64,000 nt of DNA from Flavobacteriales bacterium 34_180_T64 (lineage in GTDB: Bacteria; Bacteroidota; Bacteroidia; Flavobacteriales; Flavobacteriaceae). The position numbers and the translations under genes are program-made. The notes under the pieces were generated by a model that was not told where the DNA came from, made no database searches, and saw only the letters and a program-made list of their open reading frames with translations. This document shows positions 1-64,000 of this stretch, piece by piece. The DNA is taken from positions 62,001-126,000 of the forward strand of contig MAAR01000013.1 of assembly GCA_002162765.1 (NCBI GenBank), given 5' to 3'. Every line of letters starts with the position of its first letter. Within the stretch, counting starts at the first letter, position 1.

Positions 1-1545
1 TTTTACTTGAGCACCTACAATTGGTTTTCCGTTTTTCCTATTTATGATTTGATATATTAATTCACGTCTTGTGGATTTTTCAATAATAGCAATGTTAGTG
101 GCTTGAATAAAGGTGGTAGCAAATGTTTTGTGAACATTGTTCGCTTCGGCATATAGCAAATAATGTCCATTGTTTAACTGAGGTATAATTACTTCGGTAG
201 AATGTATCTGATAATCTTTTTCGTTTTTTAATGTTGATTCCCATTGCTTATAGACGTCTAATTTACTTATAAAAGCGAGTTTCTCTTCAGGTTTATAAGA
301 CGTATTAAATTTGTTTATTTGCTCCAAATTCACTTTAAATAGTTTGAATTTTAGGCCATTTATATTTTTGTAATTCACCAAAACACGACTGTAATCTTGA
401 ATTGGTACAAACTCTTCAGCCACTAGATTCAAACTGTATTGATTAATTTGAGATTTAAGAGCCTTACATTTTTCCGCACCATTACTGTTTGGGAATTTCT
501 GTATTGTGGAATTGCATAAATCTAAAGCGTCTTTAATTTTCCAACGCACTTCAGGATTTGTAGTTGGATTAAACCCTTGTCCTTGTGAGAACATTAAATT
601 CGCAATTTCATAGTTGTAAAGTGCCGAGACTGCTTGAGTATCGTAGCTAATTGCTGAAGCTCTTAATGCTTTTAGTAAATGCGTTTCCTTATCATCAAAA
701 GTTGCATTTTGAATTACGAATTTTAGCCTTGCAATATCTACATCAACCAAGGCATCAGGTGTTTTATCTTTTAAATGAAAATGAATTAAATTTTGATAAA
801 TTTTCAAAGCATGAAGCTGCAATGATGTAGAATCTGTAGAGGTCAAACTGAGCATCAAAAATGATTTAGGCGTATCTAAGTATTCAACAGAATCAATTTC
901 AAATTTGTATGCAGGTTGCGTGATGCTATGTTCATCTGTTTTATAAAAATCTAAGGCATTATGACTCAGTAAATCATAAAGAGTCGATCTGTATAATTTT
1001 GATTTTGATTGCTCTGAAATAATAGCTTTAAAATCTTCAATTTTTGTGAGTTGCAACAACAATCCGTTTTCTAATGAATTCTGAAAATGAAAATGAATTT
1101 CATTAAAAATGGTCTGAAGGTCCCAAGTTCTGAAATCTTCAGTATCGACTTTAGATTCGGTTTTTGTTCGATTATAGAATTTATATCTATTTTGCTGAAA
1201 ATAGTGCCAATACATATTGGCTAATAGATTTTCTAATATATTCTTTGTCGGTGCTTGACTCTGAGAAATTTCATTTTTAAAATCGATAATAATCTTTAAC
1301 TGTGCATCTTCTTCTAGTATCAGCGCATATTTACTTTTAAAAAGTAAACTTTTAATATGTTGAGGTGTATTGTTTTCTTTTTTGGACAGGTCATTTATTT
1401 GATCTACAAGTTCTAAAGCTGATTTAGATAGACCTTCCGATTCAAACTGTGCTACTTTTTTCCATAAACTGGAAAAGTCATTGTTTTGAGCTAGAGAGAA
1501 ATTGGCAAATAGAAGGAGCATTAGAATTAAGATTGTATTTTTCAT
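1..1545 (-). CDS. Alpha-2-macroglobulin-like protein, N-terminal part (partial)
   Basis: An open frame of 515 codons runs from an ATG (complement of 1543-1545) off the left edge of the window, so the C-terminal part is missing. The product begins with a signal peptide (MKNTILILMLLLFANFSLAQ) and continues as a long soluble helical-looking region. Near the window edge comes a beta-rich segment containing 'RRELIYQIINRKNGKPIVGAQV', which resembles the MG2-type domains that open large Bacteroidota alpha-2-macroglobulin family proteins. These are large envelope proteins thought to trap proteases or to remodel the surface. The thioester and bait regions would lie outside the window and cannot be checked. 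Transcription is divergent from the TPR gene at 1689. Secretion is confident; the family is moderately confident. Confidence 0.6.
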   Translation of the reverse strand, partial: MKNTILILMLLLFANFSLAQNNDFSSLWKKVAQFESEGLSKSALELVDQINDLSKKENNTPQHIKSLLFKSKYALILEEDAQLKIIIDFKNEISQSQAPTKNILENLLANMYWHYFQQNRYKFYNRTKTESKVDTEDFRTWDLQTIFNEIHFHFQNSLENGLLLQLTKIEDFKAIISEQSKSKLYRSTLYDLLSHNALDFYKTDEHSITQPAYKFEIDSVEYLDTPKSFLMLSLTSTDSTSLQLHALKIYQNLIHFHLKDKTPDALVDVDIARLKFVIQNATFDDKETHLLKALRASAISYDTQAVSALYNYEIANLMFSQGQGFNPTTNPEVRWKIKDALDLCNSTIQKFPNSNGAEKCKALKSQINQYSLNLVAEEFVPIQDYSRVLVNYKNINGLKFKLFKVNLEQINKFNTSYKPEEKLAFISKLDVYKQWESTLKNEKDYQIHSTEVIIPQLNNGHYLLYAEANNVHKTFATTFIQATNIAIIEKSTRRELIYQIINRKNGKPIVGAQVK

Positions 1546-1639
1546 GGTATAAAATTTATCACCTAATTACCTTCAAAAGCTGTTCCAAAAAAATAAAAAA
1601 TGAGTAAGTGATATATCTGAATGCGTGAAGTTAGCTGTT

Positions 1640-1668
1640 TTGGAAGTTAAATAGAAAGTTTATTTTAG
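1640..1668 (+). promoter_or_regulatory. Candidate Bacteroidota promoter for the TPR gene
   Basis: TTG at 1640-1642 and TATTTTAG at 1661-1668 are separated by 18 bases. This matches the Bacteroidota consensus (TTG at -33, TAnnTTTG at -7) except for one base of the -7 element. It would give a short leader before the ATG at 1689. Confidence 0.45.
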
Positions 1669-1688
1669 CATTTTCGACTCCTAATTTC

Positions 1689-2642
1689 ATGAAGCAGATT
1701 CTATTTTTTTTATTAATTCCCATGTTTACTTTCGGTCAGTCAGTAATTATAGAGGCTGAATTGATGCTCTCGAATAAACAATTTGAGGACGTTGAGCAAT
1801 TGATGACTAATTATGTAGACCAAAACCCGAAAAATTTAAAGGGCATAGAACTTTTGGGTGATGCTTTTGGTTTTCAAAAAAAATGGGATAAAGCTATAGT
1901 TCACTATAAAAAACTTGTGACTTACAATCAAGACAACGCCAACTATCATTACAAATATGGTGGTGCGCTTGGAATGAAAGCACTTACCATTAGCAAATTT
2001 AGGGCTCTAGGTATAATTGGTGACGTGAAAAGCTCATTTTTAAAAGCCGCAGAATTAGATCCAGATCATATAGACACACGTTGGGCGCTTGTTGAGCTCT
2101 ACATGCAACTTCCAGGCATCATAGGAGGAAGCAAAAAAAAGTCACTCAAATATGCCGAAGAACTAGAACAGCTATCAAAGGTTGATGGCTACCTCGCAAA
2201 AGGTTACATCTATGAATATGATGATGCACCTGAACTTGCAGAACGTTACTATAAACTTGCAATTAAAGAAGGCGGTTCGCTAACGTGTTTTGCTAAGCTT
2301 TCAGAATTTTATCAAAGCGAAAATCAGCCACAAAAGGCCATTTCGAATATTGAACAATCTTATGAAAAACACAATAAAAATAATTTGCATTATCAAATAG
2401 GTAAAGTATGTGCAGATTATAATATTGAACTCGATAAAGGAGAACGTTGCCTACAAATGTATATTAAGAATCATTCAGCCAAAGATGGTGTACCTATAGA
2501 ATGGGCGTATTTTAGATTGGCTCAAATAAGTAAAAATCGAATTCAAAAAGAACAAGCGTTGCAATGGATTGATAAAGCGCTTCATATTCGTTCCGATTTT
2601 AAGCAAGCACTTGAGGAAAAAAAGAAAATATTAAGACTCTAA
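1689..2642 (+). CDS. Secreted tetratricopeptide-repeat (TPR) protein
   Basis: The 317-residue product starts with a signal peptide (MKQILFFLLIPMFTFGQ) and is otherwise built of helical repeats. Recognisable TPR-like units lie near residues 35-70, 70-105, 110-145, 195-225 and 270-310, with typical patterns such as 'KWDKAIVHYKKLVTYNQDNANYHYKYG' split over two helices. It is therefore probably a periplasmic or surface scaffold for protein-protein contacts. There is no catalytic motif. It reads away from the alpha-2-macroglobulin-like gene and towards the Mpl-like gene 67 bases downstream. The specific partner is unknown. Confidence 0.75.
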   Translation: MKQILFFLLIPMFTFGQSVIIEAELMLSNKQFEDVEQLMTNYVDQNPKNLKGIELLGDAFGFQKKWDKAIVHYKKLVTYNQDNANYHYKYGGALGMKALTISKFRALGIIGDVKSSFLKAAELDPDHIDTRWALVELYMQLPGIIGGSKKKSLKYAEELEQLSKVDGYLAKGYIYEYDDAPELAERYYKLAIKEGGSLTCFAKLSEFYQSENQPQKAISNIEQSYEKHNKNNLHYQIGKVCADYNIELDKGERCLQMYIKNHSAKDGVPIEWAYFRLAQISKNRIQKEQALQWIDKALHIRSDFKQALEEKKKILRL

Positions 2643-2709
2643 ATGTTTATTTTTCATACTACAGATTTAATAGCAATACGTATATTTACTTCCAATTACA
2701 ATTGATACT

Positions 2710-4065
2710 ATGAATGTACATTTTATTGCTATTGGTGGAGCTGCTATGCACAATTTAGCCATTGCATTACATAACAAAAACTATCAGGTTACAGGAAGTG
2801 ATGATACTATTTTCGAACCTTCAAAATCAAGATTGGAAGCAAAAGAATTATTGCCAGAAGCCTTCGGTTGGTTTCCAGAAAAAATCACGGATAACTTAGA
2901 TGCCATTGTGCTTGGAATGCATGCCAAAGCTGATAATCCTGAACTATTAAAAGCTCAAGAATTGGGTTTGAAAATTTATAGTTATCCAGAATTTCTTTAT
3001 GAACAATCTAAGCACAAAACACGTGTGGTTATAGGTGGTAGTCATGGAAAGACAACTATAACTTCTATGATTTTACATGTGATGCATTATCATGATCGCG
3101 ATGTAGATTATATGGTAGGTGCTCAGTTGGAAGGATTTGATGTTATGGTGAAGCTTACAGAAGAGAATGATTTTATGGTTTTAGAAGGCGATGAGTATCT
3201 GAGTTCACCAATTGATATGAGACCAAAATTTCATTTGTATCAACCAAATATTGCATTGATAAGTGGCATTGCATGGGATCATATTAATGTGTTTCCTACT
3301 TATGAAGGCTATGTCGAACAGTTTAGCATTTTTGTAGATTCAATTGTAAAAGGAGGAAGTATTACTTATAATGAAGAAGACCCTGAAGTTGAACGAATTG
3401 TAGAAGCTTCAGAAAATACCATTCGTAAGTTAGCCTATCAAACTCCTAATTATACAGTTGAAAATGGACAAACGTTATTAGAAACTCCTGAAGGTGATTT
3501 GCCAATAGAAGTGTTTGGAAAGCATAACCTTAATAATTTAGCTGGAGCAAAGTGGATCTGTCAGCATATGGGAATTGATGAGGATGATTTCTATGAGGCT
3601 ATTTCCACATTCAAAGGCGCAAGTAAGCGCTTAGAAAAAATCGCAGAAAGTAATACAAGTGTGGCATATAAAGATTTTGCACATTCTCCGAGTAAAGTAG
3701 AGGCAACAACTAATGCTGTAAAGGAACAATATACTAACAGGACTTTAGTAGCTTGTTTAGAATTACATACTTATAGCAGTTTAAACGCGGAGTTTTTAAA
3801 AGAGTATAAAGGCGCTTTAGATGCAGCTGATGTTGCAGTTGTATTTTACTCACCTCATGCTGTTGAGATAAAAAAACTAGAGTCGGTTTCACACGAACAA
3901 ATTGCCAACGCTTTTGAACGTGATGATTTAATTATTTATACCAATCCAGACGATTTTAAAGAGTTCTTATATTCTCAGAATTTTGACAATAAAGCCTTGT
4001 TATTAATGAGCTCAGGGGATTATGGCGGTTTGGATTTTGATGCCGTTAAGAATTTGATTACTTAA
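2710..4065 (+). CDS. mpl: Mur ligase family protein, Mpl-like (muropeptide ligase)
   Basis: The 451-residue protein has the Mur ligase fold. An N-terminal nucleotide-sugar domain begins 'MNVHFIAIGGAAMHNLA'. The ATP-binding P-loop GGSHGKTT is at residues 109-116, the central-domain glutamate motif EGDEY at 159-163 and 'AWDHINVFP' at 189-197. A C-terminal domain follows. Known enzymes of this type (Mpl) join recovered L-Ala-gamma-D-Glu-meso-DAP tripeptide to UDP-N-acetylmuramate in peptidoglycan recycling. MurC is the alternative, but the start 'HFIAIGGAAMHNLA' and the length fit Mpl better, and no other cell-wall gene is nearby. Its stop codon shares a TTAA with the convergent PaiB-like gene. 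Confidence 0.8.
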   Translation: MNVHFIAIGGAAMHNLAIALHNKNYQVTGSDDTIFEPSKSRLEAKELLPEAFGWFPEKITDNLDAIVLGMHAKADNPELLKAQELGLKIYSYPEFLYEQSKHKTRVVIGGSHGKTTITSMILHVMHYHDRDVDYMVGAQLEGFDVMVKLTEENDFMVLEGDEYLSSPIDMRPKFHLYQPNIALISGIAWDHINVFPTYEGYVEQFSIFVDSIVKGGSITYNEEDPEVERIVEASENTIRKLAYQTPNYTVENGQTLLETPEGDLPIEVFGKHNLNNLAGAKWICQHMGIDEDDFYEAISTFKGASKRLEKIAESNTSVAYKDFAHSPSKVEATTNAVKEQYTNRTLVACLELHTYSSLNAEFLKEYKGALDAADVAVVFYSPHAVEIKKLESVSHEQIANAFERDDLIIYTNPDDFKEFLYSQNFDNKALLLMSSGDYGGLDFDAVKNLIT

Positions 4066-4655
4066 AACACTTTATTCAAAAAGGATTTAATACTTTCCTG
4101 ATTCGCTCGTATCAACTCGGTTCGAGCATTTTCTATATCCCGTGGAATCTTGTCTTGTGAGAGTTTGAATTTACCTTCCCAATGGATGATGTCGATTTCA
4201 AAGCCAACGATGTAATTGATAAGACCATCCATTCTCGAATTATCTAAAGTGAGTTTGTAATTGTGTTCAGGAACTTCTAAAAACTCAGCCATATCAACGA
4301 GGCTTTGTTTTACTTTTAATTCATCTTTCACAGCAATCACGTTACCTTTTAAATGCACTTTTATATAATTCCATGTCGGTAATTGAGTTGTGCTATATAC
4401 GCTTGGGGAGATGTAGCATTGAGGTCCAGAAAAAATCAGAGTGACCTCATTAGTGTCAGCTAACAATTTAGCATGTGGATTGTGCTTATCAATATGACCT
4501 ATAAGTTTTCCTTTTTTGTTATAGATTAAAGGAAGATGTGTTACAAATGGTTGATTGTTATTTACAGAAATAACTGTGGCAAGAGGATATGTTTTAATGA
4601 CTTCAATCATGTGATTGATAGTATCTTCTTGATGGTGTTTAGGAGGGTAGTTCAT
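4062..4655 (-). CDS. PaiB-like FMN-binding protein
   Basis: The 197-residue protein matches the PaiB / FMN-binding negative transcriptional regulator family in length and motifs. The N-terminal 'YPPKHHQEDT' is followed by 'PLATVISVNNNQPFVTHLPLIY', then 'GHIDKHNPHAKLL', and around residues 85-100 by 'SPSVYSTTQLPTWNYI', the family's split-barrel flavin-binding signature. PaiB of Bacillus was described as a repressor of sporulation and protease genes. In Bacteroidota the role is unproven, and an FMN-dependent reductase activity is equally possible. It converges on the Mpl-like gene with a 4-base overlap of stop codons. Confidence 0.8.
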   Translation of the reverse strand: MNYPPKHHQEDTINHMIEVIKTYPLATVISVNNNQPFVTHLPLIYNKKGKLIGHIDKHNPHAKLLADTNEVTLIFSGPQCYISPSVYSTTQLPTWNYIKVHLKGNVIAVKDELKVKQSLVDMAEFLEVPEHNYKLTLDNSRMDGLINYIVGFEIDIIHWEGKFKLSQDKIPRDIENARTELIRANQESIKSFLNKVF

Positions 4656-4774
4656 ATTAAAAATATTTCATTGCTGAAATTACAATAATTATCAATGTCC
4701 AAAAAATATACGCACTCGAATGCTAATAGAAAATTTACTATATTAGGATGATTTTAAGCACACAATTTTTTAAC

Positions 4775-5473
4775 ATGTCAAAATACGAATCATCATTCTC
4801 AATCAAACTGTGGTCAGTAAATGATCAGCCAAGAGAAAAATTAAGAGATAGCGGCAAAAATGCTTTAAGTGATGCCGAATTACTTGCCATATTAATAGGT
4901 TCTGGTAATAGGGATGAGAGTGCTGTTGCGTTATGTCAGCGTGTTTTTGCCAGTGCAAATAATAACCTCAATGCCTTAGGAAAACAATCTATAAAGCAGT
5001 TGATGTCCTTTAAAGGAATTGGAGAAGCAAAAGCGATCAGTATCATTGCGGCCTTAGAGTTGGGACGACGACATAGAAGCGAAGCAGCTTTAAATACATA
5101 TAAAATAACATCAAGTGAATCTGTGTTTGAACTCCTTCAACCTATAATTGGAGCGCTTCCACATGAAGAATTTTGGATTATTTATTTAAATAATTCAAAC
5201 AAGGTTATTCAGAAACAACAACTAAGTAAAGGTGGAATTACAGGAACTTTGGTAGATGTAAGACTTGTACTTAAAAATGCATTAGAAGTAGGCGCTACCG
5301 CTTTAATTTTAGCACATAATCATCCATCAGGAACTTTAAAACCAAGTGAAGCCGATAGACTAATTACCAATAAACTAAAAAAAGCTGGAGAAAATTTAGA
5401 TATAAAGGTGTTAGACCATTTAATAATAACGGAAAAATCATACTTTAGCTTTGCAGATGAAAACCAATTATAA
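4775..5473 (+). CDS. radC: RadC/YicR-type JAB1/MPN domain protein
   Basis: This is a 232-residue protein counted from the ATG at 4775. An earlier in-frame ATG at 4748 would add nine residues, but 'MSKYESSFSIKLW' matches the usual family N-terminus. A UvrA-like helix-hairpin-helix region ('LMSFKGIGEAKAISIIAA', residues 76-93) precedes the RadC domain. That domain carries the JAMM metal motif, HNHPSG at 181-186 with D194. The historical link to DNA repair has been withdrawn for E. coli RadC and the true role is unclear. The deacetylase-like gene starts on the base after its stop codon, so the two are probably co-transcribed. Confidence 0.85.
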   Translation: MSKYESSFSIKLWSVNDQPREKLRDSGKNALSDAELLAILIGSGNRDESAVALCQRVFASANNNLNALGKQSIKQLMSFKGIGEAKAISIIAALELGRRHRSEAALNTYKITSSESVFELLQPIIGALPHEEFWIIYLNNSNKVIQKQQLSKGGITGTLVDVRLVLKNALEVGATALILAHNHPSGTLKPSEADRLITNKLKKAGENLDIKVLDHLIITEKSYFSFADENQL

Positions 5474-6775
5474 TTGCTTTTAATTTATACTCATAAAATA
5501 ACGCCTCGGTTAACCTATGTATTCAAACATATTTGTACAAGAATTCTTGGTATACCTGTAAAATTCACTACAATTATTGAAGAGTTTATAGCACATGACA
5601 GCTTAAAAATGTCATATGCGAAACAACCTTTAAGTAATGAAATATTTGTTAGAAGTCATGAGCTATTATTTTCACAAGGTTTAGACGATCTCGATATTCA
5701 AGTTCATGATTGGGGACCTACCAAATGCTTTTTCTCCACGAATGATAAAAGTAGCTTACCATATGATATATTTGCGGCTTCATTTTATTTGTTGAGCAGA
5801 TATGAAGAGTATTTGCCTCATGTAAAGGATGAATATGGTCGTTTTTTAGCTGCAGAAAGTTTGGCTTTTAAACATGATTTTCTAAATCAGCCAGTAATTG
5901 ATATTTGGGCTTATAAATTTAAAATGGTTTTAGAATCACAGTATGCCGATTTTAAGTTTCCTGAGAAACAATATAGTGTGCAGCCAGTAATTGACGTGCC
6001 AATGGCATACTACTATAAACATAAGGGATTATTGAGAACCATAGGTGGAACTCTTAATGATATATTTCGATTAAAATTAAAAAGTTTTTATAACAGGTTC
6101 CTTGTCCAATCAGGATTTAAAAGGGATCCTTATGATACATTCAAATGGATTATAAGTAAACAAAAGCATACTAAAAATAAATTTATCTTTTTCTTTTTAA
6201 TTGGAGATTATTCGACATTTGATAAAAACATAAATGTCAATAAAAAACGCTTTGTTTCTTTAATTAAGTCTGTTGCAGACTATTCTAAAGTTGGATTGAA
6301 AGCATCTTATTTTTCACTTGAAGACAAGCATATTTTAAAAAAGGAAAAAGTTAAAATGGAGTCCATAATTAATTATGAACTTGAAGCATCTCGACATTCA
6401 TTTTCTAAATTAAATTTACCAGAATCGTACAGAAATCTTGTTGAATTTGAAATTAAAAAAGATTACACAATGGGTTATATTAATAACATAGGATTTAGAG
6501 CAGGTACCTGTACACCATTTCAATTTTATGATTTAGATTATGAAGTTCAAACACCATTACAAATTAATACCTTCCATTGTATTGATTATGCGTTGTTAAA
6601 GCATGTATCTCTTTTGGATAAAAAAGAGGAGCTCTTAAGATTAATTAAGCGTGTTAAAGAAGTTAATGGAACATTCACACCAATATTTCATAATTATACG
6701 TTTAGTGATGAGGAACGCTGGAATGGTTTTCGGGAATTATTCACAATTATATTAGATTCAGTAGATGAAAATTAA
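5474..6775 (+). CDS. Polysaccharide-deacetylase-like protein, TTG start
   Basis: The 433-residue protein resembles the Bacteroidota polysaccharide deacetylase family with an extra N-terminal domain. It has 'PVIDVPMAYYYKHKG' near residues 173-187 and the conserved C-terminal stretch 'DYTMGYINNIGFRAGTCTPF' near 335-354. The usual zinc-ligand motif HPSY seems to be replaced by KASY ('VGLKASYFS'), so deacetylase activity is doubtful. The family-like N-terminus 'YTHKITPRLTYVFKHI' has no ATG upstream. The only fitting start is the TTG at 5474, directly after the radC stop. The 3' end overlaps the HAD gene by 11 bases, implying a radC-deacetylase-HAD operon. Confidence 0.65.
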   Translation: MLLIYTHKITPRLTYVFKHICTRILGIPVKFTTIIEEFIAHDSLKMSYAKQPLSNEIFVRSHELLFSQGLDDLDIQVHDWGPTKCFFSTNDKSSLPYDIFAASFYLLSRYEEYLPHVKDEYGRFLAAESLAFKHDFLNQPVIDIWAYKFKMVLESQYADFKFPEKQYSVQPVIDVPMAYYYKHKGLLRTIGGTLNDIFRLKLKSFYNRFLVQSGFKRDPYDTFKWIISKQKHTKNKFIFFFLIGDYSTFDKNINVNKKRFVSLIKSVADYSKVGLKASYFSLEDKHILKKEKVKMESIINYELEASRHSFSKLNLPESYRNLVEFEIKKDYTMGYINNIGFRAGTCTPFQFYDLDYEVQTPLQINTFHCIDYALLKHVSLLDKKEELLRLIKRVKEVNGTFTPIFHNYTFSDEERWNGFRELFTIILDSVDEN

Positions 6776-7454
6776 GGACATAAAACATATATTTTTTGAT
6801 TTAGATCATACCTTATGGGATTTTGATAAAAATTCGAGTTTAGCTTTCGATAAGATTTTTAAACTACACAATGTGACTGTAAATACAACTGATTTTTTGA
6901 GCGTTTATGAGCCTATTAATTTTGATTATTGGCGCTTATATCGTGAAGAGAAAGTAAGCAAATCAAACTTAAGATATGGACGGCTTAAGGATTCTTTTGA
7001 TGCAATTAACTTTGAAGTTTCGGATCAATTAATTGATTTATTATCTGTAGATTATATAAACTATTTAACGACTTTTAATCATCTCTTAAAGGGAAGTATT
7101 GAAATACTACAATATTTACAACCAAAATATGAGTTGCATATTATTACCAACGGTTTTGAAGAAGCTCAGATTAGAAAAATGAATTCCTCGAACATAAGGC
7201 ACTATTTCAAGACGATAACAAATTCTGAAATGGCAGGTGTAAAAAAGCCTAACCCTATTATTTTTGATTTTGCGCTAAACGTTGCGAATGCCAGTGCACA
7301 TGAAAGTTTAATGATTGGAGACAACTACGAAGCTGATATTATTGGTGCTTTAGAAGTTGGTTTTGATGCTATATATTACAATTATCACAATCATGATCCA
7401 GAACCTCACATTAAAGAAATTAAAGATTTAGTAGATTTAAAAATGTACCTTTAA
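6765..7454 (+). CDS. HAD-superfamily phosphatase, YjjG type
   Basis: The 229-residue protein opens with HAD motif I, FDLDHTLWDFD, with catalytic aspartates D12 and D14. Motif II is 'IITNGFEEAQIRKM' and motif III-IV is 'KKPNPIIFDFAL...MIGDNYEADIIGAL'. This pattern fits the noncanonical pyrimidine 5'-nucleotidase YjjG/YfnB group, which removes phosphate from nucleoside monophosphates including damaged or analogue dUMP. Substrate choice in HAD enzymes is hard to read from sequence. It overlaps the preceding gene by 11 bases, so translation is probably coupled. Confidence 0.8.
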   Translation: MKIKDIKHIFFDLDHTLWDFDKNSSLAFDKIFKLHNVTVNTTDFLSVYEPINFDYWRLYREEKVSKSNLRYGRLKDSFDAINFEVSDQLIDLLSVDYINYLTTFNHLLKGSIEILQYLQPKYELHIITNGFEEAQIRKMNSSNIRHYFKTITNSEMAGVKKPNPIIFDFALNVANASAHESLMIGDNYEADIIGALEVGFDAIYYNYHNHDPEPHIKEIKDLVDLKMYL

Positions 7455-7496
7455 AATTCTTGATATATATTTAGTATTTAAACAAATATTCTTATT

Positions 7497-8312
7497 ATGA
7501 ATAAATTACTTTTCCTATTTGTTATTGTCTTCATTTGTAATTTCAATGCGTATTCTCAAAAAAACATAAACAATTATAAATACATTATTGTTCCAACTAG
7601 TTTTGACTTTTTGAAAGGCAAAGATAAGTTCCAATTAAATTCATTGACTGAATTCTTATTTAATAAATATGGCTATACGGCCATTATGCAGGACGAAACT
7701 TTGCCGGAAGATTTAAATGGAAATCGATGTTTAGCATTGTATGCCAATGTACATAAGTTGAAAGGGGGCTTACTAAAAACTAAAATACAAATTGACTTAT
7801 TGGATTGTAATGAACAGCTTGTTCATTCCTCTAGAATAGGGGAGACTCGAGAAAAGAATTATAGCAAGGCCTATAATTTGGCACTTAGAGATGCCTTTGT
7901 TACTTACCAAGGGTTATCGTATACGTACCAACCAATAAAGAGTAGTGTTAATTCACAAAATAATCAAATTGATATTAAGCAGCCTGTATCAGAAAAAGAT
8001 GACTCAAAACCGGTCGTAGTAGTTGCTGCAATTCCTCAAAAGAAGGTAGAATCGGAGGTAGTCATGACTTCAAGTCCAACAACTAATACAAATGAGATTA
8101 TCGAAGTGCTTTATGCACAGCCTATAGATAACGGATTTCAAATTATTGATACAACTCCTAAAAAAGTCATGATTTTGTATTATTCTGGAATTCCGGATAC
8201 GTTTATTGTTAAAGACCGTGATGCCATTGTTTATAAAAAAGGGGATTTATGGATTTTATCTGAAAACAATGGATCAACTCTGAAAGAAGAGGTGGTCAAC
8301 CTGAAATTTTAA
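7497..8312 (+). CDS. Secreted protein of unknown function
   Basis: This 271-residue product has a signal peptide (MNKLLFLFVIVFICNFNAYSQ). A compact N-terminal region of about 120 residues mixes strands and helices ('NYKYIIVPTSFDFLKGKDKFQLN' split by a turn; 'DALRDAF'-like helix 'NLALRDAFVTYQGL'). A low-complexity linker near 135-190 is rich in Ser, Gln, Lys and Val, and a small C-terminal beta-rich domain begins near residue 195. No known family was recognised. It looks like a periplasmic protein found next to housekeeping genes in flavobacteria. It lies 42 bases after the HAD gene and ends in a shared TTAA with rarA. Confidence 0.7.
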   Translation: MNKLLFLFVIVFICNFNAYSQKNINNYKYIIVPTSFDFLKGKDKFQLNSLTEFLFNKYGYTAIMQDETLPEDLNGNRCLALYANVHKLKGGLLKTKIQIDLLDCNEQLVHSSRIGETREKNYSKAYNLALRDAFVTYQGLSYTYQPIKSSVNSQNNQIDIKQPVSEKDDSKPVVVVAAIPQKKVESEVVMTSSPTTNTNEIIEVLYAQPIDNGFQIIDTTPKKVMILYYSGIPDTFIVKDRDAIVYKKGDLWILSENNGSTLKEEVVNLKF

Positions 8313-9589
8313 TAGTTATACTTACCCTTCCATCGTTGTTTCAAAAAGTCTCGTTGCTGATTTTCACGCGTATTATTTCCTGGAACATAGATTGTGTTAT
8401 TTTTTATCTCCTCAGGTAAGAATTCATGTTCTGCAAAATTATTTTCGTAATTATGGGCATATTGATAATTATCGCCATAGCCTAATTCTTTCATGAGTTT
8501 TGTGGGTGCATTTCTAATAGATAACGGTACAGATAAATCTCCGGTGTCTTTCACCAATTGCTGCGCTTTACCAATAGCTTGATATGAAGCGTTGCTTTTG
8601 GCCGATGTTGCTAAATAGATGGTGCATTGACTTAAAATAATTCGTGATTCTGGAAATCCAATAATTGAAACCGCTTGAAAAGTGTTATTTGCCATAACTA
8701 ATGCTGTAGGATTTGCGTTTCCGATATCCTCACTAGCCAATATCAATAAGCGCCTTGCAATAAATTTTACATCTTCTCCACCTTCAATCATTCTTGCCAA
8801 CCAGTAAACAGCAGCGTTGGGATCGCTTCCTCTAATGGACTTAATAAAAGCTGAAATGATATCATAATGCTGTTCGCCTGTTTTGTCATAACGAACCGTA
8901 TTACTTTGTACTTTTTGAGAAACTGTTTCATTAGTTATTACGATGGCTTCATTTTCATTGTAAGATGTGATAATTAATTCAAAAATATTTAAGAGTTTCC
9001 TAGCATCACCACCAGATAAACGAATGAGCGCTTCAGTCTCTTTTAAAGTAATGTTGCGTTTTGCTAATATGTCATCTTCTGATATAGCTCTTTTTAATAA
9101 GGCTTCTAAATCCGTTTTACTAAAAGAGTTGAGAATATAAACTTGAGAACGTGAGAGTAGCGCAGGTATGACTTCAAAACTTGGGTTTTCTGTAGTTGCT
9201 CCAATTAAAGTTACCCAACCTTTTTCTACAGCTTGCAACAATGAATCTTGCTGTGATTTGCTAAATCTATGAATTTCATCAATAAATAAAATGGGATTCT
9301 TAGTTGTAAAAAGCCCACCACTTTGTTTGGCTTTCTCGATAACGTCTCTAATGTCTTTAACGCCTGAATTTATCGCACTTAAAGTGTAAAAAGGGCGATC
9401 TGATTCGTTGGCAATAATATTTGCAAGCGTTGTTTTACCAGTTCCTGGTGGTCCCCAAAAAATCATGGATGGAATGATACCTTGTTTTATATGTTGCGTA
9501 AGCACACCAGTAGTTCCCACAAGATGCGTCTGACTTAAATAATCTTTTAATTTATGTGGTCTTAATCGTTCTGCTAAAGGTTCATTCAT
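8309..9589 (-). CDS. rarA: Replication-associated recombination protein A (AAA+ ATPase)
   Basis: The 426-residue protein begins '[25 protein letters not shown]', typical of RarA/MgsA/WRNIP1. It has Walker A GPPGTGKT at 46-53, Walker B 'LFIDEIHRF' at 101-109 and sensor '[11 protein letters not shown]'. The C-terminal tetramerisation region contains '[21 protein letters not shown]' over two helices. RarA acts at stalled replication forks and resembles clamp-loader subunits. No HolA or SSB gene is nearby. It converges with the unknown secreted gene, sharing a TTAA stop tetranucleotide, and is divergent from the rhomboid gene. Confidence 0.93.
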
Positions 9590-9676
9590 GAAGTAAAATT
9601 ACAAAAATGTAGGTGACAATATTTCATAAAACGAATAAATGGTTAAGTATTTGAAAAGAAAATTATAAATTGGAAG

Positions 9677-10417
9677 ATGAAGACACAACAACAGTTTAAA
9701 TATTCTACGGGAGTGATCGCATATCCTGTGTTATTCATTTTGTTAATTTGGGTCGTGTTTTGGTTACAAGTACGCTTTTTCTCTGGTATTAAAGGATTTG
9801 GTATTTACCCTCAAACTTTAGAAGGTTTGGTCGGGATTATTTTTAGTCCGTTTATTCATTCGGATATTGAACATTTGTATCATAATTCTATACCCTTGTT
9901 TGTGCTGTCAATGGCGCTATTTTATTTCTATAGGAAAATATCATGGAAAATCCTTTTGTATGGGATTTTAATTTCTGGATTTATAACCTGGTGTATTGGT
10001 CGACCGGCAAATCACATAGGTGCTAGTGGATTGATATATGTGCTCGTAAGTTTTATTTTCTTTAAAGGGGTTTTTGCAAAACATTTTAGACTTGTAGCCT
10101 TGTCTATGCTCGTTGTTTTCTTATATGGTAGTATGATTTGGTATGTTTTTCCAGTGAAAGAAGGCATGTCTTGGGAAGGTCATTTAGGAGGATTAATAAC
10201 GGGATTTCTTTTTGCTCTAATATTTAGGAAGGCCATCGCAAAACCTGAAAAATATGTTTGGCAGCAACCACATTATAATGAAGAGAATGATCCCTTTTTG
10301 AGACATTTTGATGAAAACGGAAATTTTATAGAACATCTAGAACCGGAAATTGAAGAAGATGTTGAAATAGAGAACAAGCCTAAGGTTATCTATAGATTTA
10401 AAAGTAAAGATACTTAG
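9677..10417 (+). CDS. Rhomboid-family intramembrane serine protease
   Basis: The 246-residue membrane protein has about six hydrophobic segments and the rhomboid signatures. These are 'HSDIEHLYHN' (residues 61-70), the catalytic serine in GASG (S117 at 115-118) and the catalytic histidine in 'WEGHLGGLITG' (H169). A charged cytosolic tail follows from about residue 186. It should cleave transmembrane substrates within the lipid bilayer of the inner membrane; the substrate is unknown. The gene is divergent from rarA and converges on rlmB, sharing a TTAG tetranucleotide that holds both stop codons. Confidence 0.88.
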   Translation: MKTQQQFKYSTGVIAYPVLFILLIWVVFWLQVRFFSGIKGFGIYPQTLEGLVGIIFSPFIHSDIEHLYHNSIPLFVLSMALFYFYRKISWKILLYGILISGFITWCIGRPANHIGASGLIYVLVSFIFFKGVFAKHFRLVALSMLVVFLYGSMIWYVFPVKEGMSWEGHLGGLITGFLFALIFRKAIAKPEKYVWQQPHYNEENDPFLRHFDENGNFIEHLEPEIEEDVEIENKPKVIYRFKSKDT

Positions 10418-11148
10418 AGACGCTGTCTTACCGCTTCATATAAAAATGCGCCACAAGCAACAGAAACATTTAACGATTCAATTTCACCCAAAATAGGGAG
10501 CTTTGCTTTAGCATCTACAACTTTTAAAATAGACGGATTGATGCCTCGTCCTTCAGATCCCATTATAATTGCACAGGGTTCATTAAATGAAATATCGTAA
10601 AGATTATGTTCTGACTTTTCAGTAGCAGCTATGACCTTAATTCCTGAAGCCTGCATATAGAAAACAGCATCTTTAATATGGTCAACTTTACAGAGTGGTA
10701 TTTTAAAAATGGCACCAGCGCTCGTTTTAATGGTATCTCCATTTACTGGAGCGCCACCTTTTTTTTGTATAATAATACCTGAAACACCTGTACACTCAGC
10801 TGTTCTAATGATGGCACCAAAATTCCTAACATCACTTAATTGATCAAGTAATAAGAACAAAGGAACTTTTCCAGATTCAGTGACATTAGTTACCAAATCT
10901 TCAATATCATGAAAGGCTATAGGTGCAATTTGTGCAACAGCGCCCTGATGATTTTTTTTTGTGAGTCTATTTAATTTTTCTACTGGAACATAAGAACTAT
11001 TTAATCGTTCTTTATGAAGTAATTGTTCAAGCTCTGTAAAAAGTTCGCCTCTAAGTCCTTTTTGAAGAAATATTTTATCAATATTTTCACCAGATTTAAT
11101 GGCTTCAATTACGGCTCTTATTCCAAATATAGTAGTTTCATTTTCCAT
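10414..11148 (-). CDS. rlmB: 23S rRNA (guanosine-2'-O-)-methyltransferase RlmB/TrmH family
   Basis: This 244-residue SPOUT methyltransferase has an N-terminal substrate-binding domain ('ENETTIFGIRAVIEAIKSGE'). Its C-terminal knotted domain carries the S-adenosylmethionine-binding motifs 'LLDQLSDVRNFGAIIRTAEC', 'IIMGSEGRGINPSIL' and 'SLNVSVACGAFLYEAVRQ'. RlmB methylates G2251 of 23S rRNA in E. coli. An upstream in-frame ATG at 11172 would add eight residues, but that codon lies inside the terminator hairpin at 11164-11192. The ATG at 11148, beginning MENETTIFGIRA, also matches the family, so it was chosen. Confidence 0.9.
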   Translation of the reverse strand: MENETTIFGIRAVIEAIKSGENIDKIFLQKGLRGELFTELEQLLHKERLNSSYVPVEKLNRLTKKNHQGAVAQIAPIAFHDIEDLVTNVTESGKVPLFLLLDQLSDVRNFGAIIRTAECTGVSGIIIQKKGGAPVNGDTIKTSAGAIFKIPLCKVDHIKDAVFYMQASGIKVIAATEKSEHNLYDISFNEPCAIIMGSEGRGINPSILKVVDAKAKLPILGEIESLNVSVACGAFLYEAVRQRL

Positions 11149-11163
11149 GATGCAAAGGTATAA

Positions 11164-11192
11164 AAAAACCATCCGGATTTAGGATGGTTTTT
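11164..11192. terminator. Bidirectional intrinsic terminator between rlmB and the arylsulfotransferase gene
   Basis: AAAAACCATCC (11164-11174) pairs with GGATGGTTTTT (11182-11192) around the loop GGATTTA. On the minus strand the hairpin ends in a run of seven T, placed just after the stop of the arylsulfotransferase-like gene, so it would end the susC-to-sulfotransferase unit. Confidence 0.85.
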
Positions 11193-11207
11193 ATAAGTAA
11201 ATCAATA

Positions 11208-12836
11208 CTACTTTTTAAGTATCCTTTTAAGGATGCTATTTGAATTTGAATCTATTTTTAAAACATAAATTCCTGTTTGTAGCTGACTGATATCAATAAC
11301 ATTAGTATTAGTTTGAAAACTCACTAAAGCACCTAATAAATTAAATACTGAAACCGCATCTATAGGCATTTGATAGTCAATATTGACCATGTTTGATGTA
11401 GGATTTGGATAAACGTTCAAATTTTCTAAAACGAACTCATCAACACCAAGAAGATCACAATTGCTTAAATCTGGATTCAACTCTATAGGATTACCGGGTG
11501 TCAAATCTCTTCCTATAAACGCAGGATAGTCAGGACTAAACTTTAATGCTCTAAAAACAAAATTGGCGGAAGGACTATCGCCTTGTGACAATATACCATT
11601 GTTGGTATCAGGATTAATATATTCCCAAACAATATTATTAGAAGGATCTATTTCAAAGAAATATCCAGAATCTCCATCGCATATAAGTGTATTCCCATTA
11701 GGTAGTCTTTGTGCACTAGACAAGATAGAAGAGAAAAAGTTTTCAGGATCAATGGGGTCAACATAAGTCCATTCTGAAGCTGTTGGTCCATATCCATCTA
11801 TACTGTCGTACTCGTAAACGCCTGGTGAAACAGTTGGAGGTGAAAAAATATCTATAGAAGAAAATCTAATCGCATTACCATTAATAAAAACAAGTAATTT
11901 ACCTGCGTCATTTAACCCCTCAGGAATCCAATGCGGATAATGTTGACTAAATAGCGTCTTATCATCTGGATCGCCATGATCATAAGATTCTGGATTCCCC
12001 CAGCGATATAGAAAATCGCCCCCTTTACCATAAGTTCCAGCGGTATGAGAAGCTGCGTCAGCTGTAGATGCTGGTCGCTCGATAATATAGATTTCATCTA
12101 AAAGACGAGAACTCATTACAATTTGATTTAGATTTTCATTGTATTGAATAGAATTAAAATGTAACCAATTCGCATTACCATTTTCAGCATTTAGATAGTT
12201 GAAATCTAATAATTCTGGATGATCAGCAACCACGCCGAAGTTGGCTTGAGAATTATCATAATCTTGAATTAAATGATCCTTAATATTCCATTCCCAGATG
12301 ATATTGGCAGTAGTTGTGCCTAGTATAGGTTCCAATTCAATAATTTGCTCATTAAATACTTTTCCTTGCAAAATTAATGCTGGATTTCTACCTTCAAGAA
12401 TAGCTTCAGCTTCTGTCATTGTTGTTACCGCAAGCATCAGTACATTTCCACCAGGTAGCGGATAGATGTCATGATGTTGACTCATTAGAAGAGAGGAATA
12501 TGTATATTCCCAGAGTAAGTTGTTATCCCAATCAAATAATTCTATTTTACCTCCAACGCCACCAAATGTTATGTCAGCATTTGCAATTTTGCCAGTTCTT
12601 AATAAATTGCCATTTTCTAAAAGATAAACTGAAGCTGCCGGAGTGAATGTACTTGACCATTGATGTACAATTTCACCACAATTATTTATTAAATAGGTTT
12701 CTGTTGAATTGTTAGGAGCAAATAGGGTATATCCATTGTAAGAATCTTGATCATTGGTTAGTATTCCAACGGTATTCTGACTAAATCCAAGTAGGCTATT
12801 TAAAATTATAAAACATAGATATAATTTTTCTTTCAT
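11208..12836 (-). CDS. Arylsulfotransferase-like protein with T9SS C-terminal domain
   Basis: The 542-residue product has a signal peptide (to about residue 19, 'LLGFSQ'). A repeated beta-propeller-like region resembles bacterial arylsulfate sulfotransferases and their relatives: 'CGEIVHQWSS', 'NLLWEYTYSSLLMSQHHDIYPLPGGNVLML', and 'RLPNGNTLICDGDSGYFFEI' later. The last 70 residues form a T9SS type A sorting domain ('LNVYPNPTSNMVNIDY' ... 'ILKRILKK'), so the protein should be exported and released or anchored at the cell surface. Family members move sulfate between phenols or simply bind ligands; a catalytic histidine was not assigned here. It is the last gene of the susC-led minus-strand cluster but sits 14 bases behind a terminator. 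Confidence 0.75.
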   Translation of the reverse strand: MKEKLYLCFIILNSLLGFSQNTVGILTNDQDSYNGYTLFAPNNSTETYLINNCGEIVHQWSSTFTPAASVYLLENGNLLRTGKIANADITFGGVGGKIELFDWDNNLLWEYTYSSLLMSQHHDIYPLPGGNVLMLAVTTMTEAEAILEGRNPALILQGKVFNEQIIELEPILGTTTANIIWEWNIKDHLIQDYDNSQANFGVVADHPELLDFNYLNAENGNANWLHFNSIQYNENLNQIVMSSRLLDEIYIIERPASTADAASHTAGTYGKGGDFLYRWGNPESYDHGDPDDKTLFSQHYPHWIPEGLNDAGKLLVFINGNAIRFSSIDIFSPPTVSPGVYEYDSIDGYGPTASEWTYVDPIDPENFFSSILSSAQRLPNGNTLICDGDSGYFFEIDPSNNIVWEYINPDTNNGILSQGDSPSANFVFRALKFSPDYPAFIGRDLTPGNPIELNPDLSNCDLLGVDEFVLENLNVYPNPTSNMVNIDYQMPIDAVSVFNLLGALVSFQTNTNVIDISQLQTGIYVLKIDSNSNSILKRILKK

Positions 12837-12850
12837 GATTTTTTTATAAA

Positions 12851-12882
12851 AAAAAGACCACCTATAACGAGGTGGCCTTTTT
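12851..12882 (-). terminator. Terminator or attenuator directly before the arylsulfotransferase gene
   Basis: On the minus strand AAAAAGGCCACCT and AGGTGGTCTTTTT pair fully with one G-U, loop CGTTAT, followed by T. On the plus strand the same pair has an A-C mismatch, so the hairpin suits minus-strand transcripts. It ends the lipoprotein gene and leaves only 14 bases before the next ATG at 12836. Confidence 0.8.
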
Positions 12883-12899
12883 GTAAATTTTACTTATAA

Positions 12900-13697
12900 T
12901 TACTCGCAATCGTTTGTTCCACTAGTTATAAGACCAGCTGTTGGAATACCCGAATAATCCATGGTACCTTCTTCCCAAAATGTGCCATCAGGCGCAGTTA
13001 GTTTGAAATAGTTTTCACTTTCCCACCCAGGACCACCACCAGTACCACCACCAGACACATACGTGAATGAGTAATCGGCATCTGCAGTAATTGCTATATT
13101 GAATGTTGTAGGTCCGCCTTCAGGTTCTGCGTATTCTGTTGTAATCCCTTCAGATATAACTTCCACGTAACCTCCATTCCAACCGTCTCCATAAGTATCA
13201 GAAGTTTCTAGCGTCCAAAAACAAAATGGATAGTTTTCTATAGTAAGATTTAACTCTGGATATTGCGTATTAGGGTTTATCAAATACGCATCGGCCACAT
13301 CTGGACCAGGTACGACTCTTAATTCTAAAGTTTCGGTACTTTCTGTAGGATCATCATCATTATGAATGAGAACCATCATTTGACCTGTTGTAGTAAACGC
13401 GGGTATTGTTCCTGTAACAAAATCAAAGTCTTCACCTTCGGTAGCATCACCACCAAGAATTTCAAAATTAAAAGTAGCAGAATACCTAATTGGTTTATCT
13501 AATACGATGTCGTAGACATAAACGGCTTCGTTGCGCTCATTAGTTGTAAGTGCCCCACCAGTAAATGTAAATGAAGCCGTGGGATACCCATCGGTACTAC
13601 CAATTGGCGCTGTGTCTTGACTTGCCTCTTGAACATCACAACCAAACAGAAAAAGTGTTAAGATTGTAGAGCTTAAAATATATTTAATGTTTTTCAT
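12900..13697 (-). CDS. Lipoprotein with Calx-beta-like domain
   Basis: The product is 265 residues from the ATG at 13697. A longer frame from 13751 would overlap the upstream gene and place extra residues before the signal peptide, so it was rejected. The lipoprotein signal 'MKNIKYILSSTILTLFLFGC' gives a lipidated cysteine at about residue 20. Residues 40-150 resemble a Calx-beta fold ('GGDATEGEDFDFVTG' ... 'NDDDPTESTETLELRV'). A C-terminal part is rich in Gly, Trp and Tyr ('SDTYGDGWNGGYVEV'), as in ligand-binding modules. It is probably an outer-membrane surface lipoprotein working with the SusCD pair 23 bases upstream of its neighbour. The ligand is unknown. Confidence 0.7.
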   Translation of the reverse strand: MKNIKYILSSTILTLFLFGCDVQEASQDTAPIGSTDGYPTASFTFTGGALTTNERNEAVYVYDIVLDKPIRYSATFNFEILGGDATEGEDFDFVTGTIPAFTTTGQMMVLIHNDDDPTESTETLELRVVPGPDVADAYLINPNTQYPELNLTIENYPFCFWTLETSDTYGDGWNGGYVEVISEGITTEYAEPEGGPTTFNIAITADADYSFTYVSGGGTGGGPGWESENYFKLTAPDGTFWEEGTMDYSGIPTAGLITSGTNDCE

Positions 13698-13720
13698 TTT
13701 ATTTGTTTTTAAATTTGAAA

Positions 13721-14653
13721 TTAGTCTACAATTTTCTCCATTACTTGCCAAAACTCTCGGGAACCGCCATTTCCTTCACCATCATCTGGTGTCAAATACC
13801 CATAGGTCATGTTTAATGTAACTACGTCTCCATCTATTGTCATAATATTAGAACCGGGACCACAGGGAACATTGGTCATATCACCAGCGTTAGTTTGGCA
13901 GGTGATAAATGGTTGATCATTACCGAGTTGAGGATCTCCGGTAGGCGTCGTTGCTGGATACGTAATTTCTCCAGTATCAGGATCAATATCAAAATACCAT
14001 TCGTTATCATTAAATGCCTCCGCGCCAAAATATTCAAGAACTCTATAGGTAGTACCGCAAAGAAAAATGATCTCTGTCTCATCTGGCCAATCACTTTCAG
14101 TAAAATTAAGCTCGCCAATTCTGTAATATTCAGCACTAACAGCTCTGTATCTTCCCGTTACTGGAGAAAAACATAGGTACTCTATCGTAATATCGATAGA
14201 AGACGTACGCCCATTAGGAACTATCGACCCATCAGAAATTTCAGAAATAACTAAAGTTAAAACTGGGTTTACATCTAATGGAGGCAAAATACCTTCAGTA
14301 AGAATTGTTAATGGCAAATTTGCAATATAATTAGTACTAGCCGATAAACTTAAGGTGTTTGAAGGCAGCATAAAATGTGTGCCTTCAATTGCCGTAGATG
14401 ACGGATCTACTGATATGGTCACGTCAAAATCTCCTGTAAATTGAGAAGACGTTGGACCTGAAAATGTGACCGTCATTAATATGTCAGTGGTACTTCCATC
14501 TGCTGCAACAGATGCATTGACACTTGAATCAAGGAATCCCACTAAATTGGGGCCTTGGTCGTTATTGTCACTTGCTGCGTCGTCATCTACTAAACAGGCA
14601 GTAAACAGTAACGAAACACATAAAATTGATAAATATTTAATATAATTTTTCAT
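13721..14653 (-). CDS. Putative surface lipoprotein of the SusCD locus
   Basis: The 310-residue product has the lipoprotein signal 'MKNYIKYLSILCVSLLFTAC' followed by an acidic stretch (LVDDDAASDNND), a feature of lipoprotein export to the Bacteroidota cell surface. The N-terminal half is beta-rich and Calx-beta-like or DUF4843-like ('STAIEGTHFMLPSNTLSLS'). The C-terminal half has Cys-Gly motifs ('LCGTTYRVLEYFG', 'NVPCGPGSNIMTIDGD') but no known enzymatic site. It lies 11 bases after susD and 23 bases before the next lipoprotein, so it is part of the same transcript. Such proteins often act as extra ligand-binding partners of SusCD. Confidence 0.7.
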   Translation of the reverse strand: MKNYIKYLSILCVSLLFTACLVDDDAASDNNDQGPNLVGFLDSSVNASVAADGSTTDILMTVTFSGPTSSQFTGDFDVTISVDPSSTAIEGTHFMLPSNTLSLSASTNYIANLPLTILTEGILPPLDVNPVLTLVISEISDGSIVPNGRTSSIDITIEYLCFSPVTGRYRAVSAEYYRIGELNFTESDWPDETEIIFLCGTTYRVLEYFGAEAFNDNEWYFDIDPDTGEITYPATTPTGDPQLGNDQPFITCQTNAGDMTNVPCGPGSNIMTIDGDVVTLNMTYGYLTPDDGEGNGGSREFWQVMEKIVD

Positions 14654-14664
14654 ATTGTTTTTTT

Positions 14665-16155
14665 TTAATTAGCCCAAAATATTTTTGCTGTGAATTCATC
14701 CCCTGGTGAATTAATTGGTACATTATTAGCATTTGAAGTTATCTCACTAGAAGGATAAAACAATCTAACAGGTCTATCAGATGATGGTGCCGTTAAAGAG
14801 ACTGGTACATCAGAAGGATAGCCAGTTCTATTATAATCAAACCAAGTCTGCAATGCATTAATACCCATAAGACCGATCCATTTTTGAATCATTATGGCTT
14901 CAAGTTTGTTGGATGAATTGGCCCAGCTAACAGTAGAAATTTCTTGGTCATAATAATCACTAGCATCACCTGCGCCAAGATACGTAAAAGAAGCTTGAAT
15001 TCCAGATTCATACATAGCTTTAGGATCGCTAGAAATAAATCCTTTTAGAGCAGCTTCCGCACGATTGAAATAGGATTCGGCAGCGGAATAAATCACACCA
15101 TCTTGTGATGGTGATTTTAAGAGACCAGGACCTATGTTCGAAACAAAATCCGGTCCATAATCTACGGGACCATCATAATTTTGAAGTCCCTGTACTACAC
15201 CTAAATGGCCAGTAGCAGGTTCTTCAAAAAGAAAGTTTAACCTATCGTCATTTGTAGACATTAATCTATCTAAAACATATGGGGTTGCACAGGTTGCATC
15301 ATTTGTAAGGTCAACAGTACCAGAAACATCAAAACCAAAATCATTCCATTTACGGTTTTGTTGATCTGTAATTTGAGCATACCCAATATTAACAGTTACA
15401 TCGGTATTCATAAAACCAGAACCTTCAGTAGCAATTTTATTAAACTCTTCTTGAATATATCCAGCTCTACCTGCCATATCTGATTGACGAACGAGTATTC
15501 TTAATTTAATAGTATTTGCAAATCTTTTCCACATGTCCATATCGCCACCAAAAACACCATCGTCACCACCTGGTAATACAGGAGATAGTTCAGAATTTGC
15601 TGCTGTAGCATTTATTAAAGCAATGGCATCAGTTAAATCGTCCATGATTCCTTCATAAACAAAAAGGCCCTCATCATATGCTGGGGTAGGATTATTTCCT
15701 CTTCCTAATGCCTCAGTATATGGTATATCACCATAAGTGTCGACTAAAAGTTGGAAATGAAGCGATTCCATTATTTTACCAATAGCTTGATAATAACCAT
15801 TCTCAGCACCTGGCAAAGTGACTAAAGCATGGTATTCTTTAAGAACTTGACTATAGGTGTAATCAAAAATACGACTGTAAAAAGACGAGGTGACCTGGTA
15901 TTTAAATTCTTCATTATACCAAGAGAATCCATCTGACTGACTCCAGTTTGCCATAAACATGTTTCCTAAATGGTTCATACCTCTATCCCGTTCTTCTATG
16001 ATGTTACTGAAATTGAGCGCCACAGGTAAAATTAAATCGGGACTAACCGTCAATGGGTTATTTGGATCTGTGTTGACATCCAAATAATTTTCACTACAAG
16101 ACCCTAGCAGTAAAACTACCATTAGAATATTGATTGATTTTAATATATTTTTCAT
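14665..16155 (-). CDS. SusD/RagB-family outer-membrane lipoprotein
   Basis: The 496-residue lipoprotein (signal 'ILMVVLLLGSC', Cys about residue 20) is followed by the SusD-like fold of the SusD-like_2 group ('ENYLDVNTDPNNPLTVSPDLILP'). TPR-like helices and the typical C-terminal 'PVRLFYPSSEITSNANNVP' follow. SusD proteins sit on the cell surface as a lid over the SusC transporter and capture oligomers before import. It lies 11 bases after susC. The A-rich spacer without a Shine-Dalgarno sequence is typical of this phylum. The substrate class cannot be told from sequence, since SusD-like_2 proteins serve glycans and peptides alike. Confidence 0.9.
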   Translation of the reverse strand: MKNILKSINILMVVLLLGSCSENYLDVNTDPNNPLTVSPDLILPVALNFSNIIEERDRGMNHLGNMFMANWSQSDGFSWYNEEFKYQVTSSFYSRIFDYTYSQVLKEYHALVTLPGAENGYYQAIGKIMESLHFQLLVDTYGDIPYTEALGRGNNPTPAYDEGLFVYEGIMDDLTDAIALINATAANSELSPVLPGGDDGVFGGDMDMWKRFANTIKLRILVRQSDMAGRAGYIQEEFNKIATEGSGFMNTDVTVNIGYAQITDQQNRKWNDFGFDVSGTVDLTNDATCATPYVLDRLMSTNDDRLNFLFEEPATGHLGVVQGLQNYDGPVDYGPDFVSNIGPGLLKSPSQDGVIYSAAESYFNRAEAALKGFISSDPKAMYESGIQASFTYLGAGDASDYYDQEISTVSWANSSNKLEAIMIQKWIGLMGINALQTWFDYNRTGYPSDVPVSLTAPSSDRPVRLFYPSSEITSNANNVPINSPGDEFTAKIFWAN

Positions 16156-16166
16156 TTTTCTTTTTT

Positions 16167-19100
16167 TTAAAATTCTACATTTAGACTAAATCCAATTGAT
16201 TTTGTTGGAGGTCCTTGTAAATAACCACCAATACCAACCGCATTTCCAGAAACGGCAACCGTATTTCCTGCAGACGTTCTGGATCTCGATTGTAAATTTT
16301 TAAACTCCGGATCAGAAAAACGATTTTCTTTTGGTAACCAAGTAAATAAATTTCTCCCAACAAGTCCAAATCTTACAGAATGAATAAGCGTTTTGTCTAA
16401 AAACTTTTTAGGTAAGTCATAGGATAGAGAAATTTCCCTAACTTTAAGTGCAGTTGCATCTCTCACATAATTTTCTTTAATTTCATTATAAACATCTGTC
16501 CAGTAATCTTGAAGACCATCCGTAATAGGAATATTTGTGTTTTCTACATATACCCCTGGACTTGTTTCGTAGACTGAATTAGGAATTACAAAATCTTCTC
16601 TGTTTGCAGAAACTGATTCAAGCGATCTACCAGTAAATTCCATAGCATCAGAACCTTGCTCATAATAAACATGACCAGTTCTGTAATCCATTGTAGCCGC
16701 TAATCGAAATCCCTTATAATTAATAGAAGACGATAGTCCAATAATATAATCTGGAGTTACCTTCCCTTGTTTTTTTAAAGGACCTTGTATTGGGTCACCA
16801 CTTGTTGGATCAATAACTATTCGTCCTTGAGGATCTCTGGTATATGAAGAGGTTTTTAATTGTGGAAATTCTTCTCCAACAATAGCAAATACACCTACAT
16901 CACCACCAGTATCTAGTGAATATACTAGTATTTCATCAACGCCTTCTTTAATTTTTGTTACTTTTTGTTCGCTATGGGTATAATTTATATTCATATCCCA
17001 AGAAAAGTCCTCAGTTTGTAAAATTGTACCTCCTAATGTTAACTCATATCCAGAACCTTTAAGTTCTCCAATATTAGTCAATAAAAAATCTGCTCCAGAT
17101 GCTACAGAAGGTGTTGTACTTGTTATTAAGTCCGTAGACGTTGTAGAATAATATGCAGCATCAAAGGTCAAACGGTTATTAAAGAAAGCTACGTTTGCAC
17201 CAATTTCTGTGGTATTAATCTTCTCTTTTGTAAGACCAGAATCAACGGCGGTATTGGCTACTGTAAATCCATTTGTTGTACCGAATGGGTATCCATCACC
17301 CTGAAAGAAAGTTTCATTTGTTTGGTAAGCTCCTAGATCATTATATACTGTCGAGTTACTAACTGTAAGTTTTAAAAAGGATAAAGCGCCATTTTTAATT
17401 TCCGGGAAAGCATCACTTGCTACAAATGAAAGACCTGCTGCGGGATAAAAATAACTGTTATCTGAAGTTGGCAAGGTAGACGTGTAATCATATCTTCCAG
17501 ATAAATTTAGAAATAAGAAATCTTCATAACCAAGATTTAAATCAGCAAAAAAACCATAGGTTCTTTTAGTGGTTTCGTCAACATTTATAATTGGTTGCCC
17601 AGTACCATTTGATACGTCATAAAAATTAGGAATACTTAAATTATTTACTCTAATGGTGCTGTTTCTTGTTTCGCTTGTTGTGTTAGTTGCACCAAGAATA
17701 GTGTTTAATTTAAAAGCGTCATTAATTTCAAAATTAGAAGCTAATAGGAGGTCTGTTGTATAGGTAATGAAACTGAACTCACTATCCGTAACAAAAGACG
17801 AAACAGTAGTATGCTGGTCTTGTAAAATTGGATCATAAGTTTGTCTTGCTCTCCAATCTTTACCATTTCCATTACCGGTATTTACACCAAATCTGGTGGT
17901 CAAATTCATCCAATCGGTAAGCTCATATGCCGCAGTAATATTAGCCGTCAATCGGCTTGTATCATCAATATTTCGGTTTGTTCCCACTGCCCAATATGGG
18001 TTTTGATAGTAGGCATTATAATAATTATCAGCATATCCATAACTCGCAGGATTATCCCAATCTGAATACGATGATAACGGAATGTTAGCGGATTGATTCA
18101 GAAGGAACCAATACAAGGTTCTGTCTTGGTCTCCAATAGCATTTCCTACAACATCAGTATGATCTCTTAAATAATTTGAAGTTAGACTTAATGCTAATTT
18201 ACCAAGCTTCTTTGAAGCATTGACTTTGAATGTATTTCTACTATATTTATCATCAGGAGTAATACCTTTAGTTTCTTGATCACCAACAGATACATAGAAA
18301 GAGGAATCGTCGCTACCACCACTAAAATATACGGTGTTTTGTAAAGTTGAACCCGTATTAAAAAAATCTAATAAGTTATCCTTTACGGGCGCATAAGGAA
18401 CCATTTGGGTTGGCAATATATTATCTGGACCCATAGTAGGTCCAATTTGACGAATTACACCGTCAAAACGTGGTCCCCAGTTGGTGTTTTCAATATTATC
18501 GTATTCACCTTGCCAACCAGTTCCATATTCATTTTGGAATCTAGGCATATAGGCAACATTTTCAAAAGTTGCTGCTGATGATATTCCAACTCTAAATCCT
18601 TCGCCTGCTTTTCCTCGTTTAGTTGTAACGATAACGGCTCCGTTACCTGCTGCTCCACCATAAAGAGCTGCTGCTGTAGCTCCTTTTAGTATATTCATCG
18701 ATTCAATATCATTAGGATTTAAATCGTCAAATGCGCCTTGAGAAGCAATAGAACCATCAATAACGATTAAAGCACTATTACTAGAAGTAATTGATCGCAT
18801 CCCTCTTAAGAGCACCTGAGTAGTTGGATTTACACCGTTACTTTGAACGTTAATTTGCAAACCTGCTACTTTACCTGCAAGTGCACTTGCAGCTCTAGTA
18901 GGACTTGCTTGAACCAGTTCTTTACTACTTACTTTTTCTGCTTGATAGGTAAGTGTTTTCTTTTGCCGTTTAATACCTAAAGCAGTTACAACGACTTCGT
19001 CTAAAACTGCCGCGTCTTCTAGCATTGTGACATTAATAGTGTTTGCGGTGCCAATCGTTACTTCTTGAGACTTAAGCCCTAAATAAGTAAACGATAAAAT

Positions 19101-19307
19101 GTCACCTGCATTGGCTCTAATGGTATAGTTACCATCAAAATCAGATTGAGTTCCGTTAGTTGTACCTTTTACAACAATATTTACGCCAGGAAGTGGTAAA
19201 CCAGATTCATCTGATATTGTTCCTGAAATTGTTTTTTCCTGCGCAAAAGTTAATTGCACAACAAACGCTAGTAATAGCGTTAAAATTCCACTAAACTTTG
19301 TTTTCAT
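16167..19307 (-). CDS. SusC/RagA-family TonB-dependent outer-membrane transporter
   Basis: The 1046-residue product has a signal peptide (MKTKFSGILTLLLAFVVQLTFAQ). A CarboxypepD_reg-like domain ('ISGTISDESGLPLPGVNIVVKG', residues about 27-105) precedes the plug ('ALGIKRQKKTLTYQAEKVSS' to about 235, including 'GAAGNGAVIVTTKRG') and a 22-strand barrel ending in the usual phenylalanine ('FSLNVEF'). It imports ligands passed on by SusD, powered by TonB-ExbBD. It is the first gene of a minus-strand unit susC-susD-lipoprotein-lipoprotein, with no glycoside hydrolase or regulator beside it. A candidate promoter lies at 19336-19366. Confidence 0.93.
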   Translation of the reverse strand: MKTKFSGILTLLLAFVVQLTFAQEKTISGTISDESGLPLPGVNIVVKGTTNGTQSDFDGNYTIRANAGDILSFTYLGLKSQEVTIGTANTINVTMLEDAAVLDEVVVTALGIKRQKKTLTYQAEKVSSKELVQASPTRAASALAGKVAGLQINVQSNGVNPTTQVLLRGMRSITSSNSALIVIDGSIASQGAFDDLNPNDIESMNILKGATAAALYGGAAGNGAVIVTTKRGKAGEGFRVGISSAATFENVAYMPRFQNEYGTGWQGEYDNIENTNWGPRFDGVIRQIGPTMGPDNILPTQMVPYAPVKDNLLDFFNTGSTLQNTVYFSGGSDDSSFYVSVGDQETKGITPDDKYSRNTFKVNASKKLGKLALSLTSNYLRDHTDVVGNAIGDQDRTLYWFLLNQSANIPLSSYSDWDNPASYGYADNYYNAYYQNPYWAVGTNRNIDDTSRLTANITAAYELTDWMNLTTRFGVNTGNGNGKDWRARQTYDPILQDQHTTVSSFVTDSEFSFITYTTDLLLASNFEINDAFKLNTILGATNTTSETRNSTIRVNNLSIPNFYDVSNGTGQPIINVDETTKRTYGFFADLNLGYEDFLFLNLSGRYDYTSTLPTSDNSYFYPAAGLSFVASDAFPEIKNGALSFLKLTVSNSTVYNDLGAYQTNETFFQGDGYPFGTTNGFTVANTAVDSGLTKEKINTTEIGANVAFFNNRLTFDAAYYSTTSTDLITSTTPSVASGADFLLTNIGELKGSGYELTLGGTILQTEDFSWDMNINYTHSEQKVTKIKEGVDEILVYSLDTGGDVGVFAIVGEEFPQLKTSSYTRDPQGRIVIDPTSGDPIQGPLKKQGKVTPDYIIGLSSSINYKGFRLAATMDYRTGHVYYEQGSDAMEFTGRSLESVSANREDFVIPNSVYETSPGVYVENTNIPITDGLQDYWTDVYNEIKENYVRDATALKVREISLSYDLPKKFLDKTLIHSVRFGLVGRNLFTWLPKENRFSDPEFKNLQSRSRTSAGNTVAVSGNAVGIGGYLQGPPTKSIGFSLNVEF

Positions 19308-19335
19308 ATTTAAATTAATTTGAATTAGCCTTTCT

Positions 19336-19366
19336 CAAAAGTCTTAATAAAAAGTTAATAAAACAA
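19336..19366 (-). promoter_or_regulatory. Candidate promoter of the susC operon
   Basis: On the minus strand TTG (complement of 19364-19366) and GACTTTTG (complement of 19336-19343) are 20 bases apart. This is one mismatch from the -7 consensus TAnnTTTG. It would start transcription about 25 bases before the susC ATG. Confidence 0.35.
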
Positions 19367-19408
19367 TAATATTATATTAAAATTTATAAATTATTGAGAT
19401 ATTCTTAG

Positions 19409-21100
19409 TTAAAACTTTGATGTAAGACTCAAATGTATTTTTGAATCTGAAAACTTAAAAGGTTGGTTTTTAGTTTTCCCGCTCGAATAATTGAATCGAA
19501 ACAAGCCTGCTTTTGTTCGCAGACCAAATCCGAAACCAAATCCAAATAATTTTCCTTTGAGGTTGGAAATTTTATTTTCAAAGTATCCTGCATCAAAAAT
19601 GGAGTGAACATATAAACTGTTATTGATGCGATATCTGTACTCTGTGTTTAATACGCCAAATAAATCGGCTGTCAAGCTGTTTTCTTCAAATCCTCTTAAA
19701 GAGTTAATTCCTCCAAAACGGAGCATTTCATTTTCTAGGTAAGTATCAGACAAAAGTAAGCCTCCTTTAATTTTTGCGTAAATACTGTTTTTGAGATTTA
19801 GATTAAAAATCTTATAGGCGTCAATATTGAAAATGGACTGAGATTCATTGATAGTATTTACTTTTCGAGTTCCTATACCTGCAGTGAAATCCACGTATAA
19901 ACCAATTGGAAACAACGGGTCGTAGTTTTGAAAATTTTGATGTCTGTAACTAATAAGGTAATGATTGGATTTGTAATCTGATACATTTACCGTAGCTTCT
20001 TCTTCTAAAAGATTATTTGAATTGGTGGATTTTAGTCCAACTGAGATTTCATTTTTGGAATCAAACTGAAATGCAAGTTTTGCCATTTGGGAAACACTTA
20101 CAAATGAAGAATCTTTCTTGAAGATATTCAATTGCAATTCTACGCCCAAGGGAGAGTTAAATAAATACGGAAGCTTTGTATTAATTTCGAATGTTTTTTG
20201 TTCATTTTCATCACTTTTGTAGTATAGCGTAAATACTTCACCAAAATTTAAATTATTGGTGAGGTTTAGGTTTAAATAACCGTCAAACTCAATTTTATTA
20301 GTTTCAGAATTTGTCCCGAAACCTATGAACCCATCAAATGTATTGCTCATAGCTTTTTCTACGTAGATATATAATATGGTAGAGTCTTTTGTGAATAGGA
20401 CTTCAGGATCTTTTATTTGAGTTGCAAATTTTAAGCTATTAAGTTTAATCGTCTTGTCTTTTATTTTTGATAAATTAAAATTTTGATTGGGCCTTATTTT
20501 TAAATAATGTTTCAAAAACGATTTTGGAAAAGCTTCATATCCTTTTATTAGGATATTATCTATATTCCTTTTGTTAGCGTTTGATAATCCTAATTCTGCA
20601 GATAGAATTCCATTTCGAACCTTTTGTATGTTTTTTAATTGTAAAACTGAAAAAGGAGCGCCTTGGTTTGCTATTTCAGTATTAAGAAGTTGCAGTACGT
20701 CTTCTAAATTATCAATTGGAATTTCGAAATAACCATTCTCTCCAGTGTCTGATATTAAATTTATAAGATTGGCATCAATTTTATTTTCATGATATATATA
20801 TATGGTATGATATAATTCTTTCAAAGAGAATTGTGCTTGATACATTGAATCATTTTGTTTAGTAACATTTAATAATTCATGTTCTAAATATCCAATGTGG
20901 TTTAATCTTTTTTGGAATTCCTTAATTTCTTTTGAAAGAGACGCATAGTCTGTGAACTGTTTTTTATAATTTAAGGAGTCAATGATTTTTGTTTCCATAT
21001 CATTTTCACCAATGGCCGAAAGATAAATGGACTGAGCCTTTAGATTTCCAACAAATAGGAAGCTAAATAACAAATGAAATAGGAATGCTTTTTTAATCAT
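19409..21100 (-). CDS. Omp85-superfamily outer-membrane protein, FhaC/ShlB-like
   Basis: The product is 563 residues from the ATG at 21100. A longer frame from a TTG at 21121 was rejected because that TTG coincides with a -7 promoter element. It has a signal peptide (MIKKAFLFHLLFSFLFVGNLKAQ), a soluble region to about residue 240 with POTRA-like content ('NILIKGYEAFPKSFLKHYLKI'), and a C-terminal barrel. The barrel carries the lid-loop motif 'FGGINSLRGFEEN', the Omp85 hallmark, and ends in 'LSLTSKF'. It could insert or secrete proteins across the outer membrane. No TpsA-like exoprotein is adjacent. It is transcribed on the same strand as susC, 101 bases upstream. Confidence 0.75.
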   Translation of the reverse strand: MIKKAFLFHLLFSFLFVGNLKAQSIYLSAIGENDMETKIIDSLNYKKQFTDYASLSKEIKEFQKRLNHIGYLEHELLNVTKQNDSMYQAQFSLKELYHTIYIYHENKIDANLINLISDTGENGYFEIPIDNLEDVLQLLNTEIANQGAPFSVLQLKNIQKVRNGILSAELGLSNANKRNIDNILIKGYEAFPKSFLKHYLKIRPNQNFNLSKIKDKTIKLNSLKFATQIKDPEVLFTKDSTILYIYVEKAMSNTFDGFIGFGTNSETNKIEFDGYLNLNLTNNLNFGEVFTLYYKSDENEQKTFEINTKLPYLFNSPLGVELQLNIFKKDSSFVSVSQMAKLAFQFDSKNEISVGLKSTNSNNLLEEEATVNVSDYKSNHYLISYRHQNFQNYDPLFPIGLYVDFTAGIGTRKVNTINESQSIFNIDAYKIFNLNLKNSIYAKIKGGLLLSDTYLENEMLRFGGINSLRGFEENSLTADLFGVLNTEYRYRINNSLYVHSIFDAGYFENKISNLKGKLFGFGFGFGLRTKAGLFRFNYSSGKTKNQPFKFSDSKIHLSLTSKF

Positions 21101-21118
21101 TAATTGTAATATAGTTTT

Positions 21119-21126
21119 CAAAACTA
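21119..21126 (-). promoter_or_regulatory. Candidate -7 element upstream of the Omp85 gene
   Basis: The complement reads TAGTTTTG, an exact TAnnTTTG element, 18 bases before the ATG at 21100. No clear TTG was seen at -33. It implies a leader of about ten bases and argues against the TTG at 21121 as start codon. Confidence 0.45.
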
Positions 21127-21200
21127 ACGGAATTTAATCACTAAAAATATGCCTAGGATAAAATAATTTATCAAACTTTGTAAAATTAATCTTGATACAT

Positions 21201-21249
21201 TTGAAAAATTGATATTTATTTCTACCTTTGCAGCCCTCAAAAGAGAGGG
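21201..21249 (+). promoter_or_regulatory. Promoter and short leader of the str-S10-spc cluster
   Basis: TTG (21201-21203), 19 bases, then TACCTTTGC (21223-21231) is a full match to the Bacteroidota promoter consensus. The start of the transcript would carry a small hairpin, CCCTC (21234-21238) with GAGGG (21245-21249). The rpsL ATG follows at 21275. This is the only strong promoter seen before rpsD in the cluster. Confidence 0.75.
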
Positions 21250-21274
21250 TTAAATAAAATTTATATAGAAATAT

Positions 21275-21649
21275 ATGCCAACAATTTCACAATTAGTACG
21301 AAAAGGAAGAGCCAAAATAACCAAGAAGAGTAAATCGGCTGCTTTAGATTCGTGTCCACAAAGACGTGGTGTGTGTACTCGTGTTTATACAACAACACCT
21401 AAGAAACCTAACTCAGCAATGCGTAAGGTAGCAAGGGTTCGTTTAACAAACGGTAACGAAGTAAATGCATACATCGGTGGTGAAGGACACAATTTACAGG
21501 AGCACTCGATAGTATTGGTTAGAGGTGGAAGGGTAAAAGATTTGCCAGGAGTTAGATATCACATCGTTCGTGGTGCTTTAGACACCGCAGGTGTTTCAGG
21601 TAGAACACAACGTAGATCTAAGTATGGTGCAAAACGCCCTAAGAAGTAA
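21275..21649 (+). CDS. rpsL: 30S ribosomal protein S12
   Basis: The 124-residue product is a full-length S12 with '[19 protein letters not shown]' (residues 39-57) and '[17 protein letters not shown]' (84-100). Lysines stand at 43, 44 and 88. K43 and K88 are the wild-type residues at which streptomycin-resistance changes usually occur, so a streptomycin-sensitive ribosome is expected. S12 sits at the decoding centre. First gene of the supercluster, 23 bases before rpsG. Confidence 0.98.
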
Positions 21650-21672
21650 TTTTAAAACTTTAAGAAGAAGAC

Positions 21673-22149
21673 ATGAGAAAAAGAGCAGCGAAAAAAAGAC
21701 CGCTTTTACCAGATCCACGTTTTAACGATCAGTTAGTAACTCGTTTTGTTAACATGATGATGTGGGATGGAAAAAAATCTGTAGCCTTTAAAGTATTTTA
21801 TGATGCAATTGACATCGTAGAATCAAAGAAAACAGATGAAGAAAAAACTGCATTAGAAACTTGGAAAGATGCCTTGTCTAACGTTATGCCTCACGTAGAA
21901 GTACGTAGTCGTAGAGTTGGTGGAGCAACATTTCAAATTCCAATGCAAATACGTCCAGACCGTAAAGTTTCTACAGCCATGAAATGGTTGATTAGTTATT
22001 CACGTAAAAGAAACGAAAAATCTATGCCACAAAAGTTAGCAGCTGAAATTTTAGCAGCAGCTAAAGAAGAAGGAGCGGCTGTTAAGAAAAGAGTTGATAC
22101 TCATAAAATGGCAGAAGCAAATAAAGCATTTTCACACTTTAGATTTTAG
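21673..22149 (+). CDS. rpsG: 30S ribosomal protein S7
   Basis: The 158-residue product matches S7 ('[19 protein letters not shown]' start; '[19 protein letters not shown]'; C-terminal 'NKAFSHFRF'). S7 starts assembly of the 30S head and binds 16S rRNA near the exit site. It lies between rpsL and fusA with six bases to the fusA start, as in the classical str operon. In E. coli S7 represses its own operon; no matching leader was identified here. Confidence 0.98.
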
Positions 22150-22155
22150 TAAGAA

Positions 22156-24282
22156 ATGGCAAGAGATTTAAAATATACAAGAAATATAGGTATTGCTGCT
22201 CATATTGATGCTGGTAAAACAACCACTACAGAGCGTATACTTTATTATACAGGAGTTTCTCATAAAATTGGTGAAGTACATGATGGTGCTGCAACAATGG
22301 ACTGGATGGAGCAAGAGCAAGAAAGAGGTATTACAATTACTTCTGCTGCAACTACTTGTACATGGGAGTTTCCAATTGAAAACGGTAATCCAACTGAAGA
22401 CACTAAAGGATATCACTTTAATATTATTGATACTCCTGGTCACGTTGATTTTACTGTTGAGGTAAATCGTTCGTTACGTGTATTAGATGGTTTGGTATTC
22501 TTGTTTAGTGCTGTTGATGGTGTTGAGCCTCAATCAGAAACTAACTGGAGACTTGCTGATAATTACAAAGTACCACGTATCGGTTTCGTAAATAAAATGG
22601 ATCGTCAAGGTTCAGATTTCTTGATGGTTTGTAAGCAGGTTAAAGAAATGTTAGGTTCAAATGCTGTGCCTATCGTTTTAAATATTGGTGACGAAGAACA
22701 CTTCAAAGGTATTGTAGATTTAGTTAAGAATCGTGCAATTGTATGGCATGAAGAAGGACAAGGGTCAACATTTGATGTTGTTGATATTCCTGAAGATCTT
22801 AAAGAAGAAGCAAAAATGCTTCGTGGTAAACTTATTGAAGAGGTTGCTGCATATGACGAGAACTTATTAGAAAAATATATGGAGGATGAAGATTCTATTA
22901 CAGAAGACGAAGTGCACGCTGCACTTAGAGCTGCTGTAATGGATATGTCAATCATCCCAATGATCTGTGGATCTGCATTCAAAAATAAAGGTGTACAATT
23001 CTTATTAGATGCTGTATGTCGTTATTTACCTGCACCTACTGATAAAGAAGGTATTGTAGGAATGAATCCTAATACAGATCAAGAAGAATTACGTAAGCCA
23101 GATGTGAAGGAGCCGTTTGCTGCTTTAGCATTTAAAATTGCTACCGATCCTTTTGTAGGACGTTTAGCATTCTTTAGAGCATATTCTGGTCGTTTAGATG
23201 CAGGTTCTTATGTGTTAAATAATCGTTCTGGTAAGAAAGAGCGTATTTCACGAATCTATCAAATGCATGCTAATAAGCAAAATGCAATTGATTTTATAGA
23301 AGCTGGAGATATTGGAGCTGCTGTTGGATTTAAATCTATCAAAACAGGAGATACGCTTACAGATGAAAAACATCCTATCATATTAGAATCGATGGACTTC
23401 CCTGATCCAGTAATTGGTATTGCGGTTGAGCCTAAAACTAAGGCTGATGTTGATAAACTGGGTATGGGATTAGCTAAATTGGCTGAAGAAGATCCAACAT
23501 TCACAGTGCGTTCAGACGAAGCTTCAGGGCAAACTATAATTTCAGGAATGGGTGAACTTCACTTAGATGTTATTGTAGATCGTTTAAGACGTGAGTTCAA
23601 AGTTGAGGTTAATCAAGGTCAACCACAAGTAGAGTATAAAGAAGCAATCACACAAGCTGCTAATCATAGAGAGGTTTATAAGAAACAATCTGGTGGTCGT
23701 GGTAAGTTTGCTGATATTGTATTTACAATTGAACCAGCAGATGAAGGTGTTGTAGGACTTCAATTTGAATCCGTAATAAAAGGTGGTAATGTTCCTAAAG
23801 AATTTATCCCGTCTATTGAAAAAGGATTCAAAATGGCAATGGTAAATGGACCATTAGCAGGTTACGAAGTTGATTCTATGAAAGTAACATTGAAAGATGG
23901 ATCATATCACGATGTGGATTCTGATCAACTATCTTTCGAATTAGCTGCAAAACTTGGATTTAAGAATTCAGCGAATGCTGCTAAAGCGGTAATCATGGAG
24001 CCAATCATGAAACTTGAGGTAATCACTCCTGAAGAAAACATGGGTGACATTGTTGGAGATTTAAATAGAAGAAGAGGTCAGGTTAGTGATATGGGAGATA
24101 GAGCAGGTGCAAAAACTGTAAAGGCTACTGTACCATTATCGGAAATGTTTGGATATGTAACAACGTTAAGAACATTATCTTCTGGTAGAGCAACATCTAC
24201 TATGGAATTTTCACATTATGCGCAAACTCCATCAAATATATCTGAAGAAGTAATTAAAGCTGCTAAAGGCGTTGAATCGTAA
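22156..24282 (+). CDS. fusA: Elongation factor G
   Basis: The 708-residue translational GTPase has '[20 protein letters not shown]' (P-loop, G1), '[21 protein letters not shown]' split by G3, '[10 protein letters not shown]' (G4) and complete domains III-V ending with '[10 protein letters not shown]'. EF-G drives translocation and, with RRF, ribosome recycling. It directly follows rpsG and is followed 11 bases later by rpsJ. The tuf gene often found at this position is absent, so EF-Tu must be encoded elsewhere. Confidence 0.98.
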
Positions 24283-24293
24283 ATCTTAAGAAA

Positions 24294-24599
24294 ATGAGTC
24301 AAAAAATCAGAATAAAATTAAAATCTTACGATCACAATTTAGTGGATAAATCTGCTGAGAAGATTGTAAAAACAGTAAAGAGTACAGGTGCTGTTGTAAC
24401 TGGACCAATTCCATTACCAACACACAAGAAAATTTTCACTGTATTACGTTCACCTCACGTGAATAAGAAGTCGAGAGAACAATTTCAATTAAGCTCTTAT
24501 AAGAGATTATTAGATATTTACTCTTCATCTTCTAAAACAATTGACGCTCTAATGAAATTAGAGTTGCCAAGTGGTGTTGAAGTAGAGATTAAAGTTTAA
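24294..24599 (+). CDS. rpsJ: 30S ribosomal protein S10
   Basis: The 101-residue S10 begins '[20 protein letters not shown]' and contains '[20 protein letters not shown]', the strongly conserved loop reaching into the 30S head. In many bacteria S10 also pairs with NusB in antitermination. Here it follows fusA closely, linking the str and S10 operons, while a 120-base gap with RNA structure separates it from rplC. Confidence 0.98.
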
Positions 24600-24614
24600 G
24601 TACAAACTTACATG

Positions 24615-24685
24615 TCCTGAGCTGCGAGCAAAGGAAAAACGGTAAAAATACAATTCAAGGCTGAAACGTATTTTCAGCCTTGAAT
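24615..24685 (+). ncRNA. Structured intercistronic RNA element between rpsJ and rplC
   Basis: Two hairpins lie in the 120-base gap. The first is TCCT (24615-24618) with AGGA (24632-24635) enclosing GCT-GCG-AGC. The second is a perfect 14-bp stem, ATTCAAGGCTGAAA (24653-24666) with TTTCAGCCTTGAAT (24672-24685), loop CGTAT. No T-run follows the long hairpin, so it is not a standard terminator. A regulatory leader for rplC-rplD (L4 controls the S10 operon in E. coli) or an RNA processing site are both possible. Confidence 0.6.
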
Positions 24686-24719
24686 ATTAATAAATAGTAA
24701 CAATAAATAAATAATAATT

Positions 24720-25337
24720 ATGTCTGGGTTAATTGGAAAGAAAATCGGTATGACCAGCATCTTTGATGAAAATGGAAAGAATATTCCATGTACAGTAATC
24801 GAAGCTGGACCATGTATCGTTACCCAAGTCAGAACTGAAGAAGTTGATGGTTATAATGCCCTTCAACTTGGTTTCGATGACGCGACAGAAAAAAGTGCTA
24901 CTAAAGCTGACTTAGGTCATGCTAAAAAAGCAGGAACTTCTGTAAAACGCAAAATCGTTGAATTTAAAGGTTTTGATGCGGAGTACAAATTAGGTGATGC
25001 AATCACTGTAGAGCACTTTGTAGAAGGTGAATTTGTTGATGTAGCTGGAATCTCAAAAGGTAAAGGATTTCAAGGTGTTGTAAAACGCCATGGTTTTGCC
25101 GGAGTAGGTCAAGCAACACACGGTCAACATAACCGTTTAAGAGCACCAGGTTCTATTGGAGCTGCTTCATATCCTGCAAGAGTATTTAAAGGAATGAAGA
25201 TGGCCGGAAGAATGGGTGGAGAAAGAGTGAATGTTGAAAATTTAAGAGTCTACAAAGTAGTTCCAGAAAAGAACTTACTAGTTGTTAAAGGATGTGTTCC
25301 TGGACATAAAAACTCTTATGTAATTATTCAGAAATAA
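24720..25337 (+). CDS. rplC: 50S ribosomal protein L3
   Basis: The 205-residue L3 has '[20 protein letters not shown]' at the start, and the central '[40 protein letters not shown]', here quoted in its key parts only, forms the loop near the peptidyl transferase centre. L3 helps start 50S assembly. Its stop overlaps the rplD start (TAATG), which couples their translation. Preceded by the structured rpsJ-rplC gap. Confidence 0.98.
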
Positions 25338-25966
25338 TGAAAGTAGCAGTTTTAGATATAAACGGAAAAGACACAGGTAGAAAAGCAGAGCTTTCTAAGG
25401 ATGTGTTCGCTATTGAGCCTAATAATCATGCAGTTTACTTAGATGTAAAGCAATATCTTGCTAATCAACGTCAAGGAACGCATAAGGCTAAAGAAAGAGC
25501 TGATATTTCAGGAAGTACACGTAAGATTAAAAAACAAAAAGGTACTGGTACTGCGAGAGCAGGTAGTATCAAGTCTGGTGTATTTAGAGGGGGTGGACGT
25601 ATGTTCGGACCAAGACCGAGAAATTACAGTTTTAAATTAAACAAAAACCTTAAGCGTTTAGCACGTAAATCTGCTTTAAGTATGAAAGCAAATGACAAGG
25701 CAATTGTTGTATTAGAAGACTTTAATTTTGACTCACCTAAGACTAAGAATTTCACAGCTGTATTAAAGGCTTTGGATATTCAGAACAAAAAGTCTTTGTT
25801 TGTGTTGGGTGCTTCAAATAATAATGTATATTTGTCATCACGTAATTTTAAAGGGTCTGATGTTGTAATCAACTCAGAATTAAGCACTTATAAAATTATG
25901 AATGCGAATAAATTAATCCTTTTAGAAAGTTCTTTAGAGGGAATTGAATCGAATTTAAGTAAATAG
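25337..25966 (+). CDS. rplD: 50S ribosomal protein L4
   Basis: The 209-residue L4 contains the tunnel-lining loop 'KKQKGTGTARAGSIKSG' followed by 'RGGGRMFGPRPRNYSFKLNK'. L4 lines the nascent-peptide exit tunnel near the macrolide site. In E. coli it represses the S10 operon. The structured gap upstream of rplC would be a candidate target here, though this is inference. One-base overlap with rplC; seven bases to rplW. Confidence 0.98.
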   Translation: MKVAVLDINGKDTGRKAELSKDVFAIEPNNHAVYLDVKQYLANQRQGTHKAKERADISGSTRKIKKQKGTGTARAGSIKSGVFRGGGRMFGPRPRNYSFKLNKNLKRLARKSALSMKANDKAIVVLEDFNFDSPKTKNFTAVLKALDIQNKKSLFVLGASNNNVYLSSRNFKGSDVVINSELSTYKIMNANKLILLESSLEGIESNLSK

Positions 25967-25973
25967 GAGAACC

Positions 25974-26264
25974 ATGAATATCTTAATTAGACCTATAATC
26001 ACAGAAAAAGCGACAGCTAATAGCGAGTTAAATAACTGCTTTAGCTTCCAAGTGAATACCAAGGCGAACAAGGTAGAAATCAAAAAAGCAGTTGAAGCTG
26101 CTTATGGCGTTTCTGTTGAAAAAGTTCGTACTATAAATGTCCGTCCAGATCGTAGTACTAAGTTTACAAAAACTGGTATTCAACATGGTAAAACAAATGC
26201 AGTTAAAAAGGCAATTGTACAACTGGCGGAAGGTGAGACAATTGATTTATACAGTAACATGTAA
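25974..26264 (+). CDS. rplW: 50S ribosomal protein L23
   Basis: The 96-residue L23 has 'MNILIRPIITEKATANSELN' and 'VNTKANKVEIKKAVEAAYGV'. L23 sits at the tunnel exit and docks the signal recognition particle and trigger factor. A chance-looking purine run AGGAGA ends three bases before the ATG, too close for a good Shine-Dalgarno site. Confidence 0.97.
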   Translation: MNILIRPIITEKATANSELNNCFSFQVNTKANKVEIKKAVEAAYGVSVEKVRTINVRPDRSTKFTKTGIQHGKTNAVKKAIVQLAEGETIDLYSNM

Positions 26265-26274
26265 TTAGACGAAA

Positions 26275-27102
26275 ATGTCAGTAAGAAAATTAAAACCGAT
26301 CACAGCAGGTCAGCGATTTAGAGTAGTAAACGGGTTTGACGCCATTACTACTGATAAGCCGGAAAAGAGTTTACTCGTTCCGAACAAAAGATCTGGTGGT
26401 AGAAACAGTCAAGGAAAAATGACCATGCGCTATATTGGTGGTGGTCACAAAAGAAAGTATCGTATTATCGATTTCAAACGTAACAAAACTGGAATTCCAG
26501 CAGAAGTTAAGTCTATCGAGTACGATCCAAACAGAACAGCTTTTATCGCATTATTGAATTATCAAGATGGTGAGAAGCGATACATTATTGCTCAAAATGG
26601 ATTACAAGTTGGGCAAAACATAGTATCCGGAACTGAAGGTGTAACTCCAAATATTGGAAATGCAATGCCTTTAAGTGAAATTCCATTAGGTACAATAATT
26701 TCATGTATTGAGTTGCGACCAGGACAAGGTGCCGTTATGGCAAGAAGTGCTGGATCGTTTGCTCAATTAATGGCAAGAGATGGAAAGTTTGCTACAGTTA
26801 AATTGCCTTCAGGCGAGACAAGATTAATTCTTGTAAACTGTTTGGCTACTATTGGAGTTGTTTCAAATTCGGATCATCAGTTGTTAGTATCTGGTAAAGC
26901 AGGTAGATCAAGATGGTTAGGAAGACGTCCAAGAACTAGACCAGTAGTTATGAATCCAGTTGATCACCCAATGGGTGGTGGTGAAGGTAAATCTTCAGGT
27001 GGACATCCACGTTCTAGAAATGGTATACCTGCAAAAGGTTATAGAACCCGTTCTAAAACAAAAGCGAGTAATAAATATATTGTAGAACGTAGAAAGAAAT
27101 AA
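26275..27102 (+). CDS. rplB: 50S ribosomal protein L2
   Basis: The 275-residue L2 has '[18 protein letters not shown]' at the start, the OB-fold/SH3 regions and the C-terminal '[20 protein letters not shown]', with the conserved histidine region near the peptidyl transferase centre. L2 is needed for subunit joining and peptidyl transfer. Ten bases separate it from both neighbours rplW and rpsS. Confidence 0.98.
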
Positions 27103-27112
27103 TTGAGATAAT

Positions 27113-27391
27113 ATGGCACGTTCATTAAAAAAAGGACCTTACATCCATCACAAATTGAATAAGAAAGTAGCTGCAAATGTTGAAGCTAACAAGAAAACGG
27201 TAATCAAAACTTGGTCAAGAGCCTCTATGATTTCACCTGATTTTGTTGGACAAACTATAGCAGTACACAACGGTCGTCAATTTGTACCAGTTTATGTAAC
27301 TGAAAACATGGTAGGTCATAAGTTAGGAGAATTTTCACCAACACGATCTTTTAGAGGTCATGCTGGAGCTAAAAATAAAGGTAAAAAATAA
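27113..27391 (+). CDS. rpsS: 30S ribosomal protein S19
   Basis: The 92-residue S19 begins '[19 protein letters not shown]' and contains '[22 protein letters not shown]'. It forms part of the 30S head with S13 and contacts 23S rRNA in the intersubunit bridge. Eight bases precede rplV. Confidence 0.98.
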
Positions 27392-27399
27392 GTAGAGCT

Positions 27400-27807
27400 A
27401 TGGGAAGTCGTAAAAAACAAATGGCAGACGCTATTAAGGAAGGCAGAAAGCAAGTTGCATTCGCAAAACTTAATAACTGTCCTACATCACCTAGAAAGAT
27501 GCGATTAGTTGCAGATTTAGTAAGGGGTGAGAAAGCAGAAAAAGCTCTTCAGATTCTTAGATTTAGCTCGAAAGAGGCATCTCGTCGTCTAGAGAAGTTA
27601 TTGCTATCAGCAATTGCTAACTGGCAAGCAAAAAATGAAGATGCAAGTATAGAAGATGCAGATTTATTTGTAAAGGAGATCAGAGTAGATGGAGGATCTA
27701 TGTTAAAGAGATTGCGTCCAGCACCACAAGGTCGTGCGCACAGAATTAGAAAACGTTCTAATCACGTTACAGTTGTGATTGGGTCATTAAATAACACACA
27801 AAGCTAA
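27400..27807 (+). CDS. rplV: 50S ribosomal protein L22
   Basis: The 135-residue L22 has '[20 protein letters not shown]' and the hairpin region '[19 protein letters not shown]', which extends into the exit tunnel opposite L4. Changes in this loop give macrolide resistance in other bacteria; the sequence here looks normal. It follows rpsS and precedes rpsC by nine bases. Confidence 0.97.
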
Positions 27808-27816
27808 GATAGAGAT

Positions 27817-28539
27817 ATGGGACAAAAAACAAATCCAATCGGAAATCGCTTAGGAATCATCAGAGGATGGGAATCTAACTGGTACGGAGGTAATGATTAT
27901 GGAGATAAACTTGCCGAAGACGATAAGATTAGAAAATATGTTCACGCTCGTTTATCGAAAGCTAGTGTGTCTAGAGTAATTATTGAGCGTACGCTTAAAC
28001 TTGTAACCGTTACTATCACTACAGCCAGACCTGGTATTATTATCGGAAAAGGTGGACAAGAGGTAGACAAGTTAAAAGAAGAGCTTAAGAAAATTACTGA
28101 AAAAGAAGTTCAGTTAAATATCTTTGAAATAAAGAGACCTGAACTTGATGCATTCTTAGTAGGATCTAGTGTTGCACGTCAAATTGAAAATAGAATTTCT
28201 TATAGAAGAGCTATTAAAATGGCAATTGCAGCAGCGATTCGAATGAATGCTGAAGGAATAAAAATTCAGATTAGTGGTCGTTTGAATGGTGCTGAAATGG
28301 CGCGTTCTGAGCACTATAAAGAAGGACGTATTCCATTATCAACATTCAGAGCTGATATTGACTATGCTTTAGTTGAGGCGCATACTACTTATGGTAGATT
28401 GGGTATAAAAGTATGGATCATGAAAGGTGAAGTATATGGTAAAAGAGAACTTTCTCCATTAGTTGGTTTATCTAAAAAACAAGGTAAGTCTGGAGGACGT
28501 GGTGGAAATAATAAGAACCAATCTCGTCGTAGAAAGTAA
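27817..28539 (+). CDS. rpsC: 30S ribosomal protein S3
   Basis: The 240-residue S3 begins '[20 protein letters not shown]' and has a KH domain with '[20 protein letters not shown]'. The C-terminal domain ends in a Gly/Lys/Arg-rich tail. S3 is part of the mRNA entry channel helicase with S4 and S5. A 19-base spacer leads to rplP. Confidence 0.98.
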
Positions 28540-28558
28540 TTTTTAAAGTAAAAGAAAA

Positions 28559-28978
28559 ATGTTACAACCTAAAAAAACAAAATTTCGTAAGCAGCAAAAA
28601 GGGCGTATGAAAGGAAATACCGGAAGAGGTCATGAACTTTCTAACGGAATGTTTGGAATAAAATCTTTGGATGCAAATTTTTTGACGTCTCGTCAAATCG
28701 AAGCAGCTCGTATTGCAGCGACTCGTTTTATGAAAAGAGAAGGTCAACTTTGGATTAAAGTATTTCCAGACAAGCCTATTACAAAGAAGCCTCTTGAAGT
28801 ACGTATGGGTAAAGGAAAAGGTGCTGTTGAGTATTGGGTAGCAGTTGTTAAACCAGGGAGAATACTTTTTGAAGTAGGAGGAGTGCCATTAGACGTTGCA
28901 AAAGAAGCATTACGTTTAGCTGCACAAAAACTACCGGTAAAAACTAAGTTCCTTATAGCTCGAGATTACGAAGCTTAA
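28559..28978 (+). CDS. rplP: 50S ribosomal protein L16
   Basis: The 139-residue L16 has '[20 protein letters not shown]' and '[20 protein letters not shown]' near residues 80-99. L16 organises the A site and the factor-binding region of the 50S subunit. The length and the C-terminus '[15 protein letters not shown]' are normal. Twelve bases to rpmC. Confidence 0.98.
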
Positions 28979-28990
28979 TAACAAAATATT

Positions 28991-29182
28991 ATGAAGCAAT
29001 CAGAAATTACACAGCTATCAGTAGCTGAGTTACAAGAAAAACTTGGTGAGACCAAAAAGAGTTATGCAGACCTGAAAATGGCACATGCAATATCTCCTTT
29101 AGAGAATCCGATTCAATTACGTAACGTTCGTCGTGCCGTAGCAAGAATTTCAACTGAATTAACTAAAAGAGAAATACAGTAA
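28991..29182 (+). CDS. rpmC: 50S ribosomal protein L29
   Basis: The 63-residue helical L29 begins 'MKQSEITQLSVAELQEKL' and has the typical 'NPIQLRNVRRAVARISTELTK' second half. It sits next to L23 at the tunnel exit. Standard position between rplP and rpsQ. Confidence 0.96.
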   Translation: MKQSEITQLSVAELQEKLGETKKSYADLKMAHAISPLENPIQLRNVRRAVARISTELTKREIQ

Positions 29183-29199
29183 TTGTATTCCGCTGAAAG

Positions 29200-29457
29200 A
29201 TGGAAAAAAGAAACTTAAGAAAAGAACGTGTAGGAGTTGTTACTAGTAACAAAATGCAAAAATCAATTGTAGTTGCTGAAGTAAAAAAAGTAAAACATCC
29301 TATGTATGGTAAATTCGTGTTGAAAACAAAGAAATATGTTGCACACGATGAAACAAACGACTGTAACATTGGAGATACGGTAAAGATCATGGAAACAAGA
29401 CCTTTAAGTAAATCTAAATGTTGGAGATTAGTAGAAATAATTGAAAGAGCGAAGTAA
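29200..29457 (+). CDS. rpsQ: 30S ribosomal protein S17
   Basis: The 85-residue OB-fold protein S17 contains '[20 protein letters not shown]', '[20 protein letters not shown]' and '[20 protein letters not shown]'. It is a primary binder of the 16S 5' domain. Its stop is two bases before the rplN ATG, suggesting coupled translation. Confidence 0.97.
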
Positions 29458-29459
29458 TT

Positions 29460-29828
29460 ATGGTACAACAAGAATCAAGATTAAAAGTAGCTGATAACAC
29501 TGGAGCTAAGGAAGTATTAACAATACGTGTTCTAGGTGGTACTAAAAGAAGATATGCTTCAATAGGAGACAAAATTGTTGTTTCTGTAAAAGATGCAACT
29601 CCTAATGGAAGTATCAAAAAAGGAGCAGTTTCAACGGCTGTTGTTGTGCGTACTAAAAAAGAAGTAAGACGTCCTGATGGATCTTATATTAGATTCGATG
29701 ATAACGCTTGTGTACTTTTAAATCCTACGGGAGAAATGAGAGGAACACGTGTTTTTGGACCTGTTGCTAGAGAACTTCGTGATAAACAATTCATGAAAAT
29801 TGTATCATTAGCACCTGAAGTGCTTTAA
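29460..29828 (+). CDS. rplN: 50S ribosomal protein L14
   Basis: The 122-residue L14 begins '[20 protein letters not shown]' and contains '[20 protein letters not shown]'. It lies at the subunit interface, contacts 16S rRNA helix 44 and is the docking site for the silencing factor RsfS, whose gene is also in this window (49063-49434). The stop overlaps the rplX start as TAATG. Confidence 0.98.
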
Positions 29829-30151
29829 TGGCTAATAAGATGACAAAGCTTAAAATTAAAACTGGAGATACTGTTAAGGTAATTACTGGAGATCATAAAG
29901 GATCTGAAGGGAAAGTTCTTAAAGTAGAGATAGAAAAGAACAAAGCCATCGTAGAGGGTGTAAACATGGTAAAGAAACATACTAAACCAAGTGCACAGAG
30001 TCCTCAAGGTGGAATTGTAGAGAAAGAAGCATTCATTAATATATCAAACTTATCTTTGTTGACTTCGAAAGGAGAAACAACTAGAGTTGGATATAAAATG
30101 GAAGGCGATAATAAAGTAAGGTTTTCAAAAAAATCTAATGAAGTAATATAA
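29828..30151 (+). CDS. rplX: 50S ribosomal protein L24
   Basis: The 107-residue L24 has the KOW motif '[20 protein letters not shown]' near residues 10-29 and '[20 protein letters not shown]'. It is one of the two proteins that start 50S assembly. One-base overlap with rplN and two bases to rplE. Confidence 0.97.
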
Positions 30152-30153
30152 TT

Positions 30154-30705
30154 ATGACTTACGTTCCAAGATTAAAACAAGAGTACAAGGACAAAATAGT
30201 TTCTGCTCTTACAGAAGAATTCGGTTATAAAAATGTAATGCAAGTTCCTAAACTTACAAAGATAGTTATATCTAAAGGTGTAGGAGCAGCAGTTGCAGAT
30301 AAGAAATTAATTGATCATGCGATTGATGAGTTAACTAAAATTTCTGGTCAAAAGGCTGTAGCGACATTATCTAAGAAGGATGTTGCATCTTTCAAATTAC
30401 GTAAAGGGATGCCAATTGGTGTAAGAGTTACGTTAAGAGGAGAGCAAATGTATGAGTTTTTAGATCGTTTAATTACTTCAGCTTTACCACGTGTTAGAGA
30501 TTTCGGAGGTATTAAAGCCACTGGATTTGACGGTAGAGGTAATTACAATTTAGGAGTTGTTGAACAAATTATATTCCCTGAAATTGATATTGATAAAATC
30601 AACAAAATTTCAGGTATGGATATCGCATTTGTTACAACTGCTGATACAGATAAAGAAGCACAATCGTTATTAAAAGAATTAGGTTTACCTTTTCAAAAAA
30701 ACTAA
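30154..30705 (+). CDS. rplE: 50S ribosomal protein L5
   Basis: The 183-residue L5 begins '[19 protein letters not shown]' and carries '[22 protein letters not shown]' and '[19 protein letters not shown]'. L5 binds 5S rRNA and contacts the P-site tRNA. Three bases separate it from rpsN. Confidence 0.98.
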
Positions 30706-30708
30706 GTT

Positions 30709-30978
30709 ATGGCTAAAGAATCAATGAAAGCCCGTGAGGTGAAAAGAGCAAAAACTGTTGCAAAATATGCTGAAAAACGTAAAGCTTTGAAAGAAGCTGG
30801 AGATTATGAAGCACTGCAAAAGTTGCCAAAAAATGCATCTCCAGTACGTATGCATAACAGATGTAAATTAACTGGAAGACCAAAAGGTTACATGCGTACA
30901 TTTGGTGTGTCTCGTGTAACGTTTCGTGAAATGGCTAACCAAGGATTAATTCCTGGTGTTAGAAAAGCGAGCTGGTAA
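30709..30978 (+). CDS. rpsN: 30S ribosomal protein S14 (zinc-free long form)
   Basis: The 89-residue S14 has the C-terminal signature '[20 protein letters not shown]'. It is the long form without the two CXXC zinc pairs of the 61-residue zinc form; only one cysteine is present. S14 is in the 30S head. No zinc-type paralogue is visible in the window. It is followed by a 69-base gap with a hairpin before rpsH. Confidence 0.96.
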
Positions 30979-30998
30979 AATAAATAGAATTATAAATG

Positions 30999-31027
30999 GG
31001 TTTGAAGTTCGAAATAATTCGAAAACC
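30999..31027 (+). repeat. Inverted repeat in the rpsN-rpsH gap
   Basis: TTCGAA (31008-31013) and TTCGAA (31018-31023) form a 6-bp stem with loop ATAA. It is extended past a five-base bulge by GGTT (30999-31002) with AACC (31024-31027). It lies 21 bases before the rpsH ATG and has no T-run. It may be a regulatory or processing hairpin. Confidence 0.5.
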
Positions 31028-31047
31028 AAAACCGCAAATTAATATTA

Positions 31048-31446
31048 ATGTATACAGATCCAATAGCAGATTATCTAACGCGAGTTAGAAATGCAGTAAA
31101 AGCCAATCACAGAGTGGTTGAGATTCCTGCATCTAATCTAAAAAAAGAAATCACTAAAATATTATTCGACCAAGGATATATTTTAAGTTACAAGTTCGAT
31201 GATGCTTCAGTACAAGGAACAATTAAAATTGCTCTTAAGTACAATAAAGAAACTAAAGAGCCAGTAATCAAAAAGATTCAAAGAATAAGTAAACCAGGTT
31301 TACGTAAATATGCAAGTGCTAACGAAATGCCAAGAATCCTTAATGGTCTAGGTATTGCAATTGTTTCAACTTCACATGGAGTGATTACTGGAAAACAAGC
31401 GCATAGAGACAATGTTGGTGGTGAATTATTATGTTACGTTTACTAA
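31048..31446 (+). CDS. rpsH: 30S ribosomal protein S8
   Basis: The 132-residue S8 begins 'MYTDPIADYLTRVRNAVKAN' and ends in 'GVITGKQAHRDNVGGELLCYVY'. S8 is a central-domain organiser of 16S rRNA. In E. coli it represses the spc operon by binding a hairpin at rplE. Here the hairpin just upstream of its own gene is a possible, untested target. Confidence 0.98.
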   Translation: MYTDPIADYLTRVRNAVKANHRVVEIPASNLKKEITKILFDQGYILSYKFDDASVQGTIKIALKYNKETKEPVIKKIQRISKPGLRKYASANEMPRILNGLGIAIVSTSHGVITGKQAHRDNVGGELLCYVY

Positions 31447-31461
31447 TAAAAAGGAAGAGAT

Positions 31462-32004
31462 ATGTCAAGAATAGGTAATAACCCAGTAACGATTCCTGAA
31501 GGAGTAACAGTAGATGTTAATAATAACAATATTACTGTAAAAGGTAAACTAGGAGAATTAACTCAAGAATTTTCTGATGTTGAGATAAAAGTTGAAGAAG
31601 GTAAAGTAAATGTATCGCGTTCATCAGATAAGAAAGATCAACGAGCTAAACATGGACTTTATAGATCATTAATCAATAATATGGTTGATGGTGTTTCAAA
31701 AGGTTGGACAAAAGAATTGGAATTGGTAGGTGTAGGTTATAGAGCATCAAATCAAGGTCAAAAACTAGAATTAGCATTAGGTTTTTCGCACAGTATTGTT
31801 TTAAATGTTGCTCCAGAAGTAAAGATTGAAACAATTTCTGAAAAAGGAAAAAACCCAATAATAAAATTATCATCTCACGACAAACAACTTGTTGGTCAAG
31901 TTGCTGCAAAAATTCGCGGATTTAGACCACCAGAGCCTTACAAAGGAAAAGGAGTTAAGTTTGTTGGTGAAGAATTAAGAAGAAAAGCAGGTAAATCAGC
32001 TTAA
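31462..32004 (+). CDS. rplF: 50S ribosomal protein L6
   Basis: The 180-residue L6 begins '[19 protein letters not shown]' and has two related domains, the second with '[20 protein letters not shown]'. It binds near the factor-binding site of the 50S subunit (sarcin-ricin loop). Normal length, 15 bases after rpsH. Confidence 0.98.
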
Positions 32005-32015
32005 TAGTTAGAGGT

Positions 32016-32372
32016 ATGGCATTAACAAAGAATCAAAGAAGATTAAGAATCAAAAGCAGAATTCGTAAGGTGGTTTCAGGAACTGGATCTAAACCGAGAT
32101 TAGCTGTTTTTAGAAGTAATAAAGAAATTTATGCTCAACTTGTAGATGATGTAACTGGTAAAACTATCAGTGCTGCTTCTTCAAGAGACAAGGACATTAG
32201 TTCTGCAAATGGTACTAAAACAGAATTAGCTGCCTTAGTAGGTAAAGCTGTTGCTGAAAGAGCACTAAAAGCAGGTGTAGAAACAATCTCTTTCGATAGA
32301 GGTGGTTATCAATATCATGGTAGAGTAAAATCATTAGCAGAAGGTGCTAGAGAAGCAGGACTTAAATTCTAA
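32016..32372 (+). CDS. rplR: 50S ribosomal protein L18
   Basis: The 118-residue L18 has '[20 protein letters not shown]' and the C-terminal '[20 protein letters not shown]'. It binds 5S rRNA together with L5 and brings it to the 50S subunit. Six bases to rpsE. Confidence 0.98.
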
Positions 32373-32378
32373 GACATT

Positions 32379-32903
32379 ATGTATCAAAAATATAAAAACG
32401 CAGAATTAGTAAAACCAAGTGGAATTGATCTTAAAGATCGTTTAGTTGGTGTACAAAGAGTTACTAAAGTAACTAAAGGAGGTAGAGCATTCGGATTTTC
32501 TGCTATTGTAGTAGTAGGCGATGAAGCTGGTGTTGTAGGACATGGTTTAGGGAAATCTAAAGATGTAGCAACTGCAATTGCTAAGGCCATTGAAGATGCT
32601 AAGAAAAACTTAGTTAGAATTCCAATTATCAAAGGAACATTACCTCACGAACAAAAAGGTAAATTTGGTGGTGCTAGAGTAAATATTATTCCAGCTGCAC
32701 CTGGTACAGGAGTTATTGCTGGTGGAGCTGTAAGAACAGTTCTTGAGGCAGTTGGTGTACATGATGTATTATCAAAATCTCAAGGATCTTCAAATCCTCA
32801 TAATGTTGTAAAAGCTACATTTGATGCTTTATTACAATTAAGAGATGCTAGAACAGTTGCTAAGGAAAGAGGTGTTTCTCTTGAAAAAGTATTTAACGGA
32901 TAA
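32379..32903 (+). CDS. rpsE: 30S ribosomal protein S5
   Basis: The 174-residue S5 has '[20 protein letters not shown]' (residues 22-41) and '[20 protein letters not shown]'. It contributes to decoding accuracy at the mRNA entry site. The spectinomycin-site loop near residues 20-30 looks normal. Standard position between rplR and rpmD. Confidence 0.98.
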
Positions 32904-32916
32904 TCGATAGGATAAG

Positions 32917-33099
32917 ATGGCAAAGATTAAAGTAACAAAAGTAAAAAGCGCAATTAACCGAACTAAGAGACAAAAATTAACATTATTGTCTTTAGGTTTG
33001 AAAAAAATCGGTCAAGTTGTAGAGCATGATGCCACACCAAATATCCTTGGTATGGTTAATAAAGTTAAACATTTAGTTTCTGTAGAGGAAACAAAATAA
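32917..33099 (+). CDS. rpmD: 50S ribosomal protein L30
   Basis: The 60-residue L30 begins 'MAKIKVTKVKSAINRTKRQK' and contains 'LTLLSLGLKKIGQVVEHDAT'. It is missing from some bacterial lineages but retained here. It lies between rpsE and rplO with 13- and 12-base spacers. Confidence 0.96.
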   Translation: MAKIKVTKVKSAINRTKRQKLTLLSLGLKKIGQVVEHDATPNILGMVNKVKHLVSVEETK

Positions 33100-33111
33100 T
33101 ACGACATAAAA

Positions 33112-33564
33112 ATGGATTTAAGTAATTTAAAACCGGCTGAAGGGTCAGTTAAAAATCAAGGTAAAAGAATAGGTAGAGGACAAGGTTCTGGAAAAGGTGG
33201 TACTGCAACTCGTGGACACAAAGGAGCTAAATCTCGTTCTGGTTATTCTAAGAAACTAGGGTTTGAAGGTGGTCAAATGCCACTTCAAAGACGTGTTCCT
33301 AAATTTGGATTTACTAACATCAATCGCGTTGAATACCAAGGTGTAAATCTTGACATATTACAACGTTTAATTGATGAGAAAAAAATTAAAGATACTGTAG
33401 ATTTTGATACTCTAGTTGATTTAGGATTGGCTAGAAAAAATGAGCTAGTTAAAATATTAGGTCGTGGAGAATTAAAATCAAAATTAACTGTAACTGCTCA
33501 TAAATTTACTGCTTCAGCAAAAGCTGCAATTGAAGCTGCAGGAGGAGAAGTAGTAACTTTATAA
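33112..33564 (+). CDS. rplO: 50S ribosomal protein L15
   Basis: The 150-residue L15 has the Gly-rich N-terminal extension 'GKRIGRGQGSGKGGTATRGH' and 'FEGGQMPLQRRVPKFGFTN'. This extension threads into 23S rRNA; the globular domain is on the surface. It is followed 13 bases later by secY, as in most bacteria. Confidence 0.98.
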   Translation: MDLSNLKPAEGSVKNQGKRIGRGQGSGKGGTATRGHKGAKSRSGYSKKLGFEGGQMPLQRRVPKFGFTNINRVEYQGVNLDILQRLIDEKKIKDTVDFDTLVDLGLARKNELVKILGRGELKSKLTVTAHKFTASAKAAIEAAGGEVVTL

Positions 33565-33577
33565 GACGAATTAAAGT

Positions 33578-34921
33578 ATGAAATTTATAGACACGTTAAA
33601 AAATGTTTGGAAAATAACGGAACTGAAAGATCGAATCATGCTTACGCTTGGTTTGCTTTTAGTATATCGTTTTGGTGCTCAAGTGGTACTTCCAGGAATT
33701 GATGCAAGTCAATTAGGAGGACTTCAAGATACAGCTGGCGGTGGTGGTTTATTAGACCTATTAAATGCATTTACAGGTGGAGCATTTGCGAATGCTTCAG
33801 TATTTGCTTTAGGGATTATGCCATATATTTCTGCTTCAATTGTAGTACAGTTAATGGGAATTGCAATTCCTTATTTGCAAAAACTACAGAAAGAAGGAGC
33901 TAGTGGTCAAAAGAAGATTACACAAATTACACGTTGGTTAACAATTGGTATTTGTTTAGTTCAGGCACCTGGTTATTTGGCAAGTTTACCTTCTTTAGGT
34001 GTGCCACAATCGGCATTTTTATTAGGTACAGGTGGTCTATTTTATTTCTCATCTATTATTATATTAGTAACAGGTTGTGTATTCGCAATGTGGTTAGGTG
34101 AGAAAATTACGGATAAAGGAATTGGTAATGGTATTTCATTATTAATTATGGTTGGTATTATTGCAACTTTACCGTTATCATTCTTACAGGAATATGCTGC
34201 AAGAGTTACCCAATCTAACGGTGGATTAATCATGATATTAATTGAATTAGTGATTTGGATGTTAATTATTCTTGCTTCTATCATGTTAGTTATGGCAGTA
34301 CGTAAAATTGCTGTTCAATATGCTAGACGTACAGCATCTGGAGGATACGAGAAGAATGTATTTGGATCGAGACAATTTTTACCATTGAAATTAAACGCGT
34401 CTGGTGTTATGCCAATTATCTTTGCACAAGCAATTATGTTCGTGCCTAGTTTAATTGGAGGATCTTTAGATGGAGAAATAGGTACTTGGATAAGTACTGA
34501 ATTTTCTGATATATTCGGTTTGTGGTATAATTTAGTATTTGCTTTATTAATTATTGTATTTACATATTTCTATACTGCTATTACAGTTCCAACGAATAAA
34601 ATGGCAGACGATTTAAAACGTAGTGGAGGATTTATTCCGGGTATTAGACCAGGAACAGAAACTTCAGAATATTTGGATAAAATAATGTCTCAAATAACAT
34701 TACCTGGTTCTATATTTTTGGCTTTAATCGCTGTGTTCCCAGCAATCATTGTTAAGATTATGGATGTTCAAGCAGGTTGGGCATTATTCTTTGGTGGTAC
34801 ATCTCTACTTATTATGGTAGGGGTTGCAATCGATACTATGCAACAAGTCAATTCGTACTTGTTGAATAAACACTATGATGGCTTAATGAAAACTGGTAAA
34901 AATAGAAAATCTATATCTTAA
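33578..34921 (+). CDS. secY: Protein translocase subunit SecY
   Basis: The 447-residue SecY has about ten transmembrane segments, the plug region near residues 60-80 ('NAFTGGAFANASVFALGIMP'), 'PYISASIVVQL' and the C5 cytosolic loop 'KRSGGFIPGIRPGTETSEYL'. It forms the SecYEG channel of the inner membrane used by Sec-dependent exports including the T9SS and lipoprotein cargos of this window. The adk and map genes found after secY in many bacteria are absent; infA follows after six bases. Confidence 0.98.
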   Translation: MKFIDTLKNVWKITELKDRIMLTLGLLLVYRFGAQVVLPGIDASQLGGLQDTAGGGGLLDLLNAFTGGAFANASVFALGIMPYISASIVVQLMGIAIPYLQKLQKEGASGQKKITQITRWLTIGICLVQAPGYLASLPSLGVPQSAFLLGTGGLFYFSSIIILVTGCVFAMWLGEKITDKGIGNGISLLIMVGIIATLPLSFLQEYAARVTQSNGGLIMILIELVIWMLIILASIMLVMAVRKIAVQYARRTASGGYEKNVFGSRQFLPLKLNASGVMPIIFAQAIMFVPSLIGGSLDGEIGTWISTEFSDIFGLWYNLVFALLIIVFTYFYTAITVPTNKMADDLKRSGGFIPGIRPGTETSEYLDKIMSQITLPGSIFLALIAVFPAIIVKIMDVQAGWALFFGGTSLLIMVGVAIDTMQQVNSYLLNKHYDGLMKTGKNRKSIS

Positions 34922-34927
34922 ATTACT

Positions 34928-35143
34928 ATGGCGAAACAAGCAGCAATAGAACAAGACGGATCAATAATAGAAGCATTATCAAATGCAATGTTCCGTGTTG
35001 AATTAGAAAATGGTCATATTGTGACTGCGCATATTTCTGGTAAAATGCGTATGCACTACATTAAATTGTTACCAGGAGATAAAGTAAAATTAGAAATGAG
35101 TCCTTATGATTTATCTAAGGCTAGAATAACTTATAGATACTAA
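34928..35143 (+). CDS. infA: Translation initiation factor IF-1
   Basis: The 71-residue S1/OB-fold protein contains '[20 protein letters not shown]' and '[20 protein letters not shown]'. IF-1 blocks the A site during initiation. It lies four bases before rpmJ. Confidence 0.98.
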
Positions 35144-35147
35144 TACG

Positions 35148-35264
35148 ATGAAAGTAAGAGCATCAGTAAAAAAGAGAAGTGCCGATTGTAAATTGGTACG
35201 TAGAAAAGGTAGACTTTACGTAATAAACAAAAAGAATCCTAGATTCAAACAAAGACAAGGGTAG
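35148..35264 (+). CDS. rpmJ: 50S ribosomal protein L36 (zinc-free form)
   Basis: This short frame encodes 38 residues beginning [20 protein letters not shown] and ending in NPRFKQRQG, an evident L36. The usual zinc ligands (CxxC, Cys, His) are lost except one cysteine at position 14, so this is the C-minus form. It starts four bases after infA and ends two bases before rpsM. Confidence 0.96.
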
Positions 35265-35266
35265 TT

Positions 35267-35641
35267 ATGGCAAGAATTGCAGGTGTAGACATACCAAAAC
35301 AGAAAAGAGGTGTAATCTCTTTAACTTATATCTATGGAATAGGTAGAAGTAGATCAAAAGAAATTTTAGCAGAAGCTAAAGTTGACGAAAACATCAAAGT
35401 AGATGATTGGACAGATGAGCAAATCGGAAATATTCGTGATGCAGTCGGTACTTTTACAATTGAAGGGGAACTTCGTTCAGAAACCCAATTAAACATTAAG
35501 CGATTAATGGATATTGGATGTTACAGAGGTATTCGTCATAGAGCGGGACTTCCATTAAGAGGTCAACGTACTAAAAACAACTCTAGAACGAGAAAAGGTA
35601 GAAGAAAAACAGTTGCTAACAAGAAAAAAGCAACTAAATAA
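35267..35641 (+). CDS. rpsM: 30S ribosomal protein S13
   Basis: The 124-residue S13 begins '[20 protein letters not shown]' and has '[20 protein letters not shown]' followed by a basic tail reaching the P-site tRNA. First gene of the alpha operon part, 11 bases before rpsK. Confidence 0.98.
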
Positions 35642-35652
35642 TAATTAGTAAT

Positions 35653-36036
35653 ATGGCAAAGTCAAGTACTAAAAAACGTAAAGTAATAGTAGACTCTATT
35701 GGAGAAGCACACATTGCTGCTTCATTCAATAATATCATTATCTCTTTAACCAATAAAAAAGGAGATGTCATTTCATGGTCATCTGCTGGTAAAATGGGTT
35801 TTAGAGGTTCAAAAAAGAACACACCTTACGCTGCACAATTGGCCGCTGAAGATGCTGCAGGAGTAGCAAAAGAAGCAGGGCTTAAAAAAGTGAAAGTGTA
35901 TGTTAAAGGTCCTGGAAATGGTAGAGAATCTGCGATAAGATCAATTCATAATGCTGGAATAGAAGTATCAGAAATCATTGATGTTACGCCTTTACCACAT
36001 AACGGATGTAGACCACCAAAAAGAAGAAGAGTATAA
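35653..36036 (+). CDS. rpsK: 30S ribosomal protein S11
   Basis: The 127-residue S11 contains '[20 protein letters not shown]' and ends '[18 protein letters not shown]'. It lies on the 30S platform. It is the last gene before the terminator at 36054-36091, which separates it from rpsD. Confidence 0.98.
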
Positions 36037-36053
36037 TTTATAGGCCTTTAAAA

Positions 36054-36091
36054 TTAATATCAATTGTTTATACAGTTGATATTAGTTTTTT
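36054..36091 (+). terminator. Intrinsic terminator between rpsK and rpsD
   Basis: TTAATATCAATTG (36054-36066) pairs with CAGTTGATATTAG (36073-36085) over 13 bp including two G-U pairs, loop TTTATA, then six T (36086-36091). It would end or attenuate the str-S10-spc transcript inside what is normally one alpha operon. Confidence 0.8.
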
Positions 36092-36104
36092 ATGCGTAAA
36101 TTTG
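36076..36104 (+). promoter_or_regulatory. Promoter for rpsD-rpoA-rplQ
   Basis: TTG (36076-36078), 18 bases, then TAAATTTG (36097-36104) fully match the Bacteroidota consensus. The -33 TTG lies inside the right arm of the terminator hairpin. The leader that follows is about 95 bases long and could form a long-range pairing GAGAG (36134-36138) with CTCTC (36185-36189); S4 autoregulation there is possible but untested. Confidence 0.75.
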
Positions 36105-36206
36105 CAAACTAAAATTAATAATCAAGTATCAACGAGAGAGCAACGTTTATCGAAGGATAAGATTAAGACCTTAATTCATAGACACTCTCATAACAAAATT
36201 TAAGAA

Positions 36207-36812
36207 ATGGCAAGATATACTGGTCCTAAAACTAAAATAGCCCGAAAATTCGGTGAAGCTATTTTTGGAGATGATAAAGCCTTTGAAAAAAGAAATTATC
36301 CTCCTGGTCAACATGGTGCAAATAAGCGTCGTGGAAAGAAATCTGAATATGCTATCCAATTAATGGAAAAGCAAAAAGCTAAATATACTTATGGTATTTT
36401 AGAAAAACAATTCAGAAACATGTTTAAAAAAGCAACTGCTGCACAAGGAATTACTGGTGAAGTATTGTTACAACTTTGTGAATCAAGGTTAGATAATGTT
36501 GCTTTTAGAATGGGATTGTCTCCTTCACGTAGTGGAGCAAGACAATTAGTGTCGCACAGACATATTACAGTAAACGGTGAAATTGTAAACATTCCTTCTT
36601 ACCAATTAAAAGCAGGAGATGTAGTCGCAATTAGAGAGAAATCAAAATCTCTTGAGGCGATTCAAAATTCATTAGCAAACTCAAGTAGTGTTTACGAATG
36701 GATTACATGGAATAACGATACTAAACAAGGAACATATGTTTCTGTTCCTGCTAGAGTTCAAATTCCAGAAAAAATTAACGAACAATTTATCGTTGAATTA
36801 TATTCTAAATAA
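36207..36812 (+). CDS. rpsD: 30S ribosomal protein S4
   Basis: The 201-residue S4 begins '[20 protein letters not shown]' and has an S4 RNA-binding domain ('[20 protein letters not shown]'). No N-terminal cysteine zinc cluster is present. S4 nucleates 30S assembly, and in E. coli represses the alpha operon by binding the rpsM leader. Here rpsD is the first gene after its own promoter and a roughly 95-base leader. Confidence 0.98.
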
Positions 36813-36833
36813 TAACTAGATACAAAACGCAAT

Positions 36834-37826
36834 ATGGCAATATTAAATTTTCAGAAGCCCGACAAAGTAATCATGATTGATTCAACTGAGTTTGAAGGTA
36901 AATTTGAATTTAGACCTTTAGAACCAGGTTATGGATTAACAGTAGGTAATGCTTTAAGAAGAGTTTTGTTATCTTCTTTAGAAGGTTTTGCAATCACATC
37001 AGTTAGAATTGAAGGTGTAGATCACGAATTTTCTACAATTGCTGGTGTAGTTGAAGACGTTACAGAAATGATTTTGAATTTGAAGCAAGTAAACTTCAAG
37101 CGTCAAATTGATGAAATTGATAACGAATCGGTTTCTATCTCTATTTCTGGACAAGATCAAATCACTGCTGGTGATTTTCAGAAATTTATTTCTGGATTTC
37201 AAGTATTAAACAAAGACTTAGTGATTTGTAACTTAGATCCTAAAGTAAGTATCAATATGGAACTTACTATTGAAAAAGGAAGAGGTTATGTTCCTGCTGA
37301 AGAAAACAAAAAAGCTACAGCACCATTAGGAACAATCTTTACAGATTCAATATATACGCCTATAAAGAACGTAAAATACAGTATTGAAAATTTTCGTGTT
37401 GAGCAAAAAACTGATTACGAAAAATTAGTTTTTGAAATCGTCACTGATGGATCAATTCCACCAAAAGATGCATTGACTGAAGCTGCTAAAATATTAATTC
37501 ACCACTTCATGTTATTCTCTGATGAGCGTATCACACTTGAAGCTGATGAAATTGCACAAACAGAAACTTATGATGAAGAATCGCTTCACATGAGACAACT
37601 ATTGAAAACTAAATTAGTTGATATGGATCTTTCTGTGAGAGCATTAAACTGTTTAAAAGCGGCAGAAGTAGATACTTTAGGTGATTTGGTATCCTTTAAT
37701 AAAAATGATTTAATGAAATTCAGAAACTTCGGTAAGAAGTCTTTAACTGAGCTTGAAGAGCTTGTAAATGTTAAAGGATTGAACTTCGGAATGGATTTAA
37801 GTAAATATAAATTAGATAAAGATTAA
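36834..37826 (+). CDS. rpoA: RNA polymerase alpha subunit
   Basis: The 330-residue alpha subunit has the dimerising N-terminal domain ('[20 protein letters not shown]') and a C-terminal helix-hairpin-helix domain ('[20 protein letters not shown]', '[16 protein letters not shown]') that contacts UP elements and activators. It shares the rpsD promoter. A 59-base gap with a hairpin precedes rplQ. Confidence 0.98.
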
Positions 37827-37828
37827 TA

Positions 37829-37870
37829 CATCATATTTTGCGCCTCAAATTGGGTTGAAGCAAGATGATG
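37829..37870 (+). repeat. Imperfect hairpin in the rpoA-rplQ gap
   Basis: CATCAT (37829-37834) pairs with ATGATG (37865-37870), and after a two-base bulge TTTGC pairs with GCAAG (37860-37864). It covers most of the gap between the rpoA stop and the rplQ ATG at 37886. No T-run follows. Support is only base pairing, so function is uncertain. Confidence 0.4.
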
Positions 37871-37885
37871 ATTAAATAAAATGTC

Positions 37886-38356
37886 ATGAGACACGGAAAA
37901 AAAATAAACCATTTAGGTAGAAAAACCGCTCACAGAAAATCAATGTTGGCAAATATGGCTTGTTCTTTAATAGAGCATAAACGTATTAACACAACAGTAG
38001 CTAAAGCAAAAGCGTTAAAGCAATTTGTTGAGCCAATGATTACAAAATCAAAGGAAGATACAACTCATAATAGACGTATTGTAATGGCTAGATTAAGACA
38101 AAAGGAAGCTGTTGCAGAATTGTTTAGAGATGTAGCTCCAAAAATTGGTGATCGTCCAGGTGGTTATACAAGAATCATTAAACTTGGGAACAGGTTAGGT
38201 GATAACGCTGATATGGCAATGATAGAATTAGTTGACTATAATGAACTTTATAATGCTGATAAGACAGCTAAGAAAAAGTCAACACGTAGAGGTAGAACTA
38301 AAAAAGTTGAGACGGCACCAGTTGCTGAAACAACAGCTACTAACGAGGAAGAATAA
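37886..38356 (+). CDS. rplQ: 50S ribosomal protein L17, C-terminally extended
   Basis: The 156-residue L17 begins '[20 protein letters not shown]' and is complete by about residue 120 ('[15 protein letters not shown]'). A tail of some 35 residues rich in Lys, Arg, Thr and Glu ('[20 protein letters not shown]') extends it beyond the roughly 127 residues of E. coli L17. The last gene of the supercluster; a strong terminator follows at 38381. Confidence 0.97.
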
Positions 38357-38380
38357 ATGATTTCAACATTTATAAATATT

Positions 38381-38413
38381 AAAGGATAAACATTTTTGTT
38401 TATCCTTTTTTTT
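38381..38413 (+). terminator. Intrinsic terminator of the ribosomal supercluster
   Basis: AAAGGATAAAC (38381-38391) pairs perfectly with GTTTATCCTTT (38398-38408) around ATTTTT, with a run of eight T ending at 38413. It lies 25 bases after the rplQ stop. Confidence 0.9.
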
Positions 38414-38424
38414 ATGCAATTTTG
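38396..38424 (+). promoter_or_regulatory. Candidate carA promoter overlapping the terminator
   Basis: TTG (38396-38398) and CAATTTTG (38417-38424) are 18 bases apart, with one mismatch in the -7 element. The TTG sits at the loop-stem border of the terminator. Only about 18 bases remain to the carA ATG at 38443. Confidence 0.4.
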
Positions 38425-38442
38425 TAAAACTTTTCGAATAAA

Positions 38443-39552
38443 ATGAAATATCAAAAACGTGACAAAGCTTTAATCCTTCTTTCAGACGGAACTATTTTTC
38501 ATGGAAAATCAATAGGGAAAAAAGGAAGTGCTTTCGGAGAAGTCTGTTTCAATACGGGTACTACTGGTTATCAAGAAATATTTACGGATCCATCTTATTA
38601 TGGACAACTTATGGTGGCTACCAACGCACATATAGGTAATTATGGTACGCATCTTGAAGAAGTAGAATCAAATTCAATAAAAATTTCAGGTCTTATATGT
38701 AAAAACTTTAGTTTTAATTTTTCTAGAGTTGCTGCAGATGATTCTCTTGAGAGCTTTTTCGAAAAAAACAATTTATTAGCCATATCAGATGTAGATACTA
38801 GAGCTCTTGTGAGCTATATTAGAGATCATGGTGCTATGAATGCAGTGATTACTACTGAAGTCGATGATATTGATAAATTAAAAAAACAGTTGACTGAAAC
38901 TCCAAATATGGATGGTTTAGAGTTGGCGTCAAAAGTGTCAACCAAAGAAGCATATTATTATGGTAATGAAAATGCAACGTATAAAGTAGCAGCTTTAGAT
39001 TTAGGAATTAAAACTAATATTTTAAAAAACTTAGCAAAGAGAGACGCCTATATTAAAGTGTTTCCATTCGATTCTAAGTTTGAAGCTTTAGAAGCTTGGA
39101 ATCCTGATGGTTATTTTTTATCAAATGGACCTGGAGATCCGGAACCATTAGTAGAAGCACAAGCAGTGGCTAAAGAAATCATTAGTCGTGATTTACCATT
39201 ATTCGGAATTTGTTTAGGGCACCAAGTTATTGCATTGGCAAATGGGATCTCGACTTATAAAATGCATAACGGCCATAGAGGTATAAATCATCCAGTAAAG
39301 AATTTAATCTCTGGAAAAGGTGAAATCACTTCTCAAAATCATGGGTTTGCGATCAATAGAACGGAAACAGAAGCAAATCCAAATATAGAAATTACACATG
39401 TACATTTAAATGATCATACTGTGGCTGGTATTAGAGTGAAAGACAAGAATTGTTTTTCGGTACAATATCATCCTGAAGCAAGTCCTGGTCCTCATGATTC
39501 TTCATATTTATTTGATCAATTTATTGAAAATATAAAAAACAATAAAGCGTAA
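38443..39552 (+). CDS. carA: Carbamoyl-phosphate synthase small (glutaminase) subunit
   Basis: The 369-residue protein has the CPSase small-chain domain ('ALILLSDGTIFHGKSIGKKG' at the start; 'EVCFNTGTTGYQEIFTDPSY'). A class I glutamine amidotransferase domain follows, with the catalytic cysteine in 'LFGICLGHQVIALANG' and the His/Glu pair in 'VQYHPEASPGPHDSSYLF'. It supplies ammonia from glutamine to CarB for arginine and pyrimidine synthesis. carB is not in the window. It is flanked by terminators on both sides and is therefore probably a single-gene unit. Confidence 0.96.
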   Translation: MKYQKRDKALILLSDGTIFHGKSIGKKGSAFGEVCFNTGTTGYQEIFTDPSYYGQLMVATNAHIGNYGTHLEEVESNSIKISGLICKNFSFNFSRVAADDSLESFFEKNNLLAISDVDTRALVSYIRDHGAMNAVITTEVDDIDKLKKQLTETPNMDGLELASKVSTKEAYYYGNENATYKVAALDLGIKTNILKNLAKRDAYIKVFPFDSKFEALEAWNPDGYFLSNGPGDPEPLVEAQAVAKEIISRDLPLFGICLGHQVIALANGISTYKMHNGHRGINHPVKNLISGKGEITSQNHGFAINRTETEANPNIEITHVHLNDHTVAGIRVKDKNCFSVQYHPEASPGPHDSSYLFDQFIENIKNNKA

Positions 39553-39590
39553 AAAAATGGCAAAGAAATTAAAATTCTTTGCCATTTTTT
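39552..39590. terminator. Terminator after carA
   Basis: AAAAAATGGCAAAGAA (39552-39567) pairs perfectly over 16 bp with TTCTTTGCCATTTTTT (39575-39590). The A-run begins in the carA stop codon and the T-run follows the stem, so it can work in both directions. Confidence 0.9.
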
Positions 39591-39663
39591 CGTTACGAAA
39601 ATGATGTAGAGACAATTAAATGTAATATTCCAAACACTTATATTATTTGGGATAACAATTTTG

Positions 39664-40995
<1,332 letters not shown>

Positions 40996-41016
40996 ATTAA
41001 CCAATAATTTATTTCT

Positions 41017-41055
41017 AAAGCGATTATTAAAATATTAATAATCGCTTTCTTTTTT
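41017..41055 (+). terminator. Terminator after eno
   Basis: AAAGCGATTATTAA (41017-41030) and TTAATAATCGCTTT (41035-41048) form a perfect 14-bp stem with loop AATA, followed by C and six T. Confidence 0.9.
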
Positions 41056-41166
41056 GTATCAATTTTATGAATATTAGAATTGTTAAATCCTTTCTTATTT
41101 GCCATTAAAAATCAAGAGATATTTCGTAAATTAGCATTCCGCAAAAAAATATAAAAATTCTATTAT

Positions 41167-42453
41167 ATGTCTAATAAAGCTACCATTGAAGTTAATGGTC
41201 AAAAACATGAATTTCCGCTAGTTACGGGAACAGAAAACGAAGTTGCAATTGATATAAAAACATTACGAGGTGTTACTGGTGGTGTTACGACTATTGATCC
41301 AGGGTATAAAAATACTGGATCTTGTGAAAGTGGTATAACATTTCTTGATGGTGAAAAAGGAATTTTAAGGTATAGAGGGTATTCTATTGAAGAATTAGCT
41401 GAAAAGGCAGACTTTTTAGAAGTTGCCTATTTATTAATATTTGGTGAATTGCCAAATCAGGATGAACTTGATAAGTTTCATTCAGATATAAAGGCACAGT
41501 CTATTGTTGATGAAGATGTCAAAAAAATACTGGATGCATTTCCGAAATCAGCGCATCCAATGGGTGTATTGGCATCATTAACAAGCGCATTAACTGCCTT
41601 TAATCCAACTTCTGTAAATGTAGATTCTGAAGATGAAATGTATAATGCTATCGTTAGAATTCTAGGTAAGTTTCCTGTCTTGGTAGCATGGACATTGCGT
41701 AAAAAGAAGGGGTTACCATTAGATTATGGGGATAAGTCCTTAGGCTATGTAGAAAATATTTTAAAAATGATGTTTAAGCAACCTAATGAAGACTATGATT
41801 TGAGTCCAATATTAGTGAATGCTTTAGATAAATTATTAATTCTTCATGCCGATCATGAACAAAATTGTTCTACATCTACAGTACGTATTGTAGGGTCGTC
41901 ACATGCTGGTTTATTTGCATCAATTTCTGCTGGGATTTCAGCACTATGGGGACCTTTACATGGAGGTGCCAATCAGGCAGTTTTAGAAATGCTTGAAGCT
42001 ATAAAGGAAGATGGTGGAGATACTAAAAAATATATGTCTAAAGCTAAGGATAAAGATGATCCTTTCCGTTTAATGGGCTTCGGACATCGTGTATATAAAA
42101 ACTTTGATCCACGAGCTAAAATCATAAAATCTGCAGCCGATGAAGTCTTAAGTGATTTAGGTATTGAAGATCCAATTTTAGATATTGCTAAGAGTTTAGA
42201 ACAAGAAGCATTAAACGATGATTATTTCGTAAAGCGTAAGTTATATCCTAATGTCGATTTTTATTCAGGAATTATTTATAGAGGTATGGGTATTCCAACC
42301 GAAATGTTTACCGTTATGTTTGCTTTAGGTCGTTTACCTGGGTGGATATCTCAATGGAAAGAAATGCGATTACGAAAGGAACCAATTGGTCGACCAAGAC
42401 AAATTTATACTGGGGAAAACCTTAGGCCATTTGTAGACATAAAAAATAGATAG
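41167..42453 (+). CDS. gltA: Citrate synthase, Gram-negative hexameric type
   Basis: The 428-residue protein belongs to the long Gram-negative class, with the N-terminal region 'MSNKATIEVNGQKHEFPLV'. Catalytic residues lie in 'NCSTSTVRIVGSSHAG' (His), 'GFGHRVYKNFDPRAKII' (His) and 'YPNVDFYSGIIYRGMGIP' (Asp). It condenses oxaloacetate and acetyl-CoA. NADH inhibition is usual for this class. A -7-like TAAATTAG lies at 41127-41134. A terminator follows immediately downstream. Confidence 0.97.
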   Translation: MSNKATIEVNGQKHEFPLVTGTENEVAIDIKTLRGVTGGVTTIDPGYKNTGSCESGITFLDGEKGILRYRGYSIEELAEKADFLEVAYLLIFGELPNQDELDKFHSDIKAQSIVDEDVKKILDAFPKSAHPMGVLASLTSALTAFNPTSVNVDSEDEMYNAIVRILGKFPVLVAWTLRKKKGLPLDYGDKSLGYVENILKMMFKQPNEDYDLSPILVNALDKLLILHADHEQNCSTSTVRIVGSSHAGLFASISAGISALWGPLHGGANQAVLEMLEAIKEDGGDTKKYMSKAKDKDDPFRLMGFGHRVYKNFDPRAKIIKSAADEVLSDLGIEDPILDIAKSLEQEALNDDYFVKRKLYPNVDFYSGIIYRGMGIPTEMFTVMFALGRLPGWISQWKEMRLRKEPIGRPRQIYTGENLRPFVDIKNR

Positions 42454-42466
42454 TATTTACTATCAT

Positions 42467-42495
42467 AAAAGCTTCATAATTTTATGGAGCTTTTT
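42467..42495 (+). terminator. Terminator after gltA
   Basis: AAAAGCTTCATA (42467-42478) pairs with TATGGAGCTTTT (42483-42494), with one G-U pair and loop ATTT; the T-run ends at 42495. It contains a spurious ATG at 42484 that has been disregarded as the start of the next gene. Confidence 0.85.
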
Positions 42496-42510
42496 ACATT
42501 TACACGTACT

Positions 42511-43425
42511 ATGTTAAAACTTAATATAAAAAACGAAACTTCTAAGTTACATGCCGTAATTTTAGGAACAGCTCAAAGCAATGGACCAACTCCTAATGTT
42601 GAGGATTGTTATGATCCTAAAAGTATTCAGCACGTTTTAGCAGGCACATATCCTAAAGAGGAGGATATGACAACTGAAATGGATGCATTAGCGGCAGTTT
42701 TTAAAAAATATGATGTAGAAATTTTTAGACCAGAAATTATTGAAAATTATAATCAAATATTTTCACGCGATATTGCATTTGTCATTGATGATAAAATTGT
42801 CAGAGCTAACATTTTACCAGAGAGAGATCAGGAAATTGAAGCAGTGAGTTATATTTGGGATCAAGTAGCTGATGAAAATAGGATTATACTTCCAGAAGAA
42901 TGTCATGTAGAAGGTGGTGATGTAATGCCATGGAATGATTATATATTTATTGGAACATATTCTGGAGAAGATTACCCCGAATTTATAACCGCAAGAACTA
43001 ATATCGATGCAGTGATTGCTATTCAAGAATTGTTTCCTTACAAGACCGTTAAATCCTTTGAATTAAGAAAATCAAATACAGATGCTAAGGAAAATGCGTT
43101 GCATTTAGATTGTTGTTTTCAGCCTATAGGCACTAATAAGGCAATTATTCATAAAAATGGGTTTTTGATTGAAAGTGAGTACCAATGGTTGGTCAATTTC
43201 TTTGAAAAGGACAATGTGTTTGAAATTACAAAAGACGAAATGTATAATATGAATAGTAATGTGTTTTCTATTTCTGAAAACGTGATAGTTTCTGAACGTA
43301 ATTTTACACGATTAAATACTTGGTTGAGGGATAAAGGCTTTACCGTTGAAGAAGTTCCCTATGCTGAAATAGCAAAACAGGAAGGATTACTAAGGTGTTC
43401 AACACTTCCACTTGTTAGAGATTAA
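42511..43425 (+). CDS. Guanidine-modifying enzyme family (DDAH/arginine deiminase-like) hydrolase
   Basis: The product is 304 residues from the ATG at 42511; an upstream in-frame ATG at 42484 lies inside the gltA terminator and was rejected. The guanidine-modifying catalytic set is complete: EGGD at 134-137, His198 in 'ALHLDCCF' and Cys296 in 'GLLRCSTLPLVRD'. Family members include dimethylarginine dimethylaminohydrolase, arginine deiminase and agmatine deiminase. The substrate here is likely arginine or a derivative, released as citrulline. It shares a TTAA with the convergent M28 peptidase gene. A candidate -7 (TACATTTA, 42495-42502) overlaps the end of the terminator. Confidence 0.8.
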   Translation: MLKLNIKNETSKLHAVILGTAQSNGPTPNVEDCYDPKSIQHVLAGTYPKEEDMTTEMDALAAVFKKYDVEIFRPEIIENYNQIFSRDIAFVIDDKIVRANILPERDQEIEAVSYIWDQVADENRIILPEECHVEGGDVMPWNDYIFIGTYSGEDYPEFITARTNIDAVIAIQELFPYKTVKSFELRKSNTDAKENALHLDCCFQPIGTNKAIIHKNGFLIESEYQWLVNFFEKDNVFEITKDEMYNMNSNVFSISENVIVSERNFTRLNTWLRDKGFTVEEVPYAEIAKQEGLLRCSTLPLVRD

Positions 43426-44588
43426 TTCAAGATTAATTTTTTTACATCGTTGCCTGTTTTCGTTTCGAAAACAGCAAAATACATACCGTTGTTAAGTGTT
43501 TCTACGTTAATTGTAGTGTGTTGCTCCAATAAGGTTTGTTTATATACTTCTTCACCTAAAACATCAATAAGTTTAAAAGCGATTGGTTCGGTATATGCTG
43601 AATTAATTGAAATATTTAAAATGTCCTTAACGGGGTTTGGGTATACACTAATTTTCATAGCATTTTCATAGGTTTCTAGTCCAAGGGCTTCATAAGCAAC
43701 GGCAAATTCTAATGCCGCTCCTAGCGCACCTTTTGTAACTTCAAATACGTAATTCGGATCCATATTCACCAATAAATCATTAGCTGTATGCGCATAAGGG
43801 GTTTCATTTTTTTCATATAAACCGGTAATGATTTCACCATTGTCCTCGAAAGGCACATAATCTGAAGCATAAGCAAAAGATATTTCCGTGTCTAGATTTG
43901 AATATAACTCAATACAGGTAGCTAATACTCCTGTAGCAATTGCTGATTCTGAATTATTACCTGATGGATTACTTCGATCTTCTTCACAAATAATAGTGTC
44001 ATTAACTTGTCCACTTATACCTCCAACTTCATCGATATTAAACACAAGTTTAATATCTAAGTTTTCTGGAATAACTGTATTATTCACATAATAATTACTG
44101 CCTACTAGTCCATCTTCTTCACCGCTAAAATGAATAAATTTTATTGAATATTCAGTTTCTACGTCTTTCAACAATCGCGCTAGCTCTAACATTAAAATAG
44201 TGCCACTCCCATTATCATTGGTTCCGGTTCCATTTATGGTGTCGTAATGTGCGTCAATGATTAAATATGTATTTGGGTAAACTGTTCCTGTTTTAGTGAC
44301 TATTATATTATTACTTGTTCCTGAGAAATATGTAAAGGGTTGCGTTACAATATTTGTATAGCCTAAACTTTGATAACGTGATGTGATCCAATTTTCAGTA
44401 TTAGTTAAGGCTGCTGTTCCTACTTCTTTAATTCCTAAATTTTCAAATGCTGTTAAATCATTTACAACATTTGAAGACGAAGTATTGCTTACTATATTTC
44501 CATAAAAAGGATTATAAGTTTGAGCATGAATATTTATACTATAAAGTATGAAAAATGAGATAGAAATTCTAAGATATAAGGGATTCAT
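43422..44588 (-). CDS. M28-family aminopeptidase with T9SS C-terminal domain
   Basis: The 388-residue secreted zinc peptidase has a signal peptide ('ISFFILYSINIHAQ') and the M28 metal-binding motifs 'YLIIDAHYDTINGTGTNDNGSG', 'IKFIHFSGEEDGLVGSNYY' (catalytic Glu-Glu) and 'FNIDEVGG'. A histidine for the second metal is at 'YAHTANDLL'. The last 75 residues are a type A T9SS domain ('MKISVYPNPVKDILNISINS' ... 'KKLILN'). It should be exported to clip N-terminal amino acids from extracellular peptides. It is monocistronic in appearance, with no terminator seen between it and the ACBP gene upstream. Confidence 0.9.
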   Translation of the reverse strand: MNPLYLRISISFFILYSINIHAQTYNPFYGNIVSNTSSSNVVNDLTAFENLGIKEVGTAALTNTENWITSRYQSLGYTNIVTQPFTYFSGTSNNIIVTKTGTVYPNTYLIIDAHYDTINGTGTNDNGSGTILMLELARLLKDVETEYSIKFIHFSGEEDGLVGSNYYVNNTVIPENLDIKLVFNIDEVGGISGQVNDTIICEEDRSNPSGNNSESAIATGVLATCIELYSNLDTEISFAYASDYVPFEDNGEIITGLYEKNETPYAHTANDLLVNMDPNYVFEVTKGALGAALEFAVAYEALGLETYENAMKISVYPNPVKDILNISINSAYTEPIAFKLIDVLGEEVYKQTLLEQHTTINVETLNNGMYFAVFETKTGNDVKKLILN

Positions 44589-44667
44589 AATATGAGATTT
44601 GGTATTTACAATGTGAAAATAGTGTTTTTATAAAGCCTATTAACATATTGATTATGATTTATTTAAG

Positions 44668-44934
44668 CTATTTTCGATAAAGAAAATAATTATTCACAAG
44701 ATCAATATATATCTGCTTAGCTTCTTCTTGGCTAATATTTTTCACCTGAAAAAGGGCATTGGTTTTAAACGCATTAATTATAGGTTTACTGCTACTAGGT
44801 CTACTATAATTATTACTCGCTTTTTTATAATAAGCATATAATCGTAATAAAAAATCTGCAGGAAACGGTTCCTTATAGCTGTTAACACGCTCTACAGCTT
44901 CATCAAATTCAATATTTAGCTCCTCTGAAGTCAT
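44668..44934 (-). CDS. Acyl-CoA-binding protein (ACBP) family
   Basis: The 88-residue four-helix protein has the ACBP pattern: 'FDEAVERVNSYKEPFPADFLLRLYAYYKKA' in the first helices (the LxLYAYYKKA motif), 'FQVKNISQEEAKQIYIDLV' at the C-terminus. The usual 'KWDAW' segment is altered to 'NAFKTNALFQV'. ACBPs hold long-chain acyl-CoA esters and are uncommon in bacteria. The start overlaps the psd stop by four bases (ATGA), indicating coupled expression with phospholipid synthesis. Confidence 0.8.
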   Translation of the reverse strand: MTSEELNIEFDEAVERVNSYKEPFPADFLLRLYAYYKKASNNYSRPSSSKPIINAFKTNALFQVKNISQEEAKQIYIDLVNNYFLYRK

Positions 44935-45584
44935 GATAGTTCAGCAATAATACTTTCGCCTCCTTTTACTTTTTGATTAAGTTTAACCTTTATTTCGGCA
45001 TCCAGAGGTAAAAATAAATCTACTCTTGATCCAAATTTTATAAATCCAGAATCAGCTCCTTGCGTAGTAGTGTTGTTTTGTTTTGCATAATTAACGATAC
45101 GTCTCGCCATGGCTCCAGCTATTTGACGATATAAAACCTTACCAAAAGTATTGTTTTCTACCACTACGGTTGTACGTTCGTTTTCTTCACTAGACTTAGG
45201 ATGCCAAGCAACTAAGAATTTTCCAGGATGGTACTTGCTATAAGTTATAGTTCCACCAATAGGATAGCGAGTAACATGAACATTTAAAGGCGACATAAAT
45301 ACGGATACTTGAATACGCTTTTCTTTGAAAACTTCATTTTCCATTACCTCTTCAATAACAACAACCTTACCATCAACTGGAGATAATGCATGATTATCAT
45401 TTGAAACTGTGTTGCGTTTAGGGTTTCTAAAAAATTGTAGAATCAAAATTAAAAACACAATGCATAGTAACATCAAACTAGTTCTTAACCATGCCAGTTG
45501 TACAAAATAATCAACAATCATTATAGCAGTTACAATAATAACTAAAGTTATAAATATGATTTTGTGTCCTTCTTTATGAAACAT
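44931..45584 (-). CDS. psd: Phosphatidylserine decarboxylase proenzyme
   Basis: The 217-residue short-form Psd has two N-terminal membrane segments (residues about 8-50). 'RNPKR', 'ALSPVDGKVVVIEEV' and 'VFMSPLNVHVTRYPIGG' follow, and the processing site is FGSRVDLFLP, where the chain is expected to break between G185 and S186 to form the pyruvoyl group. It makes phosphatidylethanolamine from phosphatidylserine at the inner membrane. The start overlaps cdsA by 11 bases. A PssA gene to make its substrate is not in this window. Confidence 0.95.
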   Translation of the reverse strand: MFHKEGHKIIFITLVIIVTAIMIVDYFVQLAWLRTSLMLLCIVFLILILQFFRNPKRNTVSNDNHALSPVDGKVVVIEEVMENEVFKEKRIQVSVFMSPLNVHVTRYPIGGTITYSKYHPGKFLVAWHPKSSEENERTTVVVENNTFGKVLYRQIAGAMARRIVNYAKQNNTTTQGADSGFIKFGSRVDLFLPLDAEIKVKLNQKVKGGESIIAELS

Positions 45585-46398
45585 ATGTAATAAATCTTAA
45601 AAATAAATATATAAACGGTGCTGCAAAGATAATACTATCTAATCTATCTAATAAACCTCCATGACCAGGCATTATGACTCCGCTGTCTTTTACATTCGCT
45701 TGGCGCTTAAACTTTGATTCAACAAGATCACCTAAAGTCCCAAATACGCTAACAATAATGCCTAAAATAAGCCAATGTGTGAAATCGAGATGTGTTGTTG
45801 TAAATTTAGCAATAAAATAACTAGTGACACAGGATAAAAATAAACCACCTAAAAAGCCTTCCACAGTTTTTTTAGGAGATACACTAGGAAATAGCTTTTG
45901 TTTTCCGAAATTTTTACCAACCAAATAGGCGCCAGTGTCATTTATCCAAATTAATATAAAAGCACCTAATAAGAATACTGGTGTAAATGTATGATTATAA
46001 TTTGCGATAAGAATTAAAAAAACAAAAGAACTAGAAAGATAAAAAGTGGTTATAATGTAACGTTTGGAGCTAAAAAGGGGAATTGTTTTTTCAGAGAATA
46101 AATCCTTGATTAAAAAGAGCTGAACGAATATAGTTAGAACTTGTAATATTTGAATAGCTTCTTCAAATCCTGAAGGAGGATTTGAGATTGCAGACCAGTA
46201 TCCAAAACCAATAAAAAGTACTGTAAAAATTACATAGGGTAAAAAGCTTGTAAAATTTATAAGTTTTTTAAATTCTGCTAAACATATCAATCCGAAAACA
46301 AAAAATAAAGCATTAAGGGCATGCTGCCAATAAAGCGATAAAATGAGTAAAGAAATGTATAACGCTCCTGATATTGCTCGTGTACTGAGTTCTTTCAT
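45574..46398 (-). CDS. cdsA: Phosphatidate cytidylyltransferase (CDP-diglyceride synthase)
   Basis: The 274-residue membrane protein with about eight hydrophobic segments ends in the CdsA signature 'DSGVIMPGHGGLLDRLDSII' followed by 'FAAPFIYLFLRF'. It makes CDP-diacylglycerol from phosphatidate and CTP, the precursor of phosphatidylserine and other phospholipids. It starts exactly one base after the LUD gene stop and overlaps psd, so the order LUD-cdsA-psd-ACBP is a tight operon. Confidence 0.95.
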   Translation of the reverse strand: MKELSTRAISGALYISLLILSLYWQHALNALFFVFGLICLAEFKKLINFTSFLPYVIFTVLFIGFGYWSAISNPPSGFEEAIQILQVLTIFVQLFLIKDLFSEKTIPLFSSKRYIITTFYLSSSFVFLILIANYNHTFTPVFLLGAFILIWINDTGAYLVGKNFGKQKLFPSVSPKKTVEGFLGGLFLSCVTSYFIAKFTTTHLDFTHWLILGIIVSVFGTLGDLVESKFKRQANVKDSGVIMPGHGGLLDRLDSIIFAAPFIYLFLRFITYVS

Positions 46399-47007
46399 CT
46401 AAAGATCTTCTAAAAGAAGCAAATATAAGTTTTTTGAACTACTACCATAGGTTAGAAAATCTTTATCTTCTAAAGTTTTAAAATGTTTAATAGTAGTAAT
46501 ATTTGTAGGGATTTTATTTCTGTTTTTTCCTTTTATACCACGAAGTCCTTCTCCTATACTTTGAACAAATTGACTTGTAGTAGCATAAATGACAAAATTT
46601 GGAGGCAATTCTTTGAGTTTTTTCTCTGCAATTTGATTAGAAGAAATTAATAAAGAGCCATCATCGGCAATGAGGTATTCGCAAGTAGATAGAAAAAAAG
46701 TGCTATCAGAAACTTGAGTAGTGGTTTTAAATCCAAAATCCTTAAATAGTGCTGACAATCGTTCATCAAAAACAAGTACTTGCTTATCTTCCCATTCATT
46801 TTCCTGAAGAATATCTTTTAAACTTGTACTAATTTCTCTTAAATTTTCGCAATACAAAAACTTGCCACCATTTGCCTTGAAATTAATAGTAAATTTCTCA
46901 TCTATTGGTAGTTTGAGATCCGGCATGTATTTGCCTCTCTCATCGTTTTTAATATTATCTTCTTCACTATCAGACTTAAGTCCGAAGATTTTACGAAATA
47001 GACTCAT
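46399..47007 (-). CDS. LUD-domain (LutC/YkgG-like) protein
   Basis: The 202-residue protein resembles the LUD domain family: 'CENLREISTSLKDILQENEW', 'STCEYLIADDGSLLISSNQI', 'LPPNFVIYATTSQFVQSIGE' and 'LYLLLLEDL' at the C-terminus. LutC is part of a lactate-oxidising complex in Bacillus, but no LutA or LutB is nearby and the gene abuts cdsA, so a different, membrane-lipid-related role is likely. That role is unknown. Confidence 0.75.
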   Translation of the reverse strand: MSLFRKIFGLKSDSEEDNIKNDERGKYMPDLKLPIDEKFTINFKANGGKFLYCENLREISTSLKDILQENEWEDKQVLVFDERLSALFKDFGFKTTTQVSDSTFFLSTCEYLIADDGSLLISSNQIAEKKLKELPPNFVIYATTSQFVQSIGEGLRGIKGKNRNKIPTNITTIKHFKTLEDKDFLTYGSSSKNLYLLLLEDL

Positions 47008-47049
47008 TTATGGTTTGCAATTACCTGGGTTATTCTAAAAGAATTTACT

Positions 47050-47057
47050 CAAATATA
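47050..47057 (-). promoter_or_regulatory. Candidate -7 element for the LUD-cdsA-psd operon
   Basis: The complement reads TATATTTG, an exact TAnnTTTG, placed about 43 bases before the LUD ATG and overlapping the end of the ftsH terminator. No good TTG was seen at -33. Confidence 0.45.
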
Positions 47058-47096
47058 AAAAACTTAAATTAATCCTAAGATAATTTAAGTTTTTTA
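47056..47096 (-). terminator. Terminator after ftsH
   Basis: TAAAAAACTTAAATTA (47056-47071) and TAATTTAAGTTTTTTA (47081-47096) form a perfect 16-bp stem with a nine-base loop, with a T-rich minus-strand tail. It separates rsfS-ftsH from the LUD-led operon. Confidence 0.8.
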
Positions 47097-47120
47097 TAAG
47101 ATAAAATACGTTATGTTTAG

Positions 47121-49052
47121 TTACTCTTCTTCGTCTTTCGAAAAAGGACGCTTCCCAAATATCTTTTCTAAATTATCTTTAAAAATGACTTCTTTTTCAA
47201 GTAAGACTTCAGCTAATTCCGTGAGTTTATCTTTGTTTTCTTCTAATAGTTTGATCGCACGCCTGTATTGTGTTTCAATAATATCAGAAATTTCTCTATC
47301 AATTAATTCGGCAGTTTGTTCGCTATAAGGTTTTGTGAATCCATATTCTGACTGACCCGAAGAATCATAATATGTCAAATTACCTACTTTCTCACTTAGT
47401 CCATAAACGGTTACCATGGCTCTGGCTTGTTTTGTTACTTTTTCTAAGTCACTCAAAGCACCTGTTGAAATTTGATCAAATATGACCTTTTCTGCAGCTC
47501 TACCTCCTAAGGCCGCACACATTTCATCCAACATTTGTTCAGGTCTGACAATTAATCGTTCTTCTGGTAAGTACCAAGCAGCACCTAATGACTGACCACG
47601 AGGAACAATTGTTACTTTTACCAAAGGAGCCGCATGCTCAAGCATCCAACTAATAGTTGCATGTCCAGCTTCATGAAATGCAACAGCTCGTTTTTCTCCA
47701 GGTGTTACAATTTTATTTTTCTTTTCTAAACCACCAACTATTCTGTCAACAGCATCTAAAAAGTCTTGTTTATCTACTGCTTTTTTATTATTTCGAGCAG
47801 CAATTAATGCAGCTTCATTACAAATATTTGCTATGTCTGCGCCAGAGAATCCAGGTGTTTGTTTTGATAAGAAATCAACATCTAAATCTTCTGCCTTTTT
47901 AATTGGTCTTAAATGCACTGCAAATATCTCCTTACGTTCACGCACATCAGGTAAATCAACAAATATTTGTCTGTCAAATCGTCCCGCTCGCATTAACGCT
48001 TTATCTAAGATGTCTGCTCTATTAGTTGCTGCGAGAACAATTACATTCGAATTAGTGCCAAAACCATCCATTTCTGTTAACAACTGATTAAGTGTGTTTT
48101 CACGCTCATCATTTGAACCAGACATGGCATTCTTTCCTCTAGCTCGGCCAATGGCATCAATCTCATCAATGAATATAATAGAAGGGGATTTTTCTTTGGC
48201 TTGTTTAAATAAATCTCTAACTCTAGATGCACCAACACCCACGAACATTTCAACAAAATCAGAACCTGATAATGAAAAGAATGGTACTTGTGCTTCTCCA
48301 GCTACGGCTTTAGCTAATAATGTTTTCCCTGTACCAGGAGATCCTATAAGCAAAGCACCTTTTGGAATTTTCCCTCCAAGTGAAGTGTATTTTTCAGGAT
48401 TTTTAAGGAAGTCCACTATTTCTTGAACTTCTTCTTTTGCACCTTCTAATCCAGCAACATCTTTAAATGAAGTTTTAATATCTGTTTTTTCATCAAATAA
48501 CTTCGCCTTAGATTTACCAATGTTAAATATTTGTCCACCAGCTCCACCGCCGCCTCCAGAAGACATACGTCTCATAATGAAAATCCAAACACCGATAATT
48601 AAAATAAAAGGTAATAATGATAGAATGAAATTGCCAAATAAATTGTCTTCTGTTTCAAAAGTAACCTGTGTATTGATAAGATCATTTTCATCGATAATCG
48701 TATTGATTTCTTCTTGAAAAAGTTTTAAATCTCCAAATTCAAAACTGTAGTTTGCAGATGGTGCTACAGTAGGAAGAATGCTATTAGGTTTCGTTTTTTT
48801 ATGAATTTCCTTTTCAACAGCATCCTTTGTTAAATAAATTTTCGCTTCTCGATTATTTATTATTTCAACTTTAGCGACATCACCTGCTTCCAGATACTCA
48901 AAAAATTGAGAAGGTGTTGTTTTTGCTTCAGTTTGACCACCAAAACCACCTGAAAATAGCTGTATTGCTAAAAATGAAGCGATGATAATTCCATAAATCC
49001 AATATGGATTTAGTTTTGGTTTCTTATTTAAATTTTTAGGTTCCTTTGACAT
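47121..49052 (-). CDS. ftsH: ATP-dependent zinc metalloprotease FtsH
   Basis: The 643-residue protein has two membrane segments (about 17-36 and 142-160), Walker A GSPGTGKT at 237-244 and Walker B '[16 protein letters not shown]'. The second region of homology is '[20 protein letters not shown]' and the zinc site is HEAGH at 460-464. A Gly-rich linker ([10 protein letters not shown]) follows the second membrane segment. It degrades misfolded and short-lived inner-membrane proteins as a hexamer. In E. coli it controls LpxC. It lies ten bases after rsfS. Confidence 0.98.
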
Positions 49053-49062
49053 TTATGTACGT

Positions 49063-49434
49063 TTAGTAACTTGTTTCTATTACGGTTGTTTTTGCATCTC
49101 CCCAAAGACTTTCAATGTCATAGTACTCTCTTACATGTTTTTGAAACACATGTACTACTACATTCACATAATCCATTAAAACCCATTCGGCATTGTCATT
49201 TCCTTCAATATGCCATGGATTGTCTTTAAGATCTTTGCTAACTTTCTTTTGGATGGAATTTACTATGGCGCTTACTTGTGTATTTGAAGTTCCTTCACAA
49301 ACAATAAAATAATCACAAACAGTATTATCTATTTCTCTTAAATCTAGAATTGCAATCTCTTTCCCTTTTACATCTTCAATACCAGCTAATATTGTTGTTA
49401 TTAATTGGTCTACATTAGTATTTTCTTTCGTCAT
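49063..49434 (-). CDS. rsfS: Ribosomal silencing factor RsfS
   Basis: The 123-residue protein has the Iojap/RsfS core: 'IAILDLREIDNTVCDYFIVC', 'GTSNTQVSAIVNSIQKKV' and 'WVLMDYVNVVVHVFQKHVRE'. It binds L14 (encoded at 29460-29828) and blocks subunit joining in starvation. It lies just before ftsH, and both are divergent from birA. Confidence 0.95.
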   Translation of the reverse strand: MTKENTNVDQLITTILAGIEDVKGKEIAILDLREIDNTVCDYFIVCEGTSNTQVSAIVNSIQKKVSKDLKDNPWHIEGNDNAEWVLMDYVNVVVHVFQKHVREYYDIESLWGDAKTTVIETSY

Positions 49435-49454
49435 TAAATTGATTTAGTTTTGTA

Positions 49455-49462
49455 CAAAGTTA
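49455..49462 (-). promoter_or_regulatory. Candidate -7 element of rsfS-ftsH
   Basis: The complement reads TAACTTTG, an exact TAnnTTTG, 21 bases before the rsfS ATG. The upstream TTC at about -33 is one base from TTG. Confidence 0.5.
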
Positions 49463-49530
49463 TTATTTTTTTAGTTCTTTTGAACTTTAAATACTCTTAA
49501 GAAATATATAAATTAATATTTACCATTTAT

Positions 49531-50262
49531 ATGCATATAATCAAACTTAATGCCATTGACTCTACTAATTCTTATTTAAGACAATTAAGTGCTTCACAAA
49601 CACTTGAAGATTACACAGTAGTTGTTGCAAGTCACCAATCCGAAGGGAGAGGCCAAATGGGTACGCAATGGCAATCTCAAGAAGGTAAGAATCTAACAGT
49701 TAGTGTGTTTAAGGACGTTTCATTTGTAGAATTGGAACATCATTTTTTTATAAGTATTGTAACATCCTTATCTATATTTGATGCATTACAAAGTTTAAAT
49801 ATCAATAAATTGAAAGTAAAATGGCCGAACGACATTTTGTCAGAGGACAAAAAAATAGCCGGTATATTAATTGAAAATGTCATAAAACAAAATAAATTAC
49901 AAGCGTCAATAATAGGCTTTGGGCTAAATATAAATCAGACTTCATTCGAAAATTTACCACAAGCTACTTCGATATATAATATTACAGGGCGATTATTTAA
50001 TCATGATGAAATTCTACATTTAATTTTGAAGAATTTAGAACATTATTTCGCATTGCTGGAACAAAAGAAATATGATGATTTAATTAATTCTTATGAGAAC
50101 CATTTATTTAGAAAAAATAAACCTTCAACATTTAAGAATATTGAAGGCCTAAAGTTTTCGGGTTATATTAAAGGTATTACTCAATCAGGTCAACTTATAA
50201 TTCAGCTTGAAGACTATATATTAAAGGAATTTGATTTTAAAGAAGTAACCTTATTATATTAA
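49531..50262 (+). CDS. birA: Biotin--[acetyl-CoA-carboxylase] ligase
   Basis: The 243-residue enzyme has the catalytic motif 'SHQSEGRGQMGTQWQSQEGK' (GRGQMG at 39-44) and 'KVKWPNDILSEDKKIAGILIE' (KWPND at 97-101). It attaches biotin to carboxylases such as AccB through biotinyl-AMP. It lacks the N-terminal winged-helix domain of E. coli BirA, so it is a group I enzyme without repressor function. It shares a TTAA with the convergent SRPBCC gene. Confidence 0.93.
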   Translation: MHIIKLNAIDSTNSYLRQLSASQTLEDYTVVVASHQSEGRGQMGTQWQSQEGKNLTVSVFKDVSFVELEHHFFISIVTSLSIFDALQSLNINKLKVKWPNDILSEDKKIAGILIENVIKQNKLQASIIGFGLNINQTSFENLPQATSIYNITGRLFNHDEILHLILKNLEHYFALLEQKKYDDLINSYENHLFRKNKPSTFKNIEGLKFSGYIKGITQSGQLIIQLEDYILKEFDFKEVTLLY

Positions 50263-50654
50263 ACCGCTGTTGCCATATTTGTAGCCAGAGTTTCAATAAA
50301 TTTACCGATAGGGCCTTTAATCATCATAGCCATCATGGCATTAAATTCACCATCAAAAATTAATTGTACTTCACTAGTAATTGCATCAACTTCAGAAATA
50401 TGCCCTGTTAAAGTAAAATCAAGTTTACCACCAGCAGCTCCAAGTACAATTTTGTTAGGGGCAATCGCTTCTTTCTTTTTTAATATTATTTCAGGCATTC
50501 CTTTCAATGCGAATAAAAATTTATCCCCTTCTAGAACTTCAAACTTACTTATGTTTTCTGGCATAAGCTGTTCAAAATTTTTGACATCAGATAAAAAGTT
50601 GAAAGCTTCTTGAGATGATTTGTTTACAGTAATTTTTGGAGATTCTAAATTCAT
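50259..50654 (-). CDS. SRPBCC-family protein
   Basis: The product is 131 residues from the ATG at 50654; an earlier ATG at 50699 would overlap pyrE by 20 bases and precedes an unusual N-terminus, so it was not chosen. The chain fits a START/SRPBCC ligand-binding fold: 'VNKSSQEAFNFLSDVKNFEQ', then 'EGDKFLFALKGMPEIILKKK' and 'MMIKGPIGKFIETLATNMA' at the end. The ligand is unknown. It probably follows pyrE in a transcript. Confidence 0.7.
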   Translation of the reverse strand: MNLESPKITVNKSSQEAFNFLSDVKNFEQLMPENISKFEVLEGDKFLFALKGMPEIILKKKEAIAPNKIVLGAAGGKLDFTLTGHISEVDAITSEVQLIFDGEFNAMMAMMIKGPIGKFIETLATNMATAV

Positions 50655-50679
50655 TGTGTTTAAGTTTATTAAAATGATA

Positions 50680-51324
50680 TCAATTAGCGTTCCATTCACT
50701 AGGGTTCGCGTTCCAAAGTGCTAAAATGTCTTGTTCTTTTGATGTTATATAATTCGTGTCAAGAGCTTGTTCTAATAAATTCTCATAGTTTCCTAAAGTA
50801 TGTAAGGTTACATTCTCATCTTTAAAATTATTGGTTGCAACTTCAAATCCATATGAGAAAATTGCCACCATTCCCTTTACATTAACTTCGGCTTGTTTCA
50901 ATGCTCTTACGGCATTTAAACTGCTCTTTCCAGTGCTAATTAAATCTTCAACGACGACGACACTTTGACCTTTTTCAATAAAACCTTCAATTTGATTTTG
51001 ACGACCATGACCTTTAGCTTCAGGTCTCACATAAATAAAAGGTAATCCTAAATATTCAGCAACTAAAATCCCAATTCCAATAGCTCCAGTAGCTACTCCA
51101 GCAATTACGTCAGGTTTTCCATATAGCAATTCAATTTGTTTTGCCATAGTTTCCCTGATATAATTTCTAATAGGAGGGAAACTTAGAATAATTCTATTAT
51201 CACAATAGATTGGGGATTTCCATCCTGATGCCCAAGTAAATGGGTCATTCGGCTGTAGTTTTATAGCATTAATATTTAATAAAACTTCTGCTGTTTTTTT
51301 TGCGGTTTGTTTGTCAAAAATCAT
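50680..51324 (-). CDS. pyrE: Orotate phosphoribosyltransferase
   Basis: The 214-residue enzyme has 'WASGWKSPIYCDNRIILSFP' (N-terminal substrate region), the PRPP motif 'GQSVVVVEDLISTGKSSLNA' and 'VATGAIGIGILVAEYLGLPF'. It forms orotidine 5'-monophosphate in pyrimidine synthesis. A -7 promoter element lies so close that the mRNA may be leaderless (see the separate entry). Confidence 0.96.
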   Translation of the reverse strand: MIFDKQTAKKTAEVLLNINAIKLQPNDPFTWASGWKSPIYCDNRIILSFPPIRNYIRETMAKQIELLYGKPDVIAGVATGAIGIGILVAEYLGLPFIYVRPEAKGHGRQNQIEGFIEKGQSVVVVEDLISTGKSSLNAVRALKQAEVNVKGMVAIFSYGFEVATNNFKDENVTLHTLGNYENLLEQALDTNYITSKEQDILALWNANPSEWNAN

Positions 51325-51328
51325 GCTG

Positions 51329-51336
51329 CAAAACTA
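51329..51336 (-). promoter_or_regulatory. -7 element abutting the pyrE start
   Basis: The complement reads TAGTTTTG, an exact TAnnTTTG, ending four bases before the pyrE ATG (TAGTTTTGcagcATG). Transcription would begin at or very near the start codon. No TTG was seen at -33. Confidence 0.45.
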
Positions 51337-51438
51337 ATCATTTTTACGGTATTTTAAATTTTAAAATTAATTTTTAAAATAAGTGCTTATGAGTCAAAAA
51401 ATGATATTTTTACCATTAGAAACATATATTTCTCAACT

Positions 51439-52020
51439 ATGTATACTGTTTTCGTTAATGAAAAACCAATTGTTTTAACAACAAGAGTTAGTCAAGAAAC
51501 TAATTTTAAAAACTATTTGCTTAAAACCGTAAATATTGGTAAAGTCATTAGAGAATTGAATCAGACATCTTTAGCTGAAGTACGATTAATTGGTAAAAAC
51601 AAAGATAAACTTCTTAAAAAATTTCTGAAAAAACTGCCAAATGTGGTTGCAGGTGGGGGAAAAGTGTTCAATGATAAAGGCGAAATCTTATTTATTTATA
51701 GAAACGATAAATGGGATCTCCCTAAAGGAAAAGCGGAACACAAAGAAACTATTGACCAAACTGCTATTCGGGAAGTAGAGGAAGAAACCGGAGTTCAAGG
51801 ATTGGAAATTGTCAAGCCGTTAGAAATGACCTACCACATTTTTAAACGTAATGGTAGACATAAAATTAAAATCACGTATTGGTTTGAGATGAAGACTTCT
51901 TTTAAGGGGCATTTGGAGCCTCAAGCGGAAGAAGGTATTACAAAAGTAGAATGGTTAAATTCAAAGCAGACTCAAAAGGCCTTAGAAAATAGTTATGCCA
52001 ATATTAGACTGTTGATTTAA
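51439..52020 (+). CDS. Nudix hydrolase
   Basis: The 193-residue protein has the Nudix box at 97-119, 'GKAEHKETIDQTAIREVEEE' followed by TGV, matching GX5EX7REUXEEXGU. The 80-residue N-terminal part may help in recognising the substrate. Nudix enzymes hydrolyse nucleoside diphosphates linked to other groups; which one is unknown. It is divergent from pyrE and shares a TTAA with the LTA-synthase-like gene. Confidence 0.88.
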   Translation: MYTVFVNEKPIVLTTRVSQETNFKNYLLKTVNIGKVIRELNQTSLAEVRLIGKNKDKLLKKFLKKLPNVVAGGGKVFNDKGEILFIYRNDKWDLPKGKAEHKETIDQTAIREVEEETGVQGLEIVKPLEMTYHIFKRNGRHKIKITYWFEMKTSFKGHLEPQAEEGITKVEWLNSKQTQKALENSYANIRLLI

Positions 52021-53960
52021 TGTGTTTTCTCCAATATTCCCAAAGTCTCCTTATGTAATAACATGTATTGATACGTTTGAAGATTGGCATTTATATAGGT
52101 CTTCATCTCAGAAATGACCTCAGGATATTCACTCGAAAAATCTGTTGTATTACTATCTTTATATTTAAATAATTTAGGAGCTTGTTTGTTTTTTAGAATG
52201 AGGAATAAGCTATCACTTAACACGCCAGTTTTATCATCATCATTAATAAAAATATAAGGACGACGTTCTTTTAATAAATCTATTCCTAATGTATTATTAA
52301 CATATGGCTGTTCCAATAATCCCATAAGAGTAGGGAATACATCAATTTGTCCACCAATTTGTTGGTGTGTTTGTGGCTCTGGAATATATTTAGGCGAATA
52401 AAATAGCAACGGTGAATGATGATAGTCTAAAGAGATGTCATATGGAGCGGAAATAGGGACACCATGATCTGCAACAAAAATAAAAATGGTATTATCAAAC
52501 CAGGGTTGTTTGGAAGACATGCTAATTAATTGTTGCAACGACCAATCGGCATATTCAACAATCTTATGTTTCTTTTTTTTGTTATCGGCTTCAAAATAGT
52601 CGGGAATATAAAAAGGCGTATGATCACTTGTAGTCATATAACTTACAAAAAATGGTTTGTTCTCTGAATGCAAATCATTAAGAATTGGGATCGAAAATTC
52701 AAACATGAAATCGTCCGGAACTCCTAAAATAGTTTTGTTTTCTGAAAGGGGATAATCACTATCTGTATACACATTTTCAAAATCGTTCGCTTTTAAAAAG
52801 CCTTCTACATTATCAAATTGGCCATCATGCGTAGTAAAATATGCAGTCGAATACCCTTTTTTTCGTAGTACATTACTAAAGCCATGAAATGTATGCATGT
52901 TTTTCATACTATGCTGTCTGTAAATAGCAGGAAATGAAAATAAGGTGCTAAAGATGCCATTGAAGGTATGTTTGCCAGATGTATAAATATTTTCGAAATA
53001 AATTGATTCTCGAGATAGACTATCTAAAAAGGGCGTTAAGTTCCTAGTATTTCCATGACGTTCCATTTTTGAAGCACTCATGCTTTCCATAATAATTAGA
53101 ACGATGTTTGGTTGATTTGTGCGACTAGAATCGGGTACAATTTTCCTAGCTATCGGAGATTTGTAATCTGTAGTGTCAGAAATTTTAAGCGACTTTTGTA
53201 TATAAGCTAATGCGTCTTTATCATCCATTAGCTGAATAGTAGTATTTTTTTTACTCTGACTATGCAGATAACTTTTTAATAACGTAAATACTGGATTTAA
53301 TCCCATCTGGTTTATAAAAGAATGGTTTGAAAAGTAAGCTGTACCAACTCTAATTGGAGATTTTTTTTGAATTCGACCTCTTATGCCAACCATCATGAGT
53401 CCAAGAAAGAGAATAGAACATGTGATTTTCAATAAAATAGGAGCGCTATTTTTTGGCGACTCAACGCTGAATATTTTTCTAAGTAGTTTATAAAACGCAA
53501 ATAATAAAATGAGCATGGGAAAAGCAATCAACAGGTGTTTGGGCTCTTGTGTCACCATTTTAAACACAAAACCAAGACTATCAACCCAAGCAAAAGCACT
53601 CATTGATAATCTTGAAAAAAATTGATTGAAATAAGGAATGTCGATTGCAGTAATTAAAAACGCTATTGTAAATAAAATAGCAACCCAATAAAACACAATT
53701 GTCTTAGCAATTCGACTTGTCTTATTGAGGATTTCTAGAATCAATAGAATGAATGCAGGTGCCAAAAGAATATAGCTAGAAATAACAGTGTCAAATCTAA
53801 TTCCCATTAGGAAACCTTGAATCACTGTAAAAATACTTACAGTCTTAAAATCTATTCTATCAATTTCGGTGATGAATAATATGAACCGAAATACAAAAAA
53901 GATTCCTAATACGAGACCATAAATTTTAAGTAATAATCGAATGCTTCCGAATTTTTTCAT
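52017..53960 (-). CDS. LTA synthase-like / alkaline phosphatase-superfamily membrane protein
   Basis: The 647-residue protein has five N-terminal membrane segments (to about residue 195) and an extracytoplasmic sulfatase-type domain with 'NIVLIIMESMSASKMERHGN' (metal ligand E292). A likely nucleophile T332 is in 'SGKHTFNGIFSTLFSFPAIY', and 'TIFIFVADHGVPISAPYDIS' carries metal ligands. Lipoteichoic acid synthase uses this plan, but a diderm has no lipoteichoic acid. In Gram-negatives such proteins transfer phosphoglycerol or phosphoethanolamine to glycans or lipid A, which is the more likely role here. Confidence 0.8.
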   Translation of the reverse strand: MKKFGSIRLLLKIYGLVLGIFFVFRFILFITEIDRIDFKTVSIFTVIQGFLMGIRFDTVISSYILLAPAFILLILEILNKTSRIAKTIVFYWVAILFTIAFLITAIDIPYFNQFFSRLSMSAFAWVDSLGFVFKMVTQEPKHLLIAFPMLILLFAFYKLLRKIFSVESPKNSAPILLKITCSILFLGLMMVGIRGRIQKKSPIRVGTAYFSNHSFINQMGLNPVFTLLKSYLHSQSKKNTTIQLMDDKDALAYIQKSLKISDTTDYKSPIARKIVPDSSRTNQPNIVLIIMESMSASKMERHGNTRNLTPFLDSLSRESIYFENIYTSGKHTFNGIFSTLFSFPAIYRQHSMKNMHTFHGFSNVLRKKGYSTAYFTTHDGQFDNVEGFLKANDFENVYTDSDYPLSENKTILGVPDDFMFEFSIPILNDLHSENKPFFVSYMTTSDHTPFYIPDYFEADNKKKKHKIVEYADWSLQQLISMSSKQPWFDNTIFIFVADHGVPISAPYDISLDYHHSPLLFYSPKYIPEPQTHQQIGGQIDVFPTLMGLLEQPYVNNTLGIDLLKERRPYIFINDDDKTGVLSDSLFLILKNKQAPKLFKYKDSNTTDFSSEYPEVISEMKTYINANLQTYQYMLLHKETLGILEKTH

Positions 53961-54040
53961 TTAATATGAGTGGATTTCTGTGTTTTTTTGATTTCTTGTA
54001 AATGGCAAAGTTCGAATAATTTTATCTGAACCACAACGTT

Positions 54041-55774
54041 TTATTGAATTCTATAAACAGGATATTGTAAATGTACTTTTTCATAAAATTCACTTTGTTT
54101 GTGAATCCAATCTAATTGGGCATACCAGTTATTATCAAAATCAGAATCTAATGATTTCTTCAAATCAAAATCGATTTGTAATTTTGGATATTTCGCTAAT
54201 AATAGTGCCGCTCTGTCTTCCCAAACGTAGGGTGAGAATCCCTCTTTTTGCTGTAAAATGGTATCGAAAAAATTCCAATTAAAAAATGAATCTGGAGCTT
54301 GAGGTTCTAAGGTTTCTAATAGATAGCGTAATGCCTCTTGATTGGTATTTATAAGATAATCACCTTTGTTAAATGTAATTTCTTGCACTGAAGATTTAAT
54401 TTTGGTGTTATAATGCTGATAATGACCTTCATAGACTTGTGTTCTGGACTCGTAAGTGTCTATTTTATAAGACTGAACTGTAAAAGTAGAGTCATTTGAA
54501 AGTCCTTCCATATGGACTTGATTCAATTTTAGTAGATCAATCACCTCCCACCAACTTTGAGGGATAACATAATAACTTGGAATTTCAATTATATCAGTTG
54601 GCTTAAAATAATTTTGATACGTCACATCTTTTGTGAAAGGTTGTGTACGATCATATTTTAATCGTTGTGTATTTGTAATTTTACTAGTTATCATTTCACC
54701 GACAAATCCTTTAAATTTTAAAGTTGTTGTTTTAGTTGTATCGATCTCCCAATTTAGTGGATATGTTTTTTTGGCTAGAATCTGTTGGTTGAAATCTTTG
54801 CGAAGTGCTTTGATAGTTTCTGAATCTTCTTCAGAAATTTCAATCATACTTTTCATTAATTCATAGGTGCCTTCGACACGTTGTTTATATGGTTTTAGCA
54901 TATGCGTTTCAACCATCATACCAAGCGTGTTGAACAATGTAGTATATCCCGTAGAATAACGTGGAGCATCCATGAATTGAGAAAAACCATTGTCAGGTGT
55001 TCGGTTGAACACGTTTACATAAGGCGTTATATCCCAATTTTTTTCTTTTAACTTTTCTTCCAGGGTAGGCATCATCTTGGTGTGCACATAATTGCCCAAA
55101 GTTCCTCCTAATTTATTGTGTTGCGTAAACAGATGTGTAAGTGTGTATTGATAGTCGGCACCATTGCTGACGTGATTTTCAATAAATATATCAGGTTTTA
55201 CCAAATGAAAGATTTCTGCAAAAGTTCTTGCATTCTTAGTATCACTTTTTATAAAGTCTCTATTTAAATCATAATTGCGTGCATTGCCCCTAAAGCCATA
55301 TTCTTTTGGACCATTTTGATTGGTTCGTGTGGTGCTATTTCTGTTCAAACTTCCGCCAACATTATAAATTGGAATAGTTACCAAAACGGTATGTTTTGGA
55401 ACGGGTGTTTTTCCTTGAACAATATCTCGATACAATAACATTGTTGCATCGATACCATCAGATTCGCCCGGATGAATACCATTGTTGATCAATACAACAC
55501 GTTTATTAGTTCTTATTTTAGTAAAATCAAATTCACCATCAGGATTAAGCGTTACAAAATGTAAAGGTTTTCCGGAATCAGTTTCTCCAATAGATTGTAT
55601 TGAAATTTCAGAATACCTATGTGCTAAATTCGTATAAAACTGAATAGTTTGCTCATAAGTTGCAGTTTCTAAGCCTTCGCTTTTTTCAAAAGCAGTAATA
55701 AAACTATAATGAGGCTTATGGTTATCTGAATTACAGGAAGTGAAGATTATAAAAAGTAATAAAAGTTTTTTCAT
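54041..55774 (-). CDS. M14-family zinc carboxypeptidase, lipoprotein
   Basis: The product is 577 residues from the ATG at 55774; the TTG/ATG-region extension to 55795 adds seven residues before the signal and was rejected. The lipoprotein signal MKKLLLLFIIFTSC gives Cys at 14. The M14 zinc motif 'LINNGIHPGESDGIDATMLL' (His-Glu) is near residues 89-108, with the second histidine in 'IFIENHVSNGADYQYTLTHL'. M14 enzymes remove C-terminal residues or D-amino acids. It is probably periplasmic or surface-anchored. It is the fourth extracytoplasmic hydrolase of the window after the rhomboid, M28 and LTA-like proteins. Confidence 0.85.
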   Translation of the reverse strand: MKKLLLLFIIFTSCNSDNHKPHYSFITAFEKSEGLETATYEQTIQFYTNLAHRYSEISIQSIGETDSGKPLHFVTLNPDGEFDFTKIRTNKRVVLINNGIHPGESDGIDATMLLYRDIVQGKTPVPKHTVLVTIPIYNVGGSLNRNSTTRTNQNGPKEYGFRGNARNYDLNRDFIKSDTKNARTFAEIFHLVKPDIFIENHVSNGADYQYTLTHLFTQHNKLGGTLGNYVHTKMMPTLEEKLKEKNWDITPYVNVFNRTPDNGFSQFMDAPRYSTGYTTLFNTLGMMVETHMLKPYKQRVEGTYELMKSMIEISEEDSETIKALRKDFNQQILAKKTYPLNWEIDTTKTTTLKFKGFVGEMITSKITNTQRLKYDRTQPFTKDVTYQNYFKPTDIIEIPSYYVIPQSWWEVIDLLKLNQVHMEGLSNDSTFTVQSYKIDTYESRTQVYEGHYQHYNTKIKSSVQEITFNKGDYLINTNQEALRYLLETLEPQAPDSFFNWNFFDTILQQKEGFSPYVWEDRAALLLAKYPKLQIDFDLKKSLDSDFDNNWYAQLDWIHKQSEFYEKVHLQYPVYRIQ

Positions 55775-55846
55775 AATGAAGTGATTGATTGTCAAACTTA
55801 CTCAAATTATCGCAAATATTTTTTAGCACTATGAATTGAAAAGCGT

Positions 55847-55854
55847 TAATTTTG
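55847..55854 (+). promoter_or_regulatory. Candidate -7 element upstream of ctlX
   Basis: TAATTTTG matches TAnnTTTG exactly, 21 bases before the ctlX ATG at 55876. No TTG at the right distance was seen. Confidence 0.45.
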
Positions 55855-55875
55855 TAATTCAATAGTATCTATATA

Positions 55876-56811
55876 ATGCAACAAACTACAAATACAATTT
55901 TAATGATTCGTCCAATTAACTTTAGGATGAACGAACAAACTGCCGTTAATAATTATTATCAAAAAGTAATTGATAATTTATTACCGGAAACTGTAAATAC
56001 CAAAGCGCAACAAGAATTTGATGCTTATGTGGAAAAGCTGAGAGGTATTGGTGTTAATGTTGTTGTTATAAGTGATACAGATGAATTCGATACACCAGAT
56101 TCAATTTTTCCAAATAACTGGATTTCTTTTCATGAAAATGGAAACGTAGGATTGTACCCAATGTTTGCTAAAAACAGACGTCTTGAACGCAGAGAAGATG
56201 TACTATTTGAATTGGAAAAGCAAGGTTTCGAAATCAATAATATTGTGGATTATTCGAGCGCTGAAGACGAATCTGTTTTCCTTGAAGGGACTGGAAGCTT
56301 GTTGCTTGATCGTGTAAACAGAAAAGCATATTGTGCGTTGTCTCCTAGAGCTGATGAGGAGTTGTTTATTGAATTTTGTGAAGATTTTGAATATACGCCT
56401 GTAGTATTTAATTCTAATCAGACCGTAGAAGGAAAGCGTAAAGCTATTTACCATACCAATGTTATGATGTGTTTGGGTGAAACGTTCGCTGTAATTTGTT
56501 TAGATAGCATTGATGATAAAAAGCAACGCAAAAATATAGTTAAACATCTTGAAGAAGATGCTAAACAGGTGATTCAAATAAGCGAGCAACAAGTAGATAA
56601 CTTTGCAGGAAACATGCTGCAAGTTAAAGGTAAAGATGATAAGCTTTATCTAATTATGAGTCAGGCTGCATATGACAGTTTAAGTAAAGCCCAAGTTTCC
56701 ATTATTGAAAATCATTGTGAGATTTTATCTAGCTCATTAGATACTATTGAAGCTTGTGGTGGAGGAAGCGCACGTTGTATGATGTCCGAAGTGTTTTTAC
56801 CTAAATTATAA
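55876..56811 (+). CDS. ctlX: Citrulline-utilisation hydrolase CtlX-like, arginine deiminase-related
   Basis: The 311-residue protein is a guanidine-modifying enzyme superfamily member: 'IMIRPINFRMNEQTAVNNYY'-like start, 'DSIFPNNWISFHENGNVGLY' near 75-95, EGTGS at 137-141, H193 in 'YHTNVMMCLG' and Cys301 in 'CGGGSARCMMSEVFLPKL'. The catalytic set resembles arginine deiminases, and family members in Bacteroidota are annotated CtlX, acting on citrulline or arginine-related compounds. It ends 11 bases from the convergent histidine kinase gene, without a terminator. Confidence 0.8.
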   Translation: MQQTTNTILMIRPINFRMNEQTAVNNYYQKVIDNLLPETVNTKAQQEFDAYVEKLRGIGVNVVVISDTDEFDTPDSIFPNNWISFHENGNVGLYPMFAKNRRLERREDVLFELEKQGFEINNIVDYSSAEDESVFLEGTGSLLLDRVNRKAYCALSPRADEELFIEFCEDFEYTPVVFNSNQTVEGKRKAIYHTNVMMCLGETFAVICLDSIDDKKQRKNIVKHLEEDAKQVIQISEQQVDNFAGNMLQVKGKDDKLYLIMSQAAYDSLSKAQVSIIENHCEILSSSLDTIEACGGGSARCMMSEVFLPKL

Positions 56812-56822
56812 CATACGGCCGA

Positions 56823-58871
56823 TTATTCAGCAGGTTTTATTTTTGGAAGTTCTACATAGAACTTAGTGCCTACATTTTGAGTGCTTTCAACCCAAATTCT
56901 TCCATTGTTTAATTCAACCAATTCTTTGCAAATTGAGAGTCCAAGTCCGGTTCCTTTTTCGTTTTTAGTTCCAACGGTCGTGAATGAACCATTTTTGAAA
57001 AGTTTGTCTATATTTTCTTTAGAAATTCCAACGCCTGTGTCCTCAACACATATTAAAGACTTCCCATTGTGATCCCTGTTCGAAACCGTAATAATATCTC
57101 CAACACGACTAAACTTAACAGCGTTAGTTATTAAATTTTGAATTACAATCTCTACCATACTTTTATCAGCATAAACAAAGTCCCTTTGTGATTCATCAAT
57201 TAATACAATACTTTTTTGCTCCACTTTTTGCTCTACCAAACTCATTTTAGTATGAAATATCTCTTGAATATTAAATAACTCTGGATGCGATTCTAAGTTT
57301 TGCATTTGAGATTTAGACCAGTTCAATAAATTAAATAATAATAAAGATGCATTGTTAGCATTCTCACTTAACTCGGGAATAAGTTCATAAAATTCATCTT
57401 TAGAGATACTGTCTTCTTTTAATAAATCTAAAAATGCTTTAATGGAAGAAACGGAGTCTTTCAAATCATGAGATACAATTGAAAATAATCGATCCTTAAC
57501 TTTATTGGTCTCTTCTAGATGATGAGTTTGCTCCAGAATAGCCTCGTTTTGAAGTTGTATTTGAGCGTTCATTTCTTCCAACTCATGAGTGTATTTTAAA
57601 CGGCTTTTACGCTTTAAATAAATGAGTAATAAAAAGGAAAGTGCAACAATAAATGCTGCGATTAATCCGTAAGTTAAAAGTTTTAAATTCTTAAGTTGTT
57701 TTTCTTTTAGAAGTGCAGCCTCTCTGTCCGCATTAGTTGTTTTATTTTCATTTGAACTATCAACAATTATAGTGTCCGTATATATAGGGATCTTTGGCTT
57801 GTTTTGTTGATTTAATTCTTCCTTTAAATCGTAATATTGACTTTGCCAATAGAATGCATTTTGAAAAAACCCTTTAGTAGAATCTAATTCTTTATGAAGT
57901 TTATAGTTCTTTAATAGTTCAACTTTATTATTGGATTGTTTTGCAATTCTTAGTGCTTCATTTAATTGTTTTTCAGCTGTTCTAACATTTCTTAGTTTTA
58001 GGTTCAAATTTCCAATTGAATTTAAGGCTCTAAGAATACCTTCACTATTTTTAATGTCACGATTAAATTTCAATCCTTCGATTAAATAGGCAGATGCTTT
58101 TGAATAATCTTTAAATTGTACATATTCTTCTCCGATCATTGGTAAGATCTCTCCTCTTAAATCTTGGTCTTGAGCTGGATTTATTAATGCTAGTACTTTT
58201 TCATAATATTCAATAGCCTTTCTATGTTCTTTACGCATAGAGTAAAGCATAGCGATGTTTTTAGTTGAGGTTTTAATACCTGTACTATCTCTTAATTGTT
58301 CCCTAACATTAAGTGCTTTGAAATTAAATTCTAAGGCCTTATCTATTTGTTGTGTATTATAATATGCCTCAGCTAAGTTGTTATATGCTGAACTTAATTC
58401 ATCGCGAAGATTTTTACTTTCAAAAACATTAATAGCTGATAGAGAATTTTTAAGACCCTCTCTGTAATTACCACGTTTAATTTCAATCAATCCAATGCTA
58501 TTATTAACCTTTGCTACACCAAGAGTGTCGTTAAGATCTATATAGTATTGCCGTGATTTATTATAACCATCAATTGCGTTATAATAATCATCCTGTTTAG
58601 AATAAATCAATGCCTTGAAGTAATTAACTTCTGCAATACCTTCTTTATAGTTTAAGCTTTTAGATAGGAGTTCAGTTTGATTAATATACAGTAACGCTTT
58701 CTTATAGTCTTCAATAGTATACAAAGCCTTTATTAACTGTAACGAAGTGTCTACTTTCGTAGAATCTTGTTTTTGATAAGCCAATTGTATAGCGAGACTA
58801 TCTATCTCATTTGTTTGTGAAAAACAAAAAAGGACAGAGAAAAAAGCAGCTAAAGTAATTAACTGTTTCAT
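56823..58871 (-). CDS. TPR-containing membrane sensor histidine kinase
   Basis: The 682-residue protein has a signal peptide ('MKQLITLAAFFSVLFCFSQ') and five to eight TPR units between residues about 45 and 345 in the periplasm. One membrane segment (399-419, 'LTYGLIAAFIVALSFLLLIYL' in part) is followed by a coiled coil (425-455) and a HisKA domain with H468 in 'FSIVSHDLKDSVSSIKAF'. The ATPase domain carries 'NLITNAVKFSRVGD' (N box), 'VEDTGVGISKENIDKLF' and 'GTGLGLSICKELVELNNGRI'. The cognate response regulator is not in the window. Its start codon overlaps the stop of a 41-codon small ORF. Confidence 0.9.
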   Translation of the reverse strand: MKQLITLAAFFSVLFCFSQTNEIDSLAIQLAYQKQDSTKVDTSLQLIKALYTIEDYKKALLYINQTELLSKSLNYKEGIAEVNYFKALIYSKQDDYYNAIDGYNKSRQYYIDLNDTLGVAKVNNSIGLIEIKRGNYREGLKNSLSAINVFESKNLRDELSSAYNNLAEAYYNTQQIDKALEFNFKALNVREQLRDSTGIKTSTKNIAMLYSMRKEHRKAIEYYEKVLALINPAQDQDLRGEILPMIGEEYVQFKDYSKASAYLIEGLKFNRDIKNSEGILRALNSIGNLNLKLRNVRTAEKQLNEALRIAKQSNNKVELLKNYKLHKELDSTKGFFQNAFYWQSQYYDLKEELNQQNKPKIPIYTDTIIVDSSNENKTTNADREAALLKEKQLKNLKLLTYGLIAAFIVALSFLLLIYLKRKSRLKYTHELEEMNAQIQLQNEAILEQTHHLEETNKVKDRLFSIVSHDLKDSVSSIKAFLDLLKEDSISKDEFYELIPELSENANNASLLLFNLLNWSKSQMQNLESHPELFNIQEIFHTKMSLVEQKVEQKSIVLIDESQRDFVYADKSMVEIVIQNLITNAVKFSRVGDIITVSNRDHNGKSLICVEDTGVGISKENIDKLFKNGSFTTVGTKNEKGTGLGLSICKELVELNNGRIWVESTQNVGTKFYVELPKIKPAE

Positions 58872-58993
58872 CTGTTTCGAACGGTGTTAAAAATTGCAAT
58901 GTTGTTTTGACGCGAACTTGCCTTGAGGGAGAGGATAAGTAAGAACACAAAAGACAATAACAATCCTAATAAAGGTTGAATATTAAGTATCAT
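58868..58993 (-). CDS. Candidate 41-residue small membrane protein, coupled to the histidine kinase
   Basis: This frame runs from ATG (complement of 58991-58993) to a TGA that shares four bases (ATGA) with the histidine kinase start. It encodes 41 residues with one hydrophobic segment (residues 6-23, 'QPLLGLLLSFVFLLILSL') and a basic polar tail ('KASSRQNNIAIFNTVRNR'). An in-frame TAA lies eight codons upstream, so it is not longer. The ATGA overlap and the single-span form suggest a real small protein, possibly a regulator of the kinase, but no homologue is known to me and it may be a chance ORF. Confidence 0.5.
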   Translation of the reverse strand: MILNIQPLLGLLLSFVFLLILSLKASSRQNNIAIFNTVRNR

Positions 58994-59293
58994 CAATGTT
59001 TGGGACTTTGATTAATAGCTTACCAAAAATCTTTAAATGGGTAGTAAAAAGCTAATTTCTAGGTTTTAATACCAAAAAATTAGATGAAAGGACTATTAAT
59101 TTATTTAATAAAAAAGTAAGAATCGATAAACGGTAAAAATCATAGAAAAACAACACTTTCATCGATGAAATGCACAATTGGTAACAAAAAATAAAATATC
59201 TAATTAATTTATTGAAAATCAGCACTTTATGATGAAAATCAAATTTATCTGCTATTAATTTATTATATTAACTCAAACTTAAAATATTTACTC
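58994..59293. other. Intergenic region without gene, containing a 14-bp palindrome
   Basis: This 300-base A+T-rich stretch separates the kinase unit and the small membrane protein gene. No ORF with codon structure was seen. It holds the perfect palindrome TTTCATCGATGAAA at 59157-59170 and two copies of TGAAAATCA near 59213 and 59233. No exact TAnnTTTG promoter was recognised. The palindrome could be an operator. Confidence 0.5.
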
Positions 59294-59497
59294 ATGAACA
59301 AGACAGTTAAAACGATTTTGCTAATTGTAGGTGTTGTACTAATAGGTTACGGAATTTACACTATGATTGCTCCTGAAGCATCAGTAAGTGTTGGAAGTGT
59401 GAGTGTTGAGGCTCAAAATAACAATGATTCATATATTACTATTGGTTTAGGTCTTGCTGCTATAGTATTGAGCTTTCTTGGAGGAAGGAAAGCATAG
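59294..59497 (+). CDS. Small two-span membrane protein, DUF3185-like
   Basis: The 67-residue product has two hydrophobic segments (about 5-26, 'VKTILLIVGVVLIGYGIYTM', and 47-62, 'ITIGLGLAAIVLSFLGG') joined by a polar loop rich in Ser, Val and Asn ('ASVSVGSVSVEAQNNND'). It resembles DUF3185 proteins, whose function is unknown. A terminator lies 26 bases after its stop, so it is likely monocistronic. Confidence 0.75.
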   Translation: MNKTVKTILLIVGVVLIGYGIYTMIAPEASVSVGSVSVEAQNNNDSYITIGLGLAAIVLSFLGGRKA

Positions 59498-59522
59498 AAA
59501 CGAATTTAACAAAATATGATCT

Positions 59523-59555
59523 AGCTTGATGACATTCCCGTTGTCAAGCTTTTTT
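59523..59555 (+). terminator. Terminator after the DUF3185-like gene
   Basis: AGCTTGATGAC (59523-59533) pairs with GTTGTCAAGCT (59540-59550) over 11 bp including two G-U pairs, loop ATTCCC, followed by T (59550-59555). Confidence 0.8.
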
Positions 59556-59589
59556 AGTTAATCATAGTTTTAAAACGTTATAAAAGTTT

Positions 59590-59598
59590 TATCTTTGC
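59590..59598 (+). promoter_or_regulatory. argS -7 promoter element
   Basis: TATCTTTGC at 59590-59598 is an exact TAnnTTTG, 22 bases before the argS ATG. The -33 region (GTTTTAAAAC) has no clear TTG. Confidence 0.55.
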
Positions 59599-59619
59599 AC
59601 ACTTAAAAACATACTAAAA

Positions 59620-61398
59620 ATGAGCCTTCAAGCCACTTTAACGAATCATGTCAAACAAGCAATTAAAGCCATATTTAATGCAGAATTAGAAGCTGTAGAA
59701 TTTCAAGCGACGAGAAAAGAGTTTGCTGGAGATATTACAGTTGTAGTGTTTCCAATGTTACGTGTAGTTAAAGGGAATCCAGTGCAGATTGGTGAACAAA
59801 TTGGTCAGTATTTAGAGGCACATGTTGAAGATGTTAAAGGGTTTAATGTTGTAAAAGGGTTTTTGAATATTGAGATTAGTGAGCCGTACTACATTAATTT
59901 CTTCAATGAAATAAATGACAAACTGAACTTCGGATTTGTTGACCCTAATGCTAACGAAGCGGCTGTTATGGTTGAGTATTCTTCACCAAATACGAACAAA
60001 CCATTACACCTAGGTCATATTAGAAATAACTTGTTAGGTTATAGCGTTGCCGAAATCTTAAAGGCATCAGGTAAAAACGTCTATAAAACTCAAATCATTA
60101 ACGATAGAGGGATTCATATTTGCAAAAGCATGTTGGCTTGGGAGAAATTTGGTAATGGAGAGACTCCAGAAAACACAGGATTAAAAGGGGATAAGTTAGT
60201 TGGGAATTACTATGTAAAGTTTGATCAAGAATATAAAAAAGAAATACAAGGTTTAATTGCTCAAGGCAGTTCTGAAGAGGAAGCAAAAAAGCAAGCACCT
60301 TTGTTATTAGAGGCACAACAAATGCTTCAAAAATGGGAAGCTGGTGATGATGATGTTGTGTCGCTTTGGACAACAATGAACCAATGGGTATATGACGGAT
60401 TTGATATAACCTATAAAAACTTAGGCGTTGATTTTGACAAACTCTATTATGAAAGTCAAACCTATTTATTAGGTAAAGAGTTCGTTGCGGAAGGTTTAAG
60501 GTCTGGTGTGTTTTTCACGAAAGAAGATGGATCAGTTTGGTGCGATTTAACAGATGATGGTCTTGATGAAAAGATAGTGCTTCGATCTGATGGTACTGCT
60601 GTTTATATGACCCAAGATATTGGTACTGCTATTCAACGTGTGAAGGATTTTCCGGATGTTGGTGGTATGGTTTATACTGTTGGTAACGAGCAAGAATATC
60701 ACTTTAAAGTTTTATTCCTAATAATTAAAAAGTTAGGTTTTGATTGGGCTAAGAATTTGTTTCATTTGAGCTATGGGATGGTTGATTTGCCTTCAGGGAA
60801 AATGAAAAGTAGAGAAGGAACTGTCGTTGATGCAGATGATCTAATTGACGAGATGGCACAAACTGCAGGAGAAATTTCAGAAGAATTAGGGAAATTAGAA
60901 GGCTATTCTGAAAATGAAAAGCTTCAATTATATAAAACGATAGGCTTAGGTGCATTAAAATATTATATCCTAAAAGTAGACCCTAAAAAGAGAATTTTGT
61001 TTGATCCAAAAGATTCAATTGATTTTCAAGGTAATACAGGGCCTTTCATACAATATACGTATGCGAGAATACAGTCTATTTTGCGTAAGGCAGATTTGAA
61101 TATGGAATTAAATTCAGAACGGTTATCTCTGCATGTCAAGGAAAAAGAGCTTTTGAAACAGATTCAAATGTTTCCAGAAGTTATTCAAAATGCAGCTGAA
61201 CATCATAGTCCTGCCTTGATAGCAAATTATACGTACGATTTAGTAAAAGCGTTTAATTCATTTTATCAAAATGTTTCGATTCTTGGAGCAGATTCCGATA
61301 ATGAGAAAGCATTTCGAGTAAAATTGTCTAAAACTGTAGCAAATATTATAAAAAATGCATTCAGCTTATTAGGAATTGATGTTCCTGAACGTATGTAA
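59620..61398 (+). CDS. argS: Arginyl-tRNA synthetase
   Basis: The 592-residue class I synthetase has an N-terminal tRNA-binding domain to about residue 100, 'SSPNTNKPLHLGHIRNNLLG' with the HIGH motif HLGH at 130-133, and 'GMVDLPSGKMKSREGTVVDA'. In the latter the second signature is a KMSK variant, as often in ArgRS. The C-terminal DALR anticodon domain follows ('FIQYTYARIQSILRKA', 'LLGIDVPERM'). It charges tRNA-Arg. It ends three bases before the convergent deaminase gene. Confidence 0.97.
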   Translation: MSLQATLTNHVKQAIKAIFNAELEAVEFQATRKEFAGDITVVVFPMLRVVKGNPVQIGEQIGQYLEAHVEDVKGFNVVKGFLNIEISEPYYINFFNEINDKLNFGFVDPNANEAAVMVEYSSPNTNKPLHLGHIRNNLLGYSVAEILKASGKNVYKTQIINDRGIHICKSMLAWEKFGNGETPENTGLKGDKLVGNYYVKFDQEYKKEIQGLIAQGSSEEEAKKQAPLLLEAQQMLQKWEAGDDDVVSLWTTMNQWVYDGFDITYKNLGVDFDKLYYESQTYLLGKEFVAEGLRSGVFFTKEDGSVWCDLTDDGLDEKIVLRSDGTAVYMTQDIGTAIQRVKDFPDVGGMVYTVGNEQEYHFKVLFLIIKKLGFDWAKNLFHLSYGMVDLPSGKMKSREGTVVDADDLIDEMAQTAGEISEELGKLEGYSENEKLQLYKTIGLGALKYYILKVDPKKRILFDPKDSIDFQGNTGPFIQYTYARIQSILRKADLNMELNSERLSLHVKEKELLKQIQMFPEVIQNAAEHHSPALIANYTYDLVKAFNSFYQNVSILGADSDNEKAFRVKLSKTVANIIKNAFSLLGIDVPERM

Positions 61399-61401
61399 TA
61401 G

Positions 61402-61842
61402 TTATTCGCCTATATCTTCATTCCATAATTCAGGCTGTTCTTTAATAAACTTAGTCATCAAATCTTGGCATTCTTTATTGTTGGCGTGAATAATTTCGAC
61501 ACCTTTCGACTCTAATAACGCCTCTTCTCCCATGAAAGTTTGGTTTTCACCAATCACAATTTTGGGTATACCATACAGTAATATTGTACCCGAACACATT
61601 GAACATGGTGAGAGCGTTGTGTATAAGGTACATTCCTTATATACAGATGCTTTAAGTCGACCCGTATTTTCAAGAGCATCCATTTCACCATGTAAAATAG
61701 CTGAACCTTTTTGGACGCGTTTATTATGTCCACGTCCAATAATTTCGTTTTTATAAACAATGACTGAGCCAATTGGAATACCGCCTTCTTCATAACCTTT
61801 TCTGGCTTCATTAATAGCAGCTTGTAAAAATTTATCTCGCAT
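61402..61842 (-). CDS. Cytosine/nucleoside deaminase, closely like fungal Fcy1
   Basis: The 146-residue protein has the zinc-dependent deaminase motif H51-G-E53 and PCSMC (C80, C83). Unlike TadA or CDA it resembles yeast cytosine deaminase Fcy1 almost throughout: 'GYEEGGIPIG', 'GRGHNKRVQKGSAILHGEMD', 'LENTGRL', 'YTTLSPCSMCSGTILLYGIP', and the C-terminal 'ELWNEDIGE', which matches the lid of Fcy1 with W140 and D143. The likely reaction is cytosine to uracil, a pyrimidine salvage step. The comparison is from memory of the yeast sequence and was not aligned by program. Confidence 0.8.
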   Translation of the reverse strand: MRDKFLQAAINEARKGYEEGGIPIGSVIVYKNEIIGRGHNKRVQKGSAILHGEMDALENTGRLKASVYKECTLYTTLSPCSMCSGTILLYGIPKIVIGENQTFMGEEALLESKGVEIIHANNKECQDLMTKFIKEQPELWNEDIGE

Positions 61843-61896
61843 AGTTGTAGACGTTTATTTTGTAAAGTATCTAATGTAGTCGTTTTTTTACCTACC

Positions 61897-62073
61897 TCAA
61901 AATAGTTCTTTTATAGTGTCCTGTTCTGTATCTTCTTTTTGCTCTTCTAGCTGTTCTATAAGGTGTTTTGGTAAATCATCTTTTCTGTGGAAAATGATTG
62001 GTACAGGAAGTATGCAGGCTAGTGCAATAAAAAACACCAAGGCGAATCGCCTAAGAAAATAGTCCATCTTCAT
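61897..62073 (-). CDS. Small membrane protein of unknown function (58 aa)
   Basis: A 58-codon frame runs from ATG (complement of 62071-62073) to TGA at 61897-61899. The product has one membrane segment ('FALVFFIALACILPVPIIF', residues 10-28) and an acidic, Glu/Gln-rich tail ('IEQLEEQKEDTEQDTIKELF'). It ends 54 bases before the deaminase gene on the same strand. The clean topology and acidic helix are in favour of a real gene; the function is not known to me. Confidence 0.55.
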   Translation of the reverse strand: MKMDYFLRRFALVFFIALACILPVPIIFHRKDDLPKHLIEQLEEQKEDTEQDTIKELF

Positions 62074-62157
62074 AGAGTATCAAATTGTGAAATACCACCG
62101 AAATGATGTTTCGAATTATTAAAAAAAAATAATGATTAGGACCAATTGCCCTAGGAA

Positions 62158-62520
62158 CTATATCTGAAGAGGGTCTTCTTTCAGGCTTGTTTCTTGATTA
62201 ATTAGAATCAATTCTAAGTCTCTTTTGTAGTCATTATGATTAAAAACGACACTCTTGAAACTTGTGAGCGCTTTGTGTTTGAAATGATTTAAGAAACAAT
62301 CAAAATCGAATTCGATGTAATTGTTAAGCTGTAACGTTTGGAATAGCTTTATACCTTCAACGAAATAAAAGACATGAACATCCTTTGGGGCATTTGTAAG
62401 TGTTAACTCCGTTTGAACTTGAAATGGCAGTGTTGTTGAGGCAATTCCTGAAAATGTCACTAGACTAAATACAGCGACTAGTGTAAGGATGAGCTTATGT
62501 TTTTTTAATAGGAATTGCAT
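62158..62520 (-). CDS. Secreted protein of unknown function (120 aa)
   Basis: The 120-residue product has a signal or membrane segment ('LILTLVAVFSLVTFSGIAS', residues 10-28). A small domain follows with mixed strands and helices ('VHVFYFVEGIKLFQTLQL', 'IEFDFDCFLNHFKHKALTSF') and a polar tail. No family recognised. It lies on the minus strand between the 58-residue protein and the DinB-like gene, 20 bases after the latter, so it may be co-transcribed. Confidence 0.55.
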   Translation of the reverse strand: MQFLLKKHKLILTLVAVFSLVTFSGIASTTLPFQVQTELTLTNAPKDVHVFYFVEGIKLFQTLQLNNYIEFDFDCFLNHFKHKALTSFKSVVFNHNDYKRDLELILINQETSLKEDPLQI

Positions 62521-62540
62521 ATTTTAAAGATACATAATTT

Positions 62541-63092
62541 CTAAGTATCGAATTGTCCTTTATGCTCTAAGGCTTGTCTAATGTGTGCTAAATGATGATT
62601 AGAATGCCAAGCGTAAATGCCAATATTTTCATCCAATCGAACACGATTTTCATGATCTGGATGCGTAAATTGTTTAGCTAAATCTTCAGCAGTTAAACTT
62701 CGTAATAAGTTGCATAATTTGGCATGTAAACCTTTTAATAGCAATATGGTATCGTCCAGATTATTGTCATTGCAATCAATAAGTTTAGCCCATCGATCTT
62801 CATGATAAGGTCTAATAGTAGGAATGTCTTCAGTAAGCGCTAATTTAAATCGAATAATACTGTTGATATGGCTATCTGCACAATGATGTACAACTTGTTT
62901 TATATTCCAGCCACCTGGACGATATGTCCAATGGAGCTGGTCAATTGTTAAATCTTTCGTGAGCGATACTAAAGTTTTAGGAAACTGTTCTAAATCGTTA
63001 ATCCATGTATATAATACCGTAGCATCAATTTTATCTGGCTTAATGAATTCTCCAATTGGATATTTAAGAGCATAGAGTTCTTGATCGGTCAT
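62541..63092 (-). CDS. DinB-like (YfiT/BstA-type) metal-dependent protein
   Basis: The 183-residue protein matches the DinB-like four-helix superfamily: 'LDQLHWTYRPGGWNIKQVVHHCADSHINS' in key parts (first metal-ligand histidine region), 'NLLRSLTAEDLAKQFTHPDH' and 'NIGIYAWHSNHHLAHIRQAL' with further histidines. YfiT of Bacillus is a nickel hydrolase-like fold, while others act as thiol-dependent transferases such as bacillithiol or mycothiol S-transferases. The exact activity cannot be read. A 14-bp palindrome lies 34 bases upstream. Confidence 0.85.
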   Translation of the reverse strand: MTDQELYALKYPIGEFIKPDKIDATVLYTWINDLEQFPKTLVSLTKDLTIDQLHWTYRPGGWNIKQVVHHCADSHINSIIRFKLALTEDIPTIRPYHEDRWAKLIDCNDNNLDDTILLLKGLHAKLCNLLRSLTAEDLAKQFTHPDHENRVRLDENIGIYAWHSNHHLAHIRQALEHKGQFDT

Positions 63093-63125
63093 ATTAATTG
63101 ATCTTTATGTGCGCTGTTTTTTCAA

Positions 63126-63139
63126 TAGAATGCATTCTA
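63126..63139. repeat. Perfect 14-bp palindrome upstream of the DinB-like gene
   Basis: TAGAATGCATTCTA is its own reverse complement. It lies between the DinB-like start (63092) and the receptor stop (63172), a suitable place for a dimeric regulator binding site controlling the DinB-like gene. It may also be a weak hairpin. Confidence 0.4.
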
Positions 63140-63171
63140 GATGCTTTCTGATAAAGATACTTCAAATTCTA

Positions 63172-64000
63172 CTAAAAATTAAGCCTAAAACTTACGTTTG
63201 GTGTAATGCCAAGAGAGATGTTTTCAACTTTACGAATTGCAGTATCAGAATCTTCAGTGAAATAACTATTAATAACATTTTTTCTATTGAAAATATTCCA
63301 AATTGAAGCTCCTATGGAGGCCGAAGTTTTAGGACTCATTTGAAATTGATACGTGGTTGAAAAATCAGTTCTTAAATAGTCATTTATATGACTGTTATTA
63401 GGAGAGTTATATTCTATGGTATTGTTGTTAGGGATTTGATTATCAGCTAGTGTAGTAGTTGGTTTGCCAGAATGCCAATTTAAACCTAGCGCAAATTTTA
63501 AATTATCAGCTTGATAGGTTCCCGCAAACGTCAACGTATGACGTATATCGACATTATTAGGAAATGAATTACCAGAATTTAGACCTTCGAAGGTATAATT
63601 ATTCTTGCTGAACGAATAGCTAAACCAAGTGCTGATTTTATGGAATTGTTTGTTAATTAAAAAATCAATACCTGTAACTTGATATTTTCCAATGGCATCA
63701 ATAAGTTGGTATTGATTTTGAAATCCTTGGCTTCGTGTGGTTATACCTTCTACATCTTTTATGTAGCCTTCGGCACTAATTAATAGTTTGTTTTTATTAT
63801 AATGAATTCCACCCGATAATTGCTTGCTCTTGATGATAGGGATACTTGAATTATTGGACAATACCCATCTACGTTTTTCAATGCCTAAGAAGTCATTTTG
63901 TAAATCTATAATTTGGGATGTGGTTTGATTCTTAAATTCCGCTAATACTTCCAAACGGAATTCGTTTGAAAGTTTATGGCTTATTGATAATCTAGGTTCA
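63172..64000 (-). CDS. TonB-dependent outer-membrane receptor, C-terminal part (partial)
   Basis: An open frame continues through the right edge of the window; the 276 visible residues include 'EPRLSISHKLSNEFRLEVLA' and end in the barrel terminus 'NVSFRLNF' with the usual phenylalanine. The visible part has alternating hydrophobic strands of a TonB-dependent barrel ('GKYQVTGIDFLINKQFHKIS', 'VDIRHTLTFAGTYQADNL', 'LRTDFSTTYQFQMSPKTSAS'). The plug lies outside the window. The ligand cannot be told from sequence. The 79 bases after it have no strong terminator. Confidence 0.85.
   Translation of the reverse strand, partial: EPRLSISHKLSNEFRLEVLAEFKNQTTSQIIDLQNDFLGIEKRRWVLSNNSSIPIIKSKQLSGGIHYNKNKLLISAEGYIKDVEGITTRSQGFQNQYQLIDAIGKYQVTGIDFLINKQFHKISTWFSYSFSKNNYTFEGLNSGNSFPNNVDIRHTLTFAGTYQADNLKFALGLNWHSGKPTTTLADNQIPNNNTIEYNSPNNSHINDYLRTDFSTTYQFQMSPKTSASIGASIWNIFNRKNVINSYFTEDSDTAIRKVENISLGITPNVSFRLNF

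Follow-up and report, generated by a model that had tools for sequence, protein, structure and literature searches.

A terminator-type hairpin overlaps the predicted rpsD-rpoA-rplQ promoter at the rpsK-rpsD junction of a marine flavobacterium

In Flavobacteriales bacterium 34_180_T64, the upstream ribosomal transcript very probably ends at a hairpin just behind rpsK, with the same DNA forming the spacer of the promoter that serves rpsD, rpoA and rplQ. The layout of hairpin and promoter is conserved among relatives, it lies at rpsD, and its stem covaries at the level of RNA. The window under analysis is a stretch of 64,000 nucleotides (assembly GCA_002162765.1, contig MAAR01000013.1, positions 62,001 to 126,000 of the forward strand), and all coordinates refer to it. 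Direct reading of the sequence places the rpsK-rpsD intergenic region at 36037-36206, and the gene names S13, S11, S4, RpoA and L17 were assigned by NCBIfam matches. The parts of the junction and its genes are as follows.

35653-36036, plus strand: rpsK (30S ribosomal protein S11; NCBIfam S11 equivalogs, 190.9 bits), last gene of the putative upstream transcript
36050-36089, plus strand: terminator-type hairpin, with 5' arm 36050-36067, loop 36068-36071 and 3' arm 36072-36089 (from fold, covariation and G-U bias)
36076-36078, plus strand: TTG at N18 from the -7 box, a candidate -33 element inside the 3' arm (TTG in 36 of 51 relatives)
36086-36091, plus strand: T-run TTTTTT, candidate terminator U-tract and, at -23 to -18, AT-rich promoter spacer patch (from sequence reading; T-19 and T-18 in 51 of 51 relatives)
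36097-36104, plus strand: -7 element TAAATTTG of the predicted rpsD-rpoA-rplQ promoter (TA(A/C)ATTTG and then CA in 51 of 51 aligned relatives)
36109-36111, plus strand: predicted transcription start (box-to-start spacing from the excerpts of PMC9723704 and PMC6847099)
36134-36189, plus strand: outer helix of the leader, GAGAG 36134-36138 with CTCTC 36185-36189 (pairing on 90 rows; outside the 33-position Rfam model)
36145-36183, plus strand: S4-Flavobacteria ribosomal protein leader RF03141 (44 bits, above the gathering score of 35.2)
36207-36812, plus strand: rpsD (30S ribosomal protein S4; NCBIfam, 281.3 bits), with its ATG at 36207
36834-37826, plus strand: rpoA (RNA polymerase alpha; NCBIfam, 458.6 bits)
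37886-38356, plus strand: rplQ (50S ribosomal protein L17; TIGR00059, 142.4 bits)

The promoter and the bases it shares with the hairpin

At the sequence level, the hairpin with its T-run (36050-36091) and the promoter (36076-36104) share DNA between two co-directional ribosomal transcripts. We compared 112 rpsK-rpsD sequences, of which 20 were left unparsed (17 loci of L002-L031 were reversed, and L059, L095 and L110 end before rpsK); L001, a repeat of the window, was dropped, and 91 parsed regions remain. TAnnTTTGCA is found in 53 of these, with the hairpin directly upstream in 52 of the 53. Counts over 51 rows leave out L070 (no hairpin) and L097 (identical to L028), and, the rows being related, neither these conservation counts nor the covariation counts given below tally independent events.

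The -7 element expected for the primary sigma factor, TAnnTTTG, is present at 36097-36104 and in 51/51 relatives, and the positions fixed in every row are T-19, T-18, the -7 box as TA(A/C)ATTTG, the CA that follows it and C at +1. The bases after the box, 36105-36116 (mostly CAAACTGAAAAA among the relatives), hardly vary across the 51 rows and are perhaps a start-region signal. A sigma-70 scan, which addresses the wrong promoter type, returned 60 sites against 62.0 in shuffles. With TAnnTTTG set as -12 to -5, as in the excerpt of PMC9723704, transcription would start at 36109 and the leader would be 98 bases long; the initial annotation had put the start at 36111 and the leader at roughly 95 bases. 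The excerpt of PMC6847099 gives 4-5 bases from the -7 box to the start.

It had also been proposed that the terminator arm serves to supply the -33 element, and the comparison does not support this proposal. A TTG does stand at 36076-36078, within the right arm and separated by an 18-base spacer from TAAATTTG, yet the triplet at the aligned columns is TTG in 36 rows, ATG in 7, CTG in 6, TCG in 1 and GTG in 1, and 12 of the 15 rows without TTG retain all three pairs by way of an altered 5' arm. When the spacing is relaxed to N16-20, TTG is found in 38 of the 53 TAnnTTTGCA regions (inside the arm in 36), and likewise in 16 of 85 rough promoter predictions for this genome. Given its replacement in 15 of 51 relatives and its frequency among the genome's candidate promoters, we reject TTG as a conserved shared element; by itself it is not beyond chance at the rpsD promoter. 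The combination of hairpin and -7 box, judged by its conservation, is beyond chance.

The part that is shared at a constant position in the 51 rows is the T-run (-22 to -16) together with the A/T-rich arm. In F. johnsoniae the -33 motif is weak and the AT-rich motifs centred at -18 and -28 are more pronounced, according to the excerpt of PMC6847099, and the U-tract and A/T-rich right arm occupy these two places. We infer that the overlap consists of the U-tract plus arm acting as promoter spacer. The initial annotation is thus borne out in part: a terminator-type hairpin does overlap a promoter. This promoter is of the Bacteroidota type, and both elements are conserved with an S4 leader behind them.

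Distribution of the unit and of its layout

A covariance model built on the hairpin and promoter together (R1) gives 78.6 bits for the rpsD site, and its second-best site in this genome reaches 33.5 bits; as only the rpsD site scores high, the idea that the unit is a dispersed repeat is rejected. The 80 named loci were selected as the top matches to RpsD of the window and are therefore biased to near relatives, and a sample of 299 family genomes was drawn separately. R1 matched at E 0.001 or better in 77 of the 299, representing 60 of 236 genera: 62 of these genomes were confirmed at rpsD, 8 matched elsewhere and 7 fell outside the check. The 62 comprise 30 fetched loci with the S4-leader core behind the box, 30 with an adjoining RF03141 match and two that were read (L203, L204); the rpsD start appeared in 29 of the 30 fetched loci, the read-out of L178 having taken an earlier ATG. 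In an order-wide sample, 16 of 296 matched, 5 of the 16 within the family. A tree of RpsD plus RpoA (81 rows), modestly supported with stars on 15 of 78 inner branches, groups the carriers of the unit in one section of the family and implies four or more changes of state, and loci L038, L070, L075, L089, L098 and L111 lack it within that clade.

Outside the clade other arrangements occur. In loci of Salegentibacter, Gillisia and Salinimicrobium the region is short and the S4 leader is its sole element; it is also short in Flavobacterium-type loci, which keep the S4 leader and lack both hairpin and -7 box. Upstream transcripts presumably continue into rpsD in the Salegentibacter, Gillisia and Flavobacterium-type loci. 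Aquimarina loci (L084, L085, L087, L091-L093, L096, L100, L101, L104 and L108) carry a G-C-richer terminator-like hairpin and T-run before rpsD, and in all of them except L084 TAnnTTTG is absent after the hairpin.

The same layout can be found at other genes. In the window's genome it recurs before rlmB, mnmA, ftsY, a DnaQ-like exonuclease, mtaB and rpmB. The rlmB case lies in the window itself, on the minus strand at 11152-11192, where a terminator-type hairpin is fused to a TAnnTTTG promoter directly upstream of the gene as a stem, seven T and TACCTTTG. Among 30 fetched sites with a T-run and -7 box, a hairpin stands out clearly at the T-run in 8 (L112, L113, L116, L119, L135, L136, L137 and L139; according to a mechanical test L116 falls within a long ORF), and in 464 kb strong overlapping hairpins accompany 4 of 32 tandem candidate promoters against 0 of 53 divergent ones. 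In the order, R1 gave 11 matches in other families, 8 of which were fetched. A hairpin, a T-run and TAAATTTGCAAA stand directly upstream of RimO in L195 and of ORF starts in L197, L198 and L202 that are assigned by likeness only; the same series precedes a ribose-phosphate diphosphokinase (prs-like) in L199 and ORFs like it in L200 and L201. L196 is a weak R1 match. As the stems at the rimO-like and prs-like genes are unlike the rpsD stem, the layout arose repeatedly, at several genes. Genome-wide, a T-run followed by TAnnTTTG shows no excess (108 occurrences against 114 for the reversed pattern), nor does a T-run plus -7 box near 144 terminators (4, against 1-14 for other motifs), and on these counts a genome-wide excess is rejected; in A/T-rich DNA an overlap by itself can therefore come about by chance.

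One rival reading is that terminator and promoter are simply neighbours in a short intergenic region rich in A/T, each conserved separately and the shared bases without effect. We give this an even chance, and it is compatible with the reading preferred here, as it disputes only the coupling between the two signals. The lack of a genome-wide excess is in keeping with simple abutment, as are the dispensable TTG and the unrelated hairpins that show the same layout before rlmB, ftsY, mnmA, rpmB and mtaB; what it does not readily accommodate is that T-19 and T-18 keep their position relative to the -7 box in 51/51 rows while the stem, the loop and the -33 region vary. The loci in which readthrough is presumed, having the S4 leader with neither hairpin nor -7 box, lend something to a second possibility, namely that the hairpin serves in processing or stabilises the 3' end while transcription reads through, the downstream 5' end being made by cleavage and TAAATTTG being incidental. 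An incidental box would not be expected to remain invariant, along with the next CA, in 51/51 rows amid neighbouring bases that vary, and the U-tract is kept as well, so we consider processing quite improbable.

The hairpin as RNA and the S4 leader behind it

Folded as RNA, 36040-36100 forms a stem of 18 bp, two of them G-U, closed by a loop of 4 bases (-21.5 kcal/mol, z -7.3), and none of 200 shuffles is as stable as the 36050-36089 hairpin. The initial annotation had described a 13-bp hairpin with six T; the hairpin and the six T are indeed present, and it is the stem length that folding revises. As in an intrinsic terminator, the stem passes directly into a U-tract (36050-36091); it is long (18 bp) instead of G-C-rich, and because the generic terminator scan requires at least three G-C pairs and the stem has two, the hairpin is unlisted there. 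'Terminator' is accordingly our working reading of a predicted element.

In the 51 distinct relatives, the 14 core stem pairs are standard in 94.1% of cells against 86.3% when shuffled, and changes on both sides are seen at 12 of the 14 pairs. None of 500 shuffles reaches the stem's values on any covariation measure, and slid controls pair in 27-52%; the covariation that had been named earlier as a check on the hairpin is thus found. The departures from standard pairing are 58 G-U, 2 A-C and 8 others, and the T fraction in the 8 bases 3' of the stem is 0.73, compared with an A fraction of 0.47 in the 8 bases 5' of it. Since an operator or an opposite-strand transcript would show no G-U preference, selection appears to act on an RNA that continues the rpsK transcript on this strand, and on no symmetric DNA site. 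That the palindrome is a DNA operator over the promoter, bound by a regulator, is scarcely credible and is rejected on the ratio of G-U to A-C, for although it is a near-perfect inverted repeat across the -33 region with a largely conserved AATATC/GATATT core, its loop ranges from 3 to 14 bases, its T-run lies at one side, and the core is altered in L060, L067 and L079 with pairing kept.

Behind the promoter, the leader had been suggested as a candidate S4 target, and it matches a known family, RF03141, which exceeds its cut-off in 225 of the 299 family genomes as well as upstream of rpsD here. This S4 leader has been published for rpsD, rpoA and rplQ in Flavobacteria, S4 repression being a prediction in the excerpt of PMC7247131; the S4 target at rpsD, a predicted binding element, is already known and not new. 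In 90 rows the outer helix is paired in 88.9% of cells and has 66 double-change cells against 21.0 in shuffles, and double changes are seen at 4 of its 5 pairs, no more than in shuffles. Taken alone, the leader folds no better than shuffles (z 0.11). Between promoter and S4 leader, most loci that carry the unit retain AAGTATCAAC at 36124-36133; AAGTAT also occurs in some loci that have no hairpin and promoter, such as L071 and L090, and is absent from Flavobacterium-type rows.

Proposed mechanism and comparison with known systems

In the explanation we prefer, the transcripts of the long upstream ribosomal operon would fold into the 36050-36089 hairpin once past rpsK and terminate within the U-tract, at about 36088-36096. 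The same U-tract, with the A/T-rich right arm, would serve as the spacer of a primary-sigma (TAnnTTTG) promoter, from which the rpsD-rpoA-rplQ transcript would start near 36109 with a 98-base leader containing the predicted S4-binding element RF03141. This supposes that termination and initiation really occur at the junction; if they do, a terminating polymerase whose footprint covers the promoter may occlude or feed it, and some readthrough may co-express the downstream genes. A mutual influence of terminator folding and promoter use is plausible. It seems unlikely that the junction goes further and is a hand-over device, in which polymerase would release the ribosomal RNA on the spacer of the next promoter, pick up sigma on the DNA and start rpsD-rpoA-rplQ, such that alpha synthesis would be tied to ribosomal operon flux and selection would for that reason have kept the U-tract at a set distance from the -7 box and freed the -33 triplet.

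The rpsD unit offers a natural, compact and well-conserved test case for whether overlap couples one transcript to the next, in a cluster coding for ribosomal proteins as well as an RNA polymerase subunit, and the genera that carry it include cultured strains (Winogradskyella, Psychroserpens, Gelidibacter, Bizionia). It also bears on the evolution of transcript boundaries, the family presenting apparent readthrough (Salegentibacter-type), a hairpin with no visible TAnnTTTG (most Aquimarina) and the overlapping unit (the window's clade), with the S4 leader kept throughout. Among the matches listed for literature on terminator-promoter pairs, overlap and Flavobacterium terminators, no paper treats an rpsK-rpsD overlap in Bacteroidota, which is no proof of absence.

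The paper that PMC7055797 cites for the Salmonella inter-operon overlap is reportedly Brandis and others, 2019. Inter-operon overlaps of terminator and promoter connect tufB-secE in Salmonella, and likewise S10-spc-alpha; the one at tufB-secE matters for expression, and interrupting it lowers fitness (PMC7055797, excerpt). The concatenation of this same cluster of operons has been treated in Gammaproteobacteria and Bacilli (PMC8046335, excerpt). E. coli polymerase can remain on DNA after termination and restart at nearby promoters in vitro (PMC6978380, excerpt), and the rpsD junction resembles such recycling and reinitiation (excerpts of PMC6978380 and PMC11347151) in having a promoter close downstream of a candidate intrinsic terminator; it differs in being known from sequence alone, reinitiation having been demonstrated in vitro for the E. 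coli enzyme. It shares with the published RF03141 system (PMC7247131, excerpt) the element and the genes rpsD, rpoA and rplQ, and adds a further covarying outer helix beyond the 33-position Rfam model. With the Bacteroidota primary-sigma promoter (-33 TTTG / -7 TANNTTTG; excerpts of PMC6847099 and PMC9723704) it has in common the -7 box and AT-rich patches near -18 and -28, although here the patches come from a terminator arm and U-tract and the -33 triplet is not conserved. In arrangement it resembles the Salmonella overlaps as excerpted, where a terminator shares DNA with the promoter of the following transcript in the same ancient ribosomal cluster, as the candidate terminator does here; unlike those, the flavobacterial junction falls within the classical alpha operon, where rpsK gives way to rpsD, and has a Bacteroidota-type promoter. 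The rpsD unit is a well-conserved new example of terminator-promoter overlap, which has already been described in other bacteria.
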